64,000 nucleotides of DNA from Olsenella massiliensis (GTDB lineage: Bacteria > Actinomycetota > Coriobacteriia > Coriobacteriales > Atopobiaceae), in assembly GCF_001457795.1 (NCBI RefSeq), contig NZ_LN898211.1, forward strand, positions 764,979 through 828,978, written 5' to 3'. The notes beneath the pieces were generated by a model that saw only the letters and a program-made list of their open reading frames with translations, did not search any database and was not told the DNA's origin. Every line of letters begins with the position of its first letter. Position 1 is the stretch's first letter. Shown here in pieces: positions 1 to 64,000 of this stretch. The position numbers were made by a program, and so were the translations under genes.

Positions 1-71
1 ACATCGAGAGGTGTATAGGAGACAGGCCCGGGCCTGCGGCGGGGGTCTCCGACCTGGCGTCGGGGGACATT

Positions 72-368
72 CCCATAGGTCTGCGGGCCCCGCGCGCGGG
101 CTCCTACCGGTTCCTATAGGCTCGCGGACGACGCGCACGGATTCCAATAGGTTTGCGGATGTAGTGCGCGGGTTCCTATAAGTTTGAGGACCTCTCCCGT
201 GCAGAGCTATAGGTTTGAGGAAAAAGGGGAATTCCTACCTGGGCAAACGCCGCGACGATTCCTCAAACCCATAGGTCTGTCTCCTCCGGCCTCTCAAACC
301 TATAGGCGCGTGGCGACGCCGCCCTCAAACGTATAGGTGCGCGGCGCCGCCGCCCTCAGGCCCAGAAG
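72..368. repeat. Palindromic repeat array A: phased 15-bp repeats around a 40-bp core
   Basis: Left-arm copies of a 15-mer close to CCTATAGGTTTGAGG start at 72, 113, 144, 175 and 206. Right-arm copies in the reverse orientation (CCTCAAACSTATAGG) start at 261, 292 and 323, with a decayed copy at 354. Spacing is 31 bp except one 41-bp step. Between the arms lies a 40-bp core (221-260) containing TTCCTACCTGGGCAAA. The stretch from about 26, including the flank left of the first repeat, is closely similar to array B near 35,962. No ORF here looks coding. The array lies downstream of pth, which ends at 458 on the minus strand. Function unknown. Confidence 0.9.
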
Positions 369-457
369 ACGGCCCGCGCGGCGTGCGCTGCGGCCTCCCA
401 CCCATGTCACGCGTCGCCGACGTCAACGACCCGTCGGCGCGCAACGGCTGGAGGCTC

Positions 458-1054
458 TCATGAGCGCGTCGCCTCGACGCCCCGCGTCAGGCAGCGCTCG
501 CACAGGCTCGCGGCGTCCTCGCAGCTGAGGCAAAGCTCGTCGCGAAGGCCTCCCTTGAGCTGGCGCAGCACGTAGTCGGCCACCTGCATGCGCCCGGGCG
601 GGCGCCCTATGCCCACTTGCAGGCGCGCAAAGTCGCGCGTTCCCAGCTTGTCGGCAATGGAGCGCAGGCCGTTGTGGGCGTTGAGGCCTCCGCCGAGCTT
701 GACGCGCAGCTCCCCTGCGGCAAGGTCGACCTCGTCGTGGACGACGAGCAGCTCCTGGGGCGCGATTCTCAGCTGGCGCATGAGCTTTGAGAGGGGGCCG
801 CCGCTCGTGTTCATGTAGTCCTGGGGCTTGGCGAGCACCACCTCGCGCGCGGCGCCATCTGCGCCCGTCACGGTGACGCGGCAGGTGAGGCAGCCCGACT
901 CGCTCTTCCAGAACGTGACGCCCGAGCGCCCGGCCAGCACGTCAATCGTGACAAACCCAACGTTGTGACGGGTGTGCTCGTACTGCGGCCCGGGGTTTCC
1001 CAGGCCGCAGACGAGGCGAATCTGTCGTTGTCGTGTTGTGGCGCTCGTGGGCAC
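458..1054 (-). CDS. pth: Peptidyl-tRNA hydrolase
   Basis: Cleaves peptidyl-tRNA released by stalled ribosomes so that tRNA is recycled; cytosolic. The 198-residue protein has the family's N-terminal motif LVCGLGNPGPQYEHTRHNVGF with the catalytic His in the TRHN segment, followed by KPQDYMNTSG and the HDEVDL segment. Length fits bacterial Pth. I chose the GTG at 1054 because AAAGGAG lies just upstream; the longer reading from 1108 adds residues not expected in the family. It is the last of three minus-strand genes after purO and the AICAR transformylase. Repeat array A begins about 90 bp beyond its stop. Confidence 0.95.
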   Translation of the reverse strand: MPTSATTRQRQIRLVCGLGNPGPQYEHTRHNVGFVTIDVLAGRSGVTFWKSESGCLTCRVTVTGADGAAREVVLAKPQDYMNTSGGPLSKLMRQLRIAPQELLVVHDEVDLAAGELRVKLGGGLNAHNGLRSIADKLGTRDFARLQVGIGRPPGRMQVADYVLRQLKGGLRDELCLSCEDAASLCERCLTRGVEATRS

Positions 1055-1165
1055 GTCGCTCCTTTGCCGGTGTTCTCTGACGGGCGTCCTCTGACGGCAG
1101 TATGGCACAGGAGGACGTCGCGCGGCGCCCTGGGCTGACGTCTGGCGCGCCGTCCTCCTTGCGTC

Positions 1166-2344
1166 CTAGTGATGGAAGAGTCGCATGCCCGTGAAGCACA
1201 GGACGATGCCGTGCTTGTCGGCCGTCTCGATCACGTTGTCGTCGCGAATGGAGCCGCCGGGCTCCACGATGTAGCTCACGCCGCTCTTGTGGGCGCGCTC
1301 GACGTTGTCGCCAAAGGGAAAGAACGCGTCGGATCCCAGGGTCACGCCCGTCTGCGTGGCGACCCAGGCGGCCTTCTCCTCACGGGTGAGGGGGTCGGGC
1401 CTTTGGGCAAACCACTTCTGCCACTCGCCGTCGGCCAGCACGTCGTCGTGCTCGTCCGAGATGTACACGTCAATGGCGTTGTCGCGGTTGGCGCGGCGGA
1501 TGTCCTCCACAAAGCGCAGGCCCAGCACCTTGGGGTGTCGGCGCAGCCACCAGGTGTCCGCCTTGTCGCCGGCCAGGCGGGTGCAGTGGATGCGACTCTG
1601 CTGGCCCGCTCCCACGCCGATGGCCTGGCCGTCCTTGACGTAGCAGACCGAGTTTGACTGCGTGTACTTGAGCGTGATGAGCGAGACGATCATGTCCACC
1701 TTGGCGGCCTCCGGCAGGTCCTTCGAGGCGGACACGACGTTGCCAAGCAGCTCGCGGTCGATGCGAAAGTCGTTGTGACCCTGCTCGAAGGTGATGCCGA
1801 AGACGTCCTTCTGCTCGACGGGCGCGCAGCGGTAGGAGGGGTCGATCTGAACGACGTTGTAGCGCCCGCCCTTCTTGGCGCGCAAGATCTGGAGCGCCTC
1901 GTCCGTGTAGGCGGGCGCGATGACGCCGTCCGAGACCTCGTGCCTGAGGTAGCGGGCCGTGCGGGCGTCGCAGGTGTCGGAAAGGGCGGCCCAGTCGCCG
2001 TAGGAGCTCATGCGGTCGGCGCCGCGCGCGCGGATGTAGGCGCAGGCGATGGGCGAGAGCTCGCCCTCGTCATCCACGAAGTAGACCTGGCGCTCCACGT
2101 CCGAGAGGGGCGTGCCCACGGCGGCGCCGGCGGGCGAGACGTGCTTGAACGACGCCGCGGCCGGAAGGCCGGTGGCCTCGCTGAGCTCCCGCACGAGCTG
2201 CCAGGAGTTGAGGGCGTCCAGGAAGTTGATGTAGCCGGGCCGGCCGGAAAGCACCGTCACGGGCAGGTCGGACCCATCCCTCATGAAGATGCGGGAGGGC
2301 TTCTGGTTGGGGTTGCAGCCGTACTTGAGCTCGAGCTCGTTCAT
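1166..2344 (-). CDS. purH: Stand-alone AICAR transformylase (PurH C-terminal domain only)
   Basis: Formylates AICAR to FAICAR with 10-formyl-THF, the penultimate step of IMP synthesis. The 392-residue protein opens with MNELELKYGCNPNQKP and carries AASFKHVSPAGAAVG, KYTQSNSVCYVKDGQ and GAGQQSRIHCTRLAG, which are AICARFT motifs. The N-terminal MGS-like IMP cyclohydrolase domain of ordinary bifunctional PurH is absent. The missing activity is supplied by the PurO-type gene immediately upstream (2431-3075). Start at 2344 is preceded by AAGGAGAG; the ORF could be read from 2383 but without support. Confidence 0.93.
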   Translation of the reverse strand: MNELELKYGCNPNQKPSRIFMRDGSDLPVTVLSGRPGYINFLDALNSWQLVRELSEATGLPAAASFKHVSPAGAAVGTPLSDVERQVYFVDDEGELSPIACAYIRARGADRMSSYGDWAALSDTCDARTARYLRHEVSDGVIAPAYTDEALQILRAKKGGRYNVVQIDPSYRCAPVEQKDVFGITFEQGHNDFRIDRELLGNVVSASKDLPEAAKVDMIVSLITLKYTQSNSVCYVKDGQAIGVGAGQQSRIHCTRLAGDKADTWWLRRHPKVLGLRFVEDIRRANRDNAIDVYISDEHDDVLADGEWQKWFAQRPDPLTREEKAAWVATQTGVTLGSDAFFPFGDNVERAHKSGVSYIVEPGGSIRDDNVIETADKHGIVLCFTGMRLFHH

Positions 2345-2430
2345 GGTGCCTCTCTCCTTGATGCGTGGTGGCTGGCTTGGCACGAGGCGGCCGGGGCCGC
2401 TGCGCGGACGTGTCCCGCGCAGCCGGGCCG

Positions 2431-3075
2431 CTAGTCGCCGAGGTTCTTGTTGTAGAGCGTCACCGTGCCCCTGACGTTGGCGTAGAGCGAGACCTTGTTG
2501 TCCTCGTCGAGGGCGTCCCAGAGCTCGTCGGGGGAGGGAAGCGTCACGGCCACGGGCTCGCCGGCAAAGCTCGGAAGTGGGTCACCGTCCGTCTGATACG
2601 TGCTGACGAAGTAGCCCACGCCTTCGTCGGCCGCCTCATAGAAGAAGAGCTCACGCAGGCAGCGCCCTGAGGCCGAGGCGGGGTCGCGCTTGAGGATGGC
2701 GAGTTCGAAGCCGCCGTCCTCGTGGATGACGGCGCTGATGCGCGGGGTGAAGTTGGGGGCGTCCGGCTCGTACGTGCGCGTCCGGCATCCGGCCCAGAGG
2801 CCGCCCGCCTGGACGATGGTGTCCGTCTGGTCGCCGTTGGTGACGACGAGGTCGCCGCCCATGCGCCGGACGGGGTGGTAGATGATGAGGCTGGGGTCCT
2901 CCATCTTGCCGGGGTCATGCGCCTCGGTGCGGATGCCGTCCTCGGTGAGGGTGAAGACGCGGTTGCGGCTGTTGGCGCTGCGCCCCATGATCCAGTAGTA
3001 GGCGCACCCCCTGCCCACCACGATGCCGCGCCCGGGGTAGGGGTTGCCCCTCAAGAGCTTGCACAGGTCCTGCAC
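2431..3075 (-). CDS. purO: IMP cyclohydrolase, PurO type
   Basis: Closes the ring of FAICAR to give IMP. The 214-residue protein begins with the conserved GNPYPGRGIVVG segment and continues with WIMGRSANSRNRVF and ED(P)SLIIYHP, as in the PurO/IMP_cyclohyd family first described in archaea. Start is GTG at 3075, with GGAAGGG upstream; ORF extension to 3174 has no family similarity that I can see. It is the first gene of a minus-strand cluster with the AICAR transformylase 86 bp downstream, so the two last steps of purine synthesis are encoded side by side by separate proteins. Confidence 0.88.
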   Translation of the reverse strand: MQDLCKLLRGNPYPGRGIVVGRGCAYYWIMGRSANSRNRVFTLTEDGIRTEAHDPGKMEDPSLIIYHPVRRMGGDLVVTNGDQTDTIVQAGGLWAGCRTRTYEPDAPNFTPRISAVIHEDGGFELAILKRDPASASGRCLRELFFYEAADEGVGYFVSTYQTDGDPLPSFAGEPVAVTLPSPDELWDALDEDNKVSLYANVRGTVTLYNKNLGD

Positions 3076-3319
3076 GGTGCCGTCCCTTCCTTGGTCGTAT
3101 GCCCTCTGGCCCTGACGCAGAAGGCACGCCCCCCCTCTGGCGAGGGATGCGTGCCCAGACGGTCGGCAGGTCATGTCTGCGCTGCTCCACCGTGGTGTCC
3201 CACGAATCTCCGTCAGTCACAGCGCGTTCTTGTCCCCACTGTAGCACGTAGGCGGCGTCGTGGGGCGTCACTCGGCTAGAATGGGTCTGTCCGGTTGGTC
3301 GAGCATGGGGCGGAGGCAC

Positions 3320-4429
3320 ATGTCTGGTTCGGAGGGCGCGCAGGTGCGACCCGGCGCGTTGGGTCCCCTTGGACGAGCGCTCAGGGGCCTCTTTGACGTG
3401 CGCGAGGGCAGGGCGAGCTTTGACACCATCCGCGAGCGCTTCGTCAGCGGCTCTCGCCTGGACGGCCCGCACCTGTGCATCCTCATCGTCGCCATGCTCA
3501 TCGCGTCGGTCGGCCTCAACACCGACTCCACTGAGGCCGTCATCGGGGCCATGCTCATCTGCCCGCTCATGGGCTCGGTGCTCGCCATCTCGTACTCCGT
3601 GGCGACGATGGACCGCCGGCTGCTGCGCGACGCGATCCTGGGTCTGATGATCCAGGTCGTCATCTGCCTGGTGACCTCGGCCCTCTACTTTGTCGTCTCG
3701 CCGCTCTCCAACCAGACCAACGAGCTCGTGGCAAACTCGAGCCCCACGGTCTGGGACATTCTCGTGGCCCTCGCCGGCGGCTTCGCGGGAGGTCTGGGCA
3801 ACTCCAGGAGGCAGGAGCCCTCCACGCTCATCGCCGGCGTGGCCGTGGCGACGGCGCTCATGCCGCCGCTGTGCGCCGCGGGCTACGGCATCGCCGCGCG
3901 TGACCTCGGCACGTTTTTGCCGGCGCTCTACGAGTTCGTCATCAACGTGGTGTTCATCTCGCTCGCGGCGGAGGTCGTCCTGGTGCTGCTGCGCGTTCCC
4001 CTGCTCAGGGACCTCAACGGCGACGGCGTGGTGACCGCGGAGGAGAGCCATGAGGCGACGCGGCGGTCTCGACGCATGAGGGTCCGTCTTGCCGTCGCGA
4101 CCCTGCTCCTTGCCGTGCCCGCCGTCTTCGTGAGCTCCAACGTCGTGCGAGACACGATGGCGCAGAACGACGGGTCGGTGTTCCAGAAGACGGACCAGTT
4201 TGGCGTGGGCGTGACGACGCGGGAGCTGTCCGTGGTCTGCCCCGACCTCGTCAGCTATCGGGTGGGCGTCGAGAGGGAGTCCGCGCCCGGGTCAAAGGCG
4301 GTCACGGAGAGGACCGTGGCCACGGTCACGACGTACGAGGACGTGCCCGCGGGACTCAAGACCCAGATGGAGGCTCTCATCAGGATACATGCCCCTCATC
4401 TGGACTCCGTGCGCTTCGTGGTGAGCTGA
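3320..4429 (+). CDS. DUF389 integral membrane protein
   Basis: A 369-residue membrane protein of the DUF389 (TIGR00341-type) family; substrate unknown. Conserved features are SRLDGPHLCILIVAMLIASVGLNTDS, the GAMLICPLMG segment and GVAVATALMPPLCAAGYG, each in a predicted membrane helix; about six to seven helices lie between residues 40 and 270. The last 100 residues are soluble. Start chosen at 3320 because CGGAGG lies 4 bases upstream. The gene is divergent from purO across about 240 bp that must hold both promoters. Confidence 0.85.
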   Translation: MSGSEGAQVRPGALGPLGRALRGLFDVREGRASFDTIRERFVSGSRLDGPHLCILIVAMLIASVGLNTDSTEAVIGAMLICPLMGSVLAISYSVATMDRRLLRDAILGLMIQVVICLVTSALYFVVSPLSNQTNELVANSSPTVWDILVALAGGFAGGLGNSRRQEPSTLIAGVAVATALMPPLCAAGYGIAARDLGTFLPALYEFVINVVFISLAAEVVLVLLRVPLLRDLNGDGVVTAEESHEATRRSRRMRVRLAVATLLLAVPAVFVSSNVVRDTMAQNDGSVFQKTDQFGVGVTTRELSVVCPDLVSYRVGVERESAPGSKAVTERTVATVTTYEDVPAGLKTQMEALIRIHAPHLDSVRFVVS

Positions 4430-4593
4430 CCTTTCCCCCTTGTCGTCCCGCTCGCCCCCGACGCGGCCTTTTCGCGCGCGCCTTGTGGCGAGTCGGGCGA
4501 GCGCGCGATTTGCGGCAGGGGGCCTTTTGGCCGGGGCTACAATGCACCAGACAGTCATCAAAACCACCCTTCGCGCCATCCAGGAGGAATCAC

Positions 4594-5730
4594 ATGCCAC
4601 AGACGCACGCCGTCAAGGTCATCCTGCTCACGGGCTATCTCGGTGCCGGCAAGACGACCCTTCTCAACCATCTGCTCCAGAACGACGAGGGCATTCGCGC
4701 CGCCGTCATCGTCAACGACATCGGCGAGGTCAACGTGGACGCCAGCCTCATCGCAGACGGGGGCCTCTCCGAGACGGACGACCTCATCCCGCTGACCAAC
4801 GGCTGCATCTGCTGCACGCTCTCCGACGACCTGGCCCGCCAGCTGCGCGCCATCGCCGACGCCGGCATCTTTGACTACGTCTTCATCGAGGCGTCGGGCG
4901 TCTGCGAGCCCATACCCATCGCCTATACGATCAGCGCCTTCTGCAAGCAGGGTGCCAGCGAGAGCGCCCCTCTGGCCCTGGACAACATCGTCGCCGTCGT
5001 CGACGCCGCCCGCATGTTCGAGGAGTTTGACGGCGGCGCCGCCCTGCTTGCCGAGGACGTTTCCGAGGACGACGTCGAGAGCCTTCTCATCCAGCAGATC
5101 GAGTTCTGCTCCACCGTCGTCCTCAACAAGGCCGACCTCGTGAGCCCCGACCAGCTCGCCGAGCTCAGGGCCCTTGTCCGCAGCCTGCAGAAGGACGCGG
5201 TCATCGTCGAGGCCGAGCGGGGGGACGTGCCCGTGGGCGAGCTTCTGAACACGGGGCGCTTTGACTTTGACGCCGCCTATCGCTCGCAGGCGTGGCAGGA
5301 CGCCATGGTGCATCCCGAGGAGCACGAGAGCCCCGAGGTCCTGGAGTACGGCATCTCGACCTTCATGTACGAGCGGCGCCGCCCCTTTGACGTCGACCTG
5401 CTTGACGGTGTCGTAAGGAGCTGGTCGCCCGCCGTCATCCGGGTCAAGGGGATGCTTTGGGCCGCCCAGGACCCCGACATGTGCTACGTCTTTGAGAAGG
5501 CGGGCCGTCAGGCGAGCCTCACTGAGGGGGGCCTCTTCATGGCCTCCGCCCCCGCCGACGAGCTCGACGCGCTTCTCAAGGCCAATCCCAACGTGCTCAA
5601 GGACTGGGATCCCGTGCTGGGAGACCGCATGACGCGCCTGTGCTTCATCGGGCGGGGCATGGACCACGACGCGCTCATCAAGGATCTGGACGGCTGCCTT
5701 GTGGCCGCAGACGACGTGACGGCCGTCTGA
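4594..5730 (+). CDS. CobW/ZNG1-type G3E GTPase metallochaperone
   Basis: A 378-residue G3E-family GTPase. Walker A GYLGAGKTT is at residues 14-22, the metal-binding GCICC at 70-74, FIEASGVCEP follows as the switch/Walker B region, and LNKADLV is the base-specificity motif; a CobW C-terminal domain follows. The family transfers metals, often zinc, to client proteins. There is no cobalamin gene nearby, and a Zur-type regulator and znuACB lie at the far end of the window, so zinc is the likelier metal (inference). AGGAGGAAT precedes the ATG. I saw no clear Zur box upstream. Confidence 0.9.
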   Translation: MPQTHAVKVILLTGYLGAGKTTLLNHLLQNDEGIRAAVIVNDIGEVNVDASLIADGGLSETDDLIPLTNGCICCTLSDDLARQLRAIADAGIFDYVFIEASGVCEPIPIAYTISAFCKQGASESAPLALDNIVAVVDAARMFEEFDGGAALLAEDVSEDDVESLLIQQIEFCSTVVLNKADLVSPDQLAELRALVRSLQKDAVIVEAERGDVPVGELLNTGRFDFDAAYRSQAWQDAMVHPEEHESPEVLEYGISTFMYERRRPFDVDLLDGVVRSWSPAVIRVKGMLWAAQDPDMCYVFEKAGRQASLTEGGLFMASAPADELDALLKANPNVLKDWDPVLGDRMTRLCFIGRGMDHDALIKDLDGCLVAADDVTAV

Positions 5731-5887
5731 CGATCGTCATGCACGGACGCTTTGCCGTCTCGCGTGGCGGCCGCACCTGATGCCGGCCGCTCGGATCGCT
5801 CGCGCGGCGGCGCTTGTACTACACTAGCCACGACGTCCCGCGCACCGTCAGGGAGCCTCGCGTGCGCACGGCCCGAAAGGAAGACTC

Positions 5888-6307
5888 GTGATACAGGACC
5901 TTGTCAAGGACGAGACCACGCTCACCGCCCGCTGCGAGCGGGCGACGGCCCAGGACGCCGCAGTCGCCCAGGACCTCATCGACACCCTCTCCTCCATCGA
6001 GGACGGCGCCTGCCTAGCGGCCAACCAAATCGGCGTGACCAAGCAGGTCGCGGTCTACCTCGACGACGACAAGGTCGCCCACGTGCTCTATAACCCCCGG
6101 GTCATGATGGGCCTGGGCGCCCAGCGCGTCGAGGAGGGCTGTCTCACGCGCGACGAGGTGTCCAAGGTCACGCGCTATGCCAAGGTGAAGCTTTCCTTCG
6201 ACGAGCTTGAGGACGGCGAGCTCAGGCATCGCATCCGCGACTTCTCGGGCTGGACGGCCCAGATGGTCCAGCACATGGTCGATCACTGCCAGGGCAAGCT
6301 CGTCTGA
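5888..6307 (+). CDS. Peptide deformylase-like protein lacking the catalytic Glu
   Basis: 139 residues, short-type deformylase fold. Motif I reads GACLAANQ (40-47), motif II EEGCLTRDE with the metal-ligand Cys85, and motif III QHMVDH with His129 and His133. In active deformylases motif III is QHExDH and the Glu is the general acid/base; here it is Met130. The three metal ligands are kept, so the protein should bind metal but may not deformylate. Start is GTG at 5888 with GAAAGGAAG upstream. Whether the genome has a second, canonical def cannot be judged here. Confidence 0.85.
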   Translation: MIQDLVKDETTLTARCERATAQDAAVAQDLIDTLSSIEDGACLAANQIGVTKQVAVYLDDDKVAHVLYNPRVMMGLGAQRVEEGCLTRDEVSKVTRYAKVKLSFDELEDGELRHRIRDFSGWTAQMVQHMVDHCQGKLV

Positions 6308-6435
6308 GAGAGCGCGGGGTGCCCGGCATCTTGCCCGAAGCGCGTACAATGTGAGACGAGCGGCCGATGCCTGCCATGAGGATTCCGGATGGGACGGGAT
6401 TCGCATCTGCCGCATGTCGGTCACGAGGAGGACCT

Positions 6436-7311
6436 ATGGACGTCCGGGAGCTCACCCTTCATGCCACTGCCGCGAACCGGGATCTTGACGTCGTCGTCTA
6501 CGGCCGCTCCGGCCGACAGGTGCTCGCGTTTCCCGAGGGCGACTCCTCCTGTATGAGCTGGGAGAACAACGGGCTCGTGGACGCCCTCTCAGGGCTTGTG
6601 GACGAGGGTCTCGTCCAGTTGGTCTGCTTTGACTCCCTGGATGACGAGGCCTGGCATGCGCGGGGCGCCGTGGGGTCGTACCGGCTCGAGAACGTCCAGG
6701 CGTTTCTCTCCTTCGTCGAGAGGGACCTTCCTGCCGTCCTCGCCTCTCTCTCGGGCGAAACGGCCCCGACGCCCCCCATCGCCGCCGGCGTCGGCATCGG
6801 CGCTCTCAACGCCACGCTCGCGGTGCTCAGACGTCCCCAGGACTTCTCGGGCCTCGTCGCCCTCTCGGGCACCTACGACGTGAGCCGCCTGCTGGGGCAG
6901 GAGCTTGACGAGGACTGGCGCCTGCTCTCGCCCCTTGACATCGTGGCGGGACTCACGCCGCGCAAGAAGGCGACGCGCCTGTTGCGGGAGCTGCCCCTTG
7001 CCTTCGTGTGCGGGCAGGAGCCCAGCGAGACGGGCCTGGACACCCAACGGGAGCTCGAGGAGCTGCTGACGTCCAAGGGCGTCGCCGCGACCTTTGAGTA
7101 CTGGGGCTATGACGTGTCCCATGACTGGTATTGGTGGCGCGAGGAGCTGTTTCAGCTGCTTCCCTGCCTTCTCGAGAAGGACGGCCTCGCCACGCGCGCG
7201 CTCGTGGCGCGGGCCTCTCGGGCGCGCCGCGCGGCCTGGCCCCTCTACCGCCCCTGGCCGGTGGGGGCGGTTGGGTTGGCAAGCACGAGGGTGCGGCCGA
7301 GCCTGAGGTGA
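6436..7311 (+). CDS. Esterase-family alpha/beta hydrolase-like protein, nucleophile Ser absent
   Basis: 291 residues resembling the small esterase/PHB-depolymerase-like family (COG4947 type). The elbow that should be GxSxG reads GVGIG at residues 118-122, followed by the expected LVALSGTYDVSRLLG. The C-terminal His region SHDWYWWREEL is intact. The Gly120 replacement of Ser argues against ordinary esterase activity. AGGAGGA precedes the ATG. The C-terminal tail after about residue 255 is Arg/Ala-rich low complexity. Confidence 0.75.
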   Translation: MDVRELTLHATAANRDLDVVVYGRSGRQVLAFPEGDSSCMSWENNGLVDALSGLVDEGLVQLVCFDSLDDEAWHARGAVGSYRLENVQAFLSFVERDLPAVLASLSGETAPTPPIAAGVGIGALNATLAVLRRPQDFSGLVALSGTYDVSRLLGQELDEDWRLLSPLDIVAGLTPRKKATRLLRELPLAFVCGQEPSETGLDTQRELEELLTSKGVAATFEYWGYDVSHDWYWWREELFQLLPCLLEKDGLATRALVARASRARRAAWPLYRPWPVGAVGLASTRVRPSLR

Positions 7312-7484
7312 GCCATGGGTGCTCCCGTCAAACGATGGGGGATGTCATGTGCCCATTGTAGGGGAGTGGGTCGTCTGAGAGGGTCGAGACGCGCGGGGAG
7401 GAGCTCGCGGAGGCGAGACGGGCGCTCACGAAGGCGAAGCGGGACGCCAAGGAGTGCGCCGACCGTCAGAGGCGCGAGGAGCAG

Positions 7485-7811
7485 GTGGTGCTCGACCGGC
7501 AGGACAGCGCCGCGAAGCTCGCCAAGTTCGCGACGGATGCCTGGGTCGAGAGGGACCGCGTCCAGGCCCTCCTGGACGACGCCATCGCCCGGGGTAACGC
7601 CGCCCAGGCCAAGGCCGACGCGGCGGCGAAGGGGCTCTCGGACGCCGAATGGATTTGCGGCGAGGCGCGCTCTCGCGCGCAGGAGGCGGTGCGCCTCAAG
7701 GACGAGGCGGCCCAGCGCGTTCAAGACGGCATCCGGGCCCTCGAGGACGCCAAGGAGGCCTGCCGGCAAGCCGACGCGGCTCTCGCCCAGATCGAGGGCG
7801 ACCCCAGGTAG
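7485..7811 (+). CDS. Small Ala/Glu/Lys-rich coiled-coil ORF, possibly a 5'-truncated remnant
   Basis: The frame from 7362 to 7811 is open and reads throughout as a heptad-like, charged coiled coil (for example EARRALTKAKRDAKE, then KADAAAKGLSDAE), but no ATG/GTG/TTG occurs in frame before the GTG pair at 7485/7488. AGGAG lies 3-4 bases before 7485, giving a possible 108-residue product. The coding character upstream of any start suggests loss of the 5' part. Function unknown. The flanks 7312-7361 and 7812-7888 show nothing recognisable. Confidence 0.35.
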   Translation: MVLDRQDSAAKLAKFATDAWVERDRVQALLDDAIARGNAAQAKADAAAKGLSDAEWICGEARSRAQEAVRLKDEAAQRVQDGIRALEDAKEACRQADAALAQIEGDPR

Positions 7812-7888
7812 CAGAAGGCGCGCGGCGGCCGGCGCCCAGCGCACATCGCGCCCGTGCGGGTCGGTGGCGCGTAAGCCAGGGCGCGGAC

Positions 7889-8503
7889 CTAGAGCGCGGG
7901 GTCGTAGGCGCGCGCGTAGAGCGTGTAGAGCCGGTCAAAGAAGTACGTGACCCCATAGGTGGCATAGATGCGATGCATGGGGCTGCCCTCCTCGGCGCCC
8001 TGGCCGATCGACAGGACCCGGTCGAAGCCGGCGTGCAGCTTGGGGTCGTCGTTGGCCGTGAGGATGACCTTGTAGGCCTCGCTGCGCTCGATGTTCGCCC
8101 GCTGGCGATGGGCGAAGCCGTTGGAGGTCGTCACGACGATGAGCAGGTCGTTCTTGCTCAGGGCCGCGATGCCGTTGGTGTCCGAGGCGCTCTCGCTGAC
8201 GACGCGGACGAGCGTGCCCTCCGAGAGCATGGCCAGCCGGAACTCCCGCAGCGCCAGCGTCGAGGAGTCCGTGCAGAACAGCACCACGTGGGCGCTGGTG
8301 TGCAGGGCGCTCACGAGCGTGCTGAGCGACTCCGAGGCGCAGAGCTCGTCCACGGCGGCGTAGATGCGGGCGAGGTCGGCGCTCAGGCGCCGGCCCTGCT
8401 CGCTCTCCGCCTTGGCGTAGGCGAGGTAGTGCCTGCGCAGCATCTCGCGCTGCTCGTCGGTGATGCCGTCAGGGCGGGACAGGTCAAGGGGTGTGCTGGT
8501 CAT
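7889..8503 (-). CDS. SIS-domain protein (RpiR-like without HTH)
   Basis: 204 residues. The segment TSAHVVLFCTDSSTLALREFRLAMLSEGTLVRVV, then LSKNDLLIVVTTSNGF and YKVILTANDD, follows the order of a sugar-isomerase (SIS) phosphosugar-binding domain as in MurR/RpiR regulators. The N-terminal helix-turn-helix of RpiR proteins is absent, so it may sense a sugar phosphate without binding DNA, or be an isomerase-like protein. AGGAGACC precedes the ATG at 8503. It stands just upstream of an acetyltransferase gene reading toward it on the same strand. Confidence 0.65.
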   Translation of the reverse strand: MTSTPLDLSRPDGITDEQREMLRRHYLAYAKAESEQGRRLSADLARIYAAVDELCASESLSTLVSALHTSAHVVLFCTDSSTLALREFRLAMLSEGTLVRVVSESASDTNGIAALSKNDLLIVVTTSNGFAHRQRANIERSEAYKVILTANDDPKLHAGFDRVLSIGQGAEEGSPMHRIYATYGVTYFFDRLYTLYARAYDPAL

Positions 8504-8566
8504 GACGGTCTCCTGGGATGGGCTTCCTGGCCAGCGGGGTCAAAAAGCGGGGCGAGAGGGACGCAC

Positions 8567-9154
8567 CTATTGTACGATGCTTTTCCTCACCGTAGCGGGC
8601 ACGCCGGCCGCCAACGAGCGTGGGGGAACGTCTGCCGTCACGACCGAGCCTGCGGCGATGACGCAGCCCGCGCCGATCGTCACGCCGGCGAGGATGGTGA
8701 CGGAGGCGCCGATCCAGCAGTCCCTCCCGATGGAGATGGGCAGCGCCCTCTCGATTCCGGCGTTGCGTCGGGAGGCGTCGAGGGGATGCGTGGCCGTGCA
8801 GAACTTGCAGCCGGGGCCGATGAAGGCATGGTCACCGACATCGATGGGTGCGCCGTCCATGAAATAGCAGCCATGGTTCACAAAGCAGCCCGTGCCGAGA
8901 TGCGTGTTGCCTCCGTAGTCAAACCAGACTGGCGCGAGCAGCTCGAGGCCCTCGGGAAGGGGGTCTCCCAAGATGGCGCGAAGGGCCGCTACCTGATCGT
9001 CGCTATGGGGCACCGCGGAGTTAAAGCGGTGGCAGAGTCCCTCCATGCGTCGTCGTTCCGCCACTAGATCGGCATCGAAGTTGGCGTCATACCAGCTTCC
9101 CGCAGCCATGAGCTCGCGCTGGCTGGGCCGGTGGGGGATGGGTGTGACAGACAT
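8567..9154 (-). CDS. Sugar O-acetyltransferase (maltose/galactoside type, LbH)
   Basis: 195-residue left-handed beta-helix acetyltransferase that moves acetyl from acetyl-CoA to a sugar. N-terminal Mac domain includes [16 protein letters not shown]; hexapeptide repeats follow, with [19 protein letters not shown], the catalytic His in [11 protein letters not shown], and the [19 protein letters not shown] stretch. Length and motifs match maa/lacA/NodL. Start at 9154 has GGAGGCAC upstream; 63 bp separate it from the SIS gene downstream. Confidence 0.9.
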
Positions 9155-9319
9155 GTGCCTCCAGGTGGACGAGCGGGCGCAAGGAGGCGAGCCTGCCATG
9201 CCTCTCGCACGCGGGACGCCCCGGTTGGGTACCATCACCACAGCATACGACAGTCGCGCCGATGCCGCTGCGGGCATGCCCGCCGCGGCGGGCCGGCGGG
9301 CATGACGAGGAGGGCAGCC

Positions 9320-10618
9320 ATGACGGAGGAAGGCATCAGGCAGCGCGTCGAGCGGATGAAGCTCGAGGGACCACAGATGGCGGCGACGTCCGCCTCACAG
9401 AGGAACGACGCCCTCAGGCGCGTCAAGGCCGCACTGCTCGCCCGCAAGGACGAGGTCTTCGCGGCCAACGCCGAGGACCTCGCCGCCGCCGAGCGGCAGG
9501 GGATGGACCCTGCGGTCGTTTTGCGCCTGCGCTTTGACGAGCACAAGCTCGCGGACGTCTGTGCCGGCATCGACGGCCTGCTCGGCCTGCCGGACCCCGT
9601 GGGCAGGGTGCTCCTTGACCGCGAGTTGGACGCCGGCCTCGAGCTCAGGCGCGTGAGCGTTCCCATCGGCGTCATCGGCGTCATGTTCGAGGCGCGCCCC
9701 GACGCGCTCGTGCAGATCTCCGCCCTCTGCATCAAGAGCGGCAACGTCGCCATCCTCAAGGGAGGCTCCGAGACGGCCCGCTCCAACCGCGCCCTCTTTG
9801 CGCTCATCCATGAGGCCGCCGTGGCGGCGGGCCTTCCCGAGCACTGTCTCGCCCTGGCGGAGTCGCACGCGCAGGTTGACGAGCTGTTGGGCTGCGTCGG
9901 CCTCGTTGACCTGCTCATTCCTCGGGGATCCAACGCGTTTGTCCGCCACATCATGGAAAACACCAGGATTCCCGTCATGGGCCACTCCGACGGCATCTGC
10001 CACGTCTACGTGGACGCCGTCGCAGACCTCGGCAAGGCGGTGCCCATCTGCGTGGACGCCAAGGTGCAGTACGCGGCCGCCTGCAACGCCGTCGAGACGC
10101 TCCTTGTCCACCGGGACGTCGCCGTGCGTGCCCTGCCCGCCCTCAAGGAGGCCTTCGACCGCGAGGGCGTCGAGCTCTTGGGCGACGAGCGCACCCGCAA
10201 GATCATCGACTGCGGCGCGGCGACCGAGGCCGACTGGGACCGGGAATACCTGGCCCTCAGGCTGTCGATCAGGGTCGTGGACTCCCTGGGGGAGGCCATC
10301 GACCACATCAACCGGCATGGGTCCCATCACACCGACGCCATCATCACCGAGGACGAGGCCGCAGCGCAGACCTTCCTGCGCCTGGTGGATTCCGCGGGGG
10401 TGTACCACAACGCCTCGACCCGCTTCGCGGACGGCTTCCGCTACGGCTTCGGCGCCGAGGTGGGCATCTCCACGGGTAAGCTCCATGCCCGCGGGCCCGT
10501 GGGGCTTGAGGGCCTCATGACCTACAAGTATCAGCTCAGGGGCTCGGGCCAGGTCGTGGGCGACTACGCGCGAGGCGCGAGCGCCTTCCACTTCCGAGAC
10601 CTGCCGACGCAGGCCTAG
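9320..10618 (+). CDS. proA: Gamma-glutamyl phosphate reductase
   Basis: Reduces gamma-glutamyl phosphate to glutamate semialdehyde with NADPH, the second step of proline synthesis. 432 residues. Characteristic segments are [35 protein letters not shown], the [27 protein letters not shown] run and the catalytic Cys in [10 protein letters not shown]; the C-terminal [20 protein letters not shown] is typical. Start at 9320 is preceded by GGAGGG; an upstream ATG at 9302 is less well placed. No proB is adjacent. The stop overlaps by 4 bp the end of the convergent gene. Confidence 0.96.
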
Positions 10619-11544
10619 CGCGGCGGGCGGGGCGTCTGCGCGTCACGCAGGCGGCGCACGTGCTCTGCGAGCGAGTCCTTCCAATGGCTTGGCCTCATGC
10701 GGGGAAAGGCCCTCAGCAGACGCCACTCCTGAGAGCTCAGGCGCGCGGTAAAGCGTTCGGCCGCCTCGTCCAGAGAGGGCGGCAGGGACAGCCCCTCGAC
10801 GCCGCCCCGCTCGCCCAGCGCGCCCATGATCTCCCTTTTTGCCCCGCGCAGATGACGGGCCCCGTTGCGCAGCCGCGCCTCAAGCTGACGGCGGACCGGG
10901 CGAAAGACGAGGTCGTCCCAGGTGGTCACCAGCGTCAGCTCCGGACGGTCGGGAAGCGCCTCGCGCAGCAGGGCGAGCCGTTCGGTGACGTCGGCCCTGA
11001 GGTCGTCCATCTTGCCGCGCAGCTTTGTGATGCCCAGGTGCGTCACCACGAGGTCGGCGAGCATGACGCCCGCCGTGAGCACGGCGAGGGCCAGGCGCGC
11101 GCCCTCCCCCAGCGATCCCAGGGCACAGAGGGCGACGGGCTGCAGGACTCGAACGACGATGAGCATGCAGAGGCCAAACTCCACAAATCCGCCTGCCCAG
11201 ACGCGCCCGTCCAGGTTGAGGGGCTTGTCGGAGTAGTCCCACCAGCGGGCGTGATAGATGTGCTCCATCACGGCCGAGGTCACATATTCGAGCGCGCAGC
11301 TCAGTGCGCCGCCGGCCAGAAAGACGAGCAGGTCGTCCGGGAGGTCATCCAGCAGCAGGATGGCGATCAGGGCGCCCGCCCCATAGATGGGGATGTAGGG
11401 ACCGTTGAGAAAGCCCCGGTTGACAAAGCGCCGGGCCGAGACGGAGCAGTAGGCGCTCTCGACGACCCAGCCGAGGAAGCTGTAGGCGACAAAGAGCAGC
11501 CAGAGCAGGGCCAGCGCATGAAGGGGCGAGGTCGCGCTAGGCAC
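10615..11544 (-). CDS. CmpB-like (putative ABC permease) membrane protein
   Basis: About 309 residues of the PF06541 'ABC_trans_CmpB' type. Helices near residues 8-30, 45-68, 75-95, 120-140 and 150-175 include FVAYSFLGWVVESAYC and RGFLNGPYIPIYGAGA, then EYVTSAVMEHIYHARWWDYS, all hallmarks of this family; a charged cytoplasmic tail follows. I placed the start at the GTG at 11544, which overlaps the end of the HD gene by 8 bp and suggests translational coupling; there is no strong RBS. True transport function is unproven for the family. Confidence 0.75.
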   Translation of the reverse strand: MPSATSPLHALALLWLLFVAYSFLGWVVESAYCSVSARRFVNRGFLNGPYIPIYGAGALIAILLLDDLPDDLLVFLAGGALSCALEYVTSAVMEHIYHARWWDYSDKPLNLDGRVWAGGFVEFGLCMLIVVRVLQPVALCALGSLGEGARLALAVLTAGVMLADLVVTHLGITKLRGKMDDLRADVTERLALLREALPDRPELTLVTTWDDLVFRPVRRQLEARLRNGARHLRGAKREIMGALGERGGVEGLSLPPSLDEAAERFTARLSSQEWRLLRAFPRMRPSHWKDSLAEHVRRLRDAQTPRPPR

Positions 11545-12061
11545 GGGCGGACCCGTCGCGAGTGGGCCTGCGCCCCCCCGCGAGCCCGGCAAGGGTCTCG
11601 CGCATGGCGACGCACTTGTCCGCCACGCAGAGGAGCCACCCCTCCCGATGGGCGGGAGGCAGCGGCGTGAGGGGAAACATGTGGCGAAGGACCATGTCCT
11701 TGGCGAGGGGTTCCAGGCCAAAGTCGCGCATCGCGTTGGCGCAGGCGCGGCGGGGATGCCAAAAGCCGTGCAGGCGATGGGACGCGTCGCGCTCGTGCCA
11801 GTCGTAGAGGAAGTAGTCGTGCAGCAGCGCCCCGCGCACCAGCGCTCGCTCGTGGACGGGCAGGCGCAGCGCGCGTGCCATGCTGACGCAGAGGCAGGTG
11901 ACGGCCAGGGAATGGGCGTAGACGCTCGTCGAGCCGTGCTGCAGGCAGCGGCGCTCGACCTCCATCCCCGCGGACGTGAGGATGTCGGCGCCGTGGCGCC
12001 ACACGAGCTCCGTCGTGCGGGCGTCGCAGGGGATCGGTCGTCGTTGCGGTCGTGTGGTCAT
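11537..12061 (-). CDS. HD-domain phosphohydrolase-like protein
   Basis: 174 residues with HD-superfamily landmarks: SVYAHSLAVTCLCV supplies the first His, GALLHDYFLYDWHE the HD pair, and VADKCVAMRETL the distal Asp. Substrate unknown; relatives act on nucleotides or phosphate esters. It is transcribed with the CmpB-like membrane gene, whose start lies inside its 3' end; this HD-CmpB pairing implies related roles (inference). ATG at 12061 has only a weak GAGAG upstream. Confidence 0.75.
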   Translation of the reverse strand: MTTRPQRRPIPCDARTTELVWRHGADILTSAGMEVERRCLQHGSTSVYAHSLAVTCLCVSMARALRLPVHERALVRGALLHDYFLYDWHERDASHRLHGFWHPRRACANAMRDFGLEPLAKDMVLRHMFPLTPLPPAHREGWLLCVADKCVAMRETLAGLAGGRRPTRDGSARA

Positions 12062-12170
12062 ACGTGTCTCTCAGGGTCCTTCTGACGGCTCGTGGTCGGG
12101 CGCTCTTCGGCAAGGGACGCATCCCCCCGCTTCCACCGGCGCCGCGAGGGCGCGCGGCAAGGGCGGATCG

Positions 12171-13382
12171 CTACGCGCGCAGACGCTTCGCGACGGCGAG
12201 GATGAACCCCTCGGTGTCCAGCGTCTGCACGTTTGGGAGCGACGTGATGCGTGCGAGGTCCCCCGTCATCTGGCCGCCCTCGATGGTGTCGATGGTGGCG
12301 CGCTCCAGGCGGTCGGCAAAGGCCGTGAGCTCGGGCGTCCCGTCCAGCTCGCCGCGCTTGCGCAGGGCCCCCGACCAGGCGAAGATCGTCGCCACCGAGT
12401 TGGTGGAGGTCGTCTCGCCCTTGAGATGGCGGTAGTAGTGGCGCGTCACCGTGCCGTGGGCCGCCTCGAACTCAAACTGCCCCTGGGGGCTTGCCAGCAC
12501 CGAGGTCATCATGGCCAGAGAGCCAAAGGCCGAGGAGAGCATGTCGCTCATCACGTCGCCGTCGTAGTTCTTGCAGGCCCAGACGAAGCCGCCCTCGCTG
12601 CGCATGACGCGCGCGACGGCGTCGTCGATGAGCGTGTAGAAGTACTCGATGCCCGCCGCGGCGAACCGCTCGCGATAGCCGTCCTCGAAGATTTCGCCAA
12701 AGACGTCCTTGAAGCGATGGTCATAGGTCTTGCTGATGGTGTCCTTCGTGGCAAACCACAGGTCCTGGCGGGCGGAGAGGGCATACTCAAAGCAGCTCGT
12801 GGCAAAGCTCCTGATGGAGGCGTCGAGATTGTGCATGCCTTGGATGACGCCCGGCCCCTCAAAGCGGTGGATGGTCCGGCGCGCCTGCGTGCCGTCGTCG
12901 CCCGTGAAGACGAGCTCGGCCGTGCCGGGGCCGTCCACGCGCAGCTCCGCGTTCTGGTAGACGTCGCCGTAGCTGTGACGGGCGATGGTGATGGGGCGGC
13001 GCCAGGAGCGCACCTGGGGCTCGATGCCCCTGACCACGATGGGGGTGCGAAAGACGGTGCCGTCAAGCAGGCCGCGAATCGTGCCGTTGGGGCTCTTCCA
13101 CATGCGCTTGAGGCCGTACTCCTCGACGCGCTGCGCGTTGGGCGTGATGGTGGCGCACTTGACGGCCACGCCCAGGCGCCTGGTGGCCTCGGCGGCGTCG
13201 CGGGTCACCTGGTCGTCCGTCTCGTCGCGGTGAGAGAGGCCCAGGTCGAAGTATTCGGTCCTGAGGTCTACGCAAGGGAGGATGAGGTCGTCCTTGACCA
13301 TCTGCCAGATGATGCGCGTCATCTCGTCGCCGTCCATCTCGACGAGGGGCGTCCTCATCTTAATCTTGCCGTCTGTCGCCAT
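12171..13382 (-). CDS. icd: NADP-dependent isocitrate dehydrogenase (eukaryotic-type)
   Basis: Oxidative decarboxylation of isocitrate to 2-oxoglutarate, making NADPH. 403 residues starting [19 protein letters not shown], the dimeric eukaryotic-like subclass rather than the E. coli Icd class. Conserved [66 protein letters not shown] and [15 protein letters not shown] are visible. GGAGGTATCCG precedes the ATG. It would supply 2-oxoglutarate for glutamate synthesis in an organism probably lacking a full TCA cycle (inference). Confidence 0.95.
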
Positions 13383-13584
13383 CGGATACCTCCAGGCTCG
13401 AAAGCTGCGTCATGCCGCCCTCATTGTATCGTCGGGCGGTGTGTCCACGTCGGTGGAGGGCGCATCTGACTACAAACGAAACAAGCGCACCGCCGGCGTA
13501 AGATCATCGTCGCACGCCCTCGGGCATTGATGTCCGGACGCACGGCTAGACTGGACGCAGGGACGGACGACCGTGGGAGGCGCC

Positions 13585-14754
13585 ATGAGGTTCCTGCATC
13601 TTGCGGACTTGCACATAGGGCGGCAGCTGGCGGGCTTCTCGCTGCTGGATGACCAACGCCACGCGCTTGCCCAGGTGCTCGACCTGGCGTGCGCCAAACA
13701 GGTCGACGCCGTCGTGATTGCGGGCGACCTCTATGACAAGGCCCAGCCGTCGGCCGAGGCCGTCGCGCTCGTCGACTGGTTTCTCACGGGGCTGGTCGAG
13801 AGGGGCCTCGCCTGCCTCTGCGTCGCCGGCAACCACGACTCGGCCGAGCGCGTGGCCTATGCGGGCGAGCTGCTGCGTCGCCAGGGCGTGCACGTCTCGC
13901 CCGTGTTCGGCGGGTCGCTCGATGCCGTCACGCTTGACGACGAGCACGGCGGCGTCACGTTCTGGCTCATGCCGTATCTGACTCCCACGCGGGTGCGTCC
14001 CTTCTTTGCGGACGAGCAGATCTCCCAGGATACCAACCAGGCCCTGGCCCTGGTGCTCGCCACCTGTCGGATTGACGTCTCGGCGCGCAACGTCCTGGTG
14101 GCCCATCAGTTCGTGGTCAGCGGGGGGTCACAGACCCTGCGCAGCGACTCCGAGCTCTCCCTGGGCGACCTCGACGCCGTGGACGCGGCGCTCTTTGACG
14201 ACTTTGACTACGTGGCCTTGGGACATGTCCACCGCCCGCAGAGGGTGGGCAGGGACGTCGTCCGCTATGCGGGAAGCCTCCTGCCGTACGCGCCCTCAGA
14301 GATTCGCTACCCCAAGTCAGTTCCCCTCGTGGACCTGGGCCCCAAGGGCGAGGTCTCGTTTGAGCTGGTCGAGCTTGAGCCCCTGCACCCCATGAGGGAG
14401 CTGCGGGGCCGTCTGGAGGAGCTCTGCGACCCCGCCGTCGTGGGGGGCCTGAGCGACCGGGACCGCCAGTGCTACGCGTTCGTGACGCTCATGGACGAGC
14501 ACGTGCCCCTGGGCGCGCCCGAACGGCTGCGGAGGGTGTATCCCAACCTCATGGGCGTCTCGTTTGGCGACCCCGCCGACCGGACGTCCCCGGGTGACCT
14601 GCCGAGGCCCGAAGACCCTGGCGTCAAGGACCCGCTGGGGCTCTTTGAGGACTTCTTCGCGAGCCAGAACGGGACCGCGCCCAGCGACGAGCAGCGGGCG
14701 ATGATGCGCGAGGCGCTCGCGCGGGCGCAGGGCCCCGAGGGGAGTGACGCGTGA
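13585..14754 (+). CDS. sbcD: Exonuclease subunit SbcD (Mre11-like)
   Basis: Nuclease subunit of SbcCD, which opens hairpins and trims DNA ends. 389 residues. Metallophosphoesterase motifs appear in order: LHLADLHIGRQL, VVIAGDLYDKAQPS, CVAGNHDSAERV, LVAHQFVVSGG and YVALGHVHRPQ. GGGAGG stands upstream of the ATG at 13585. The stop overlaps the sbcC ATG in a TGATG arrangement. The intact SbcD next to a frameshifted SbcC is noted under sbcC. Confidence 0.95.
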   Translation: MRFLHLADLHIGRQLAGFSLLDDQRHALAQVLDLACAKQVDAVVIAGDLYDKAQPSAEAVALVDWFLTGLVERGLACLCVAGNHDSAERVAYAGELLRRQGVHVSPVFGGSLDAVTLDDEHGGVTFWLMPYLTPTRVRPFFADEQISQDTNQALALVLATCRIDVSARNVLVAHQFVVSGGSQTLRSDSELSLGDLDAVDAALFDDFDYVALGHVHRPQRVGRDVVRYAGSLLPYAPSEIRYPKSVPLVDLGPKGEVSFELVELEPLHPMRELRGRLEELCDPAVVGGLSDRDRQCYAFVTLMDEHVPLGAPERLRRVYPNLMGVSFGDPADRTSPGDLPRPEDPGVKDPLGLFEDFFASQNGTAPSDEQRAMMREALARAQGPEGSDA

Positions 14755-17700
14755 TGCGACCGCTCAAGCTGACGATGAGCGCCTACGGGCCCTACGCGGG
14801 CGAGACGACGCTCAACCTCGACGAGCTGGGACAGGAGGGTCTCTACCTGATCTGCGGCGACACCGGGGCGGGCAAGACCACCATCTTCGACGCCTTGTGC
14901 TTCGCCCTGTTCGGGGAGAGCTCCGAGGGCCCCACGGACGGGCGGGACATGCGCAGCGACTTTGCCGCACCCCAGACGCCCACCTTCGTCGAGCTGACCT
15001 TCGCGTACCACGGACAGCGCTATCGCATCAGGCGCAACCCCGCCTACCTGCGGCCCAAGCTCAGGGGCGAGGGCATGGCGCCGCAGCGGCCGGGACAGGA
15101 GCTCGAGCGTCCCGGCCTGCCGCTTTTGACCAGGGGGGCGGAGGTAAACGCCGCAGTCACCGAGCTGCTGGGCGTCACGGGCCAGCAGTTCAGGCAGATT
15201 TGCCTCATCGCGCAGGGCGCCTTCAGGGAGCTCCTCCTCACCGACTCGAACCAGCGCGGGGAGGTCTTCAGGCGCCTGTTCGCCACGGAGCCCTTCCGGC
15301 GCGTCGAGCGCGACCTTGCCGGGCAGCTGTCAGCGCTCGAAGGCGACTTCAGGGAGGCCCGGCGCCGCCTCGAGAGCATCCAGGCGCTCGTCAAGGTGCC
15401 CGAGGACGCGTCGGGGGAGGCGGGCGCCCAGGCAGGCGGGGCGGCGCGCTGGGCGAGGCGCTGTCGGGCAAGGAGCTCGTCGAGCTGATCGGCACGCTCC
15501 TGGAGCTGGACGCCGCCGCCCGCCAGACGCTGCTGCAGGAGCGGTCCCTGGTGATGGCGCGCCGCGACGCGGCGAGCGCCAACGTCCAGAGAGTCGAGGG
15601 CATGCGCGGAGCCCTGGGCGAGCTGGACGCCGCGCGGGAGCGGCTCGAGCGCGAGGGGCGTCGGGAGCCCGGGCTGCGGGCCGCCCTCGAGGCCCAGCGT
15701 GCCGACGACGAGCTGCGCTCGCGCCTCGCGCGGGACATGGCCCGAGCCCAGGCGCGCCTTGAGGGCCTGGCGCACCTCGCCGAGCTCGAGGGCAACTCGG
15801 CTGAGCTGGAACGTCAGCTGCTCGTGGAGGAAAGACGGCTGGACGAGGCGAGCCGTCGCGTAGCGCTGGCCCAAAAGGACCGGGAGTCCCTGCTGGCCAG
15901 GGCGAACGAGCATCCCGAGGCGGAGCGGCAGGCCTTTGAGGCGGACGCGCTCAAAGACGCCGCCCAACGCGACCTTGCGGGCGCACAAGGCCAGATCGCG
16001 GCGTTTGAGGCGGCACGGGGTCAGCGTACGCGCGTGGAGGCCCTGCAAGGCGAGATCTCCTTGCAGGACGGCGTCGTAAAGCGCCTTGAGGAGGGGCTTA
16101 AGAGGCTGCGGTCGTCGGTTGACGCCGGGCGGGCCTCCATAGAGGCGGCGGGCGGGAACGAGGAGGCCCTCCGCCGTCTGCAGGTCGAGCGTGACGAGGC
16201 GCAGGGCAGGCTGGATGAGCTCGCGGTCCGGCATGACAGGCTCACGCGGCTTCGGGCGACCCTGGACGAGGCCGTCAGGGAGCAGGACGAGCGCGACGCG
16301 GCCTACCGGCGGACTCGGTGCGCCTGGGAGGCCTCGCGCGAGGCCTCCCGGCGCGCCCAGCGCGCCTATCTTGACCATCAGGCCGGCATCCTGGCACGCG
16401 GCCTGCAAGAGGGGGAGGCCTGCCCCGTCTGCGGCTCCCTGCACCATCCGCGTCCCGCCTCGCTCTCGTCCGACGTGCCCGGTGAGGGCGCCCTCCAGGC
16501 GCTCAAGGACGAGGAGGAGGGGGCGCGGACCCGCGCTCTCGCCGACGCCCAGGCGGCATCTGCGGCGCGACGCTCCTGCGAGGGCGCGCGCGGGACGCTC
16601 GCCGAGGCCCTTGCGGACGCGGACGAGGAGGCGCTTCTCGTCGCGCGCGACGTTGCCGCCAAGGACGTCGCGGCGGCCGAGGAGGGCATCGTGCGGGTAA
16701 AGGCGGAGCTCGCGCGCGTCAAGGCCCTGCGCGAGGACCTCAGCTCCCTTGAGGAGGACGAGAGGAAGACGGCCGGCGAGCTTGCCGAGGCGCAAAGGGT
16801 CGCCCAGGGGCTGCGCCAGGAGCTGCATACCGCCCAGGGCAGGCTTGCCGCCCTCGAGGGCGAGCTGCCCGCCGAGGGTCAAACGGCCTGTCAGGAGCGG
16901 CTGGACTCCTGCGCCAGGCTGGCGCGAAAGGCCGAGGCGGACGCCCGTGCGGCACGGGAGCTGGCCGAGGGCAAAAGCGACGCGCTGCGCCGAGCCCATG
17001 ACCTTGAGCCACGCGTGGCTGAGCTCGCCCGCCTGCAGAGAGACGCCGCGGAGCTGGCCCAGGCAGCGCGTGACCGCCTGACTCAGGCCCGCGCCCGCCG
17101 CGACGAGGCCCGCGCCGCCGTGGGGCCGGACACGGAGCAGGAGGTTCGCCAGCGGCTTGCCGCGCTGAGCGAGGAGCTTGAGGCCTCACGGGGCCGACTG
17201 GAGGCGGCGCGCGAGGCGTGGGAGGCCTGTCGCGGCAGCCAGGCGTCGGCACGTGCGACCATCCAGAGCCTGGAGCGCACGACACGTCAGGCGCGTGAGC
17301 TCGACCTGGCACGGGAGCGCAAGCTGATGGACGAGGCCGAGGCAAAGCGCGGCGCGCTTGATGCCAGGCTCCAGGACCTGGGGGCGCGGCAGGGCGCCAA
17401 CCTCGACCTTCTGGCCAAGGCCCGACAGGCCCTTGCTGACTCCTCCTCCCTCGAGCGGCGCTACGGGACGCTCAGGCAGCTTGCCGACACCCTCACCGGC
17501 GACCTGGTGGGCAAGGAGAAGCTCTCGTTCGAGCGCTATGTCCAGACCGTCTACTTTGACCAGGTCATCACCGCCGCCAACAGGCGCCTTGCTGTAGTCA
17601 CCGGCGGTCGCTACCAGCTTCTGAGACGCACGGACGTGGGCAGGGGCAAGAACGTGGGCCTTGACCTGGACGTGCTGGACAACTACACCGGCAAGAGCCG

Positions 17701-18004
17701 CAGCGCCCGCACGCTCTCGGGCGGCGAGTCCTTCGAGGCGAGCCTCTCGCTCGCCCTGGGCCTGTCAGACGTCGTGCAGGGCAGGGCCGGCGGCGTCCAG
17801 CTGGACACGATGTTCATCGACGAGGGCTTCGGCACGCTTGACGCCGACGCCCTCCAGGCGGCCGTCAAGATGCTCTCGGACCTGTCATCGGCCGGCAAGC
17901 TCGTGGGCATCATCAGTCATGTGGCCGAGCTGCAGAGCGTCATCGAGCGCAAGGTCGTTGTCACCAGCGGGCGCGAGGGCTCCTCGGCCCGCGTCGTCGC
18001 CTGA
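14754..18004 (+). pseudogene. sbcC: Exonuclease subunit SbcC (Rad50-like), interrupted by one frameshift
   Basis: SMC-like ATPase partner of SbcD. The 5' part in one frame (to a stop at 15488) has Walker A GDTGAGKTT at residues 35-43 and LIAQGAFRELL. The remainder is in another frame from about 15,440 and holds the long coiled coil, the zinc hook GEACPVCG near 16,418, the signature LSGGESFEASLSLALGLSD and Walker B DTMFIDEGFGTLD. Adding one G to the run at 15438-15441 would restore a continuous reading ...AGGGGALGEALSGKELVEL. So either one base is missing in the assembly or the gene is a recent null mutant. No other damage is seen. Confidence 0.9.
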
Positions 18005-18072
18005 CGGCGCAGGGAACGGCGCGCCGAATGAGGGAAGGGTCCCGGTCCCTGTCTGGCGTTGCGTGCCGCCTC

Positions 18073-20058
18073 CTATGCCCTCACGAGCTCGCGCAGCCAG
18101 GAGGGCAGCTCCGCGCTGACGGTCCGGGCGCAGACGTAGGCGTCCCGGGGCGAGACGATCCCCTGTGCGCGGTAGCCGTCCGCGTCCCCCTCGCTCGTGA
18201 CGACGAGCGCCCGCTCGGCCCTGTCTCCCGCGCCCGTGCCCAGAGGCAGCAGCAGCACGGTCCGGCGGGGGTGCGCGGGGTCAAAGGCGGCGGCGGCAAG
18301 CGTCGGGCTCTGGGCCAGACGCCGCAGCGTCCGGGAGAGCTCCAGGCGGACGTGCGGCTGGTCCAGCTCAGGGGTGAGCGAGACGCCCTCGTCCCGTGTC
18401 GTCAGGGACTCTCCCGTCGGACGTGCGTGACGGGCGGGGGCGGGCAGCGCCCTCAGCCGCGCGACGAGCGTCCCGCCCAGCGCGCCCTCGCCTGCGCGGC
18501 AGCAGCCCGCGAGCCGCCAGGGGACGGCGCCCTCGTGGGGACGCAGCACGCAATAGACGTCGCGGGCGTCGTCGGAAAGAAGCCCGGTGTTCCATGCGGC
18601 AAGGCTCCCGTCGTCCGCCACGGCCAGGAGGTGCTGCTCGCGGACGTCATGGAGCGTGGCGCACAGATACTCACGCAGGATGGGCAGGGTATCAGTGGCG
18701 TCGCGCCCGCCCTCGGCGCCCAAGGACGCGTCGGACCCAAATGTCCAGGGCTCACGTGCCGCCTGCCTGGCGGCGTCCTGCAGAAGCGCGTCCCAGGAGC
18801 CTATGACCATGAAGTCCGCCAGCTCGCGCTCAAGGTCGAGCCCAAACGACGCTCCCTCCGGCGACAGTCCCCGCCAGCTTCCCGCGCGTCGTTCGGCGAG
18901 TCCCTCAAGGCCCACCGTCTCGACCCTGAGGGGATGAAGGGACGTGCCGCCCGCGACGTCTGAAAGACTCCAGCGCCGCTGCGCGCCCGGGCGTCTGACG
19001 CGCCTGATGACGGCTCGCACGGGCAGGCCGTCCGCGCCCACGTAGCGCAAAGGAAAGCTCACGCATGACCTGGTCGCCTCAAACGTCCCCGTGCCGCGCG
19101 CTCGCCGCCAGTCCTCGTCGAGGACGGTCAGGGGCTCGACGTCAGGGGGCAGCAGCTGATAGAGGACGCTCAGGGGCTCGTCCGGGCAGGACAGCTCGTC
19201 ACGGAGGCTCTCGGGCAGGTCGCGGGGCAGACGGCCGAGGTCGTTTGTCGGGCTCGCAGGCGCCGCGGGGCCTGCGGCGGCCGGGCTTCTTGTGGCGGGG
19301 CCCTTAGCCGCGCCGTCCGGCGCCTCGGCCCCCGACGTCGCGGGCGCGGGTGCGCTCGCAGGCCCCTCCGAGGCGTCGAGCGCCTCGTGGGGGTCATAGG
19401 TGATGGTGAGCGAGATGCGCCCCTCGGAGGTCGGCGGAACGCCCGTCGCAGCGCGCCCTGACCTTGCCGTGGCGGGCGCGGGGCCTGCTGCGACGTCGCG
19501 CGTCTTTGCGGGCGGGACCTCGGCGCGGGTCGTCCCTGCGTCGCTTTCGGGGTCGCCCTGGGGCACAGGCGACGCGACGACCTGGGCAGCCTCGCCGTCC
19601 GTGCGGGCGTCCTCGGCCCCACCCGTCAGGTCGGGGCCCGCATCGGGCGCGGTGACGGTCGGCTCGACCTCGACGGGGGCGGGTGCCGCGCGGCGGCGTC
19701 TGGGTCGGGGCTTCTCGGGGCGCATGTCCTTGGCGACCTTCCGGTGCCTCCAGGCGGCCGCCCCGCCCCGCCTTCCCTTGTCGTCCCTCTCGGCAAGGCG
19801 AGACAGCGCCTCGTCCAGGCTTGGGTTGGGCGGCACCGTCACAAGCAGGCGTCCTCGCCTGAACACGGTGAGGCGCACGATGTCATCCAGCTCCTCAAGA
19901 AGCTGTCGCACGTCGTGAAAGCCCAGGGACGTCACGTCGATGCCGTCGGCTCGCAGCGCCTCCTCGGCTTCCGCCAGGGGGGCCTGCCTGCCCCTGCCCA
20001 GGGCGTCCCCAAGCAGGCGATAGAGGTAGAGTCGGTTGCCCGGTGTCAGCGAGGGCAT
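18073..20058 (-). CDS. LOTUS/OST-HTH-like plus DUF3825 protein
   Basis: About 661 residues. The first 70 (NRLYLYRLLGDALGRGRQ... then VRLTVFRRGRLLVTV) resemble a winged LOTUS/OST-HTH domain. Residues ~85-290 are Ala/Pro/Gly/Arg-rich low complexity. The C-terminal half, with LRVETVGLEGLAERR, LPILREYLCATLHDV, AAWNTGLLSDDARDVY and a final PRDAYVCARTVSAELPSWL, looks like DUF3825. LOTUS domains bind RNA, so an RNA-related role is likely but unproven. Start is uncertain (20058 or 20073); either abuts or overlaps the stop of the hydrolase upstream, implying co-transcription. Confidence 0.7.
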   Translation of the reverse strand: MPSLTPGNRLYLYRLLGDALGRGRQAPLAEAEEALRADGIDVTSLGFHDVRQLLEELDDIVRLTVFRRGRLLVTVPPNPSLDEALSRLAERDDKGRRGGAAAWRHRKVAKDMRPEKPRPRRRRAAPAPVEVEPTVTAPDAGPDLTGGAEDARTDGEAAQVVASPVPQGDPESDAGTTRAEVPPAKTRDVAAGPAPATARSGRAATGVPPTSEGRISLTITYDPHEALDASEGPASAPAPATSGAEAPDGAAKGPATRSPAAAGPAAPASPTNDLGRLPRDLPESLRDELSCPDEPLSVLYQLLPPDVEPLTVLDEDWRRARGTGTFEATRSCVSFPLRYVGADGLPVRAVIRRVRRPGAQRRWSLSDVAGGTSLHPLRVETVGLEGLAERRAGSWRGLSPEGASFGLDLERELADFMVIGSWDALLQDAARQAAREPWTFGSDASLGAEGGRDATDTLPILREYLCATLHDVREQHLLAVADDGSLAAWNTGLLSDDARDVYCVLRPHEGAVPWRLAGCCRAGEGALGGTLVARLRALPAPARHARPTGESLTTRDEGVSLTPELDQPHVRLELSRTLRRLAQSPTLAAAAFDPAHPRRTVLLLPLGTGAGDRAERALVVTSEGDADGYRAQGIVSPRDAYVCARTVSAELPSWLRELVRA

Positions 20059-20060
20059 GC

Positions 20061-21080
20061 TCAGCGGTCCCATGACGCGCCGGAGCGCACGATGTCGGCA
20101 ATGAGCCTGCGGGCGGCGCGCGCCTCGGGGATGGGGGCGAGGGGCCAGGCGTGGCCGAGGCCCTCCTGCAGGACGAGACAATGCGTGACCCCCGCCTCCT
20201 GCAGGCGCTGGTCCCACAGGACGCAGTCGGGACGAAGGATCTCGCGACCGCCGACGAAGGTCGTCACGTTGCGCAGGATGCTCACGTCACCGTTGATGGG
20301 GCTCAGGCGGGGCGCGGTCGCGTCGTCGCCGTCCGCCCAGATGTCGCCCACCTGGGCGATGCCCCACGGGGCAAGCTGCGGGTCAAGGTCAAAGTAGGTG
20401 TGGATGTCGGGGTTCCTCATGGTGATGTCAAGCTCGGGGCTCACGAGGATGAGCTGCGCGGGCTGGGGGAGGTCGTAGTGGGCGAAGGTCTCGACGACGC
20501 CTGCGGCGAGGCCGCCGCCCGCCCCGTCGCCCATGAGGATGACGTTGTCCGCCCCACGGCGCTCGACCATGCCCTCGTAGAGGTCGATGATGAGAGAGTA
20601 CGCCTCGTCGTAGTCGTGGGCGGGCGCAAGCGGGTAGATGGGCACGCAGATCTCGGCGCCGGTGGCCTGGCAGAGCTGGTCGGCAAAGAGCCAGTGCCGG
20701 GGGGCGACCTGCTCGATGTAGGCGCCCCCGTGCAGGTACAGGACCGCGCGGTCGTTCTTGCCCGTCGTGCCCAGGTGATAGGTCTTCATGCCGTCGCGCG
20801 TCTCCTCGAACACGAGGGACGAGAGGGGCAGCCAGGCGGGAATCCGGTACTCCCGCTCGTTCTCGATCCGGTGGCGCTCGACGTAGTCCTCAAAGCGGCC
20901 GAGGTCCCTGCCAAGGAGGTCCGCACGCCCCCCGCAGGCGCGCTGAAGCCCGGCCCAGGCGCTGGCGACGCCCGAGCGTCCCCACCTGAGGCGGGAGATG
21001 CCCTCGAACGCGGCTGCCGTGCCCGCGACGCCGACGAGGGCGGCGCAGGCGTTGATCAGGGTCCGGGACGTCTTGGTCAT
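20061..21080 (-). CDS. Alpha/beta hydrolase fold-3 (HSL-like) protein, nucleophile Ser absent
   Basis: 339 residues with an N-terminal hydrophobic anchor (about 8-25). The oxyanion-hole motif HGGAYIEQ is at 117 on, and the family's PIYPLAPAHDYDEAYS follows. The elbow, normally GDSAG, reads GDGAG (184-188), so Gly186 replaces the Ser. The His region GLGHAWPLAP is retained. Like the esterase-like protein at 6436 it has lost the catalytic Ser, suggesting a binding or structural role. AAGGAG precedes the ATG. Confidence 0.8.
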   Translation of the reverse strand: MTKTSRTLINACAALVGVAGTAAAFEGISRLRWGRSGVASAWAGLQRACGGRADLLGRDLGRFEDYVERHRIENEREYRIPAWLPLSSLVFEETRDGMKTYHLGTTGKNDRAVLYLHGGAYIEQVAPRHWLFADQLCQATGAEICVPIYPLAPAHDYDEAYSLIIDLYEGMVERRGADNVILMGDGAGGGLAAGVVETFAHYDLPQPAQLILVSPELDITMRNPDIHTYFDLDPQLAPWGIAQVGDIWADGDDATAPRLSPINGDVSILRNVTTFVGGREILRPDCVLWDQRLQEAGVTHCLVLQEGLGHAWPLAPIPEARAARRLIADIVRSGASWDR

Positions 21081-21197
21081 GGCTGCTCCTTACGTGACGG
21101 CCGCGCGTGCGAGGCGGCTCCACCTGCCTTTGATCATGTCCTTCAGTCTACCCGCAATGGGCGGCCGACACCCGTCATCGCCCTTTGGCCCCCGGGC

Positions 21198-22076
21198 TCA
21201 CGCGCCCCCGTCGCGCCCCATTCGTGCCTTCAGACGCTGGTTTCGCAGGTTGGTGACGGTGCCCTGCATGCCGTGAGGCACGTATCCCATGCTTTCGACG
21301 TCGGCGGGGAGGTAGTCCACGAGGCTGAGGCTCTCCGTCTGCCTGGGGCGTCTCGCAAGATGGCCGGGCGTGGCCTCCAGCGCGAAGACCGTGGCGCCCT
21401 GGGCGCAGAGGCGCCGCTCGTACCAGCTCATGGCGTCGTCGGGGCGCTCGGCGCGCGCATCCTCGCTCTTCCAGAGCGTCGTGTAGCCCGCCAGGTCAAA
21501 CTGCGTCTGCGAGAAGCGCCACAGCGGGTAGCTGTCCGTCTTCAGAAGGACGCTGGCGCCAGGCGCCAACAGGCGTCGATACTCGACGAGCCGGTCAAGG
21601 TGGGTGAGCCGCAGTCCCGCATCCTTCTTGCGCGGGAAGGGCGTCGGAAAGTTGAGGTAGATGCCGCCTAGCTCGCCGGGGCCAAAGATGCCGCCCACGC
21701 CCGCTCCCGTCGCGGGGACGAGGACCATGTTGGCAAGGCCGCCTGTGACGGCCCTCTCGGCGGCGTAGGCGATGCAGATGGGCTCAAAGTCAACGCCCAC
21801 AAAGAGGACGTCGGGCTCGCGGCGGGCCATCTCGGCCGTGAAGGCTCCCTTGCCGCAGCCCAGGTCAAGGCGGACCTCGCGATACCGCCGTGCGTCGCCG
21901 CGTCGCGTCGCCGTGCCGTCCGTGGCGGGGTCGCATGCGGCAAAGGGGAGGGGGTGGCAGACCTCGGCCCAGCGTCCCGCCCACCGCGCGGGCGCGGGCT
22001 CGATGGCGTCGGCATAGCGCTCGAGACGGTCCTCGAGGACGAAGTTCTTGGGGAGTCGCGCGTGAAGGGCGTGCAT
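21198..22076 (-). CDS. trmB: tRNA (guanine-N7-)-methyltransferase
   Basis: Forms m7G46 in tRNA using SAM. 292 residues: SAM motif LDLGCGKGAFTAEMARREP, acidic FVGVDFEPICIAYAAE, then GGIYLNFPTPFPRKKDAGLRLTH. The last corresponds to the FPDPWPKKRHxKRR motif of TrmB but with Thr-Pro-Phe in place of Asp-Pro-Trp, so this is a divergent member. N-terminal 60 residues are longer than in E. coli TrmB. AAAGGA is upstream of the ATG at 22076. Confidence 0.75.
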   Translation of the reverse strand: MHALHARLPKNFVLEDRLERYADAIEPAPARWAGRWAEVCHPLPFAACDPATDGTATRRGDARRYREVRLDLGCGKGAFTAEMARREPDVLFVGVDFEPICIAYAAERAVTGGLANMVLVPATGAGVGGIFGPGELGGIYLNFPTPFPRKKDAGLRLTHLDRLVEYRRLLAPGASVLLKTDSYPLWRFSQTQFDLAGYTTLWKSEDARAERPDDAMSWYERRLCAQGATVFALEATPGHLARRPRQTESLSLVDYLPADVESMGYVPHGMQGTVTNLRNQRLKARMGRDGGA

Positions 22077-22248
22077 GTCATCCTTTCCACGTGTGGCTGC
22101 CGGCGCGCCCGCCGGGCGCGGGAGTCATGCTGCGGCGGCGGCTCGTCGTACGGGCCTCGTCGCGTCGTCGCGCGTGCGACCTGCGTGACGGCGCCCGCGC
22201 CGCACGTCCCCTGCGGGCTTGTCGTACCATAGCGCGATGAGATGGGAC

Positions 22249-22316
22249 TCCGACACCCCGCGAAATCTGACACCCCGCGAAATCCGACACCCCGCGAAAT
22301 CCGACACCCCGCGAAA
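22249..22316. repeat. 17-bp x 4 tandem repeat overlapping the RBS of the next gene
   Basis: Four head-to-tail copies of TCCGACACCCCGCGAAA start at 22249, 22266, 22283 and 22300; only the second differs, by one base. The last copy runs into AAAGGAACGATC and the ATG at 22326, so copy number could alter the leader or spacing of that gene. No extended palindrome is seen. Confidence 0.95.
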
Positions 22317-22325
22317 GGAACGATC

Positions 22326-22940
22326 ATGGCAGGACCTCAGCCCGAGGGAACGTCGCCGTTTCTGGCCATACTCTCGCGTCTCAAGTATATCGAGCGCTGG
22401 TCGCTCATGCGCAACTCGCGCCCCGAGAACCTCTCGGAGCACTCGCTTGAGGTCGCCATGATCGCCCATGCGCTCTGCGTGATCGCCAACGTGCGTCACG
22501 GTCGTCACCTGGACGAGTCGCGCGCGGCGCTCCTGGGCATGTATCACGATGCGTCCGAAATCATCACCGGCGACATGCCGACGCCCGTCAAGTACGGCGA
22601 CGGCCGGCTGCGCGACGCCTACAAGGACGTCGAGGGGCGGGCCCGGCGCCGCCTGCTCGACACCCTGCCCGCAGACCTGCGTCCCGCGCTCGAGCGGGCG
22701 TTCGTGGCGGGCGAGGGGGAGGACGAGCGCTACGTGGCCCGGCTCGTCAAGGCCGCCGACCGTCTGAGCGCCCTCATCAAGTGCCTCGAGGAGCGAGCCT
22801 GCGGCAACTCCGAGTTCGTCACGGCCGAGGAGGCCACCCGCGAGAAGCTGCGACGCATGCGCCAGGAGCTGCCCGAGGTGGACGAGTTCATGGACGAGTT
22901 CCTGCCGCCCTACGGACGGACGCTGGACCAGCTGCTCTAG
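22326..22940 (+). CDS. HD-domain 5'-deoxynucleotidase (YfbR-like)
   Basis: 204 residues. SEHSLEVAMIAHAL gives the first metal His, LLGMYHDASEIITGDMPTPVKY the HD pair and the YfbR-type EIxTGDxPTPVKY substrate region, and KAADRLSALIKCLEE the distal Asp. YfbR enzymes dephosphorylate dNMPs. AAAGGA in the last tandem repeat copy serves as RBS. Monocistronic; a hairpin follows at 22969. Confidence 0.9.
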   Translation: MAGPQPEGTSPFLAILSRLKYIERWSLMRNSRPENLSEHSLEVAMIAHALCVIANVRHGRHLDESRAALLGMYHDASEIITGDMPTPVKYGDGRLRDAYKDVEGRARRRLLDTLPADLRPALERAFVAGEGEDERYVARLVKAADRLSALIKCLEERACGNSEFVTAEEATREKLRRMRQELPEVDEFMDEFLPPYGRTLDQLL

Positions 22941-22968
22941 GCACGGATGACGTGACGCGCGCCTGAGG

Positions 22969-22998
22969 ACGGCCCGCCGCGACTGCGACGGGCCGTTT
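22969..22998 (+). terminator. Hairpin terminator candidate
   Basis: ACGGCCCG (22969-22976) pairs with CGGGCCGT (22989-22996), loop of 12, followed only by a short TT(T). Lies between the nucleotidase and the convergent pyrophosphatase gene, so it may serve both strands. The T-tract is weak. Confidence 0.5.
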
Positions 22999-23057
22999 GG
23001 GTCATGGAGCGAACGCGGCGGATGCGATGGCGCCGATGGCGCGGAGGTCTCTGACGC

Positions 23058-24719
23058 CTACTCGTCCAGGCTGTCCTGCAGGGTGGTCATGAGGGCGGGA
23101 ACGACCTGCTTCTTGCGGCTCACGACGCCGGGCAGCGTGGCGACGCCGTTCTCGGGGGTCACGCCAAACGCCCGCTTCACGACCTCCTCGGCGTTGGAGC
23201 CAAAGTAGAGCATCTCGGTCGTGGAGGTCTTGACGTCGGTGAACATGTAGAACACCATGGGCAGCTCGTCAGCCGCGGCGCCCTCCTTGAGGTAGGGCCC
23301 CACGAGCGCCTCGGCCGCCTTGCGGCTGTTCTTGGTCATGAAGCTCCCCTGGCCCACGCCAAAGCGGGCGGCGCCGCGGGAGAACACCTTGAAGTCCTGA
23401 TGGAAGACCTCCTCGGCCGTGCGGCCCGAGAGCTCCGCGCCGGCGTCGAACATGGCGTCGGCGTAGGAGTCGATGTCCTCGCCGCAGATCTTGGCAAGCT
23501 CGCGAGCGGCATGCTCGTCGCGCTTGGTGCAGGTGGGCGAGCGAAACGCCAGGGTGTCCGAGAGGATGGCGGACATCATGAGGCCGGCGATGTCGGGCGG
23601 AATCTGGACGCCCTGCTCCTGGTACATGCTGTAGAGAATGGTGTTGGTGCAGCCGACGGGCTCGTTGCGGAAGAGCGCGGGCGCCGAGGTCTCGATGGAG
23701 CCGATGCGGTGATGATCGACGATCTCCATGATGACGGCCTGCTCAAGGCCATCGACCGCCTGCGAGCGCTCGTTGTGGTCAACGAGGATGACGTGCTTCT
23801 TGTTGACGTTGAGGAGGTTGGGCGTGGACACCAGGCCCACGTAGGACCCCTCCTCGTCAATGACGGGGAAGAAGCGGTGACGTGACTGCGTGATGGTCTT
23901 GCGGGCGTCATCGACGGTCGTGTTGACCGAGAAGCGCAGCACCTTGTCAGCGGGGAGCATGATGGCGCGCACGGGGATGGACATGCTGATCAGACGAGCG
24001 GCGGCAAAGGTGTCGTAGGGGGTGGAGATGACGGTGCAGCCGTTTGCGGCGGCGGCGTCGAGCACGACGTTGGAGATGCGCGCGTCGTTGCAGACCACGA
24101 GGCAGCTGGCGCCGGACTCAACCGCAAAGCGCTGGGTCTCGTAGCGATTGGTGACGAGCACGGTGTCGCCCTGCTCGATCTTGCCCTCCATCATCTCGGG
24201 CGTCGTGCCGACGACCACCTTGCCCGTGGTCACGCGGGCGTCGGCGTCTCCCTGGAGCATCGTGCCCTTGAGCGTCGAGATGATGTTGGCAAAGAGCGTC
24301 CGGGACTCGGCGATGATCGTGGTGTCAAAGACGTTCATGTTGGCGTTGGCGATGTCCTTGACGGCGATGAGGCCCTCGAGCTCGTGGTCGTCGCTGGTGA
24401 TGCAGAGCGTGTCGGTCTTTGTGTCGCCCATGAGGGTCCAGGCGGAAAAGAGGCTCATCTCGGGGTCGATGCCCTTCGTCTCCTGGATCTTGATGTCCTT
24501 GATCTGAGGGCGGACCGAGGTGATGAGCTGGGGCTCCTCAAAGCCGAAGTGCTTGAGGACGAAGGCCGTCTCGCGGTTGACGGTACCGGCACGGCGCGGC
24601 TCGTACCTGACGTCGCCAATCTGATTCTTGAGATAGGCCAGCGCGATCGCCGAGCAGATGCTGTCGGTGTCGGGGTGGAGGTGGCCTATGACGTTGACCT
24701 TGCGAATGGTCTCGGGCAT
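23058..24719 (-). CDS. ppaC: Manganese-dependent inorganic pyrophosphatase with CBS and DRTGG domains
   Basis: Hydrolyses pyrophosphate. 553 residues, much longer than the ~310 of simple family II enzymes, because CBS domains (about 70-130 and 250-310) and a DRTGG-type insert sit between the DHH parts. N-terminal VIGHLHPDTDSICSAIALAYL and central VDHHRIGSIETS are the DHH motifs; DHHA2 is C-terminal with the SRKKQVVP end. CBS-type PPases are regulated by adenine nucleotides. AAGGAGA precedes the ATG at 24719. Confidence 0.93.
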   Translation of the reverse strand: MPETIRKVNVIGHLHPDTDSICSAIALAYLKNQIGDVRYEPRRAGTVNRETAFVLKHFGFEEPQLITSVRPQIKDIKIQETKGIDPEMSLFSAWTLMGDTKTDTLCITSDDHELEGLIAVKDIANANMNVFDTTIIAESRTLFANIISTLKGTMLQGDADARVTTGKVVVGTTPEMMEGKIEQGDTVLVTNRYETQRFAVESGASCLVVCNDARISNVVLDAAAANGCTVISTPYDTFAAARLISMSIPVRAIMLPADKVLRFSVNTTVDDARKTITQSRHRFFPVIDEEGSYVGLVSTPNLLNVNKKHVILVDHNERSQAVDGLEQAVIMEIVDHHRIGSIETSAPALFRNEPVGCTNTILYSMYQEQGVQIPPDIAGLMMSAILSDTLAFRSPTCTKRDEHAARELAKICGEDIDSYADAMFDAGAELSGRTAEEVFHQDFKVFSRGAARFGVGQGSFMTKNSRKAAEALVGPYLKEGAAADELPMVFYMFTDVKTSTTEMLYFGSNAEEVVKRAFGVTPENGVATLPGVVSRKKQVVPALMTTLQDSLDE

Positions 24720-24922
24720 GCGTTTCTCCTTGCCTTGTTGAACCTGGGGGACGCCCGTGCGCGCCCTACGCCTGCGCCCATTGTGCCACGGAATGGGCGA
24801 GCCTGCCGTCGCGCCGTCGCCTGCTGTGGTCTGACGTGCATAAACATGCGACAAAAGGCGGGGTTCACACGGCGGCGCCCGGTGTGGCCGATGGTCGCGG
24901 CGCGGGCCAGGGCGTGAGGCGG

Positions 24923-25915
24923 CTAGTGTGCGGCATGCCCGGCGACGAGGCCGTTTGCGGGGGCGGGCCGCCCGTGCGCCAGGGTCCCGCACGTCCGTCG
25001 CCGCAGACGCACGGAGCCCGCGAGCTCGCTGCTGACGGCGCCGCCTATGATGAGCAGGCCGCCCAGCAGGCACAAGGGCGTGAGGGTCTCGCCCAGAAGG
25101 AGGGCCGAGAGCAGGACGGCGGAGAGCGGCTCAAGGTAGCCGCAGACGGCCACGCGCTGGACGCTCAGCGCCCCCAGTGACGAGAAGTACAGGTAGCAGC
25201 CCACGCCGGTGTTGACGACGCCCAGGACGAGCAGGGCGGGGAGGCTGGGACCCACGAGCGAGGACGGCGTAGGCAGCGTTCCCGTGAGCGTCGCCCAGGT
25301 CGTCACGGCGACGCAGCTTGCGACGAGCTGGATCGCCGCCGACTCCATCCCGCCCACGTGGGGCGCCCTCTTGGAAAAAAGCACCATGGCCGCATACATG
25401 ACGGCGCTGCCCGCGCCCAGGGCGAGGCCGGCGACGTCGGGCGCGGGGCCCGCGCCTCGCGACACCACGAGCGCCGCCCCGACCGCCACGCTCGAGAGGC
25501 AGGCGACTTTGACGCACGTGAGCCTCTCGCCGCACAGGAGGGGAGAGAGCGCCATGACGATGATCGGGCCGCAGTAATAGGCGAGCGTCGCCACGCCCAC
25601 GCCCACCAGGCGATAGGCGCCAAAGAGGAAGATCCAGCCGACGCCCAGGGCGGCGCCGGACGCGGCAAGCGACAGCGCCTCGCGCGGGTGGTCGGTCGCG
25701 GCGAGCCGAGGTGCCCCCACGCCCGACGCGTCCACTCGTGCGCGGGAGCTTGCCCGTGCGCAAGAGCCCGCCAGCGCCGCCAGGATCAGGATGCTGCCGG
25801 CGAGCGTGCGCCAGAGGACGAGCTGGCAGACGGGGAGCGCGACGTGCGCGGCGACGATGCCGTTGGACCCAAACAGGACGAGGGAAGCCAGATACTTGGT
25901 GAACTCCTTGGACAT
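24923..25915 (-). CDS. EamA/DMT-family transporter
   Basis: 330 residues with ten predicted helices in two EamA repeats: VLFGSNGIVAAHVALP, LVLWRTLAGSILILAAL, then GVATLAYYCGPIIVMALSPLL in the first half and GVVNTGVGCYLYFSSLGALS and CGYLEPLSAVLLSALLLGE in the second. Likely a metabolite exporter; substrate unknown. AAGGA precedes the ATG. Divergent from the LysR gene at 26077, which probably controls it. Confidence 0.88.
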   Translation of the reverse strand: MSKEFTKYLASLVLFGSNGIVAAHVALPVCQLVLWRTLAGSILILAALAGSCARASSRARVDASGVGAPRLAATDHPREALSLAASGAALGVGWIFLFGAYRLVGVGVATLAYYCGPIIVMALSPLLCGERLTCVKVACLSSVAVGAALVVSRGAGPAPDVAGLALGAGSAVMYAAMVLFSKRAPHVGGMESAAIQLVASCVAVTTWATLTGTLPTPSSLVGPSLPALLVLGVVNTGVGCYLYFSSLGALSVQRVAVCGYLEPLSAVLLSALLLGETLTPLCLLGGLLIIGGAVSSELAGSVRLRRRTCGTLAHGRPAPANGLVAGHAAH

Positions 25916-25984
25916 GACGCCGTCCTTCTCGCGGTGGGTGGGGGGTACGCGACGTGTCGCCAGCTGCCAGTCTGGCACGGGTCA

Positions 25985-26040
25985 TCGCAGAATAAAAGCG
26001 AATGTATATCATGGTTATCATGCAAATTAGTCATGGTATC
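25985..26040. promoter_or_regulatory. Divergent LysR/exporter regulatory region
   Basis: An AT-rich block stands out from GC-rich surroundings between the two divergent genes. It contains TATCATGGTTATCATGCAAA, in which ATCATG occurs twice about 10 bp apart, and a further TCATGG. Such a spacing fits a LysR-type binding site overlapping two promoters. Assignment rests on position and composition only. Confidence 0.4.
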
Positions 26041-26076
26041 GTCGCGCGTCGCCACGACGGGAAGGACGGGGGTCCC

Positions 26077-26976
26077 ATGGAGACAAACCTCATGAAGTAC
26101 CAGGCCTTTCTTGAGAGCTGCAGGACGGGGAGCTTCACGCGGGCGGCGCGGAGGCTGTCGTATTCGCAGTCGGGGGTGAGCCGCATGGTGGCTGACCTCG
26201 AGCAGGACTGGGGCGTGTCCCTGCTGGAGAGGGGGCGCGGGCCCCTGAGGCTCACGCCTGACGGCGAGCGGCTGCGACCGCTCGTGCGGGAGGTGTGCGA
26301 AGCCGACCGTCGGCTTCGCATGCAGGTGGACGACATACGCGGCATCCGGGCGGGAACCGTGCGCATCGGGTGCTTCTCGAGCGTCGCCACCCATTGGCTG
26401 CCGGAGGTGATGAGGGGCTTCTCGCGGGAGTATCCCGACGTGGACTACGAGCTTTTGATGGGCGATTACGCCGAGATCGAGAGCTGGTGCGCGGAAGGCC
26501 GTGTTGACCTGGGATTTCTTCCCTTTGTGCCAAAGAGTCCCCTACTGCGGACGCACCCGCTGGCCACCGACGAGCTCATGGCGGTCCTGCCCGAGGGGCA
26601 TCGTCTTGCCGACCAGGCGGGCGTGCCGGTGGAGAAGCTGTGCGAGGAGCCGTTCATCATGCTGCGCAAGTCGGGGGACACCGAGGTCGTTGACATCTTT
26701 TCCCGCGTCGGGCTGCGTCCCCGGGTGCGTTTCACGACCTTTGACGACTACGCCATCATGTCCATGGTCGAGAGCGGCCTGGGGCTGGCGGTCCTCCCCG
26801 CGCTGATACTGAGGCGCAACCCGTACCACCTGGCCGTGCGCCACGTCGAGCCGCGCGCGTTTCGCACGATAGGCGTGGTCTCGCGCAGGGCCGAGCGGCC
26901 CTCGGTCGCCGCGGCCCGCTTCATGGAGCATCTTGCCGCTGCCGTCCTGGCCCCGCCCCGCACTCCGTCGCCCTGA
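26077..26976 (+). CDS. LysR-family transcriptional regulator
   Basis: 299 residues. The N-terminal winged HTH is FLESCRTGSFTRAARRLSYSQSGVSRMVADLE followed by LLERGRGPLRLTPDGERL; the C-terminal effector domain starts near residue 90 with GTVRIGCFSSVATHWLPEVM. A LysR next to a divergent EamA transporter usually regulates that transporter. The start at 26077 has AAGGA upstream; a longer ORF from 26002 lacks support. Confidence 0.93.
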   Translation: METNLMKYQAFLESCRTGSFTRAARRLSYSQSGVSRMVADLEQDWGVSLLERGRGPLRLTPDGERLRPLVREVCEADRRLRMQVDDIRGIRAGTVRIGCFSSVATHWLPEVMRGFSREYPDVDYELLMGDYAEIESWCAEGRVDLGFLPFVPKSPLLRTHPLATDELMAVLPEGHRLADQAGVPVEKLCEEPFIMLRKSGDTEVVDIFSRVGLRPRVRFTTFDDYAIMSMVESGLGLAVLPALILRRNPYHLAVRHVEPRAFRTIGVVSRRAERPSVAAARFMEHLAAAVLAPPRTPSP

Positions 26977-27124
26977 TGCCCGTCCCCGCCGGAGCCGCCC
27001 GTCGTCAAGTCCTGACGTTGGCGTCAGAATGTAGCGAAAAAACTGCAAGATTTTAGCAAAGTAGCTGCTAGATAGTGGTATTTATCGCAACCTCAACAGT
27101 GGTTGGGTCCCATCCGGCTATCAT

Positions 27125-28207
27125 GTGCGCATGGATGTCTGGATTGGCGGCGCAAGCGCGGCGGAGCTTCTTCGCCAGGGTCGTCGGGGCGCTTGGCCGC
27201 GGCTTCATGGCGCCTGTGAGCGCAGGGTGGGAGACGGGGGGCGACGTCACGCCCAGGCCTGGCGCGGTGCCGTGGCCGCGCTGCGTGACTATCGTGTGGT
27301 GGACGCACGGCACCCCCTCGCGATCAGGGTTCCATGGGCGGGCAGGCGTGTCGTGGCACCCGAGGTCACCTGCCTGGTCTGCGCGCGGACGTTCCCGCCG
27401 GGCACCTTTCTTCTTGCCGAGCTGTCGTCAGATGGTGAGGTGCTCCATGTTGATGGCCCCGAGCTGACATTTGCGCACTTTGCCGGGCTCCTCACCACTG
27501 CGGTTGGCAACGGGGAGCTGTCGAGGCAGGCTGCGGTGGCGCTTCTGGCGGCCTATGGCATGGAGCTGTGCGGCAGCTATGCGCGCGACCCGGCGCGCCC
27601 CTATGGGGGTCCCTGCGCCTATCGGCTGCCGCCCGCGACGACACCCGAACGCCTTCGCTCCTGGCTCGGGCAGACCCGTCACCTTAAGGGGCGAGCGCTG
27701 GCGCAGGTGGCCGTCAGAATGGTGCGCGGCGGCGCCGCGTCACCCATGGAGTGCCTGCACGTCGTTATGCTGTCTCTTCCCGCCCGTCACGGAGGGTTTG
27801 GGCTGGGAGTCCCCCTGATGAATGCGCAGCTCGTGACGACGCAGGAGGTCTCCGCGCTGCTGGGGCGCACGTCGCTGAGGCCCGATCTTCTCTTTGAGGA
27901 CCTGGGCCTTGCCATCGAGCACAACGGGGCCGTCTGGCACGAGGGCGTTGACCGCGTCGCAGAGGATGCGCGCCGTGCTCAGTGTTATGCAGCGCTGGGC
28001 ATCAGGTGCTTTCCCAGCACCGCGCAGGACGTCGAAAGCTTTGAGCGCTACGAGGGGTTCCTGAGGCGACTGGCGCACTGCATCGGGCACGATCGCGGCA
28101 GGTCATGCCGCGACGAGCTTCTCAGGCGCATGGGAGACCCCGCATCTCGCGCGGCCCGGCTTGAGGTGTTTTCCGCCCTGCGCGGCTGCGGCAGGTTTGG
28201 GTTCTGA
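27125..28207 (+). CDS. Orphan nuclease-like protein (DUF559/PD-(D/E)XK-like C-terminus), coriobacterial type
   Basis: 360 residues. The C-terminal third reads SPMECLHVVMLSLPARHGG, GLGVPLMNAQL, then RPDLLFEDLGLAIEHNG, WHEGVDRVAEDARR and GIRCFPST. The Asp...Glu-x-Asn pattern with following His and Asp/Arg resembles DUF559/Vsr-like restriction-type folds. I know of similar orphan proteins recurring in Coriobacteriia; function is undefined. An AT-rich leader (about 27,020-27,100) unlike its neighbours precedes it, and an inverted repeat (28376-28434) follows. Start is uncertain: GTG 27125 or ATG 27131, no clear RBS. Confidence 0.65.
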   Translation: MRMDVWIGGASAAELLRQGRRGAWPRLHGACERRVGDGGRRHAQAWRGAVAALRDYRVVDARHPLAIRVPWAGRRVVAPEVTCLVCARTFPPGTFLLAELSSDGEVLHVDGPELTFAHFAGLLTTAVGNGELSRQAAVALLAAYGMELCGSYARDPARPYGGPCAYRLPPATTPERLRSWLGQTRHLKGRALAQVAVRMVRGGAASPMECLHVVMLSLPARHGGFGLGVPLMNAQLVTTQEVSALLGRTSLRPDLLFEDLGLAIEHNGAVWHEGVDRVAEDARRAQCYAALGIRCFPSTAQDVESFERYEGFLRRLAHCIGHDRGRSCRDELLRRMGDPASRAARLEVFSALRGCGRFGF

Positions 28208-28375
28208 GTCTGGCGGGGGCGTAGGGCGGCATGCGAGGCCGCATCTTGGGCGGTGGACGAGGCGGGTGCGCCCTTGGCGCACCACGGCCGCGCCAGGGAT
28301 GTCGTGCCGCGGTCCCAACGTCAACGTGGTCGTTCGCATAAACGCGCCGCCTCGTACGTGACGGGTTCGCAAAAA

Positions 28376-28434
28376 GTCAGCATTACTCGATGGTTTTGGC
28401 CAAATTTGGGGCGATTTGCCCGAGTAGTGCCGAC
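28376..28434. repeat. 59-bp imperfect inverted repeat downstream of the nuclease-like gene
   Basis: Left arm GTCAGCATTACTCG (28376-28389) faces right arm CGAGTAGTGCCGAC (28421-28434), matching at 12 of 14 positions. The 31-bp interior includes a perfect 10-bp palindrome TTTGGCCAAA (28395-28404). The surrounding 500-bp gap (28208-28707) is AT-richer than neighbours and also has an AGGAGGT at 28450 with no convincing gene after it. Could be a mobile-element end, operator or RNA hairpin. Confidence 0.75.
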
Positions 28435-28707
28435 CTACGACAAGACTGTCAGGAGGTAAATTCAAAACAAGGCATAAAGTAGGAATACATATGCACTACC
28501 CCATAATCTTGAGTTCATGGCGAGCCATTCGTCGCCGCGGGATGAGGGTTCCTGGCGGCTGCGTGGGCTGTGGCCATTGTGCCGGACCACGCCTGAGGGG
28601 GTCGCGACTCTCCCAGACTCCCCTAGAATGGGATCACGCAAAGCATCCGAGCCAGGCGGCCACGCCATTCGGCCCCTGGGCCCGGCAACCACACCGAGGG
28701 AGAGCAC

Positions 28708-30387
28708 ATGGCAGAGTTCATCTACCAGATGGAGCGGGTCCGCAAGGCCTTTGACGGCAAGGTCATCCTCGACGACGTCACGATGGGCTTCTTCCCCGGC
28801 GCCAAGATCGGCGTCGTGGGCCCCAACGGCATGGGCAAGTCAACGCTGCTCAAGATCATGGCTGGTCGCGAGGACATCTCAAACGGCGAGGCGCGGCTCA
28901 CGCCGGGCTTTTCGGTGGGCCTGCTCGAACAGGAGCCCCCGCTGGACGAGGACAAGACGGTCGGCGAGAACGTCCGCCAGGCCTTTGGGGACGTCATCGC
29001 CAAGGTCGAGCGCTTTAACCAGATCAGCGAGCAGATGGCGGACCCCGACGCGGACTTCGACGCCCTCATGGCCGAGATGGGCGAGCTTCAGACCCAGATT
29101 GACGCAGCCAACGGCTGGGACCTTGACAGCCAGCTCAGCCAGGCCATGGACGCTCTGCAATGCCCCGACCCGGATGAGCGGGTGAGTCACCTCTCCGGCG
29201 GCGAGCGTCGTCGCGTCGCGCTCTGTCGCCTGCTCCTTGAGGCTCCTGACCTGCTGCTTCTTGACGAGCCTACCAACCACCTTGACGCCGAGTCCGTGCT
29301 CTGGCTTGAGCAGTTCCTCAAGAGCTACCCGGGGGCGGTGCTGGCCGTCACGCACGACCGCTACTTCCTCGACAACGTCGCCGAATGGATCTGTGAGGTC
29401 GACCGCGGCACCCTGTACCCGTACAAGGGCAACTACTCCACCTACCTCGAGACCAAGGCCGCTCGCCTCGTCATGGAGTCCAGGCAGAACGCCCGACGCG
29501 CCAAGAAGATGAAGGACGAGCTCGCCTGGGTCCGTTCGTCCCAGAAGGCCCGTCAGGCAAAGAGCAAGGCCCGCCTGACCGCCTTCGAGCAGATGGACGC
29601 CGAGGCGCGCCGCGTGACGAAGACGGACTTCACCGACATTCACATCCCGGTGGGTCCGCGCCTTGGTTCCAAGGTCCTCGAGGTCGAGCGCCTGTGCAAG
29701 GCGTTTGGCGAGCGCGTGCTCATTGACGACCTGAGCTTCGCCCTGCCGCGAGGCGGCATCGTGGGCGTCATCGGTCCCAACGGCGTCGGCAAGTCCACGC
29801 TGTTCAAGATGATCGTGGGCCAGGAGCAGCCCAGCTCCGGCAGTCTCAGCCTGGGCGACACCGTGCAGCTCTCCTATGTCGACCAGGGTCGCGAGGGTCT
29901 CGAGCCCGACAAGAGCGTCTGGGAGGTCGTCTCGGACGGCAACGACTTCATCCAGGTGGGCGGCACCGAGATACCCAGTCGCGCGTACGTGAGCGCCTTT
30001 GGCTTCAAGGGCCCCGACCAGCAGAAGCGTGCCGGCGTGCTCTCGGGCGGCGAGCGCAACCGCCTCAACCTGGCCCTCACCCTGCGCCAGGGCGGCAATC
30101 TCCTCCTGCTGGACGAGCCCACCAACGACCTCGACACCGAGACCCTCGCCTCGCTCGAGGAGGCCCTGCTGGCGTTTCCGGGCTGCGCTGTGATCACGAG
30201 TCACGACCGCTGGTTCATGGACCGCGTGGCGACGCACATACTTGCCTGGGAGGGCACGGACGAGGAGCCGGGTCGCTGGCATTGGTTTGAGGGCAACTTT
30301 GCTGACTACCAGCGTGACCGCGAGAGACGTCTGGGCCCGGAGCAGTCCCGGCCCCATCGCCTGCGCCGCAAGCTCACGCGAGATTGA
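28708..30387 (+). CDS. ettA: ABC-F translational throttle protein EttA
   Basis: Soluble two-ATPase ABC-F protein that acts at the ribosomal E site. 559 residues. First domain: Walker A GPNGMGKST, signature LSGGERRRVALCRLL, Walker B LLLLDEPTNHLDA; second: GPNGVGKST, LSGGERNRLNLALTL, LLLLDEPTNDLD. The start MAEFIYQMERVRKAF and the GTLYPYKGNYSTYLETKAARL region with the linker are EttA-like. GGGAGAGC precedes the ATG. Confidence 0.93.
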   Translation: MAEFIYQMERVRKAFDGKVILDDVTMGFFPGAKIGVVGPNGMGKSTLLKIMAGREDISNGEARLTPGFSVGLLEQEPPLDEDKTVGENVRQAFGDVIAKVERFNQISEQMADPDADFDALMAEMGELQTQIDAANGWDLDSQLSQAMDALQCPDPDERVSHLSGGERRRVALCRLLLEAPDLLLLDEPTNHLDAESVLWLEQFLKSYPGAVLAVTHDRYFLDNVAEWICEVDRGTLYPYKGNYSTYLETKAARLVMESRQNARRAKKMKDELAWVRSSQKARQAKSKARLTAFEQMDAEARRVTKTDFTDIHIPVGPRLGSKVLEVERLCKAFGERVLIDDLSFALPRGGIVGVIGPNGVGKSTLFKMIVGQEQPSSGSLSLGDTVQLSYVDQGREGLEPDKSVWEVVSDGNDFIQVGGTEIPSRAYVSAFGFKGPDQQKRAGVLSGGERNRLNLALTLRQGGNLLLLDEPTNDLDTETLASLEEALLAFPGCAVITSHDRWFMDRVATHILAWEGTDEEPGRWHWFEGNFADYQRDRERRLGPEQSRPHRLRRKLTRD

Positions 30388-30647
30388 CGCTCGCGTCCCG
30401 GACGCCTCCGGTTTCGTCGGCCCTTGTCCCGAGCGTCCCTGCGCGCAACGCCCGGCGGCGCCTTTGGGTGCGGCAAGCGCCCGGCCCCGGCGACGTCTTT
30501 GGGCGCTTTGCGCGCCGTTGCGGCAAAGGCTCGCCTTAGGGTCGTGCGATAGGCTTGAGACCGGAGTGCCGCGCCGCGCTCGGGGGCGAGCTGGCGCGCG
30601 TCATGTTGCCCCCGCGTTGCGAGAAGCGTCGCAGAGAGGAGCGTCAT

Positions 30648-30905
30648 ATGGATGACACAACGTCCGACAAGGAGCTTGAGGAGCGCCTGCTCGACCTCAT
30701 GGCGGAGGTCTGCGAGGATGACGCCGTAGGCGAACATCGCGACGAGGATCTCTTTGAGCTGGGACTACTTGACTCCATGGCTGCTATCGAGCTGCTCGTG
30801 GGCATCGAGGAGGAGTTTGGCGTGTCCATCGCGCCCACCGAGCTGCCCCGCGACGCCATGAACACGGTCAACAAGATCCTTGCCCGCCTCGTCGAGCGGC
30901 TCTAG
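30648..30905 (+). CDS. dltC: DltC-like D-alanyl carrier protein (orphan)
   Basis: 85-residue acyl-carrier-type protein. The phosphopantetheine attachment Ser is in FELGLLDSMAAIELL, followed by GIEEEFGVSIAPTELPRDAMNTVNKI, closer to DltC than to AcpP. DltC carries D-alanine for teichoic-acid modification, but no dltA, dltB or dltD is adjacent, so the partner system is elsewhere or the role differs. AGAGAGGAGCGTCAT provides the RBS. Confidence 0.8.
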   Translation: MDDTTSDKELEERLLDLMAEVCEDDAVGEHRDEDLFELGLLDSMAAIELLVGIEEEFGVSIAPTELPRDAMNTVNKILARLVERL

Positions 30906-31034
30906 GCCTCAGGCCCGTCTGGACCAGGGGGCTGAGGTCGTCGGCCCATCGCGCGCGGCCCAGAAGGCCGGCGGCGACGGCGCGGCACGAGGGGGCCGCC
31001 GGGCGGGGCGGCACCGCAGGACGAGGGAGGCGGC

Positions 31035-31832
31035 ATGACGGGACACGGGCACCGCAGGACGAGGGCGTCGGGACGGTCCCAGCTGTGTGGCACGGGCGTC
31101 GCGGCTAAGACGTCCGCGAGCGTCGGGGCGCACCTCGACGTGCTCTATCGTGACGCCTGGCTGTGTGCGGTGGACAAGCCCCAGGGCATCCTCGTGCACG
31201 GCGACGGCGGCGGAGCGACCACCCTCTCGGAGCTCGTCGCACGCCAGCTTGCCCGCGAGTGCGCCGTGATCACGCGTCCCCAGGCGCTCCAGCGCCTTGA
31301 CGTGGACACCTCGGGCATCGTGCTCTTCTCGCTTGACCGCGACACCCAGGAAGCGTTCGACGCCCTCTTTGCCAGGCGTCTCGTCCGCAAGCGCTACCTC
31401 GCCCTGGTGCGCGGCAGCTTCCCTGCAGGCGAGAGGGTCGTCGACCTGCCTCTGGGACGCGACCGGCATGACGGCAGGCGCATGCTCGTCTGGTCCGGCG
31501 GCAGGCCCTCGACGACGCGCGTCCGCCTCCTGGCCAGGCAGGGGCAAAGGTCCCGCGCCCGCTCGCTGCTGCTCGTCGAACCGCTTACGGGCCGTCGCCA
31601 CCAGATTCGCGTGCATCTGTCCCACCTGGGTTTTCCCATCGTCGGTGATCGCCTCTACGGCGCGGGTGCGCCCGGGGGCCTCATGCTGCACGCCCTGGGG
31701 ATCAGCCTGACCCATCCCCTGACGAACGAGTCGCTCGACCTCTCGACGCTGCTGCCGCCGCGCTTTGTGGACGTGCAGCCTGACCTTCCCGAGCTGTTGG
31801 GCGGCCTTACGGGGACGGCGAGTCCCGGTTAG
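31035..31832 (+). CDS. RluA-family pseudouridine synthase
   Basis: 265 residues. Catalytic motif is LQRLDVDTSGIVLFS (RLDxxTSG, with Gln in place of the usual His), then FARRLVRKRYLALVRG and PLTGRRHQIRVHLSHLGFPIVGDRLYG. Target uridine (rRNA or tRNA) cannot be told; no S4 domain is visible. GGGAGGCGGC precedes the ATG. Confidence 0.9.
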   Translation: MTGHGHRRTRASGRSQLCGTGVAAKTSASVGAHLDVLYRDAWLCAVDKPQGILVHGDGGGATTLSELVARQLARECAVITRPQALQRLDVDTSGIVLFSLDRDTQEAFDALFARRLVRKRYLALVRGSFPAGERVVDLPLGRDRHDGRRMLVWSGGRPSTTRVRLLARQGQRSRARSLLLVEPLTGRRHQIRVHLSHLGFPIVGDRLYGAGAPGGLMLHALGISLTHPLTNESLDLSTLLPPRFVDVQPDLPELLGGLTGTASPG

Positions 31833-31994
31833 GCGCCCATCTCGGCCCGCCGGGCGGGGCCATGCCAATGTGGCGGAACAAGTTTGTCCCGCAAGGCCGC
31901 ACTTAGCCTCATAATGGGGGAAGGAGGATGCGGCGCCGCCCGCCGGCAGAAGGGCGGCCGCGGCGTCGTGGGGATGACTTGAGGGAGGATGCAC

Positions 31995-33626
31995 ATGGCA
32001 GGCACCATGCGCGGCGTCTACACCAACCTGACCGAGATTCGACGCAACGTCTTTCGGGAGGTGGCGAGCATCTGCTATCGGGCGGGCAAGGATCGGAACA
32101 TGACGAGGGCGGACATCGACGACGCCTTTGACGAGCTGCCCTACAAGATCCTGCCGGGCGACGTGGCGACCTATCGCGAGAGCGTGTTCCTTGAGCGCGC
32201 CATCATCGGCGAGCGCATCCGGCTTGCCATGGGCCTCTCGCTCCAGGGCGTTGACCGGCCGCAGCGCATCTCGGACGGCTTCAACGAGGCGGAGGTCGAC
32301 AACCTCTCGTACTACGAGCCGCCGCTCGTCAACGTCATCAAGTTCGCCTGCAACGCCTGCCAGGACAACGTCTACGAGGTCACCAACACCTGTCAGGGCT
32401 GCCTGGCGCATCCCTGTCGCGAGATCTGTCCCAAGAAGGCCATCACCTTCGTCAACCACAAGGCATACATTGACCAGGACCTCTGCATCAAGTGCGGGCA
32501 GTGCTTCAAGGTCTGCCCCTATGGCGCCATCCACCATCACGTGCGCCCCTGCGCTGCCGCCTGCGGCATGAACGCCATCAGCTCGGACGAGCACGGGCGC
32601 GCCGACATCAACTACGAGAAGTGCGTGAGCTGCGGTCAGTGCCTGGTGAACTGCCCGTTTGGGGCCATCGCCGACAAGAGCCAGATCGCCCAGGTCATCT
32701 GGTCCATCCAACACGGCGAGGAGGTCATCGCCGCCGTCGCGCCCTCCTTCGTCGGACAGTTTGGCGGCAAGGGCAACGTGGGGAAGCTGCGCGAGGCCTT
32801 CAAGCTCCTGGGCTTCTCGGGCGTCGAGGAGGTGGCCCTGGGCGCGGACCTCTGCACCGTGCAGGAGGCGGAGGACTTCCTCGAGGAGGTGCCGGCCAAG
32901 CTCCCCTTCATGGGCACGAGCTGCTGCCCGGCCTGGTCGGTCATGGCCAAGAAGGAGTTCCCCGACCACGCCGGCGCCGTCTCGATGGCGCTTACGCCCA
33001 TGACGCTCACGGCGCGCATGATTCGCATGCAGCGCCCTCACGCCAAGATCGTCTTCGTGGGTCCCTGCTCGGCCAAGAAGCTCGAGGCCATGCGTCGGAG
33101 CGTTCGCTCCGAGGTGGACTTCGTCCTCACCTTTGAGGAGATGGCGGGCATGATGGAGGCGCGAGACATCGACTACCTCAGCCTCGAGGACGACGACAAG
33201 AGCGACTTTGACGTGGCGAGCACCGACGGTCGCAACTTTGCCGTCGCGGGCGGCGTGGCGACGGCCGTGGCAAACGCCATCAAGCGCACCCATCCCGACC
33301 GCGAGGTCAAGGTGGTCAACGCCGAGGGGCTCGACAACTGCCGCACGATGATGAAGGACGCCATCAAGGGCAAGTACCCGGGCCACCTGCTTGAGGGCAT
33401 GGCCTGCCCGGGCGGGTGCGTGGCGGGGGCCGGCACCCTCGTGGCCATCAGGAAGTCGGCCGCCGCGGTCAAGCGCTACGCCAAGCGCTCGCCGCACATG
33501 AACTCCACCGAGAACATCTACTGCGACCTCATTCCCACGCTCGAGAAGGGCTTCACGAAGCAGGACCAGGACAACGAGGTTACCGAGACCTTCGAGGCCC
33601 AGATTCCCAAGTCCCCCCGTCAGTAG
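31995..33626 (+). CDS. Single-subunit [FeFe] hydrogenase (4Fe-4S plus H-cluster domain)
   Basis: 543 residues. An N-terminal ferredoxin region has CNACQ, CQGCLAHPCREICP, CIKCGQCFKVCP and CVSCGQCLVNCP clusters. The H-cluster motifs follow: TSCCPAW (about 308), GPCSAKK (about 356) and EGMACPGGC (about 467). The layout fits monomeric or group B-type [FeFe] hydrogenases of anaerobes. No maturase genes (hydE/F/G) are in the window. I chose ATG 31995 because GGGAGG at 31982 is too close to the ATG at 31989. An intrinsic terminator follows. Confidence 0.92.
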   Translation: MAGTMRGVYTNLTEIRRNVFREVASICYRAGKDRNMTRADIDDAFDELPYKILPGDVATYRESVFLERAIIGERIRLAMGLSLQGVDRPQRISDGFNEAEVDNLSYYEPPLVNVIKFACNACQDNVYEVTNTCQGCLAHPCREICPKKAITFVNHKAYIDQDLCIKCGQCFKVCPYGAIHHHVRPCAAACGMNAISSDEHGRADINYEKCVSCGQCLVNCPFGAIADKSQIAQVIWSIQHGEEVIAAVAPSFVGQFGGKGNVGKLREAFKLLGFSGVEEVALGADLCTVQEAEDFLEEVPAKLPFMGTSCCPAWSVMAKKEFPDHAGAVSMALTPMTLTARMIRMQRPHAKIVFVGPCSAKKLEAMRRSVRSEVDFVLTFEEMAGMMEARDIDYLSLEDDDKSDFDVASTDGRNFAVAGGVATAVANAIKRTHPDREVKVVNAEGLDNCRTMMKDAIKGKYPGHLLEGMACPGGCVAGAGTLVAIRKSAAAVKRYAKRSPHMNSTENIYCDLIPTLEKGFTKQDQDNEVTETFEAQIPKSPRQ

Positions 33627-33683
33627 CGAGCCGTGCCGGGGCGTCCCGGACGCGCGGGGGCAAGAGGGGCACGACAAGAGAGA

Positions 33684-33717
33684 GGGGCGAGACGACCAGA
33701 TCGTCTCGCCCCTTTGT
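33684..33717 (+). terminator. Intrinsic terminator after the hydrogenase
   Basis: A perfect 12-bp stem, GGGGCGAGACGA (33684-33695) with TCGTCTCGCCCC (33701-33712), loop of 5, followed by TTTGT. The same stem core recurs at 55929. Confidence 0.85.
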
Positions 33718-33779
33718 CACACCCGCTGCCGCGTGCACGCCCCGAAAGGACCGTGCGTCCCAAGGTCGGACCCTAGGTA

Positions 33780-34088
33780 CTACGGCTGCTTCACGCCGCT
33801 CATGGACGCAAAGAACGTGGCGTGAGAGAACACGTCCTTGATGGTATGGCCGTTGACGAAGGGAAGGGCCAAGAACTCGTCCACCGTGGGGACGAGGGCG
33901 CTGCAGTCCACGAAGTGGTTCTTGGAGTTGCGCAGGCTCGTGTCCTGGGCGCGCCACGCCTCATAGTTGCAGTCCGTGAGGTAATAGACCGCGTTGTCCA
34001 CCTTCATGTAGACGGAGTGGTGCGCGTGCAGGTAGTCTGCGAGGCCGTCGTAATCGATCTCGAGTGCCTCCGCCGCCTTCTTGCCCAT
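33780..34088 (-). CDS. Conserved-looking small protein of unknown function
   Basis: 102 residues, MGKKAAEALEIDYDGLADYL then VYYLTDCNYEAWRAQDTS and KNHFVDCSALVPTVDEFLAL. No signal peptide or membrane helix. AAAGGA precedes the ATG. I do not recognise the family. A perfect palindrome 39 bp upstream of the start (34127) suggests specific regulation. A 3'-terminator on the plus strand at 33684 lies beyond its stop. Confidence 0.7.
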   Translation of the reverse strand: MGKKAAEALEIDYDGLADYLHAHHSVYMKVDNAVYYLTDCNYEAWRAQDTSLRNSKNHFVDCSALVPTVDEFLALPFVNGHTIKDVFSHATFFASMSGVKQP

Positions 34089-34126
34089 GGCCTGTCCTTT
34101 CTCTCAAGGAGCGGTGTTTGGTTTGC

Positions 34127-34140
34127 GGGAACGCGTTCCC
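34127..34140. promoter_or_regulatory. Perfect 14-bp palindrome, LacI-type operator candidate
   Basis: GGGAACGCGTTCCC, a palindrome with a central CG like operators of LacI/GalR-family regulators. It lies in the leader of the minus-strand gene at 33780-34088 and about 700 bp from gph. No LacI regulator is in the window. Confidence 0.55.
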
Positions 34141-34236
34141 GATATCTGCATTCTACCTAAGCGCCAAATGGGCTATTCCTACGCTCGGCAACTGTTAGGC
34201 AAGCGTAAGGTCACTGCCCGGGGCCGACGCCGGCGA

Positions 34237-34887
34237 CTAAAGCAGAATCGCCCCGGCCAGCTCCTCGGTGGTGTCAACGATGATGGTGGCGCCTTGCCGC
34301 ACCAGCAGGTCGCGGTCACGAAACCCCCACGAGACGGCGATGCAGGCGCAGCCCACGTTTCTGGCGGTCTCAAGGTCAACCTCGGAGTCGCCCACGTAGA
34401 CGGTCTGTGAGGCCGCGACCCCCAGCTCGTCCATGACCCTGAGCACCGTGTCGGGGGCGGGCTTGCGACGCACGCCCTCCCTCTCGCCCACGCAGGCGTC
34501 AAAGAGTCCCGGAAAGTAGGTGGCGACCAGGCTCTGGACGGCAAAGTCCCCCTTGTTTGACACCAGGCCGCATCGCACCCCCTTGTCGGCAAGCGTCGAG
34601 AGGAGACTGACGACGCCGGGATAGGGGGCGGTGCGCTCCGCCGCGTGCTCGGCGTAGTGAGCCATGAAGTCCTTGAGCACCGCAGCTTCCAGCGCCGCGT
34701 CCGTGCCGTCGGGCACGCTCAGGTGAACGAGACGGACCATGCCGTTGCCCAAAAAGGAGCGAATCTCGCGGCGGGGGCGCGGCGGGAGTCCGTGGGCCCC
34801 GAGGGCGACGTTGACGGATGACGTGAGGTCGTCGAGGGTGTCAAGGAGGGTCCCGTCCAGGTCAAAGATCGCCGCTGCGTACGCCAT
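34237..34887 (-). CDS. gph: HAD-family phosphoglycolate phosphatase-like
   Basis: 216 residues, HAD superfamily. Motif I is FDLDGTLLDTLDDL, the cap follows, motif II LVSNKGD, motif III Lys in RRKPAPDTVL and motif IV VYVGDSEVDLETARN. Closest in pattern to phosphoglycolate phosphatase or pyrophosphatase PpaX; substrate not determinable. GGGAGAG precedes the ATG at 34887. Confidence 0.88.
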   Translation of the reverse strand: MAYAAAIFDLDGTLLDTLDDLTSSVNVALGAHGLPPRPRREIRSFLGNGMVRLVHLSVPDGTDAALEAAVLKDFMAHYAEHAAERTAPYPGVVSLLSTLADKGVRCGLVSNKGDFAVQSLVATYFPGLFDACVGEREGVRRKPAPDTVLRVMDELGVAASQTVYVGDSEVDLETARNVGCACIAVSWGFRDRDLLVRQGATIIVDTTEELAGAILL

Positions 34888-35007
34888 GTCTCTCTCCCTG
34901 TCGATGGTGGGCCGGCGCGGCCACCTGAGGCGCCGCGCCTGTGTGACGGGTGCGTCCTGAAAGATCCCGGGGCCGTGTGCCGTGCGGCGCGCCCAGGGCC
35001 TCTGGGT

Positions 35008-35802
35008 CTAGGGGAGCCGCTGCGCGCTTGTGGCCATGCGCGCGGCCTCCCTGGGGTCGTCGGTGACGCTCACGAGCGCAAGGTCGCTCTCGTCGACGTT
35101 GCCGTGGGCCAGCATGGTCGTGCGCAGCCAGTCCAGCAGGCCGCCCCAATAGGCACTCCCAAAGAGGACGATGGGCATGGAGGGCGTCTTGCTGGTCTGC
35201 TCGAGGGTCAGCAGCTCGTACATCTCGTCCATGGTGCCAAAGCCTCCCGGAAAGAAGACGGCCCCCTGCGAGTACTTGACGAACATCATCTTGCGGACGA
35301 AGAAGTAGCGAAAGGTGACACCCAGGTTGACCCACTGGTTGACGGCCTCCTCAAAGGGCAGCTCGATGGCAAGGCCCACCGAGGTGACGCCGCCTTCCGC
35401 CGCGCCCTGGTTGGCCGCCGCCATGATTCCGGGCCCGCCGCCCGTGATGACGGAGCTGCCCCGCGCGGCGATGAGGCGGGCCGTCTCGCGCGCCTGGTCG
35501 TACAGGTCGTCGGACGGTCTGGTGCGCGCCGAACCGTACATCGACACGGCAGGCCCGAGCGTGGCCAGTGCGTTGAAACCGTCCACGAACTCGGACTGGA
35601 TGCGCAAGACGCGCCAGGGGTCGGCATGGAGCCACTCGTCCGATCTGTCATACGACGCCAGGTCGGAGGTGGCGGAGAGGGCCTTGGGTATCTGGCTGCC
35701 GCGCAGGATGACCGAGCCGGTGCGAAACGTGGGGCCCAGGGGCTCGGCAGTCTTTTGAGGGTCGTCGGCGCGGGGGTCGGAAGCATCGAGAGAAGCGCTC
35801 AA
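35008..35802 (-). CDS. LOG-family protein (TIGR00730-type Rossmann fold)
   Basis: About 264 residues. Contains VITGGGPGIMAAANQGA and FFPGGFGTMDEMYELLTL, the two signature motifs of the LOG family, whose members hydrolyse nucleotide 5'-monophosphates (cytokinin-type phosphoribohydrolases). Start chosen at TTG 35802 with AAAGGA six bases upstream; GTG 35820 is an alternative. The open frame to 36012 runs into repeat array B and is not coding. Array B lies between this gene and the PASTA gene upstream on the same strand. Confidence 0.85.
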   Translation of the reverse strand: MSASLDASDPRADDPQKTAEPLGPTFRTGSVILRGSQIPKALSATSDLASYDRSDEWLHADPWRVLRIQSEFVDGFNALATLGPAVSMYGSARTRPSDDLYDQARETARLIAARGSSVITGGGPGIMAAANQGAAEGGVTSVGLAIELPFEEAVNQWVNLGVTFRYFFVRKMMFVKYSQGAVFFPGGFGTMDEMYELLTLEQTSKTPSMPIVLFGSAYWGGLLDWLRTTMLAHGNVDESDLALVSVTDDPREAARMATSAQRLP

Positions 35803-36007
35803 GGAAAGTCCTTTCGTCACGACGTCGGACCTTATGGTACCCCATGCGCTGGTGCGTCCGTGTGGCACCGGACCTTCTAGCCGCCACCTGCCAGGGCGTC
35901 GCCTGCGCCTGGCGGCGACGGATGGGGAGGCCTTCGGGGAGGCCCCCGCGCGTCGCGAGCCGCCCGGGCCTGCGGCGGGGGTCTCCGGCCTGGAGTCGGG
36001 GGGCATT

Positions 36008-36407
36008 CCCATAGGTCTGCGGGCGCCGCGCGCCGGTTCCTACCGGTTCCTATAGGCTCGCGGACGACACGCACGGATTCCTATAGGTTCCTATAGGCTC
36101 GCGGACGACACGCACGGATTCCTATAAGTTTGAGGGCCCCGCGCGCGAATTCCTATAGGTTTGAGGGCCTCTCCCGTGCAGAGCTATAGGTTTGAGGAAA
36201 AAGGGGAATTCCTACCTGGGCAAACGCCGTGGTGATTCCTCAAACCTATAGGTCTGTCTCCTTCGACCTCTCAAACCTATAGGTGCGCGGCGACGCTGCC
36301 CTCAAACCTATAGGTGCGTGGCGGCACCGCCCTCAAACGTATAGGTGTGGCAGGTCGCGGGCCTCAAACCTCTAGGCGCGGCACGCCGTGGCACTCAAAC
36401 GTATAGG
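36008..36407. repeat. Palindromic repeat array B: fullest copy, six repeats per arm
   Basis: Left-arm 15-mers start at 36008, 36049, 36090, 36121, 36152 and 36183 (steps 41, 41, 31, 31, 31). Right-arm inverted 15-mers start at 36238, 36269, 36300, 36331, 36362 and 36393 (all steps 31). The 40-bp core, 36198-36237, contains TTCCTACCTGGGCAAA. An extra CCTATAGG at 36080 lies just before the copy at 36090. Repeats are near perfect around the core and decay outward. The last right repeat ends 15 bp from the stop codon of the minus-strand PASTA gene. No coding potential. Confidence 0.95.
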
Positions 36408-36422
36408 TGCGGCAGGTCGCGG

Positions 36423-37640
36423 CTAGCGGGTTGCGACGGCCCTGATGGTGACCGTCGCGTCCTGCGCGACGGGCGAGCCCACGCCGGGGTTGACCTCCTG
36501 CACGGTCCCCGCCGCCCCCACGGCGTCATACAGCTCCGGGCCATTCACGACGGACAGGCCCATGCCTTCAAGGAGGATCGTGGCGTCGGCCAGGGGCATG
36601 CCTATGACGTCGGGAACCGTGACGGCCGCGCCGTTCGTGTCGCCCGTGGCGATCCTGCCTTCGGACACCACCAGGTCAACCTTGGTGCCCTTGGTCTTCT
36701 GGGTGCCTGCGGCGGGGCCTTGGGCGATGACCCTGCCCTGCTCGACGCTGTCGGACTGGGCGTAGGTCACGTCGTCCTTCACGAACCAGGTCGTCCCCGC
36801 GATCTGGGCGAGGGCGTCATCCAGGGTCATGCCCCTGAGGTCGGGAACCGCCTGGGTCTGGTTGGCCCCCCTGCCCACCTTGAGCGTGACGGTGGCGCCG
36901 ACGGGGACATGTGAGTCGGCGGCGGGTGTGGTGGCGATGACCCTGCCCTCGTCCTCCTGGGCCTGGGTCTGCTGCTCCTCGATGTTGACCTTGTAGCCGC
37001 GAGCCTCAAGGTCCGCCCGAGCGTCGTCGGCGCCCTCGCCGACGACGTTGACGAGCCGTGTGCCCGCGAACAGGCCAAAGCAGCTGGTGAGAATCGTCGT
37101 CGAGGCGATGGTGGCAAGAACTGCGGCGACGCAGATGATGAGGAGCCAGGGCGGAATCCGTGAGAGGGGAGATGCCATGGCGTCCAGATGACCCGCCACG
37201 CCGCCCAGGGAAGGAACGACGGGCACCTGGATGTCAGCCGCCTTGAAAGCGCCCACCTCTCCCGTGACGTCCTCGGTCGCGGGCGTCTGCGCGGCGCGCA
37301 TCCGGCTGCCGTCATCGAGGTCGCAGGCGTCATAGGGGAGACGCTCGCCATCTAGCGCGCAGGCATCGTAGGGGAGACGCTCGCCATCCAGCGCGCAGGC
37401 GTCATAGGCGCTCGGAGACGACGCGGAAGCCGCCGCTGCGTCGGTGGGCGCTGACTGCTCATGGGAGACGTCAGGCAGCGTGGCGTCCGAGGGAAAGGAT
37501 GCGTCGGCGTCGCGCTCGGGTGCCTCGTCGGACAGAGGCGCGTCGGTGGTGCGTGCGCTCGTCATGTCGAAGGACGGCACGGGTGAAGACAGATGGCGCG
37601 GCCGGGGCCTCTCTTCGCTGTCAGCTGGGTCTTTGGCCAC
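36423..37640 (-). CDS. Membrane-anchored PASTA-domain protein
   Basis: 405 residues. Cytoplasmic, acidic N-terminus with a 12-residue repeat (YDACALDGERLP twice plus a variant) encoded by a 36-bp tandem repeat at 37324-37408. One membrane helix follows (IPPWLLIICVAAVLATIAS), then three PASTA-like extracellular repeats beginning VNVVGEGADDARADLEARGY, VPDLRGMTLDDALAQI and VPDVIGMPLADATILLEGM. PASTA domains bind peptidoglycan; there is no kinase or transpeptidase domain, so it may be a wall sensor or scaffold. Start is GTG with GAGAGGA upstream. Confidence 0.85.
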   Translation of the reverse strand: MAKDPADSEERPRPRHLSSPVPSFDMTSARTTDAPLSDEAPERDADASFPSDATLPDVSHEQSAPTDAAAASASSPSAYDACALDGERLPYDACALDGERLPYDACDLDDGSRMRAAQTPATEDVTGEVGAFKAADIQVPVVPSLGGVAGHLDAMASPLSRIPPWLLIICVAAVLATIASTTILTSCFGLFAGTRLVNVVGEGADDARADLEARGYKVNIEEQQTQAQEDEGRVIATTPAADSHVPVGATVTLKVGRGANQTQAVPDLRGMTLDDALAQIAGTTWFVKDDVTYAQSDSVEQGRVIAQGPAAGTQKTKGTKVDLVVSEGRIATGDTNGAAVTVPDVIGMPLADATILLEGMGLSVVNGPELYDAVGAAGTVQEVNPGVGSPVAQDATVTIRAVATR

Positions 37641-37760
37641 GCGGGTCCTCTCGTCTGCCTATAGATACGAGCGCTCTCGTCGGGACCGGGAAGTGTGTGG
37701 CCACACAGAGGCGCTCAAACATTCTAGCGATAAACGCCGAGGAGGCAACAGGGGGCTCGT

Positions 37761-37840
37761 GAGCGCAGCGCGTGGGCGGCGGGCGTAGCGCGTGGGCGGC
37801 GAGCGTAGCGCGTGGGCGGCGAGCGTAGCGCGCGGGCGGC
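37761..37840. repeat. 20-bp x 4 tandem repeat
   Basis: Four contiguous copies of GAGCGTAGCGCGTGGGCGGC at 37761, 37781, 37801 and 37821 with one or two changes each. It occupies the space between the divergent-side leader of the PASTA gene and the 3' end of the M20 peptidase gene. A slippage-prone minisatellite; no function evident. Confidence 0.95.
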
Positions 37841-37883
37841 GGACGTCCCGAACGTCTCGCACGAACAGGGCTGCGGCCGGAGG

Positions 37884-39107
37884 CTAGAGGCCGAGCATGA
37901 GCCCTAGGATGAGCACGAGGCCGTCCTCCAGGCTGGCGGCGTCAACCCATTCGTCGCGCGTGTGCAGCAGCGCCCCACGTACGGTGCCGACGGTGTTGGC
38001 GGGGATGCCGCGCGAGAGGGGAACGTTGGCGTCCGTGGACGCGGGCGAAAGGTCGGGCTCCTCGCCCGTGACGGCGCGGATGAGCGCCGCGGATCGTGCG
38101 GTCAGGCGCTCCAGCTCGCCTGCCCCCACCGGCCCGTTGCCCGGTCGCCTTCCCATGAGCGTGGCGGTGACGTGCGCCTGCGCCCCCAGCTCGTCGCGCA
38201 GGCGGCCGACCATGCCCTCGAAGGCGGCGCGCATCCTGGCAAGGTTCGCCTCGGACTCGCTGCGGTACTCCACGAGCGCCTCCGCATGAGCCGCGATGGC
38301 GTTGACGGCGCCGCCGCCCTCGATGCGACCCACGTTCCTGGTGGTGACGGCGCCGGTGTCCTTGTCAGAGGGCGGCTGGATGCCGTAGAACAGCCCGATG
38401 GCCCGACAGAGGACCTCGATGGCGTTGACGCGCCCGGCGTCGTGATAGGAGTGGCCGCCCTGGCAGTCAACGGCCAGGCGCCAGCGGTGTGAGCCCACCG
38501 CCCGGCAGACGCATTGGGGCAGGTACAGGTCAAACGAGACGAAGCTCTTTACGCTGCGCCCCTCCCGTGCGAGCGTGTCGAACAGCCAGGTGGTGCCGGC
38601 AAGGTTGCCCAGCCCCTCCTCGCCGGCGTCGGCCACCACGAGGAGGTCATGGTCCCGCGTCGCGCGGGCGAGGTCCTCGGGGTGCTCAAGCAGGTAGCGA
38701 CAGGCGCAGAGCAGCCCGACGAGGTTGGCGCTGTCGTCGCCGACGCCCGGTGCGCATAGGTGCGCGCCCTGGCGTCTGAGGGGCAGGGCCTCGACGTCAT
38801 CAAAGACCACGTCCGTATGGGCGGCAAAGATGCGCAGCGGCCTTTGGGCGGCCGCGGCCCCCGCCTCGTCGCCGTGGGGGGACGACAAGAGGCACAGCAC
38901 GTTGTTGCGCTCGTCAACGCGCACGCGAGGCGCGCCGGCCGCTCGCAGCCAGTCGGCCACGAAGGCGGCTCGTCTCTCCTCGTGGCCCGTCGGTGCGGGA
39001 ATCCGAGCGAGCTCGCACAGGAGCGCGACCTCGTCCTCGTGAATCCGGCGGGCGTAGCCTCTCAGCCTGTCCAGGGACGAGGGATCGCCTGGCAGTTCCG
39101 TGCTCAT
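37884..39107 (-). CDS. M20-family metallopeptidase/deacylase
   Basis: 407 residues. Metal-binding signatures: RIFAAHTDVVFDD, GVGDDSANLVGLLCA, and VADAGEEGLGNLAG with the catalytic Glu pair; dimerisation segment VDCQGGHSYHDAGRVNAI contains the expected His. Family members are tripeptidases (PepT-like) or amidohydrolases. GAAGGGAG precedes the ATG at 39107, 11 bp after the stop of the upstream spermidine-synthase-like gene, so both are one operon. Confidence 0.88.
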   Translation of the reverse strand: MSTELPGDPSSLDRLRGYARRIHEDEVALLCELARIPAPTGHEERRAAFVADWLRAAGAPRVRVDERNNVLCLLSSPHGDEAGAAAAQRPLRIFAAHTDVVFDDVEALPLRRQGAHLCAPGVGDDSANLVGLLCACRYLLEHPEDLARATRDHDLLVVADAGEEGLGNLAGTTWLFDTLAREGRSVKSFVSFDLYLPQCVCRAVGSHRWRLAVDCQGGHSYHDAGRVNAIEVLCRAIGLFYGIQPPSDKDTGAVTTRNVGRIEGGGAVNAIAAHAEALVEYRSESEANLARMRAAFEGMVGRLRDELGAQAHVTATLMGRRPGNGPVGAGELERLTARSAALIRAVTGEEPDLSPASTDANVPLSRGIPANTVGTVRGALLHTRDEWVDAASLEDGLVLILGLMLGL

Positions 39108-39118
39108 GGGTGCTCCCT

Positions 39119-40081
39119 TCAGAGAGTGGCGGCGCCGTCGGCCATGTCCGCCTCGGGCGGGGGCGTCGCATGGCCAAAAAGGGGCGCCGCTTCCGCCGTC
39201 GCGTTTAGATCGAGCAGAACGCGGCCCTCCGGCACCCGAAAGCTGCCCGGCCCGTCCAGGTCGTAGGCCTCGTCCAGCAGGAGGGGCGCATCGCTCGCCA
39301 CGACCACCAGGTTGTCCTCCCGCCGCCGGTCGCCCGCCTCGCACGGGATCACCCACACCCGCTCAAACGCGGTCAGCAGCGTGCGCCGTACGTCGCGCAC
39401 CAGCTGGGACCTTGGCCCCTCAAGGGCGCTGACCACGTTTGCCAGGTAGGCGCCCCCCGGTCGCAGGCGACGGCGCAGCAGGCGGGCCGCCTCCCTCGTC
39501 AGGAGCGAGGCGGGCGCCGTATCTCGCGCGAAGCAGTCGTTAAAGATGAGGTCATAGCGAACCTGCGGGTCGTCGGGGGCGCCCAGCTCAAGGAAGTCGC
39601 GGGCGTCACAGATGAGGCTGCGCAGGCGAGAGGGGCCCGCCTCGCGCGCGAGCATCCGCTCCACGCGGTCGAGGCCAAAGTGGCGTCGCGCGAGGTCGAT
39701 GACGACGGGGTCGGCCTCGACGACGTCAAGCCAAACGTCGCTGCGGCGGCAGAGCAGGTATGAGGGAAAGCCGTAGCCCCCGCCGCCTAGCATGAGACAG
39801 CGAATCTGCGCGGGAAGCTCCTGCGCAAATGCCACACAAAAGGTCTTGTGATAGGAAAACACCAGCTCCGGCCAGGGGTCTCCCACGTAGGTCGCGCTCT
39901 GCCAGCTCCCGTCCACCAGCAGCAGGCGGACGGGGCGTCCGTCGGCGTCGCACGTGTCGCAGACGCGCAGCTCGCCAAAGAGAGAGTCGGGCACCCGCTC
40001 GACGGTCTTGAAAGGCAGCAACCGTCGAATTCGCGTGAAGATTTGAGACCCCAGCCCAGGAAGGCGAGCGATGCGTACCAA
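39119..40081 (-). CDS. Spermidine synthase-like SAM-dependent protein
   Basis: 320 residues with a spermidine-synthase-type Rossmann domain: CLMLGGGGYGFPSYLL, VVEADPVVIDLARRHFGL, ICDARDFL and YDLIFNDCFARDTAPASLLT. Aminopropyl-acceptor residues are not clearly kept and no speD is near, so it may be another methyl- or aminopropyl-transferase. Start reads TTG at 40081 with AGGGT upstream; weakly supported. Followed by the M20 peptidase gene. Confidence 0.7.
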   Translation of the reverse strand: MVRIARLPGLGSQIFTRIRRLLPFKTVERVPDSLFGELRVCDTCDADGRPVRLLLVDGSWQSATYVGDPWPELVFSYHKTFCVAFAQELPAQIRCLMLGGGGYGFPSYLLCRRSDVWLDVVEADPVVIDLARRHFGLDRVERMLAREAGPSRLRSLICDARDFLELGAPDDPQVRYDLIFNDCFARDTAPASLLTREAARLLRRRLRPGGAYLANVVSALEGPRSQLVRDVRRTLLTAFERVWVIPCEAGDRRREDNLVVVASDAPLLLDEAYDLDGPGSFRVPEGRVLLDLNATAEAAPLFGHATPPPEADMADGAATL

Positions 40082-40198
40082 TGTGCTACCCTGTCGGTCG
40101 ATAAATTGACATGCGCCATCATATGGGCATCATGATAGTCAATGAGCTGGGCAACGTGGTCGGCCCGGCTCGCCTTTTGCAGGAAGGACCTGGTTGTC

Positions 40199-40471
40199 AT
40201 GAGTGACTCTCGGGCGGGTCTGCGCTGCGCGGATTGCGTCTTCGCGCAGTTTGCCGTCAACGAGATGAACGGCATGTATCAGGGCATCTGTTCGCGCGGC
40301 TACACACTTGCCGACCCGCACGTGCGTACGTCGCCCGACTGCTACTTTGTGGAAGACCCTCGTCTTCTCGTGCCGGTCATCGACCCCTTTGGTAAGGAGT
40401 TCCTGCGCACCAAGAATATCTGCGAGCGTTTTTTGCCCCAGCCCAAGGGGGGCAACGACCATCACGCCTAG
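40199..40471 (+). CDS. Small Cys-rich protein of unknown function
   Basis: 90 residues, MSDSRAGLRCADCVFAQF, then GICSRGY, PDCYFVED and NICERFLP. The CxxC...C...C...C arrangement suggests metal binding. AGGAAGG precedes the ATG. A TTGACA at 40106 in the divergent intergenic region is a likely -35. A GC-rich tail (40472-40575) has CGCCTAGCGACGCGACG twice. Family not recognised. Confidence 0.65.
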   Translation: MSDSRAGLRCADCVFAQFAVNEMNGMYQGICSRGYTLADPHVRTSPDCYFVEDPRLLVPVIDPFGKEFLRTKNICERFLPQPKGGNDHHA

Positions 40472-40575
40472 CGACGCGACGCGTGCCTCGCGGGGCGGCG
40501 GGCATCGTGCCTCGCGGGGGGGGCGTGCGGCTTGCGCCTAGCGACGCGACGGGCACCTGACGGGATGGCGTGCGG

Positions 40576-41022
40576 CTAGGCCGCGTGGGCGCCGCCCGGA
40601 ATCTCGCCTGCGCAGTGGGGGCAGCGCGTGGCGCCTTCCTTGACCTCCTCGAGGCAGTGGGGGCACACGGGGGCGGCCGGGACCTCCTGGGCGCCGTCGT
40701 CCGCGTGGCGCATCCTCCTGCCGGCGTCCTGGAGCTTGGCAAGGCCCTTGATCATGAGGAACACCACGAAGGCGATGATGAGGAAGTTGATGATCGCCGA
40801 GATGAAGCTCGAGAACGAGATGGTGTTGGCGCCCACGGTGACGTCCAGGCCCGAGACCTCGGCGCCGCCGCCGGAGACGATGGCGATGACGGGCTGGATC
40901 ACGTCCTTGGTCAGCGAGGTCACGATGGCCGTGAACGCGCCGCCGATGATGACGCCGACGGCCATGTCCATGACGTTGCCGCGCATGATGAAATCTTTGA
41001 ACTCCGAGATGAACTTCTTCAT
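40576..41022 (-). CDS. mscL: Large-conductance mechanosensitive channel with C-terminal zinc ribbon
   Basis: Releases solutes under hypo-osmotic shock. 148 residues: EFKDFIMRGNVMDMAVGVIIGGAFTAIV is TM1, and INFLIIAFVVFLMIKGLAKL is TM2. The C-terminal 35 residues add CPHCLEEVKEGATRCPHC, a double CxxC zinc ribbon that replaces the usual helical bundle. Same-strand promoter candidate at 41102-41131. Confidence 0.95.
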   Translation of the reverse strand: MKKFISEFKDFIMRGNVMDMAVGVIIGGAFTAIVTSLTKDVIQPVIAIVSGGGAEVSGLDVTVGANTISFSSFISAIINFLIIAFVVFLMIKGLAKLQDAGRRMRHADDGAQEVPAAPVCPHCLEEVKEGATRCPHCAGEIPGGAHAA

Positions 41023-41101
41023 GATGACCTTCCCACTCCCTTAGGTCTTGAGTCGTGCGAGCGCAGACGAGCGGACGATGACACGAATGATGACGGTCAT
41101 C

Positions 41102-41131
41102 ACTATAACGAGCTCATTGTGACGTCCACAA
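41102..41131 (-). promoter_or_regulatory. Sigma70-type promoter candidate for mscL
   Basis: Reading the minus strand, TTGTGG (41131-41126) and TATAGT (41107-41102) are separated by 18 bp, in an AT-richer patch 80 bp upstream of mscL. Confidence 0.45.
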
Positions 41132-41156
41132 GCATGTCCCCGTGCCGCGCCTGCGC

Positions 41157-41630
41157 TCAGGTTCTCGTGCGCCGGTGCTCGGGCGCGAGCTCGTCGGTGT
41201 CGAGACAAACGGTGAAGGGGCCGTCGTTGACGAGCGACACGCGCATGTCCGCCCCAAAGACGCCGCGCCCCACGTGCTCGACGTCCCTGTGGGCAAGCTC
41301 GCAGAAAAGCTCGTAGAGCGTGCGCGCGACCCTGGGCTCGGCAGCTCCCGTGAAGCTGGGCCGCCGCCCGCGGCGGCAGTCCGCATAGAGCGTGAACTGG
41401 CTGACCACGAGCACCTCTCCGCCCACGTCAAGCAGGGAGCGGTTCGCCTTGCCGTCCTCGTCGTCAAAGATTCTCAGGTGCCGCACCTTGTCCCACAGCA
41501 GGCGCGCCGCCCCCTCGTCGTCGCGCGCACCCACGCCCAGCAGGATGAGGTAGCCCCGTCCGCAGGAGCCGACGAGACGGCCCCCAACCTCGACGGACGC
41601 GCTCTCGACCCGCTGCACGACGGCTCTCAT
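41157..41630 (-). CDS. dtd: D-aminoacyl-tRNA deacylase
   Basis: Removes D-amino acids and glycine mischarged on tRNA. 157 residues: MRAVVQRVESASVEVGG, LLGVGARDDE, VVSQFTLYADCRRGRRPSF with the catalytic region, and the GG/NDGPFT motif VSLVNDGPFTVCLDT. Starts 9 bp after the stop of the M32 carboxypeptidase, so co-transcribed. Confidence 0.95.
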   Translation of the reverse strand: MRAVVQRVESASVEVGGRLVGSCGRGYLILLGVGARDDEGAARLLWDKVRHLRIFDDEDGKANRSLLDVGGEVLVVSQFTLYADCRRGRRPSFTGAAEPRVARTLYELFCELAHRDVEHVGRGVFGADMRVSLVNDGPFTVCLDTDELAPEHRRTRT

Positions 41631-41639
41631 GCGCCTTGC

Positions 41640-43367
41640 CTACAGTCCGTAGATGGCGGAGAACTTCTCCGTCAGGTATTGGACGTACGGTTCGCAGGAG
41701 AAGGGCGCGCCGCAGGCGTCCTCGATGAGCTCGGCGGCGTCCTTGGAGCGCCCGTGACGCCAGATGCGCTCGCGCAGCCAGTCGTGGACGGGATCAAGCG
41801 AGCCGCTCGCAAGGATACCCTCCCAGTCCATGCCCTCCTCGATCATGCGCGCGCGAAGCTGTGCGCCGATGGCGCCGCCGTAGGCGTAGGTGGGAAAGTA
41901 GCCAAAGAGCCCGTCGGCCCAGTGCGTGTCCTGCAGGGCGCCGTGGGCGTCATCGTGCACGTCAACGCCAAGGTATTCCTTGTACTTGGCGTTCCAGACG
42001 CGGGGGACGTCGCGCGCCGCGCACTCTCCCGCGAAGAGCAGCTGCTCGATCTCGTAGCGGATGAGGATGTGCAGCGGGTAGGTGAGCTCGTCGGCCTCGG
42101 TGCGCACGGGCGACCCCTCGACGCGGTTGGTGGCGAGGTAGAGCTGGTTGGGCGTCACGCGGCCCAGCTGCCCCTTGAAGTGGCTCGCCATGACCCTGAG
42201 CAGCGGGCCGGCAAAGGCGCGCGACCGGCCGACGTAGTTCTCGAAGAAGCGCGACTGCGCCTCGTGCATGCCCGACGAGGTGCCGCCCTTGAGCGAGGTG
42301 TAGTTGAGGCTAGGATCGACGCCCAGCTCATAGAGGGCGTGGCCCCCCTCGTGCAGCATCGTGTAGACGTTGGAGCAGACGTCGTCCTCGAAGATGTGGC
42401 AGGCGATGATGCCGTAGTTGGTGGTCAGCGCGTCAGAGTAGGGGTGCTCGGTGCCCACGAGCAGCATGCGGTTCTGAGGCAGCCCCTCCAGCCTCATGAG
42501 GTCGCGCGCCAGGTCCCATTGCCTCCGCTCGTCAAACTTGCCTTCGACGATCGCACGTGAGGGCTGGCGGCCCGTCCTCTGGATGTCCGCGAGCAAGGGC
42601 ACGACGCAGGAGCGAATCTGGTCAAACAGGCCGTCGTAGAAGGCTCGGTCGGTGCCGTGCTCAAAGCTGTCGAGCCAGGTGTCGTAGGGGTCGGCGTCGG
42701 GGCGACGTGCCAGGGCCACCTTCTTGGCGGTGCTCACCAGCCTGTCGAGGTAGGGCTCAAAGTAGTACCAGTCGCTCGTCGCCTTGGCGCGACGCCACAC
42801 GTCGTCGGCCTCCGTCGCCAGACGGGAGAAGCTCGACGCCAGCGAGCTGGGGACGCCCATGAGCTGCTCGCGGTCGCGACGGATGATCCTGACCTGGTCC
42901 TCCTGCGTCTTGGACAGGATGTGGCCCAGCGTCGAGAGGCGGTCGAGCAGCTTGCCGGTGGAGGGGGCGCAGAGCAGGGCCTGGTCCTCCTCCTCGAGGA
43001 TGGCCAGGGCCTCCCCGCGGTCCGCCGTCGCCGCGGACGGGTCGATGGAGGGGCCGTAGCACTCGATGCCGATGCGGGCGTAGCGATGGGCATACAGATG
43101 ACGCTCGAGGTTGTTGAGGGCCTCGATGTCGGCCTTGGGGTTGGTGAGGGCGGCGTTGCCGGGGGTCTTGGGCAGGCCGTTGGGGTTGGTCGCGAGAGAG
43201 AGGTTCTTCTCGTCGCGCTCCCTCCTGACGCAGGCGACCCGCTCCCTCTCGTCGGGGGTGGCCTCGCCCCCGTCGGGTGCCGACGCGTCCGTCCGTGCGC
43301 CGGCGTCGCCCTCGGCGCCGGGCCTCGTCGTCTCGTCGGAATCGTGCGTCCCGAGCTTCTCGTGCAT
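41640..43367 (-). CDS. M32-family metallocarboxypeptidase
   Basis: 575 residues; typical M32 enzymes are about 500. The HExxH zinc site is LHEGGHALYE, followed by ESQSR-equivalent SSGMHEAQSRFFENYVGRS; the N-terminal 60 residues are acidic and low complexity and not part of the fold. Cleaves C-terminal amino acids with broad specificity. GCGAGG precedes the ATG. First gene of an operon with dtd. Confidence 0.92.
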   Translation of the reverse strand: MHEKLGTHDSDETTRPGAEGDAGARTDASAPDGGEATPDERERVACVRRERDEKNLSLATNPNGLPKTPGNAALTNPKADIEALNNLERHLYAHRYARIGIECYGPSIDPSAATADRGEALAILEEEDQALLCAPSTGKLLDRLSTLGHILSKTQEDQVRIIRRDREQLMGVPSSLASSFSRLATEADDVWRRAKATSDWYYFEPYLDRLVSTAKKVALARRPDADPYDTWLDSFEHGTDRAFYDGLFDQIRSCVVPLLADIQRTGRQPSRAIVEGKFDERRQWDLARDLMRLEGLPQNRMLLVGTEHPYSDALTTNYGIIACHIFEDDVCSNVYTMLHEGGHALYELGVDPSLNYTSLKGGTSSGMHEAQSRFFENYVGRSRAFAGPLLRVMASHFKGQLGRVTPNQLYLATNRVEGSPVRTEADELTYPLHILIRYEIEQLLFAGECAARDVPRVWNAKYKEYLGVDVHDDAHGALQDTHWADGLFGYFPTYAYGGAIGAQLRARMIEEGMDWEGILASGSLDPVHDWLRERIWRHGRSKDAAELIEDACGAPFSCEPYVQYLTEKFSAIYGL

Positions 43368-43565
43368 GACAACCTCGCTTTCGATGAGCTGCGCCTGGCG
43401 GCGCGGCGGCTGTGTGCAGCCTCCAGTCTAGCCTGAGTGCGCGAGCGCGTGTGCGTCTGTCGACGCCTGGCGCCCTGCGGCGCGCCATTGGGTCATACTT
43501 GGGCCCATCGGGCCGGCCGGGGTACGGGCCGGCGCATCCGCAGCCACAGACGAGAGGGGACGACG

Positions 43566-44528
43566 ATGGCGGACGAGAGCGGCTGCACTATTGGCATCGA
43601 CGTGGGCGGCACGTCCATCAAGGCCGGCGTCATGAGCTTGGACGGCGACATCCTGAAGACCGTCGAGATTCCCACCGGAGAGATCGTGACGCAGGACGCC
43701 TACCAACGAATCGTCGCGGGTCTCAGGGGGCTTGTCGCCGAGGCGGGCCGCACGGACGGCGACGTGCGGGCCATGGGCCTTGACGTGCCCGGTCCCGTGG
43801 ACGACGAGGGGCATGTGGGTTTCTTTCCCAACATCCAGCTTGACCCGGAGGGCCTGTCCGCGGCGCTTGGGGAGGCCTTCCCGAGTGCGCAGCTCGCCTT
43901 CGTGAACGACGCCAACGCCGCCGCGCTGGGCGAGCTTTGGAAGGGCTCCGCCGCAGGCATCGGGAGCTTCGTGATGGTCACCCTCGGCACGGGGGTGGGC
44001 GGCGGCGTCGTGATTGGCGGAAGGCTCGTGCCGGGCGCCTTTGGGGCCGCAGGCGAGATCGGCCACATCACCGTCGTGCCCGAGGGGGAGGAGCGCGTCT
44101 GCGGCTGCGGTCGCCATGGCTGCCTTGAGCAGTACGCCTCCGCCAAGGGCGTCGTGTGGCTGTACCGTCGGGAGTGCGAGCGCCGGGGGGTCGCGGGCGT
44201 CACGGTTGCGCACGACACTGACACGCTCTCGGTGTTTCGGGCCCTGCGCGACGGCGACGAGTGCGCGCGCGTCGCCGTTGACGCCATGTGCGAGTACCTG
44301 GGACGCGCGCTCGCGCAGATCTCGACGATCATCGACCCGGCCGTCTATCTCATAGGGGGCGGGGTGGCGGGAGGCTTTGACCTCTTCTCGGCTCAGCTCT
44401 CCGCTTGCTTTCGCGCCCATTGCCTCTCGACCTCGTCGTCGGCGCGCATCCTGCCTTGCAGCCTGGGCAACGCCGCGGGCATGTACGGCGCGGCCTTTGC
44501 GGCGCTGCGGGCGGCGGGCCTGGCCTAG
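43566..44528 (+). CDS. glk: ROK-family glucokinase
   Basis: 320 residues. ATP-binding IGIDVGGTSIKAGV, LDVPGPVD, FVNDANAAALGELWKGSA, LGTGVGGGVVIGG, and the ROK zinc motif CGCGRHGCLEQYAS with EIGHI before it. This pattern matches ROK glucokinases. ATG at 43566 is preceded by GAGAGGGG. Convergent with the iminopeptidase gene. Confidence 0.9.
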   Translation: MADESGCTIGIDVGGTSIKAGVMSLDGDILKTVEIPTGEIVTQDAYQRIVAGLRGLVAEAGRTDGDVRAMGLDVPGPVDDEGHVGFFPNIQLDPEGLSAALGEAFPSAQLAFVNDANAAALGELWKGSAAGIGSFVMVTLGTGVGGGVVIGGRLVPGAFGAAGEIGHITVVPEGEERVCGCGRHGCLEQYASAKGVVWLYRRECERRGVAGVTVAHDTDTLSVFRALRDGDECARVAVDAMCEYLGRALAQISTIIDPAVYLIGGGVAGGFDLFSAQLSACFRAHCLSTSSSARILPCSLGNAAGMYGAAFAALRAAGLA

Positions 44529-44547
44529 GCGCGTCTCAGGCGGGGCT

Positions 44548-44565
44548 CCGGGCCAGCGGGCCCGG
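44548..44565. terminator. GC-rich hairpin between convergent genes
   Basis: CCGGGCC (44548-44554) pairs with GGCCCGG (44559-44565), loop of 4, no T-tract. May help separate glk and the iminopeptidase gene. Confidence 0.3.
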
Positions 44566-44595
44566 CGTTGGCGCCAGCCGCAGCCCAGGTCCCTG

Positions 44596-45504
44596 TCAGC
44601 CCAGCGGGTCTAGCCATTCCTTGAGCAGGCCCAGGTAGCGCGGCGTGTCCTCGGCATAGCACAGGTGCCGGCAGTTGGCAAACAGCTCCCAGCGCGCGCC
44701 GGGGATGCCGTCGGCAAGCTGCTTTGCCACGAGGGGCGAGCAGAGGTCCTGCGTGCCGCTGATGACGAGCGCCGGGCAGCGTATCTCCGTCAGGCGCTCC
44801 GCGTAGTCGTAGCCCGCCAGCGTGCCCTCGGGCATGAGCTCGTTGTCGCCCCAGGCGTGCACGTATGACTCGCGCCCCGTCCGCCTGGGCCTCCTCAGGC
44901 ACGCGGGCGCGTCCGGTCCCAGCTCCTCTGTCGGCGTCGCGCAGAACAGGCGGAGGTAGCGAGCCTCGGCCCGCCTGAACGCCGCGCCGTCGAAGGCGTG
45001 CGTCCTCTCGGCCTCAAGGATGGCCTCGCGGTCGTCGCGCGAGAGGTAGCGCAGGCGTCGATGCCCCTCCTGGCTCCAAAGCCGGGCCGAAGCGAGCGTG
45101 CTCGAGAGGATCACGGACTGGACGCCTCGCGGCCGGCGGTCGCAGAGGTACATGATCGCGAGCATGCCGCCCCACGACTGCCCCAGCAGATGGCAGCGCT
45201 CGAGGCCGAGCTCCTCCCTCAGCCGTTCGAGCTCGTCCAGCCAGGTTATCGCCTGCCAGAGCTCGGGGCGCTCTCGCATCGCCTCGTCCCACGATGCGCC
45301 GCAGCCCAGCTGGTCGTACGTCACGAGCGTGCGCCCGCAGGCGTCGGCGAGCGGGTCGAGCAGCTCGAAGTAGGTGTGGGTGGAGCCGGGTCCCCCGTGC
45401 AAGAGAACGAGAGGCGCCGCTCCCGGGCGGGGACGGTCGGGCTCGACGCGACGCCAGTGGGTCGCAAATCCTTCGTAGGGCATCGTTCCTTCGCATATCT
45501 GCAT
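44596..45504 (-). CDS. pip: Proline iminopeptidase-like alpha/beta hydrolase
   Basis: 302 residues, S33-type. LVLLHGGPGSTHTYF is the oxyanion motif, VTYDQLGCGASW follows, and the nucleophile elbow GQSWGGMLAIMYL is intact, as are the Asp (SGTQDLCSP) and His (NCRHLCYAE). Removes N-terminal proline from peptides. Start at 45504 has GGGAGA upstream; the ATG at 45483 is too close to its AAGGA. Confidence 0.88.
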   Translation of the reverse strand: MQICEGTMPYEGFATHWRRVEPDRPRPGAAPLVLLHGGPGSTHTYFELLDPLADACGRTLVTYDQLGCGASWDEAMRERPELWQAITWLDELERLREELGLERCHLLGQSWGGMLAIMYLCDRRPRGVQSVILSSTLASARLWSQEGHRRLRYLSRDDREAILEAERTHAFDGAAFRRAEARYLRLFCATPTEELGPDAPACLRRPRRTGRESYVHAWGDNELMPEGTLAGYDYAERLTEIRCPALVISGTQDLCSPLVAKQLADGIPGARWELFANCRHLCYAEDTPRYLGLLKEWLDPLG

Positions 45505-45817
45505 GATGGTGTCTCCCTGTCTCGCGTCGCTGCCGACGTCATCGCCAACAGGCGTGTCTCCGTGTTCCTCCATGGCGTCCTGTCCCATGCCGCCGCTGAC
45601 AGCATAGGCGAGCCGAGCGGCGTGATGGGGAAGGTCCTTGGGCGGACTGACTAGGAGGGCGCGAACGGGGAATATACCCAGATGTGAATTGGGCGGACGG
45701 GGTGGCATGTCGCCAGGCGTGACGCCTCGGATCTTTGGCGAGCGCCCTGCCCCGCCGTCACCCACTGGTGTGCGCGGGAACGCCTGCGCATATGTTGCGA
45801 CAAGGAAGGATAGGCAT

Positions 45818-46273
45818 ATGAGCGATGTGGTAGCTGCCTCCCAGGTGTTTTTGGACAACCCCGCCTCGACCGTGGATGAGGCGCTCGAGTTCATCTCGGC
45901 GAAGGCGGTCGAGCTGGGCATAGCGACGGACGCGGCGGCGACCCTCGCGGCGTTCAAGGCGCGCGAGGCGCAAGGGACGACGGGCATGCAGGCGGGCTTT
46001 GCCATTCCTCACGCCAAGAGCGACGCCATCGTCAAGGCCGCCGTGCTCGTGGTGAAGTTTGCCCATGAGGTCGCGTGGGAGTCCATGGACAGGCAGCCCA
46101 TCAGGGTCGCCGTCGCCCTGTGCATCCCCGAGGCGGAGGCGGGAACCACGCACCTCAAGATCCTGTCCAACGTGGCGCTGCTGCTCATGGACGACGCGTT
46201 CTGCTCCACGGTCAAGACGTCTGACGATCCCGCCGTCATTGCCGCGGCCGTGAACGAGGGAGTGACGCAGTAG
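45818..46273 (+). CDS. PTS EIIA, fructose/mannitol type
   Basis: 151 residues. Phosphorylated His65 is in GFAIPHAKSDAI; VALCIPEAEAGTTHLKILSNVALLL is the rest of the family pattern. Transfers phosphate from HPr to an EIIB not encoded beside it. AAGGAAGGA precedes the ATG at 45818. It precedes the amino-sugar PTS operon but is separated by a terminator and 400 bp, so it is an independent unit. Confidence 0.9.
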   Translation: MSDVVAASQVFLDNPASTVDEALEFISAKAVELGIATDAAATLAAFKAREAQGTTGMQAGFAIPHAKSDAIVKAAVLVVKFAHEVAWESMDRQPIRVAVALCIPEAEAGTTHLKILSNVALLLMDDAFCSTVKTSDDPAVIAAAVNEGVTQ

Positions 46274-46308
46274 GCCTCGCGGCGGTCCTCATGCGCCCGG
46301 CATCATTG

Positions 46309-46338
46309 GGCGCCCGTCGTTAGGCGGGCGCCTTTTTT
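46309..46338 (+). terminator. Intrinsic terminator
   Basis: GGCGCCCG (46309-46316) pairs with CGGGCGCC (46325-46332), loop of 8, followed by TTTTTT. Ends the EIIA transcript before the amino-sugar PTS operon. Confidence 0.92.
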
Positions 46339-46439
46339 GTGGCAACGGGGCCCCTCCCGGGCGCTGCCGTCAGTAGGCCGCAACGAAGGGCAACGGCAGG
46401 GCCCCAGCGGCGTCCCACCTCTCACTCATGCCAATAAAA

Positions 46440-46746
46440 TAATACCAGTACCTGAAAATATACTGATTATATGGTACGAGAGAAAACCTGGGGTCAGGGG
46501 GGTCTTGTGTCGCAGCTGCAGCTAAAACTGCAAAAGAAGACCCTTCTTATCTGGTACTTTTTACTTAATACCTCTATTATGCGTTATTACTGCGAACGGT
46601 AGCACTCTGTCGGTAAAGGGACAAACGAGGCGACTTTTCGTAAAGTGAACAAAATTAATTGACATAAGGTGCATTATGGAGTGCGGATGGTATGTGTTAG
46701 TAACCAGTTATGAGCAATGGCCCTTGGGGCTGTGCAGGAGGCGCAG
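46440..46746 (+). promoter_or_regulatory. AT-rich control region of the GalNAc PTS operon
   Basis: About 300 bp with much lower GC than its neighbours and no gene. TGGTAY/RTACC half-sites recur: GTACC 46448 facing GGTAC 46473, GGTAC 46553 facing ATACC 46568, and TGGTAT 46688 facing TAACCA 46701, the last just ahead of the first gene. These may be sites for the GntR-type regulator encoded at 50171. A hairpin GGGTCTT (46500) with AAGACCC (46537) and a TTGACA at 46659 are also present. No -10 fits perfectly. Confidence 0.5.
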
Positions 46747-47178
46747 ATGGTTGGTTTTGTTGTCACGGGGCACGGGAGCGTTTCGTTGGGCATGCTCAAT
46801 GCGCTTGAGATAATCGCAGGGCCCCAGGACGACGTCGTCGCGGTTCCCTTTCACGAGAAGGATGCCGCCGACTTTGGCGGGCACCTTCATGAGCAGATTG
46901 CTCGCATGGCCGCCAAGACGGGACACGTGGTGATCTTTTGCGACCTGGTGGGAGGAAGCCCCTTTAACCAGGCCATGCTGGCTGCACAGGACATCGACGG
47001 CGTTGAGGTGGTTGCCGGCATGAACCTTCCCATGCTCCTTGAGGCCACGCTGGAGCGCGGTGCAAGCGTCGGCGAGGTCTGCGATGCTGCCGTGGAGGCG
47101 GGAAGGACTGGCGTGGCGCACACGCGCATCCCCAGCGCGGACGAGACAGCAGACGACCTGGGGGAGGACGGCATCTGA
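46747..47178 (+). CDS. PTS EIIA, mannose family
   Basis: 143 residues, MVGFVVTGHGS with phosphorylated His9, then VIFCDLVGGSPFNQAM, the EIIA-Man signature. Accepts phosphate from HPr and passes it to EIIB at 47535. AGGAGGCGC precedes the ATG. First gene of the operon; its stop overlaps the yajC ATG by one base. Confidence 0.93.
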   Translation: MVGFVVTGHGSVSLGMLNALEIIAGPQDDVVAVPFHEKDAADFGGHLHEQIARMAAKTGHVVIFCDLVGGSPFNQAMLAAQDIDGVEVVAGMNLPMLLEATLERGASVGEVCDAAVEAGRTGVAHTRIPSADETADDLGEDGI

Positions 47179-47465
47179 TGGGCGAGGGTTTTGTCTCCAA
47201 CATGCTGGCATCCTCGGTGGCCCTGCTCATCCTGTTTGCCGGCATTGGCATCGTCTTGATGGTTGTGAGCCTTGTTCGCGCACGCTCTCAGAAGAATGCC
47301 TACGCAGAGGTTCACAAGAATCTCAAGGCAGGCCAGCGCATCCTTTTTGCCGGCGGCATCTTTGGCGAGCTCGTGCGCGTTGGCACCAAGACCTGTGACG
47401 TGCGCGTCAAGTCTGGCGAGGTACTCGAGATATCCCGCTTCGCCATCCAGCAGATTGAAAAGTGA
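47178..47465 (+). CDS. yajC: YajC-like membrane protein inside the PTS operon
   Basis: 95 residues with one N-terminal helix (SVALLILFAGIGIVLMVVSL) and the YajC core LKAGQRILFAGGIFGELVRVG followed by VLEISRFAIQQIEK. YajC is normally an accessory of SecDF; paralogues are found in streptococcal glycosaminoglycan PTS operons. Translationally coupled to EIIA, hence probably tied to this transporter rather than to general secretion. Confidence 0.85.
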   Translation: MGEGFVSNMLASSVALLILFAGIGIVLMVVSLVRARSQKNAYAEVHKNLKAGQRILFAGGIFGELVRVGTKTCDVRVKSGEVLEISRFAIQQIEK

Positions 47466-47534
47466 CACACCACGCTCTCTCGGTGCGGCAAAGTGGCATG
47501 CGGCTCCGGGTCGCATGGACGAAAGGGGAGTTAC

Positions 47535-48017
47535 ATGGCAGAGCCAAACATCGTTCTCGTGCGCATTGACAACCGACTCATCCACGGCCAGGTGGCCACC
47601 CAATGGACGAGCAGCATTGGGGCAAACCTCATCCTCGTTGCCAACGACGAGGTGTCAACCAACAAGATGCGCCAGAACCTCATGAACATGGCCGCCCCCC
47701 AGGGCGTGGCAACGCGCTACTTCTCTATCCAGAAGACCATAGACGTCATTCACAAGGCCGCCCCGCGCCAGCACATCTTTATTGTCGTCGAGAGCCCCCA
47801 GGACGTCCTGAGGCTCGTCGAGGGCGGAGTTCCCATCAAGAAGCTCAACATCGGCAACATGCACATGTCAGCGGGCAAGCGTCAGGTTGCCACCACGGTT
47901 GCCGTCGATGACGACGACGTCGCGGCATTTCGCAAGCTCCAGGAGCTTGGCGTGGAGCTGTCGATTCAGCGTGTGCCCAGCACGGGCGTGGAGGACAGCG
48001 CAAAGCTCTTTGGATAG
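47535..48017 (+). CDS. PTS EIIB, mannose/N-acetylgalactosamine family
   Basis: 160 residues. IVLVRIDNRLIHGQVATQW carries phosphorylated His17, with IGNMHMSAGKRQVATTVAVDDDD typical of AgaV/ManX-like EIIB. Phosphorylates the sugar translocated by EIIC/EIID. Follows yajC by 69 bp; GGGGAG precedes the ATG. Confidence 0.93.
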   Translation: MAEPNIVLVRIDNRLIHGQVATQWTSSIGANLILVANDEVSTNKMRQNLMNMAAPQGVATRYFSIQKTIDVIHKAAPRQHIFIVVESPQDVLRLVEGGVPIKKLNIGNMHMSAGKRQVATTVAVDDDDVAAFRKLQELGVELSIQRVPSTGVEDSAKLFG

Positions 48018-48153
48018 GCTTCCTGCCGTGTACGCCGGCACAAGCCCATAGCACCTGGTCAAGTGCGCACGTTGTCGTGGGGGCAACAGGCGCAGGCGAT
48101 AGCTTTTGTTCAGGACACAGCAACGACAAGGCACTTAGAAAGGAGGAACAAGG

Positions 48154-48954
48154 ATGCAATACTCGATTATCCAGGTGATCCTGGTCTTCGTCGTGACGTT
48201 CATAGCGGCCATTGACCAGTTCAGCTTCCTCGAGTCGCTTTACCAGCCGCTGGTCATGGGCATGGTGATTGGTCTCATCCTTGGCGACCTGACTACCGGA
48301 CTCATCGTCGGTGGCACGTATCAGCTCATGACGATAGGCAACATGCCTATTGGAGGTGCCCAGCCACCTAACGCGGTGGTCGGCGGCATCATGGCCACAG
48401 TCCTGGCCATCTCGCTGGGGCTCGAGCCAAACATCGCCGTCGCCACCGCCATTCCGTTCTCTCTGCTCGGTCAGTATGGCGTTACCCTGATCTTCACGCT
48501 CATGTCCCCGCTCATGAGTAAGGCGGACCAGTTTTCGGCTGACGCCAATCCCCAGGGTATCGAGCGGATCAACTACCTCTCCATGACCCTCCTGGGCCTC
48601 ATCTTCGGCGCTGTCGTCACCCTGTTCTTCATCGGTGGGGCCACCATGGGTGACGCCGTCGTCAAGGCCATCCCCACGTGGCTGTCGGACGGTCTGTCTG
48701 CTGCCGGCGGCATGATGCGCTTCGTCGGCTTCGCCATTCTGCTCAAGTTCATGATGAACCGTGACATGTGGGGCTTTTACTTCATGGGCTTCGGTCTTGC
48801 GTTGATCGTCTCGGGCATCAGCACGCTGGCCACGCCCGCCCTGCTGATTCTTGCGCTCATCGGCTTTGGCATCGCCTACTGGGACTACCAGCAGCAGACC
48901 AAGCTCAAGGGTGCTGCCATAGACTCTGACGGAGGTGAGGAAGATGGCATCTAA
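48154..48954 (+). CDS. PTS EIIC, mannose/N-acetylgalactosamine family
   Basis: 266 residues with about eight membrane segments; ATRM-type motifs include QFSFLESLYQPLVMGMVIGLILGDL and GGTYQLMTIGNMPIGGAQPPNAVVGG. Forms the sugar channel with EIID. AAAGGAGGAAC precedes the ATG. 3' end overlaps EIID by 11 bp. Confidence 0.93.
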   Translation: MQYSIIQVILVFVVTFIAAIDQFSFLESLYQPLVMGMVIGLILGDLTTGLIVGGTYQLMTIGNMPIGGAQPPNAVVGGIMATVLAISLGLEPNIAVATAIPFSLLGQYGVTLIFTLMSPLMSKADQFSADANPQGIERINYLSMTLLGLIFGAVVTLFFIGGATMGDAVVKAIPTWLSDGLSAAGGMMRFVGFAILLKFMMNRDMWGFYFMGFGLALIVSGISTLATPALLILALIGFGIAYWDYQQQTKLKGAAIDSDGGEEDGI

Positions 48955-50014
48955 TGAGGAAATGACGACGTACAAGAACCTTGACGCCGCTCCCGAGCTT
49001 GACCAGAGGACGCTGAACCAGATGGCGTGGCGCTCTTGCTTCCTGCAGGCGTCGTTCAACTACGAGCGCATGCAGGCCGCCGGGTGGCTGTACTCCATCC
49101 TCCCGGGCCTCGAGAAGATTCATACCGACAAGGACGACCTCGCCACCTCGATGACCCACAACATGGAGTTCTTCAACATCCACCCGTTCCTGGTCACCTT
49201 TGCCATGGGGCTCATCCTCTCGATGGAGCAGAAGAAGGTTGACATCCCGACCATCCGCGCGGTCCGCGTTTCACTCATGGGTCCGCTCGGCGGTATCGGC
49301 GATGCTTTGTTCTGGATGACGCTCGTGCCCATCACCGCTGGTATCTGCTCCAACATGGCCATCAGCGGCAACGTTTTTGGCCCCATCCTGTTTCTGGTCA
49401 TCTTCAACATCGTACAGTTCGTGCTGCGCTTTGGGCTCATGAACTGGTCGTATAAAATGGGCATGTCGGCGCTCGACTACCTCATGGAGCATATGGCCGC
49501 GTTTACACGCGCTGCCTCAATCCTCGGCGTCTTCGTCGTCGGCTGCCTGACCGTCACCATGGGAGGCACCCAGATCAACGCGGTCATCCCAAACGGCACC
49601 ACCCAGGCCTATGTCGCCCACACGGCCACCGTCCCCACTGATGACGTCAAGGGATTTGAGGTCATCTCCAAGGCCGATGACGGCACCACGCTCTCCGGCA
49701 TGGTGGACGCCACCGGCAATCCCCTCGTCACCGCTGACGCCGACGGCAACAAGGTTGCTGCCGGGGCGGTTGACCTTGGCAACGGCATGAGCGAGGTCAC
49801 GTACTTTACCACTACCACCAACCCCGTCACCATCGACGTCGCGACGATCCTTGACAGCATCTGCCCCAAGCTCGTCCCCCTGTCCATCGTGATGCTGCTC
49901 TTCTACCTGTTCTCCAAGAAGAACTTCACACCCATGAAGGGCATCGCTCTCGTGCTTGTGATTGGCATCCTGGGCGCGGGTCCCTTTGGTCTGTGGCCCA
50001 GCATCTGGGGTTAG
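48944..50014 (+). CDS. PTS EIID, mannose family, with an enlarged loop
   Basis: 356 residues; ordinary EIID proteins are about 270-300. Start LDQRTLNQMAWRSCFLQASFNYERMQAAGW and the MGPLGGIGDALFWMT motif are diagnostic. Roughly residues 205-285, between two membrane helices, are a soluble Thr/Asp/Gly-rich stretch (AVIPNGTTQAYVAHTATV...) that accounts for the extra length. ATG 48944 is favoured by GAGGTGAGG; GTG 48935 is possible. Confidence 0.93.
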   Translation: MASNEEMTTYKNLDAAPELDQRTLNQMAWRSCFLQASFNYERMQAAGWLYSILPGLEKIHTDKDDLATSMTHNMEFFNIHPFLVTFAMGLILSMEQKKVDIPTIRAVRVSLMGPLGGIGDALFWMTLVPITAGICSNMAISGNVFGPILFLVIFNIVQFVLRFGLMNWSYKMGMSALDYLMEHMAAFTRAASILGVFVVGCLTVTMGGTQINAVIPNGTTQAYVAHTATVPTDDVKGFEVISKADDGTTLSGMVDATGNPLVTADADGNKVAAGAVDLGNGMSEVTYFTTTTNPVTIDVATILDSICPKLVPLSIVMLLFYLFSKKNFTPMKGIALVLVIGILGAGPFGLWPSIWG

Positions 50015-50170
50015 CGACAACGTTTGCTGAAGGGTAAGGTACTATGAGGCGACGTATGGGCAGCAGTCTATGCGTCGCCTCACTGCCGGACAATCTGGCC
50101 TGGCGCGTGGTCGGGGCTGTCCGGGGCACGTGGAGCCTGGGGGCTCCGGCTCATTGCGAGGGGAGACACC

Positions 50171-50905
50171 ATGGCAGTCTCGTCAAGAAAGCAGCCACTG
50201 TACGACCAGCTTGTGGATGCCCTGCGCGACAAGATCGAGAATGACATGGACCCTGGCGACCTTCTCCCCTCGGAGCGCGAGCTGACGGAGCTCTATGGCG
50301 TGTCGCGCACCACCGTCAGGCTTGCCTTGGCCGAGCTCGTGACGTTGGGACTTGTCACGCGCCGTCATGGCAAGGGCACCTTCGTCTCCGAGTTGGCCAA
50401 CAGTTCCGCCGACCTCACCAACGCCTACAGCTTTACCGAGGAGATGAGGCGCCTGGGCAGGGTTCCCAAGACGGAAGTGCTCGAGTTTGGCCTTGTTGCC
50501 GCTCCCAAGCACGTGAGCGCACATCTGGGCGTCAAGCTTGGGGCAAAGGTGTTCCGCATGCGCAGGCTGCGCATGGCCGACGGGGTTCCGCTCATGATCG
50601 AGCGCAGTTACCTGCCCGCACAAGAGTTTATCTCGCTCACGCGCACGGATGTGGAGACCAAGCCTCTGTACGACATCATCGAGAAAGACTACCAGCACAA
50701 GATTCGCGTCGCCGAGGAGGAGTTTCGCGCCAGCACGGCTCGTCCGGACGAGGCCAAGTACCTGCGCATTGCAGAGGGGGCGCCGGTCCTCAGGCTCTCC
50801 CGCGTGACCACCAACGATCGCAACGTGGTCGTCGAGTACACCCACAGCGCGGCGCGCGCGGACCAGTTTAAGTACAAGATCGTCCATCTTAGAAGTCAGG
50901 GCTAG
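50171..50905 (+). CDS. GntR/HutC-family regulator (UTRA domain)
   Basis: 244 residues: N-terminal winged HTH LLPSERELTELYGVSRTTVRLALAELVTLGLVTRRHGKGTFV and a C-terminal UTRA effector domain (about 90-240) with MRRLRMADGVPLMIERSYLP. HutC-type members in amino-sugar operons sense GlcNAc-6-P or GalN-6-P. It lies within the operon and may act on the TGGTAY sites upstream of EIIA. GAGGGGAGACACC precedes the ATG. Confidence 0.92.
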   Translation: MAVSSRKQPLYDQLVDALRDKIENDMDPGDLLPSERELTELYGVSRTTVRLALAELVTLGLVTRRHGKGTFVSELANSSADLTNAYSFTEEMRRLGRVPKTEVLEFGLVAAPKHVSAHLGVKLGAKVFRMRRLRMADGVPLMIERSYLPAQEFISLTRTDVETKPLYDIIEKDYQHKIRVAEEEFRASTARPDEAKYLRIAEGAPVLRLSRVTTNDRNVVVEYTHSAARADQFKYKIVHLRSQG

Positions 50906-50937
50906 GGGCCCAACGTTATCAAGGGAGCGTATTCACC

Positions 50938-52110
50938 ATGTTCACCAAGACCGTCGAGGAGCTCAAGGAGCTTGGGGCAGACATCACGACAAAAGAGATA
51001 GCTCAGCAGCCAGACCTGTGGGAGGAGACCCTGCGCATCTTTGATGAGCAGGCCGAGCAGATCGAGGCGTTTGTCGCGCGGGCCAAGGCGCTGGGTGGCC
51101 ACGAGCGCACCCATGTCATCTTTACGGGCGCGGGAACCTCCGCCTACGTGGGCGACACCCTGACGCCCTATCTGCGCCGTCACGGCGACAGCGACGCCTT
51201 TGAGTTTGCTGCCATCGACTCGACGGCCATCGTCCCCGCCCCCTATGACTGCCTGCGTTCCGAGGATCCCACGGTCCTTGTCTCCTTTGCCCGCAGCGGC
51301 AACAGCCCCGAGAGCCTGGCCGCCGTCGAGCGCGCCCGTCAGGTGGTCAAGAACATCCTCTTCCTCAACATCACCTGCGCGCCCGAGGGCAGTCTTGCCC
51401 AGCAGTCAAAGGGCGACAAAAACGCCCTCACGCTGCTGCTGCCCGGCGCCAACGACCGAGGCTTTGCCATGACCGGCAGCTTCTCGTGTATGGCGCTCAT
51501 GGCGGCCCTCATCTTTGACACCGCCTCTCGCGACGACAAGGCGGGCTGGGTCTCGCAGATGGCGACCATGGGCCGTGAGGTCATACGTCGCGAAGAGGAG
51601 GTTGTCTCGTGGCTCAAGGACGACTTTGAGCGCATTACCTACCTGGGCTCCGGCGCGCTTGGCGGACTCACGCGCGAGGCCCAGCTCAAGATTCTTGAGC
51701 TGACCGCCGGCAAGGTGGCAACGTCCTTTGACACCTCCATGGGGTACCGCCATGGGCCCAAGTCCTTCGTCAATGGCAAGACCCTGGTCTTTGTGTTCGT
51801 GAACAACGACCCCTATACGCGCCAGTATGACCTTGACATCCTGCGCGAGATCGCCGGGGACGGCATTGCCGCCCACACCGTTGCCATCCAGCAGGATGCG
51901 GGCGAGACCTTTGAGGGAGAGTCCTTTACCTTTGGCCCCGAGCACAAGGCGCTGCCCGAGGCCTACCTTGCGCTGCCGTTTGTGGTCTTTGCCCAGACGA
52001 TCGCGCTGAACACCTCCGTTCGCTGCGGTAACACGCCAGATACCCCCTCGCCCTCTGGTACCGTAAATCGTGTCGTCAAGGGCGTCACCATTCATCCTTT
52101 GGCTTCGTAG
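50938..52110 (+). CDS. agaS: AgaS-type galactosamine-6-phosphate deaminase/isomerase
   Basis: 390 residues with two SIS domains; VIFTGAGTSAYVGDTLTPYL and VLVSFARSGNSPESLAAVERA are phosphosugar-binding motifs, and FDTSMGYRHGPKSFVNGKTLVFVF is AgaS-specific. Converts GalN-6-P to tagatose-6-P plus ammonia. Lies between the regulator and the deacetylase in the same operon. AAGGGAGC precedes the ATG. Confidence 0.92.
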   Translation: MFTKTVEELKELGADITTKEIAQQPDLWEETLRIFDEQAEQIEAFVARAKALGGHERTHVIFTGAGTSAYVGDTLTPYLRRHGDSDAFEFAAIDSTAIVPAPYDCLRSEDPTVLVSFARSGNSPESLAAVERARQVVKNILFLNITCAPEGSLAQQSKGDKNALTLLLPGANDRGFAMTGSFSCMALMAALIFDTASRDDKAGWVSQMATMGREVIRREEEVVSWLKDDFERITYLGSGALGGLTREAQLKILELTAGKVATSFDTSMGYRHGPKSFVNGKTLVFVFVNNDPYTRQYDLDILREIAGDGIAAHTVAIQQDAGETFEGESFTFGPEHKALPEAYLALPFVVFAQTIALNTSVRCGNTPDTPSPSGTVNRVVKGVTIHPLAS

Positions 52111-52141
52111 CGCAGCTGTGCAGCAAGAATGGAGTCGGCCC

Positions 52142-53290
52142 ATGGAGTCGTATGCAATCAAGGCAGCACGCTTCTTCCTCCCGGGAGCCCCAACGGGACC
52201 GGGGTATCTGAGTGTGCGTGACGGTCAGTTTGGGTTCTTCTCGGCGGACGAGCCCGCCTGCGAGATCGTTGACTGCGGGGACGCCTGGGTGGCTCCCGGC
52301 TTTGTTGACACGCACATTCATGGCTTTCTTGGCCATGACGTCATGGACTGTGACCCCGCCGGCGTCGCCGCCATATGCCAGGGGCTCGTCAAGTATGGCG
52401 TGACCTCATGGACGCCAACCACGCTCACCGCGAGCGTCGATCAGACCAGGGATGCCTGCGTCTCGGTCGCGGACCATCTGGACGAGTTCTCTGGCGCCCA
52501 TGTGCGCGGCATCTTCTTGGAGGGGCCGTTCTTCACCGAGAGGCACAAGGGGGCACAGAACCCCGCCTATTTCCTGGACCCTCGGCTTGAGGTCTTCAAC
52601 GACTGGCAGCAAAGCGCCCACGGGCTCATCGACAAGGTGGCCATAGCGTCCGAGAGGGAGGGTGCGGCGCTGTTTTCGGCCCAGGTGAGCGCCGAGGGCG
52701 TGCACGTGGCGCTTGCCCACAGCGATGCGACGTACGACCAGGCAATCGCATGCGTCAACGCTGGCGCGGACGTGTTTATCCACACCTACAATGGCATGAG
52801 CCCCCTGCACCATCGCGAGCCCGGCATGGTGGGCGGCGCCATGACGTCCCATGGAACGTACGCCGAGGCCATCTGCGACGGCCATCACCTGCACCCCATT
52901 GCCATCAAGGCCCTCATGGACGCCAAGGGCAAAGATCACGTCGTCCTCATCACCGACTGCATGTGCGCGGGCGGAATGCCCGATGGGGACTACGCGCTGG
53001 GAGAGTTTCCCGTTACCGTTGCCAACGGCGCGGCCACCCTCAAGGATGGCGGAAGCCTGGCGGGCTCGATTCTCACCCTGGACAAGGCCGTGCAAAATGT
53101 CGTTGGCTGGGGCCTGGCAACGGCGGAGGAGGCCATCCGCATGGCCACCGAGAACCCAGCCATGGCCAACGGGATCGATGACGTCTGCGGCTTTATCCGC
53201 CCGGGCTATGACGCAGACTACGTTGTGCTTGACCACGACCTTACGGTACTCAAGACTGTGGTAAGCGGCGAGAGCGTCTATACAAGGTAG
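52142..53290 (+). CDS. nagA: N-acetylglucosamine/galactosamine-6-phosphate deacetylase
   Basis: 382 residues, amidohydrolase fold: VAPGFVDTHIHGFLGHDVMD, FLEGPFFTERHKGAQNP with the metal Glu, VALAHSDATYDQ, HTYNGMSPLHHREPG and the catalytic Asp in LITDCMCAGG. Gives GalN-6-P (or GlcN-6-P) and acetate. Operon context favours the GalNAc-6-P-specific role of AgaA; sequence alone does not separate them. Confidence 0.93.
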   Translation: MESYAIKAARFFLPGAPTGPGYLSVRDGQFGFFSADEPACEIVDCGDAWVAPGFVDTHIHGFLGHDVMDCDPAGVAAICQGLVKYGVTSWTPTTLTASVDQTRDACVSVADHLDEFSGAHVRGIFLEGPFFTERHKGAQNPAYFLDPRLEVFNDWQQSAHGLIDKVAIASEREGAALFSAQVSAEGVHVALAHSDATYDQAIACVNAGADVFIHTYNGMSPLHHREPGMVGGAMTSHGTYAEAICDGHHLHPIAIKALMDAKGKDHVVLITDCMCAGGMPDGDYALGEFPVTVANGAATLKDGGSLAGSILTLDKAVQNVVGWGLATAEEAIRMATENPAMANGIDDVCGFIRPGYDADYVVLDHDLTVLKTVVSGESVYTR

Positions 53291-53376
53291 CGCTCCCAGA
53301 AACGGGGTGCGCGCAGGAATGATACGGGCCCGGTCGCACCTTTGGTGGGCCGGGCCACCCATTTGAAGGGGGACCC

Positions 53377-54306
53377 ATGATCACGACGGTCACGCTCAAC
53401 GCGTCCATTGACAAGGCCTACCACATGACCGACGCCATAGAGGGCGGCACGGTCATGCGCGTTGCCGCAATTCATAACAGCGCCGGCGGCAAGGGGCTTA
53501 ACGTGGCGCGCGTTGCCAAGCTTTGCGGCGCCAAGGTCCAGGCCACGGGGCTGGTGGGAGGCTATAACGGCAGCTACCTTGAGTCCTTGGCCAAGAAGGA
53601 TGGCATAAGCTGCGATTTTGGCCACATTGCGGGTGAGACGCGCAGCTGCATCAACATCCTAGACCCACGTTTTGGCTCAACTGAGTTTCTTGAGCCGGGA
53701 AGTGCCGTCCTTGCCGAGGAGCTTGATGCCTACCTAGCCGACTTTCCGCGCATCATCGCCGAATCTGACGTCGTTGCCATATCGGGGAGCCTCCCTGCCG
53801 GCGTGGGCACAGACACCTACCAGCGGCTCGTCACGCTCTGCAAAAATGAGCACAAGCTGGTCATCCTTGACTCCTCCGGCGAGGCGCTTGCCTGCGGGCT
53901 AGAGGCCGGCCCCACCATGATCAAGCCAAACAAGGACGAGATCGAGGCGCTTTGCGGCGTCAGGGCGCAGTCGATAGAAGACGTCGTCGCCTGCGCGCGG
54001 GAGCTTTATGGCCGGGGCGTGGCAAACGTGGTCATCTCCCTGGGAGGCGAGGGGGCGCTGCTGGTCTGCGATGAGGGAAGCTTCAAGGCAGCCCCTCCCA
54101 AGGTTGAGGCCGTCAACACCGTGGGCTGCGGAGACTCCATGGTTGCCGCCTTTGCCGTGGCGCTTGAGCGGCGGCTCCCGAGTGCCAAGGCGCTCGCCTT
54201 TGCCGTGGCCACCGCCAGCGCGGCCGCACTTTCGCCCCACACGGGCGAGTTTGACGCCGCCGTGCGCGACGACCTGCTTGGCAGGGTGGCCCTTAGCGAG
54301 ATGTAG
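53377..54306 (+). CDS. lacC: Tagatose-6-phosphate/1-phosphofructokinase family kinase
   Basis: 309 residues of the PfkB family, LacC/FruK branch: MITTVTLNASIDKAYHM, NSAGGKGLNVARVAKLCGA, ISGSLPAGV and the ATP site VNTVGCGDSMVAAFAV. Next step after AgaS would be phosphorylation of tagatose-6-P at C1, fitting LacC; a fructose-1-P kinase role cannot be excluded. GAAGGGGG precedes the ATG. Confidence 0.85.
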   Translation: MITTVTLNASIDKAYHMTDAIEGGTVMRVAAIHNSAGGKGLNVARVAKLCGAKVQATGLVGGYNGSYLESLAKKDGISCDFGHIAGETRSCINILDPRFGSTEFLEPGSAVLAEELDAYLADFPRIIAESDVVAISGSLPAGVGTDTYQRLVTLCKNEHKLVILDSSGEALACGLEAGPTMIKPNKDEIEALCGVRAQSIEDVVACARELYGRGVANVVISLGGEGALLVCDEGSFKAAPPKVEAVNTVGCGDSMVAAFAVALERRLPSAKALAFAVATASAAALSPHTGEFDAAVRDDLLGRVALSEM

Positions 54307-54323
54307 ACAGGAAGGTGGACCAG

Positions 54324-55265
54324 ATGGACACGGCAAACGAGGCAGCCGCGACAAGTGGGGCGCCCACGGCAAACGAGGCGGTCGACAGCTGCTCCATTGC
54401 CTCACGCGAGCTAAGCGTAACGACCACCAGCCGCGGTGGGGAGCTCTCCTCCATAAGAGATGCCGCAGGCGTTGAGTACCTGTGGCAGGGCGATCCTGTG
54501 TTTTGGGGTGGCACCGCCCCCATTTTGTTTCCCATTTGCGGCAGCCTCAGGGATGGTGCGGCAACGGTTGGGATGGGAAAGACCACCCGCATGCCCCGCC
54601 ATGGCATCGTGCGCAAGCGCCTGTGGCACCAGGTGGGCGCTACCGCAAACGAGGTGAGTTATGAGTTGGCGTCTGACGACGAGAGTCGCTCGGCGTTTCC
54701 GTACGACTTTTGGCTGCGTGCCACCTACCGGGTAGTGGGGCGCAGCGTGACCTCAACGATCAGCGTCACAAACAGCTCCAACGAGGACATGCCCTACTTT
54801 GTGGGCGGACACCCCGGCTTCAACTGCCCGCTTGCCAAGGGCGAGGGCTTTGGGGACTACTTCCTTGAGTTTGAGCTTGAGGAGTGCTGCGATGCGCCCA
54901 CTCCGGATGTGGCGACGGGCCTCATGGACATGGACCGTCGCACGCCCGTGCTCAGGAAAACACGCGTGCTGCCCCTGTCGCACGATCTCTTTAGGCACGA
55001 TGCCATCGTTTTGGACAGCCTGCGTTCGCGCAGGGTGCGCCTGCGTTCTGCACAGTCAGGCCTGGGTCTTGAGCTTGAGTTTGGGGGCTTTGACAACCTT
55101 CTGGTATGGTCCAGCACCAACGATGGCCCCTTTGTGGCGCTTGAGCCCTGGACGGGCCTTTCCACCTGCATGGACGAGGACAACGTGTTTGAGCACAAGC
55201 GCGGCGTGCAGACCTTGGCGCCCCACCAGACGCGGGAGCATCGCTTTGTGATCAGGGTGCTGTGA
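54324..55265 (+). CDS. Aldose 1-epimerase-like protein (LacX type)
   Basis: 313 residues. GGELSSIRDAAGVEYLWQGDP, FPICGSL, MPRHGIVR, and FVGGHPGFNCPL with the catalytic His region, then FGGFDNLLVWSSTNDGPFVALEPW containing the catalytic Glu. LacX proteins sit in lactose/galactose tagatose-pathway operons. ATG 54324 chosen since AGGAAGG overlaps the alternative GTG at 54315. Slightly lower GC than housekeeping genes. Confidence 0.85.
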   Translation: MDTANEAAATSGAPTANEAVDSCSIASRELSVTTTSRGGELSSIRDAAGVEYLWQGDPVFWGGTAPILFPICGSLRDGAATVGMGKTTRMPRHGIVRKRLWHQVGATANEVSYELASDDESRSAFPYDFWLRATYRVVGRSVTSTISVTNSSNEDMPYFVGGHPGFNCPLAKGEGFGDYFLEFELEECCDAPTPDVATGLMDMDRRTPVLRKTRVLPLSHDLFRHDAIVLDSLRSRRVRLRSAQSGLGLELEFGGFDNLLVWSSTNDGPFVALEPWTGLSTCMDEDNVFEHKRGVQTLAPHQTREHRFVIRVL

Positions 55266-55338
55266 GCGGTTTTTTCGCCTAAGGGTTCCCTACGCCAAGG
55301 TCCCCACGATACTCGCTTTAAATAGGGCAGTTGGAGAG

Positions 55339-55857
55339 GTGACTTCCCAACTGGAAACGATTGAAAACAGAACCATCGAGACCTCCCCGCTGCTCGAATT
55401 GCTCACGTGTGAGGGGGTACGACTGGAGAGCGGACCTATTTCGTGGAAAAAAGCAATCCTGTTTGCTTCCGAACAGCTCCTAAACGACGGGTACGTGCAT
55501 CGCTCATATGTCGAAAAGGCTATTTCCAATGTCGAGGAATATGGGAGCTATATTGTGGTGAACCAGGGCATAGCCCTCGCACACGCAGGCAGTGACGATG
55601 GCGTAGAAAAAGACGGCATCAGCTTGCTGATTTGTCCCGAAGGCATTCGGTTTGATGATATCGATGAGCCCGTCCACCTCATGTTCTTCTTTTCCCAGAC
55701 AAAGGACGGCGAGGCTTACCTAGGACTATTTCAAGAGATCATCAGGCTCGGTAACAGTCAGCTTGACCTCTCGTCAATCCGATTTGCCCAATCCCCTGCG
55801 GAGGCCTATCAAAGGATTGTAGAAGTACTGACGGATTACCGTGACGTTGCTTCGTAG
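55339..55857 (+). CDS. Second PTS EIIA (fructose/galactitol type), low-GC
   Basis: 172 residues with the EIIA type 2 pattern: VNQGIALAHAGSDDGV places the phosphorylated His at 82, and DIDEPVHLMFFFSQTKDGEAYLGLFQEI follows. Base composition is clearly less GC-rich than its neighbours. It ends the operon although a mannose-type EIIA is already at its head; it may serve a regulatory role. Start GTG 55339 has GGAGAG directly abutting, so the true start could be slightly downstream. Confidence 0.8.
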   Translation: MTSQLETIENRTIETSPLLELLTCEGVRLESGPISWKKAILFASEQLLNDGYVHRSYVEKAISNVEEYGSYIVVNQGIALAHAGSDDGVEKDGISLLICPEGIRFDDIDEPVHLMFFFSQTKDGEAYLGLFQEIIRLGNSQLDLSSIRFAQSPAEAYQRIVEVLTDYRDVAS

Positions 55858-55928
55858 CGGATGGCCACCGAAACCTTCGCATGCCTTCCCGCCACATGCC
55901 AGCCCCGATTGCCTCAGGCCAACAGATG

Positions 55929-55959
55929 GGGGGCGAGACGCGTCGGTCGTCTCGCCCCC
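55929..55959. terminator. Hairpin between convergent genes
   Basis: GGGGGCGAGACG (55929-55940) pairs perfectly with CGTCTCGCCCCC (55948-55959), loop of 7. No T-tract, but the stem core matches the hydrogenase terminator at 33684. Confidence 0.6.
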
Positions 55960-55991
55960 GTCTGGCAGAGAGGCTTCCCTGCACCCTGTCT

Positions 55992-56843
55992 CTACGCCTT
56001 GCCCGTAGATCCCAGGTTGTCCATGTGGCTCTCAACCACGGCCTGGATGCGCTCCATACCGGGAACGCAGGGCTTCTTAGGGTCAAAGCAGCTGGGGTTC
56101 TCGGCCATGTATGCCATGAAGCCGCCCATGAAGGCCTGGCGGAGCTCGGTGGCGTAGTTTACCTTGCAGATGCCGTTCTCGATGGCCTGCGCAACCTGGT
56201 CATCGGGGACGCCCGAAGTGCCGTGAAGCACGAGCGGAACGTCAATGCGGCTGCGGATGGCCTTGAGGACGTCCTGCTCGATGTGAGGCGTGCCCTTGTA
56301 CACGCCGTGCGCGGTGCCCACGCCAACGGCCAGGGAGCTGGCATGGGTGCGCTCAATGAACTCCTCCGCCTGGTCGGGGTCGGTGTAGGGGTTCTCGCCC
56401 TCGACGGCGGGACCGTCGTCCTCCTTGCCGCCCACCTTGCCAAGCTCCGCCTCCACGGGCAGCTTGATGGCACGGGCAACCTTGGTGACCGACTCGGTGA
56501 GGGCCATGTTGTCCTCAAAGGAATCGTGGCTGCCGTCAATCATGACCGATGTGTAGCCCGCGCGAATGGCCTGCATGCAACGGTCAAAGCCGTCACCGTG
56601 GTCAAGGTGCAGCGCCACGGGCACGCTCACGCTCTCGGCGGCCGTGCGCACCATTGCGGCAAGGTACTCAAGGCTCGCGTACTTGACGGTGCCCGGGGTC
56701 GTCTGCATGATGACGGGGGACTTCTTGGCCTCGGCCGCCTTGGCGATGGCCATCACAAACTCAAGGCTCTCCACGTTGAACGCGCCAACTGCGTAGTGGC
56801 CCTCCTGCGCGCGCTTGAGCATCTCGTGCGTTGTCACCAACAT
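55992..56843 (-). CDS. Class II tagatose/fructose-bisphosphate aldolase
   Basis: 283 residues, matching GatY/KbaY length. VALHLDHGDGFDRCMQAIRAGYTSVMIDGS holds the catalytic Asp and zinc His; VGVGTAHGVYKG and LVLHGTSGVPDDQV supply further ligands and phosphate binding. Splits tagatose-1,6-bisphosphate to DHAP and glyceraldehyde-3-P, completing the pathway. Start 56843, divergent from the DeoR regulator. Confidence 0.9.
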   Translation of the reverse strand: MLVTTHEMLKRAQEGHYAVGAFNVESLEFVMAIAKAAEAKKSPVIMQTTPGTVKYASLEYLAAMVRTAAESVSVPVALHLDHGDGFDRCMQAIRAGYTSVMIDGSHDSFEDNMALTESVTKVARAIKLPVEAELGKVGGKEDDGPAVEGENPYTDPDQAEEFIERTHASSLAVGVGTAHGVYKGTPHIEQDVLKAIRSRIDVPLVLHGTSGVPDDQVAQAIENGICKVNYATELRQAFMGGFMAYMAENPSCFDPKKPCVPGMERIQAVVESHMDNLGSTGKA

Positions 56844-56920
56844 GCTGGTCTCCCTTCGTGAGGGGGCTCTGGCCCCGACGCCTGATGTCATCCTTATGGT
56901 AGGGGAGCTTACGATTTATG

Positions 56921-56978
56921 GTTTTACTTGCGAAGAATGAAAGTAATATAATACGAAAGCAAGTGATGCTGGTAAAAC
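56921..56978. promoter_or_regulatory. Inverted-repeat operator candidate between aldolase and DeoR genes
   Basis: GTTTTAC (56921) and ACTTGC (56926) are mirrored by GCAAGT (56959) and GTAAAAC (56972). A TATAAT lies within (56947-56952), and ACGAAAGCAA recurs at 56953 and 57036. The AT-rich gap separates divergent genes, as expected for a DeoR-controlled promoter pair. Confidence 0.55.
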
Positions 56979-57111
56979 ACATTCTGATAGATTGCCACCA
57001 GCAGGCAATACTCATGCAGTGAGGGTCTTCAAAAAACGAAAGCAACCATAAGTCAATCAGCTTCACCAAGGCTCTTTGCCCCATCACACAACCACCACAA
57101 AAGGAGTTCCC

Positions 57112-57888
57112 ATGGAGAGGGAGATGGGGCTTGAGGAGCGCCGTGCCGCCCTGTTTCAGCTGGTTGAGCGTGAGTCATCCGTACGCGTGCAGCAGTTGGC
57201 GGCGGACTTTGGCGTGTCTCCCGTGACAATCCGCGGCGACCTCAAGGCCCTGGAGCGCGACGGCAAGCTCAAGCGCACGCATGGCGGGGCGGTGTCGCTC
57301 TCCCGCCGGCTGACCGTCTCGGTGCAGGAAAGGCGCCTGGGCGTGCAAGTTGAGGCAAAGCGCCTCATAGCCCGTCGTGCCGCCAGCCTGGTCCAGGATG
57401 GGGAGACCCTGCTGGTTGACTCGGGCACAACCACGCTTGAGCTGGTGCGTGCGCTCTCGCTGCATGCGGGGCTCACGATTGTGACCTGCGACCTCACCAT
57501 TGCCAACTTCATTGACAGCTCCATGCCAAGCTGCGACGTCATCCTGTTAGGCGGGCTGTTGAGAAAGGCCCACCGCTACACGACGGGCCCCATAGCCCTG
57601 GCTGCGCTCGCGAGGCTCCATGCCGACAAGGCCTTCGTTTGTCCCGGCTCCTTTCTGCCCGGGCGCGGCCTCATGACCGACTACCAGAGCATGGCCGAGC
57701 TCAAGGCCGCCTTCCTGGGAGCGGCACGGCAGAGAGTCTGTCTCATGGATGCCAGCAAGGTGGGCGCACGGGGGCTCATTTCCTTTGGGGGGCTTGATAG
57801 CTTTGAGCTCGTTGTCATGGACGGCGACCCCCGGGGAGTTGTCGCGGCCGAGCTTGAGGGCCGGGCTGCGGAGCTTGTCGTCGCATAG
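57112..57888 (+). CDS. DeoR/AgaR-family regulator
   Basis: 258 residues. HTH RVQQLAADFGVSPVTIRGDLKALERDGKLKRTHGGAV and the DeoR C-terminal sensor LVDSGTTTLELVRALS, GGLLRKAHRYTTGP and DYQSMAELKAAFL. DeoR-type repressors of tagatose or galactitol genes respond to phosphosugars; its divergent partner is the aldolase. AAGGAG precedes the ATG. Confidence 0.93.
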   Translation: MEREMGLEERRAALFQLVERESSVRVQQLAADFGVSPVTIRGDLKALERDGKLKRTHGGAVSLSRRLTVSVQERRLGVQVEAKRLIARRAASLVQDGETLLVDSGTTTLELVRALSLHAGLTIVTCDLTIANFIDSSMPSCDVILLGGLLRKAHRYTTGPIALAALARLHADKAFVCPGSFLPGRGLMTDYQSMAELKAAFLGAARQRVCLMDASKVGARGLISFGGLDSFELVVMDGDPRGVVAAELEGRAAELVVA

Positions 57889-57960
57889 CTTCTTTGTGCC
57901 GTTGTGCCGGACAGCTCGCAGGGACGCTAGACTGGGGGAGACAAACCCCTCCACCAGAGA

Positions 57961-58830
57961 ATGAGCATCATGATCAAACTTGCGCTGACCGACCTTGACG
58001 ACACCCTCATTCCCTACGGCGCCCCCAGCGCCAGCGTCCGGGCGATTGCGGCCATCGGGTCCCTGCTTGACAAGGGCATCCATTTTGGGCCGGTGTCGGG
58101 GCGCGTGCCTGACGCCATGGGATGGATGTTTGCCGACGAGGGGCGCTGCTTTGCCACGGGCGCCTTTGCCAATGGGCAGGTGGTGCGCATTGACGGCGAG
58201 GTCGTGCACGAGGAGTCCCTGGAGTCCGCGCTTCTGCAGGAGGTGGCGGACCTCTTGGACGGAAGGGAGGCGCCCGCTCTTCTTGCCACGTACGACGTGT
58301 ATGGCAACAGCGCGCCCGTCTTTGTCACGCGGCGTCGCGGCGCGCTGGTGGATGAGCTTATGGACGGTGCGGGCAAGGAGGCGACGGTTGTCTCCGCTGT
58401 CGGTGGCACAAGCTGGCTCAAGAGCAACGTCCACTGCGCCTGCGACCGCGACGAGATGGCCCAGATTCGCGACCTGTTGCGTCAGGAGCTGCCCGAGCTG
58501 GGGTTTGTGTTTCCGAGTCTTGTGGCTCCCTTCATCGACATCAGCCCTGCGGGGTGGGACAAGGGAGCCGCCGTTCGCTGGATGGCAGCTGAGCTGGGCA
58601 TCGGCTTGGACGAGGTTGCCACCTTTGGTGACTCCGAGAACGACCTTTCCATGATAGAGGCGGTGCCCAACTCCGTGGCGGTCGCCAACGCGGCTGACGT
58701 GGTCGCCCAGGCTGCCCGCTGGCACATTGGGCCCTCAGAGGAGGATGCCGTCGCCGCCGCCCTCGAAGACATCGCCCAGGCGGCAGAGACGGATGGGCTT
58801 CCCGCCTTCATGGGCGGGGGCGTCGCGTAA
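57961..58830 (+). CDS. HAD-superfamily Cof-type hydrolase
   Basis: 289 residues. Motif I LALTDLDDTLIPYGAP, C2-type cap with HFGPVSGRVPDAMGW, late motif WDKGAAVRWMAAELG and VATFGDSENDLSMIEAVPNSVAVANA. Paralogue of the gene at 63042 (same TDxDxTxxPYG and GP(V/A)SGR motifs). Likely a sugar-phosphate phosphatase. Weak RBS; ATG 57970 is an alternative. Array C starts 86 bp beyond the stop. Confidence 0.85.
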   Translation: MSIMIKLALTDLDDTLIPYGAPSASVRAIAAIGSLLDKGIHFGPVSGRVPDAMGWMFADEGRCFATGAFANGQVVRIDGEVVHEESLESALLQEVADLLDGREAPALLATYDVYGNSAPVFVTRRRGALVDELMDGAGKEATVVSAVGGTSWLKSNVHCACDRDEMAQIRDLLRQELPELGFVFPSLVAPFIDISPAGWDKGAAVRWMAAELGIGLDEVATFGDSENDLSMIEAVPNSVAVANAADVVAQAARWHIGPSEEDAVAAALEDIAQAAETDGLPAFMGGGVA

Positions 58831-58915
58831 AACATCCAAACGTTGCGCTTGGGGCGGGCGGCGGTCCACGGCGCTGGCGACTCTTACGGCCTTTGCAGCC
58901 CTTGCGACTCTCGCA

Positions 58916-59233
58916 GCTATTGGTTTGAGAGTGGCGGCAGTGCACGCCTATACGTTTGAGAGTTCTCGGGCCACTCTCCTATACGTTTGAGAGTCGCTGG
59001 ACCTCACACCTATACGTTTGAGAGCTCTCGGGCCACTCTCCTATACGTTTGAGAGCGCCTGGTCGATACAGTTATAAGTTTGCGAAATTGACGCTGCATT
59101 TGCCCAGGTAAGAATCGCCTTTTATTCTCAAACTTATTAGTATTCTCCCGATCCATCCTCAAACGTATTGGAACTCGTCGGACGTGCTCTCAAACGTATT
59201 GGAACTCGACGGACGTGCTCTTAAACGTATTGG
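58916..59233. repeat. Palindromic repeat array C, divergent and inverted relative to A and B
   Basis: Left-arm 15-mers (CCTATACGTTTGAGA type) start at 58916, 58947, 58978, 59009, 59040 and 59071; right-arm inverted copies start at 59126, 59157, 59188 and 59219. Every step is 31 bp. The core 59086-59125 is exactly 40 bp and contains TTTGCCCAGGTAAGAA, the reverse complement of the A/B core motif; by eye 31 of 40 positions match after reversal. Repeat sequence has drifted (ACG for AGG, GAGA for GAGG) but identically in both arms. Spacers CTCGGGCCACTCT and AACTCGTCGGACGTGC are themselves reused. Fills most of the 680-bp gap 58831-59512. Confidence 0.95.
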
Positions 59234-59436
59234 AATCCGGAGCATCGACCTCGGCCTTGCTAGAAGGCTCGACCTGGCTCCGCAGTGGTCCTTTGAGGAT
59301 AAGCCGGGCTGTCTTCCCTCGCCTCCCGTGCCACCGCCTGCCCATCGCCCGCCGCGCCGCGTTGCGCCCTTCTCCCCGACGTGTCTTCTTTGTGAATGAT
59401 TCCCAAGACTTGCAATTCCCTCATCTCAACGTAATA

Positions 59437-59458
59437 TGAAAACAGATTCCGATTTTGA
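59437..59458 (+). promoter_or_regulatory. Possible Fur/Zur operator
   Basis: TGAAAA (59437) and TTTTGA (59453) form an imperfect dyad in an AT-rich patch about 55 bp before the fur-family gene, a normal position for autoregulation. Consensus match is weak. Confidence 0.3.
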
Positions 59459-59512
59459 TTGTGTCGAAGACCGCATGAGCGGCCCACGGCACCAAGGAGA
59501 AGCGATCAACGC

Positions 59513-59941
59513 ATGCCGGAGAGAACGTCAAAGAGGCGAACCTATAACACGCGTCAGCGCCAGGAGGTCATGGGCTTCATCGAGTCCCACGCAGACCGCT
59601 ACCTGAGCGTCGATGAGCTCTTTGGCCTCATGCGGGGGGAGGGTTCGACGGTGGGGCGCACGACCACCTACAGAGCCCTTGAGTCCCTGGTCGCGTCGGG
59701 GTCTGTCGCCAAGGTCGTCGCGCCTGGCGGGGGAGAGTCACGATACCGGCTCATCGACCCATCTCGCCCTGACGAGGGACAGATGGTGTGCTTGAGCTGC
59801 GGAAAGGTCTTTCCCCTTGATTGCGACATGCTGCTGCGTCTGGTGTCGCACGTCAGGAGCGAGCACGGCTTTGCCATCGAGCAGTCGCGCACGGTCTTAT
59901 ACGGCTACTGCGACGTCTGCGCCGAGGCCGCCCGCAGGTAG
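59513..59941 (+). CDS. zur: Fur-family regulator, probably Zur
   Basis: 142 residues. Winged HTH YLSVDELFGLMRGEGSTVGRTTTYRALESLVASGSV, then RYRLIDPS and structural zinc Cys pairs CLSCGK and CDVC; the regulatory-site His residues are in HVRSEHGF. Placed directly before znuACB, so a zinc-responsive repressor is the natural reading. AAGGAG is 11-13 bp from the ATG, a long spacing. Confidence 0.85.
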   Translation: MPERTSKRRTYNTRQRQEVMGFIESHADRYLSVDELFGLMRGEGSTVGRTTTYRALESLVASGSVAKVVAPGGGESRYRLIDPSRPDEGQMVCLSCGKVFPLDCDMLLRLVSHVRSEHGFAIEQSRTVLYGYCDVCAEAARR

Positions 59942-60045
59942 GGCGGCCGCCGACGCGTGAGATTGCGCCGCCGGCACGCGAGGCCGCCGTCCCACCGACG
60001 TCGGCCGAGGCAGAAACGATACGTCCCCTTTGGTTAGGAGTCACC

Positions 60046-61065
60046 TTGTCTTCCATCTTGTCACAGCTCGACCGCTCGCCCTTCATGACCCGCCGTGGCT
60101 TCCTGGGCCTTACCGCCCTTTCCACAGGCACGCTGCTTGCCGGTTGCGCCTCGCAGGGGGCTGCGCCATCGACGGGCCCCGACGCCGCTGGCTCCGCCAC
60201 CAAGATCAAGGTCGCGGCGAGCTTCTACCCCATGTATGACTTTGCCTCCAAGATCGGCGGCGACCGCGTGGACGTGACCTGCCTCGTCCCCGCCGGCACG
60301 GAACCCCACGAGTGGGAGCCCTCGACGGCCGACATGCGCACGCTGGGCGAGGCTAAGCTCCTTGTGTATAACGGCGCGGGCATGGAGCACTGGGTCGATG
60401 ACACGCTCGCCAGCCTGGGCGGCGACGTCCCCAAGGCCGTCGAGGCCAGCAAGGGCGCCGACCTCCTGAAGCTCTCCGCCGACGCCCTGAAGGAGGAGCA
60501 GGAGGAAGAGCAGAGCTCCGGCGGCGACCCGAGCAAGGTCTCGGACACCGACCCGCACTGCTGGCTCTCGCCTCGCGTCGCAAAGCAGGAGATGTCCAAC
60601 ATTCGCGACGGGCTCGTCGCCGTCGATCCTGACGGAGCGTCCACCTACGACGCCAACTACGAGACGTGGGCGGCAAAGCTGGACGCCCTCGACGAAGAGT
60701 TCAGGAGCGGTCTGGACCCCCTGCCCAACAAGTCCATCGTGGTGAGTCACGAGGCCTTCGGCTATCTCTGCCATGACTTTGGCCTGACTCAGATGCCCAT
60801 CGAGGGCATCGAGGCGGACGCCGAGCCCGACGCCCAGGCCATGGCCAAGATCGTGGACTTCGTCAAGGCCCACGGCGTCAAGACCATCTTCTCCGAGGAG
60901 CTCGTGAGCCCCAAGGTGGCCCAGTCCATCGCCGACGCCACGGGCGCCAAGGTGGAGGTGCTCAACCCGCTTGAGGGCCTGTCTGACGAGGAGCTTGCCG
61001 CAGGCGACGATTACTTCTCGGTCATGAGGTCCAACCTCGACGAGCTCACGAAGGCGCTTTCTTAA
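60046..61065 (+). CDS. znuA: Zinc ABC transporter substrate-binding lipoprotein (Tat type)
   Basis: 339 residues. A twin-arginine motif TRRGFLGL, hydrophobic stretch and lipobox LLAGC lie near the N-terminus, so the protein is probably Tat-exported and lipid-anchored. Metal His residues are in GTEPHEWEPS, DTDPHCWLSP and VVSHEAFGYL; the loop at about 145-160 is acidic (EEQEEEQSSGGD) instead of His-rich. Start is TTG 60046 with TAGGAG five bases before; ATG 60088 is an alternative. Confidence 0.9.
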   Translation: MSSILSQLDRSPFMTRRGFLGLTALSTGTLLAGCASQGAAPSTGPDAAGSATKIKVAASFYPMYDFASKIGGDRVDVTCLVPAGTEPHEWEPSTADMRTLGEAKLLVYNGAGMEHWVDDTLASLGGDVPKAVEASKGADLLKLSADALKEEQEEEQSSGGDPSKVSDTDPHCWLSPRVAKQEMSNIRDGLVAVDPDGASTYDANYETWAAKLDALDEEFRSGLDPLPNKSIVVSHEAFGYLCHDFGLTQMPIEGIEADAEPDAQAMAKIVDFVKAHGVKTIFSEELVSPKVAQSIADATGAKVEVLNPLEGLSDEELAAGDDYFSVMRSNLDELTKALS

Positions 61066-61066
61066 G

Positions 61067-61873
61067 ATGAGACGTCCGTCAGAGGACCAACGACGGGGGC
61101 ATGCCCACGACGCCGACGGCACGCCGGCGCTGCTGAGCCAGGTGCGCTTCTCGTATAGGGGCACCGAGGTGCTCAAGGGCGTGGACGTGCGCGTGGACGC
61201 GGGCGAAATCTGCGCCTTGGTGGGTGACAACGGAGCCGGCAAGTCAACCATCGCCCGCCTGGTGGTGGGGGAGCTTGCCCCCGACGCCGGCATCGTGAGG
61301 CTCTTTGGCGAGAACCCCACGCGCTTCCAGGACTGGGAGCGCGTGGGCTACGTGCCGCAGCTGCCCGGCGAGGCGGTGTCGCGCTTTCCCGCTAACGTGA
61401 GCGAGCTGGTGGACGCCAGCCAATACGCAAGCGGGAGGCGTCTGCGTCGTCGCGAGCGCCTGGAGCGCTCCGCCGAGGCGCTCAGACTCGTGCGCATGCA
61501 GGACTTTGGCCGACGCCTCGTCAGCGAGCTCTCGGGCGGGCAGCTTCAGCGCGTGCGCCTGGCCTGCGCGCTCGTGGGCGACCCCTGCCTCCTGGTGCTT
61601 GACGAGCCCACCAACGGGCTCGACGCCGAGAGCAGGCAGACGTTCTACGATCTGCTGGGCGCCGCCCATCGTGAGAGGGGCATGGCGATTCTCCTCGTGA
61701 CGCATGACCTTGAGGCTCTGCCGCTTCTGGGGGCGCGCGTGATACATGTGGACGGCGGCCGCGCGGGCGGCGAGGCGGGCGCAGACGGCGGCCGTGCTGG
61801 TGACGTTGCATGCGCGCCCGACCTGCCCGGGGTCGTCACCGAGGCGGGACGGAACGGGGGACATCGTGCTTGA
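61067..61873 (+). CDS. znuC: Zinc ABC transporter ATP-binding protein
   Basis: 268 residues. Walker A GDNGAGKST, signature ELSGGQLQRVRLACAL, Walker B LLVLDEPTNGLDA, His loop VTHDLEAL. The Gly/Ala-rich tail after 225 is not part of the ATPase. Starts one base after znuA ends and overlaps znuB by 8 bp, so all three are coupled. Confidence 0.92.
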   Translation: MRRPSEDQRRGHAHDADGTPALLSQVRFSYRGTEVLKGVDVRVDAGEICALVGDNGAGKSTIARLVVGELAPDAGIVRLFGENPTRFQDWERVGYVPQLPGEAVSRFPANVSELVDASQYASGRRLRRRERLERSAEALRLVRMQDFGRRLVSELSGGQLQRVRLACALVGDPCLLVLDEPTNGLDAESRQTFYDLLGAAHRERGMAILLVTHDLEALPLLGARVIHVDGGRAGGEAGADGGRAGDVACAPDLPGVVTEAGRNGGHRA

Positions 61874-62666
61874 GTACGTCTTCATGCAGCGCAGTCTTCT
61901 GGTGGGCGCGCTTTTGGGGGTCGTCATTCCTCTCGTGGGCGTGACCGTGGTGCTCAGGCGCCTCTCGATGATCGGTGACGCGCTCTCGCACACCTCGCTC
62001 GCGGGAGTGGCGGGCGGCCTTGTCGCGGGCGTCAGTCCCGTCGCCGGGGCCGTGGTGGCCTGCCTGGCCGGCGCCCTGTGCATCGAGGGCCTGCGTCGGC
62101 GCTTTCGCGAGCAGTCCGAGCTGGCGGTTGCCATCGTCATGGCCACGGGCATCGGCCTGGCGGGCGTCCTCTCGGGGTTCGTGCCCAACGCCGCCAACTT
62201 CAGCAGCTTCATGTTTGGCAGCATCCTCACGGTGAGCCAGGGAGAGACCGTGGGCATCGTCGTCGTGAGCGTCCTGGCGACGGCATTCTGCCTTCTTGCC
62301 CGCCGCGAGCTCTTCCTGATGTCCTTTGACGAGCGACAGGCTCGCACGCTGGGCGTTCCCGTGGGCGCGGCAAACGTCGCCTTCGTGCTCGTCGTCGCCC
62401 TCGTGGTCGCCGTGGCGTCCCGCACGGTGGGCTCGCTCATCGTGTCGTCGATGATGGTGGTGCCGGTGGCCTGTGCCCTCCAGCTGGCACGGAGCTGGAG
62501 GCAGACCTGCATCATCTCGAGCGCCGTCGGGTTCGTCACCACCACGGGCGGGCTGGTCGTCTCGTACTATGCCGGCCTGAAGCCTGGTGGCACCATCGTC
62601 CTTTTGGCCGTTGTGCTGCTGCTTGTGACCATGGGCGTGAGGCGTCTGCTTGGCCTGGGGCGCTAG
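61866..62666 (+). CDS. znuB: Zinc ABC transporter permease
   Basis: 266 residues, ABC-3 family with about eight helices: MLEYVFMQRSLLVGALLGVVIPLVGVTVVLRRLSMIGDALSHTSLAG, then FVPNAANFSSFMFGSILTV and VGSLIVSSMMVVPVACALQLARS. Start GTG at 61866 with GGGGGAC upstream. Confidence 0.92.
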   Translation: MLEYVFMQRSLLVGALLGVVIPLVGVTVVLRRLSMIGDALSHTSLAGVAGGLVAGVSPVAGAVVACLAGALCIEGLRRRFREQSELAVAIVMATGIGLAGVLSGFVPNAANFSSFMFGSILTVSQGETVGIVVVSVLATAFCLLARRELFLMSFDERQARTLGVPVGAANVAFVLVVALVVAVASRTVGSLIVSSMMVVPVACALQLARSWRQTCIISSAVGFVTTTGGLVVSYYAGLKPGGTIVLLAVVLLLVTMGVRRLLGLGR

Positions 62667-62743
62667 CCTACGTGCGGCGTCGGCCGCTGCTCCCAGCGCC
62701 GCCGTTTTCGCCGATCGGTACCTTTGGCCTCGCCTCTTAGCCA

Positions 62744-62807
62744 GAACACGACGGACGTAACAGAATGCGGCCTAAATCGGGTCGATTCTGTTATATATGT
62801 CGTGTTC
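62744..62807. repeat. 64-bp double-armed perfect inverted repeat
   Basis: GAACACGAC (62744-62752) pairs with GTCGTGTTC (62799-62807), and TAACAGAAT (62758-62766) with ATTCTGTTA (62785-62793). Both 9-bp arms are perfect and separated by 5-bp spacers on each side; the centre is 18 bp. Lies 77 bp after znuB in a 375-bp gap (62667-63041) without a gene. No T-tract, so not an ordinary terminator. Confidence 0.9.
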
Positions 62808-62878
62808 GCGCAGTGCCGCCGCGCTCGCGCCTGCCGGTGTCGTGTTCGCGCAGTGCCGCCGCGCCCGCGCTCGCCGAC
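62799..62878. repeat. 40-bp x 2 tandem repeat sharing the palindrome's right arm
   Basis: Copies begin at 62799 and 62839 with GTCGTGTTCGCGCAGTGCCG and remain near identical to CCGCGC; a decayed third begins near 62880 (CGCGTTCTTGCGGGTG). The first copy contains the outer right arm of the inverted repeat. Confidence 0.85.
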
Positions 62879-63041
62879 GCCGCGTTCTTGCGGGTGCTCC
62901 GCGCTCGCGTGCGGCAGGATCGTCGTCCCCACATGACCCTGGGCGTGGCCCACGGCCTCGCCCACCCTCCGCGCACAAGATTTCCTATACTCAAACGGGG
63001 CCCCGCACACGACGCGGCGGCACGAGAACCCGGAGGCGGCC

Positions 63042-63866
63042 ATGGCGCATGACATCAAGCTCATACTGACGGACATCGACGGCACGATCCTGCCCTACGG
63101 CCAGCCCGAGGTGAGCGAGAGGTGCGTGGCTGCCTTCCACGCCGCCATGGATGCCGGCATCCACATAGGCCCCGCCAGCGGCAGGGGCCACAAGTGGCTG
63201 CCCCCGCTGCTCAGGGGCGACGAGTCCTGCTGCGCCGACGCGCTTGCCTCCAACGGCATGGAAGTCTACCTGGACGGCGAGCGCATTCATGTCGAGACCC
63301 TGGACCATGGTGTGCTTGGCCGGCTGGCGAAGGTCCTCGCGACGATGGACGGCACCGGTCTCGTGTGCTTCGACGACCAGACGCCCGTCCTGGTGCAGGG
63401 AAGCCTCGACGACCTTACGGCCTGCTTCCCCTCATATGGCTCGCGCGCCGTCGTCGCGGACGCCGTGCCTGCCTGCGAGATCGTCAAGGCCAACGTCTTC
63501 TTTGACGGGACGCTCGCACAGATGCACGACCTTGCGGGGCGCCTGCACGACCTCGTGCCGACGCTTGACTTTGACGTTCCGCAGCCCGGCTGGCTCAACA
63601 TCCTCACGAACGGATGGGGCAAGGGTCCGGCCATCGACGTCCTCTGCCACCATCTGGGCATCGACGTCGGTCAGGTGGCCGTCTTCGGTGACGGCGGCAA
63701 CGACGTCTCGATGCTTTCGTATGTGCCCGTGTCCTTTGCGGTGGAGGGTGCCGCGCCTGACGCCTGGGAGGCGGCGACGTACCATCTGGGTCGCTGCGAG
63801 GACGAGGCGGCGGTCCAGATGATCGAGGCCCTGGCGGCGGGGGAGACGCCATACCTGCACGCGTGA
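63042..63866 (+). CDS. HAD-superfamily Cof-type hydrolase, paralogue
   Basis: 274 residues. LILTDIDGTILPYGQP (motif I), HIGPASGRGHKW, GWGKGPAIDVLCHHLGI and VAVFGDGGNDVSMLSYVPVSFAV (motif IV). Shares layout and several motifs with the gene at 57961. Phosphatase of unknown substrate. GGAGGCGGCC precedes the ATG. Confidence 0.88.
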   Translation: MAHDIKLILTDIDGTILPYGQPEVSERCVAAFHAAMDAGIHIGPASGRGHKWLPPLLRGDESCCADALASNGMEVYLDGERIHVETLDHGVLGRLAKVLATMDGTGLVCFDDQTPVLVQGSLDDLTACFPSYGSRAVVADAVPACEIVKANVFFDGTLAQMHDLAGRLHDLVPTLDFDVPQPGWLNILTNGWGKGPAIDVLCHHLGIDVGQVAVFGDGGNDVSMLSYVPVSFAVEGAAPDAWEAATYHLGRCEDEAAVQMIEALAAGETPYLHA

Positions 63867-63948
63867 CGTCGTGATGTCGGCGCGGACGGGCGTCGCGTGT
63901 GCTACCATGACCCAAGGCAATGACGGAGAGGTTCTGTCGTCGCGTGAC

Positions 63949-64000
63949 CTGCGAACAAGAGAGGGCGCCCACCGGCTGAGAGGCGCCCGCGCGGGTCGGC
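63949..64000 (+). ncRNA. TPP riboswitch (THI-box), 5' part, cut by window end
   Basis: GAGGGCGCCC, then CCGGCTGAGAGGCGCCC, corresponds to the GGGxGCC and CTGAGA elements of the thiamine pyrophosphate aptamer in their usual order and spacing. The 3' half (the ACCTGATCTGG region) would lie beyond 64000, as would the controlled gene. Confidence 0.55.

Follow-up and report, generated by a model that had tools for sequence, protein, structure and literature searches.

What is the repeat array at positions 36,009–36,406 of this stretch, in which short units run towards a common centre from both sides? The window, by which we mean the whole 64,000-nt stretch analysed, holds three such arrays (A, B and C), with the following layout.

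73–219, + strand: array A left arm, five units pointing toward the core (unit starts 73, 114, 145, 176 and 207)
236–249, − strand: array A core, TACCTGGGCAAACG (reverse strand CGTTTGCCCAGGTA), centred in the 62-bp gap between unit centres
262–336, − strand: array A right arm, three inverted units (unit starts 262, 293 and 324)
36009–36196, + strand: array B left arm, six units (starts 36009, 36050, 36091, 36122, 36153 and 36184; steps 41, 41, 31, 31 and 31)
36213–36226, − strand: array B core, TACCTGGGCAAACG, with the arm dyad at 36217.5, between positions 8 and 9 of CGTTTGCCCAG
36239–36406, − strand: array B right arm, six inverted units, all steps exactly 31 bp
58917–59084, + strand: array C (orientation opposite) left arm, six units in 31-bp steps
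59097–59110, + strand: array C core, CATTTGCCCAGGTA, with the dyad at 59105.5 and the core in the same register as in A and B
59127–59232, − strand: array C right arm, four inverted units within the window, in 31-bp steps

This layout agrees with a sequence-only reading that had described array B as six direct and six inverted units around a core, and A and C as following the same plan with a core gap of 40 bp: we counted 6 + 6 units in B, 5 + 3 in A and 6 + 4 in C, and the innermost 15-mers lie 40 bp apart in all three. Measured between unit centres, as defined by the palindrome within the unit (CCTATAGG and variants), the innermost units are 62 bp (2 × 31) apart in each array, so that the core fills one slot of the unit grid. 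The 13-mer unit CTATAGGTTTGAG, allowing up to three mismatches, has 41 matches in the window, most of them in three clusters, compared with 3.1 ± 1.8 in dinucleotide shuffles (maximum 8). Self-similarity at an offset of 31 yielded 196 matches across the 64-kb window, and all seven of their clusters fall inside the arrays; no cluster of at least six was detected in 1.47 Mb from 80 other bacteria, a background control drawn from a UvrB-anchored sample of named genomes, mostly distant taxa. The repeats had also been described as strongest beside the core, which is true of A and B; in C the innermost units match worst of all (three mismatches).

The genome to which the window belongs (1.82 Mb in 13 contigs, 97% complete; UvrB 88% identical to that of Olsenella phocaeensis, which agrees with the Coriobacteriia named in the sequence-only reading) contains 13 arrays, A, B and C included, a number reached by three routes. 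All 13 share the inner pattern TTTGAG-N16-TACCTGGG(C/A)AAA-N14-CTCAAAC, also written TTTGAG-N16-TACCTGGGMAAA-N14-CTCAAAC, with at most two mismatches and zero length change across this 55-bp inner geometry. The earlier inference of a dispersed family with fixed geometry is thus borne out, and loss of the 31/40-bp geometry in other copies, which would have refuted it, did not occur. Arms carry from 2 to about 7 well-preserved units. The proposed 31-bp spacing is the commonest step (59 cases) but not universal: steps of 41 bp (10) and 62 bp (10) are also present, along with 7 others, the three main values covering 79 of 86. Few units lie outside the arrays. Pairwise identity among six diverged copies is 97% in the core, 64% in the units and 41% in the spacers, a gradient that is hard to obtain by neutral decay of a duplicated block. 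At least two more arm families in this genome are built on the core CGTTTGCCCAG; one core serves several arm families within a single genome. The 15-mer is the changeable part of the element and the core the part common to genera, a distinction not visible to the sequence-only reading.

The window core CGTTTGCCCAGGT, the ATATGCGCAGGT-like core of genome G040 (same genus; matching strand) and CGTTTGCCCAGTT of genome G043 lead to a shared motif, the 13-mer CGTTTGCSCAGKT, which is the reverse strand of the TACCTGGGCAAACG noted earlier; the core spans 11–13 letters. Exact matches to this 13-mer were compared with those of the same pattern reversed over 398 genomes of the class. The counts were 154 vs 1 in G040, 38 vs 1 in G043, 32 vs 0 in G119, 27 vs 0 in G115, 25 vs 0 in G120, 20 vs 2 in G056 and 11 vs 1 in the genome of the window. 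By family (tallies made by hand, which may be off by a few counts), they were about 794 vs 69 in f1 (Atopobiaceae-like, 111 genomes), 295 vs 45 in f2, 131 vs 50 in f3 and 31 vs 23 outside the order. Enrichment of the core is seen across Atopobiaceae-like genomes and is weaker in a sister family, and counts outside the order are those of background. Copy number in related genomes ranges from 0 to 154, and the core element is missing from some nearly complete genomes. Part of the 13-mer matches are due to chance, and relatives were read only in part: matches in background-count genomes are mostly coding or without arms, and in some genomes many exact 13-mers lie outside such elements, several loci in G042, in G114–G121 and outside the family being coding or armless.

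Among the loci read, most genuine copies have the core at the dyad between inverted arms, and the arm sequence is particular to a species or to an element. Mutually unrelated arms surround it in G040 (AGAATGCGCTTTTCCGTGAG), G032 (AAAGCCACACTCTGTTTCA), G038 (AAAGTGCACACGCAACG), G039 (GCGTTGGATTGAG), G049 (GTGTACGGAACTCG) and genus g34 (GTTCTTTAGCGGTTTCTGAGAAT and GGAGTTTAGCTCCATTTCTTAAA), and the window's own 55-bp pattern is absent from all 139 other family genomes; the full pattern had no match in the genome contig or viral contig collections. Complementary arms (at least 11 of 12 bases) flank 64 of 90 cores in G040, compared with 5 of 90 after shuffling. Whatever the arm distance, the right gap minus the left gap is 6 or 7 nt in most arm pairs, as seen in many elements of the window's genome, G040, G038, G039, G049, G032 and G006, and in 36/36 axis-symmetric g34 copies (offsets 5–8 tried). 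This constant difference places the dyad at one fixed spot of the core in unrelated families. CGTTTGCSCAGKT thus keeps one register relative to the dyad of the inverted units. Arm families are common to dispersed copies within a genome and differ between genomes.

Spacing recurs along with the core. Downstream of uvrB, G040 carries another array of 31-bp pitch with the unit GTGAATCACTCACTTCG, which has more than 100 matches in that genome, and G043 has arrays of 30–31-bp pitch around CGTTTGCCCAGTT. Across 49 elements of G040 family A, unit steps are 31 (123 cases), 30 (21), 41–42 (17) and 61–62 (9); start-to-start distances across the core of 56, 87 and 118 become, after correction to the GCGC centre, 62, 93 and 124, all multiples of 31. 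In the window's family and in G040 family A, which are unrelated, the 31-bp grid therefore continues across the core from one arm to the other without losing register. Multi-unit families have 31-bp unit spacing, with exceptions mostly of 30, 41–42 or 62. Homology extends about 110 bp to each side in G040 family A, and about 60 bp in g34 elements, before it drops to background. Some families have another pitch (20–21 or 28) or no recognisable core and may or may not belong, so the class may be heterogeneous. Separately, 1.2 Mb of G040 (L315–L374) contain at least four more intergenic palindromic families (GTGTACACAAAT.., GCACTGCCACTCGG.., GTGCCACTCGGTGGC.. and GTGCCCCAGAATCTGCGGGGCAC), some without the standard core.

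We interpret the array as a non-coding, dispersed, REPIN-like extragenic element that is a double-stranded-DNA protein-assembly site, with a conserved core factor and one or more fast-changing arm factors, and assign this reading a probability of about 0.55; the proteins and the mobility are inferred. In the proposed scheme, a lineage-wide protein would recognise the core, a fast-evolving sequence-specific protein would bind the units side by side, and a symmetric complex centred on the core could then be assembled. The spacing is one ground for this arrangement: 31 bp corresponds to three helical turns and the exceptions to 10-bp slips, as would suit proteins aligned along one face of the helix. 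Neither a binding protein nor a mobilising enzyme was identified. Plasmid centromeres and iterons, such as parC of R1, have helically phased repeats flanking a short core and an oligomerising DNA-binding protein. The 31-bp phasing is consistent with such a design, although here the arms are inverted, the sites are chromosomal and present in at least 13 copies, and no adjacent cognate gene was recognised among the array-flanking genes read.

Palindromic structure at gene 3′ ends could also suggest an RNA element, that is, a bidirectional terminator or 3′-UTR hairpin with the core in the apical loop, and g34 indeed has single-hairpin versions with stems of 20–23 bp and loops of about 37–40 nt. 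Multi-unit versions, however, would fold into 15-bp helices interrupted by 16-nt internal loops, and the 31/41/62 spacing tracks DNA helical turns, which an RNA would not need. The arms are almost without covariation: within-copy complementarity is barely above that of shuffled partners (0.847 vs 0.829; 0.888 vs 0.867), which favours units read as double-stranded DNA in trans and disfavours a selected stem, whether of RNA or cruciform. In G040 the within-copy match slightly exceeds the shuffled value (p = 0.015), so a minor structural role of the arms is not excluded. The window arrays are not flanked by T-tracts, and Rfam 15 returned no match at gathering score for the window elements or 10 relative loci. 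We consider the RNA reading improbable. The element had been called unrecognised, and the open-access literature likewise yielded no described repeat to which it could be assigned, no account of such repeats from Coriobacteriia and no mention of the core sequence in a relevant context.

The closest match in behaviour is to REPINs. Like REPIN, BIME and REP sequences, the arrays are short, non-coding, extragenic, palindromic and dispersed, families of this kind reaching tens to hundreds of copies, with species-specific sequence, clustering and frequent inverted pairs. Mobilisation by RAYT, a Y1 HUH transposase, would account for such a genome-specific family. REPINs nevertheless conserve their ends and less so the spacer (PMC3116915), whereas the arrays conserve the centre, and their core is common to genera while the arms are replaced. 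The 97% vs 64% identity of core and units and the arm match given above likewise fail the expectation of conserved ends, a variable spacer and compensatory hairpin changes. The units also lie on a 31-bp grid, and none of the GTAG or CGTC tags associated with REPs and RAYT transposases (PMC3733652, PMC2817692) was noticed while reading them, in the absence of a systematic unit-end comparison. No PF01797 (Y1/RAYT) match was obtained in the window's genome or in six other element-bearing genomes, G038, G039, G120 (25 core copies), G032 (15), G042 and G054. RAYT mobilisation is thus largely refuted for the window's genome, unless the gene sits in the missing 3%, and in general we give it very little credence. 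In G041, a Y1 transposase gene on contig C28 (31600–31926) does have arrays of another family to both its left and right. They consist of GAGACATTGGGGACGGAGC at a pitch of 30 (L222 11025–11110 and 13032–13260, about 31025–31110 and 33031–33260 of the contig). These look like a classic RAYT with its REPs, distinct from the core elements.

For the assembly-site reading, spread and persistence would follow the fashion of REPINs or MITEs, presumably through an enzyme other than RAYT. The arrays resemble MITEs in being small, non-coding and multi-copy, with inverted repeats and presence/absence between species; they differ in that homology is densest mid-element and fades outward without sharp termini, and neither a target-site duplication nor a parent transposon was found. 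A subfamily at L267, L269, L270, L271 and L065 has outer inverted ends, TACTCGRGGGGTGCC, enclosing variable arms and core, and is possibly a TA-inserting MITE form. Two G040 arrays in L111 (687–855 and 2325–2470) are near-identical, in the same orientation and about 1.6 kb apart, with small genes between them. In G043, two core arrays of opposite orientation (L211, 450–760 and 1680–1870) flank two small genes in a composite-element-like layout; by eye only, this pair resembles a nucleotidyltransferase/HEPN toxin–antitoxin system.

Integrase sites combine variable arms with a conserved core, a plan similar to that of the arrays. The arrays could accordingly be attachment or recombination sites, with a core-type recombinase site and units as arm-type sites, but up to 154 cores per genome and the lack of any integrated element at the core make this scarcely credible. 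Nor are viral contigs enriched in the core (4 matches vs 19 for the reversed control pattern), which leaves a phage origin unsupported, and blastn returned nothing for array B from phage and plasmid records or from E. coli genomes. CRISPR arrays share the regular repeats and near-constant spacers; here, however, 15-bp units stand in two opposed orientations around a central core at about 13 dispersed places, spacers are shared between copies, and neighbouring genes read as housekeeping rather than cas. CRISPR is ruled out.

Genomic context bears on who benefits. In the 1.2 Mb of G040, all 53 family-A-like cores are extragenic, where only 22% of the sequence is non-coding; 32 are in tandem, 14 in convergent and 7 in divergent contexts. 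The 13 arrays of the window's genome lie in 7 convergent, 6 tandem and 0 divergent contexts, beside ordinary genes (uvrB, nrdB-like, murB-like and pth-like, named by reading sequences without family search support). With no divergent context and few solitary units elsewhere in the genome, promoter regulation was rejected. A host-functional site at gene 3′ ends, serving nucleoid organisation, replication–transcription insulation or supercoil control and kept for the benefit of the cell while its arms turn over fast, gains some support from the preference of strong inverted repeats in G040 for convergent regions (20/63, vs 25/262 tandem and 5/89 divergent) and from the palindromic elements with unrelated arms found 3′ of uvrB in the window's genome, G040, G041 and G038/G039. 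We regard such a role as unlikely, though it cannot be dismissed: copy number is as uneven as noted above, orientation is unbiased (28:25 in G040), and copies come and go between sister species. One intergenic region across g34 species holds no copy in G117 (a 71-bp gap), one in G118 and about three in G115, G119 and G114; at a second site the element is absent from G116 and G121, and elsewhere the same copy is retained, as in the locus pairs L386/L406 and L394/L414. Copies are thus inherited but also gained, lost and piled up. Those sampled are extragenic, and it is within corresponding intergenic regions of related species that they appear, disappear and multiply. Under the assembly-site reading, gene 3′ ends would simply be tolerated sites. 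Clean transposition was not demonstrated and mobility is only inferred, as no target-site duplication was recognised by eye at gain/loss sites, and these cases include additional flanking sequence. Homology is limited to the element. G038 and G039, 99–100% identical at the compared loci, were uninformative for empty sites.

A bolder version of the assembly-site reading, which we advance only tentatively and think may well be wrong, is an undescribed chromosomal nucleoprotein site at which a symmetric lattice with helical phasing grows from a universal core factor, the arms and their reader protein being replaced rapidly in each lineage (in an arms-race or meiotic-drive-like manner) and several arm families sharing one core within a genome. 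Should the assembly-site reading hold, a large unnamed class of intergenic elements, with up to 154 exact cores in one genome, would exist in at least one bacterial family (Atopobiaceae-like), and in this class REPIN logic is reversed, the centre fixed and the ends free. The 31-bp lattice and constant core would make the binding factors fishable with DNA bait, and the swapping of arms on one core would render site/reader co-evolution testable across close relatives.

Some further observations were made alongside. An array family (L039) lies 3′ of a purine-phosphorylase-like gene (C11:16242–17441), and the G040 orthologue of this gene also has an array of unrelated sequence on its 3′ side (285.5–285.8 kb), as with uvrB; the recurring position is suggestive, without a significance figure. 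Within the window, a ZTP (pfl) riboswitch was identified at 3146–3230 on the − strand (56.5 bits vs a gathering score of 39, E = 1.7e-06), and a tandem repeat at 22249–22316 (period 17, four copies, 96% matches) is unrelated to the arrays.

Follow-up and report, generated by a model that had tools for sequence, protein, structure and literature searches.

Repeat arrays in the window

The window, a 64,000-nucleotide stretch of the Olsenella massiliensis genome, carries three inverted repeat arrays, here called A, B, and C. Array C (58917..59232) lies between a HAD-type hydrolase gene on one side and a Fur-family gene on the other (Pfam) and consists of repeats at 31-bp steps on either side of a 12-bp core, TACCTGGGCAAA, placed on the minus strand at 59099..59110 by a 12-mer search and by per-position conservation. 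One arm (58917..59086, plus strand) has five clear units, which start 31 bp apart at 58917, 58948, 58979, 59010, and 59041, plus a degenerate unit nearer the core at 59074-59086. The other arm (59125..59232, minus strand) has inverted units at 59156-59170, 59187-59201, and 59218-59232, again at 31-bp steps, with more degenerate units toward the core, the innermost included.

Array A (115..336) precedes a peptidyl-tRNA hydrolase gene, and array B (36051..36406) has a LOG-type gene on one side and a PASTA-domain gene on the other. Both belong to one subfamily of copies (subfamily A), were located by repeat search with neighbors assigned by Pfam, and carry the exact TACCTGGGCAAA core on the plus strand (236..247 and 36213..36224, respectively). 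In a search of the window tolerating one mismatch, the exact core occurred three times, at 236 (+), 36213 (+), and 59099 (-), compared with 0.04 expected from shuffled sequences, and the repeat CTATACGTTTGAGAG with up to three mismatches was matched 21 times, compared with 0.41 expected.

An earlier, sequence-only reading described array C as a diverged copy in reverse orientation that has kept its core, and the analysis confirms this. Arrays A and C are also related by blastn (72% over 201 bp; E value of 2e-19). The estimate by eye of about 31 identities in an ungapped 40-bp alignment is accurate for core-oriented array A (30 to 31 of 40, depending on the frame) and slightly high for array B (28 to 30 of 40, likewise frame dependent).

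The window starts directly after an N. Its bases 1 to 25 resemble Nextera/Tn5 mosaic ends, as does a matching sequence some 350 bp upstream in the contig, and the stretch between the two is therefore probably a sequencing or assembly chimera within the leader of array A.

Arrays of the source genome and conservation of the core

The genome from which the window comes (G000; 1.82 Mb in 13 contigs) has 13 arrays in all, nine with the exact core and four with a one-base variant (CACCTGGGCAAA in two and TACCTGGGAAAA in two). They share a single geometry, in which 18 bases separate GTTTG from the 12-base core and 16 bases separate the core from CAAAC, with outer units mostly every 31 bp. Eight are close copies forming a subfamily (74 to 97% identical over 136 bp) and are near-duplicates with common flanks. 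The five others, including array C, are 52 to 69% identical to any other copy and keep the core and repeats, while their spacers have drifted.

When all 13 copies were compared after orientation by the core, the peak of conservation fell exactly on the core. Among seven representatives, C included, the core ranked first of all 12-bp windows, and mean pairwise identity was 0.98 for the core, 0.81 for the repeats, 0.54 beside the core, and 0.46 for the spacers. The cores are thus far better kept than the spacers. The view that flanking repeats and spacers alike have changed considerably applies chiefly to the spacers, which have changed most, whereas the repeat units remain similar.

All 13 arrays are intergenic according to a heuristic gene call, lying between convergent (five) or tandem (eight) but never divergent gene pairs. 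The scanned neighbors are ordinary genes, with none common to the arrays, and no consistent orientation relative to genes or replication was found. The arrays are not parS sites: the canonical parS sequence has two exact matches near dnaA (contig C13, 372 kb), far from the arrays, which are absent from about 255 kb before to about 199 kb after dnaA on that contig.

Two individual sites deserve mention. On C13, at ~87.8 to 92.9 kb (L051, 9800 to 15000), two identically oriented arrays stand on either side of a gene for a 1,466-residue, Cna_B domain-containing product, likely a surface protein. At L050 (10374 to 10865), an array precedes a histidine phosphatase-like gene (Pfam); an element consisting of the same core and one pair of arms was seen by eye around position 1000 of L298 and L300, from G038 and G039, before the start of a histidine phosphatase-like gene, and this is perhaps an old common site with replaced repeats.

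Four copies of subfamily A begin abruptly at CTAG, and their next 30 bp or so are alike; three copies end at CTAG and one ends at CTGG. CTAG stands at both ends of two of the 13 copies (C11_74501 and C13_801169) and at one end of some other subfamily A copies. C13_801169 is array B, in which the CTAG-bounded stretch (35877..36426, plus strand) may mark the limits of a mobile unit. Such ends would suit MITE-like elements moved by an unrelated CTAG-targeting transposase, with an accidental association with the gene described below. This explanation is improbable, as CTAG ends were recognized neither in the five diverged copies nor in other species and the middle of the element, not its ends, is conserved. 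When the whole of element B was used as a DNA query against the genome, the matches were the 13 arrays and a single 23-bp stretch, with no parent transposon. In each of four species, the repeats adjoin one type of gene.

Same plan with different repeats in relatives

Array C is one member of a family of intergenic elements scattered in a group of Coriobacteriia. The inverted-array plan, in which an identical or related core is combined with unrelated repeats, is found in twelve genomes of five genera (G000, G040, G031, G043, G114, G115, G118, G119, G121, G005, G038, and G039). Arrays outside the source genome came to light through a sequence-independent scan, which sought direct repeats, whatever their period, that have inverted counterparts close by and which in a control recovered arrays in 11 of 12 stretches of the source genome (L055 was missed). 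In two congeners scanned over 200 kb each, arrays were present in three of 10 stretches of G040 (period, 31 bp) and five of 10 stretches of G039 (periods, 20 to 22 bp). Their repeats, CAGAATGCGCTTTTCCGTGAG and CGTGTGGGTGC, respectively, do not resemble those of the window. The core of G040 is identical to that of the window (ACCTGGGCAAACG), and that of G039 is related (ACCTGGGATTTTGTCG), with a further variant in some arrays.

The complete G040 genome contains 58 exact copies of CCTGGGCAAACG, compared with one for the reversed pattern. Inner repeats stand on both sides of 56 of the 58 cores, with a second right unit 31 bp further out in 53 and a second left unit in 51. Thirteen clusters consist of two or three cores, 217 to 372 bp apart and always in a shared orientation. 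With 27 cores forward and 31 reverse, a signal of replication direction was rejected.

The same core is combined with yet other arms in G031, G043, G114, G115, G118, G119, G121, G005 (related core), G038, and G039. Genomes of the g34 group have at least two arm types around the same core, and some genomes (g34 and G005) have a single pair of arms. Beside the arrays of L312 and L314 (g34 genomes), an extra inverted pair, AAAAGTGAACACGTTTTCAAT around CCCTGGGGAAACGTC, was seen by eye and may represent a third type of arm, with a variant core. G040 also has unrelated palindromes with a period of 41 to 54 bp, recovered by the sequence-independent scan. Another palindromic repeat of G040, with AGTGTACAC ends, a period near 50 to 54 or 100 bp, and no ACCTGGG core, occurs at L214:18160, L215:11580, and L216:4290.

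Most genomes of the family had no array in the material examined; sampling by stretches covered only a few genomes. Five 20-kb stretches from each of four genomes of other genera (G020, G023, G028, and G059) contained arrays in none of 20 cases, with a few short repeat matches in four of the stretches counted as coding. In G028 (L293, around 970 to 1000), two tandem copies of TTTACCTGGGCATTCGCGC without arms were seen by eye next to a probable tRNA gene.

An exact search for the whole motif, which matched one of 140 family genomes and seven of the 13 arrays of the source genome itself, had first suggested an element of one species. This was wrong because the repeats differ between species; with no conserved piece longer than about 12 to 16 bp, families of this kind escape exact searches. 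A repeat-pair search gave 45 matches in the source genome and single matches in G031 and G041 that were taken as chance. A profile of the 13 copies matched six of 396 class genomes, five of them only at E values of 0.003 to 0.005; it was a poor control, with only eight candidates per genome scored, eight of 13 own arrays recovered, and G040 missed.

The core pattern ACCTGGGMWWWYG has at least one match in 128 of 140 family genomes, mostly few per genome, and far exceeds its reversed control in G040 (62 versus 2), G048 (22 versus 1), G116 (14 versus 0), and the source genome (16 versus 1). Among 30 loci read, one per genome, clear arrays were present only at L258 and L282. Twenty further stretches showed arms in six (L284, L285, L288, L298, L299, and L300), L288 being the same place as L258. 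The pattern TACCTGGGCAAACGNC gave 34 matches in 16 of 396 genomes, compared with four for the reversed pattern. Inverted arms were seen at 17 of 25 loci read, five loci of the source genome being excluded, and were absent from L304, L305, L310, L313, L317, L318, L319, and L326.

Pattern scans of genome contigs (at least 113 stretches) and viral contigs (12) revealed nothing array-like among 125 loci checked, and a DNA search of plasmids and phages with array B gave no match. A phage origin was rejected, with no viral locus confirmed and no PHROG match. Literature searches, to which subscription papers and preprints were outside the scope, yielded no paper on AbiEi in Coriobacteria and no description of such arrays.

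Unit spacing

Steps between units are mostly 20 to 21, 30 to 31, 41 to 42, and 62 bp, or about two, three, four, and six helical turns, and remain constant while spacer sequences vary. The source genome has steps of 31 bp (48 intervals), 41 bp (5), 62 bp (5), 30 bp (2), and 93 bp (1), and G040 has steps of 31 bp (169), 17 bp (47), 30 bp (13), 42 bp (4), and a few others. The 17-bp step adjoins the core and is not a whole number of turns. Steps in G039 are 20 bp (14 intervals), 21 bp (4), and a few others; those in G043 are 30 to 31 and 42 bp, and those in G031 are 31 and 41 bp.

The arms are inverted repeats, with a single pair in g34 and G005, and could belong to a family of structured RNAs or DNA hairpins in which only arm pairing matters. 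This is very improbable. Covariation between the inner arms of the two sides was not significant in either G040 (7 matching changes observed, 5.8 expected; P = 0.34) or the source genome (6 observed, 3.0 expected; P = 0.09). No known Rfam RNA was found above the cutoff in the four of 13 arrays submitted, the one match (E value of 0.96) being under the gathering score. Fixed steps with unconserved spacers also suit a bound protein better. The whole-turn steps and the lack of significant covariation therefore point to protein molecules arranged along a single face of the DNA helix rather than to an RNA stem.

Candidate gene beside the arrays

Comparison across species of all predicted proteins near arrays gave one cluster, with members in G000, G040, and G039 that are 42 to 46% identical. 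A homologue in Collinsella aerofaciens (NZ_OY725717.1) was found independently, by a protein search of plasmid records, and its repeats were noticed only afterwards; this record is filed as a plasmid but carries recA, lexA, and scpAB. The four proteins are 338 to 375 residues long, and the other three are 45, 42, and 34% identical to that of G040. The link between gene and arrays thus rests on four species, three selected by neighbor comparison and one independent.

Repeats occur on both sides of the gene in three of the four species. The exception is the source genome, where the gene is outside the window (contig C9, about 19.36 to 20.48 kb): array C9_20779 adjoins it on the 5' side, 228 bp from the start codon, and no repeats were found in the approximately 1 kb scanned past the 3' end. 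The G040 gene lies amid arrays (cores at 2657, 2998, and 4620 of L364), and the G039 gene has an array on each side, the 5' array spanning the border of two adjoining stretches.

The Collinsella gene is flanked by units of the form GTCTCGATCTGTAAC-27 bp-GTTACAGATCGAGAC, two to one side of it and four to the opposite side. The four 50-kb stretches sampled contain 13 units, all intergenic; every one falls at 402.7 to 421.3 kb, within 18.5 kb around the gene, and the remaining 150 kb has none. The whole record has at least 29 unit places, and others thus lie outside the sampled stretches. The middle between the arms is only loosely conserved and has no ACCTGGG core; the strict core is therefore a feature of the window's own family and not of every relative.

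Neighbors of the gene include PTS_IIB and UvrB in the source genome, UDG, alanine racemase, and unassigned open reading frames in G040, and a protein unassigned by Pfam and an amidohydrolase (record annotation) in Collinsella. No toxin domain was present among the neighbors scanned in these three genomes. No homologue of the candidate was found in 15 stretches (7 to 20 kb) around arrays of G031, g34, G043, and G005.

Candidate protein

The front half of the candidate protein is AbiEi-like, and its back half resembles the DUF559 nuclease family. PADLOC AbiEi models match the three proteins from the window's genus (best E values of 8e-8, 6e-7, and 2e-6), with no PADLOC match for the Collinsella protein. 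Pfam AbiEi_4 scores 22.3 bits, below the cutoff of 25, in one of the three; the other two have no Pfam match, and none of the three has an NCBIfam match. DUF559 scores 15.0 bits in the Collinsella protein (cutoff, 20.6) and was not found by Pfam in the other three. The profile of the four proteins nevertheless aligns with a Tsukamurella protein (hhalign probability, 98%; E value of 2.6e-13), the alignment including the back half. That protein passes the DUF559 cutoff (23.8 bits) and weakly matches a restriction nuclease family and AbiEi_1.

Two structure models had low overall confidence (mean pLDDT, 41.0 and 41.9). In the model compared with solved structures, only residues 11 to 87, which form a winged helix, are confident; the nuclease-like half lies outside this part. 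Solved AbiEi (6y8q) matches the winged helix at a Z score of 4.9, among several winged helices at about 5 in a VIA-align list from which Rv2827c is absent. Foldseek gave no match at an E value of 0.001 or better, and a profile search of solved structures found no useful relative. The Collinsella protein has no PHROG match, and one phage record matches 27% of it.

D252, E266, and K272 are invariant in all four proteins, and D268 is conserved in three. The protein of the source genome reads GELGGWGKY, with G at the second acidic position, where the others have D268, and its nuclease-like half may therefore be altered. D252, E266, D268, and K272 are candidate acidic and lysine residues of a PD-(D/E)XK/DUF559 active site.

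Proposed function

The sequence-only reading proposed the asymmetric core as the functional site, with the repeats recruiting or positioning something around it. The peak of conservation at the core supports this, and other species keep the core with entirely different repeats, as the proposal predicts. Our best explanation as a whole, with a probability of about 0.5, is that a repeat-bound AbiEi-like/DUF559-like protein acts over the core. The repeats on either side would be binding sites for the protein encoded beside an array, and the protein probably does bind them. Protomers would align on one DNA face along each arm, because the units sit whole helical turns apart. The two repeat rows would face each other, and the nuclease-like halves would meet over the off-center core, comparable to two TALE nuclease halves over a spacer.

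More tentatively, the protein may nick or cut the core, and repair or copying would then spread the arrays and make them uniform, with repeats and protein changing jointly and the core kept. Core cutting that drives copying and renewal would explain why the core is retained even as every copy in a genome has its repeats replaced. A more doubtful extension is a natural paired nuclease: a changeable AbiEi-like domain would bring a DUF559-like domain to inverted, helically phased repeats to act at the core, and one gene would drive the spread and renewal of its own dispersed sites without a known transposase.

The arrays could alternatively be control or architecture sites for the same type of protein, which would only bind, its nuclease-like half dimerizing, with the sites under selection and nothing cut. 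The five diverged copies of the source genome, which retain core and repeats despite spacer drift, behave as selected sites would, and the intergenic position of all 13 arrays without a shared neighbor, the changed second acidic motif in this genome's protein, and the reported role of AbiEi relatives as repressors (PMC7319586) are also in keeping with binding alone. However, the repeats differ wholly between species while the plan is kept, the eight near-duplicates with shared flanks suggest spreading, and orientation to genes or replication is inconsistent; we regard binding alone as unlikely.

Comparison with known systems

Type IV toxin-antitoxin systems offer the closest precedent for the proposed binding. 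AbiEi of Streptococcus agalactiae is reported to bend DNA and to bind a pair of 23-bp inverted repeats separated by 3 bp, and Rv2827c of Mycobacterium tuberculosis to bind four 23-bp inverted repeats with 13-bp gaps within pairs (PMC7319586). Both are of the winged-helix family to which the candidate's front half is compared, and neither binds the other's repeats (PMC7319586). Unlike these systems, the candidate has a DUF559-like back half and no nucleotidyltransferase toxin gene among its tested neighbors, and the repeats are dispersed genome-wide in long rows around a core. DUF559 proteins are described as Vsr-like nucleases that can be genotoxic, Caulobacter VsrA triggering the SOS response without a methyltransferase (PMC12907096). 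The candidate's back half shares with them the profile alignment to the Tsukamurella DUF559 protein; unlike them, this putative nuclease half is joined to a front half of AbiEi type, and the protein is encoded next to arrays. A minisatellite-bearing MITE of Porphyromonas gingivalis also has tandem repeats within a dispersed element but, as far as its description goes, apparently lacks inverted arms around a conserved core and a partner gene (PMC4596501).

REPIN-RAYT (TnpA_REP) systems are reported as dispersed, intergenic, and lineage specific, as are the arrays. RAYT genes are flanked by REPs, and the candidate is likewise a partner gene flanked by repeats, on one side only in the source genome, with a single such gene found so far per genome. 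In contrast, the candidate proteins have no Y1 (HUH) transposase domain (Pfam), the arrays lack the REP-type GTAG signature, and they have many phased units per side and a central asymmetric core. If the proposed function is correct, AbiEi-type DNA binders, best known as antitoxins, would be linked to genome-wide families of sites, and engineered paired nucleases would have a natural counterpart. The idea is testable, as each species supplies a protein with its own repeats and specificities can be exchanged between species. These bacteria would then fill the role of REPIN/RAYT by a second solution, in which a vertically inherited gene and its population of short dispersed sites change in concert.
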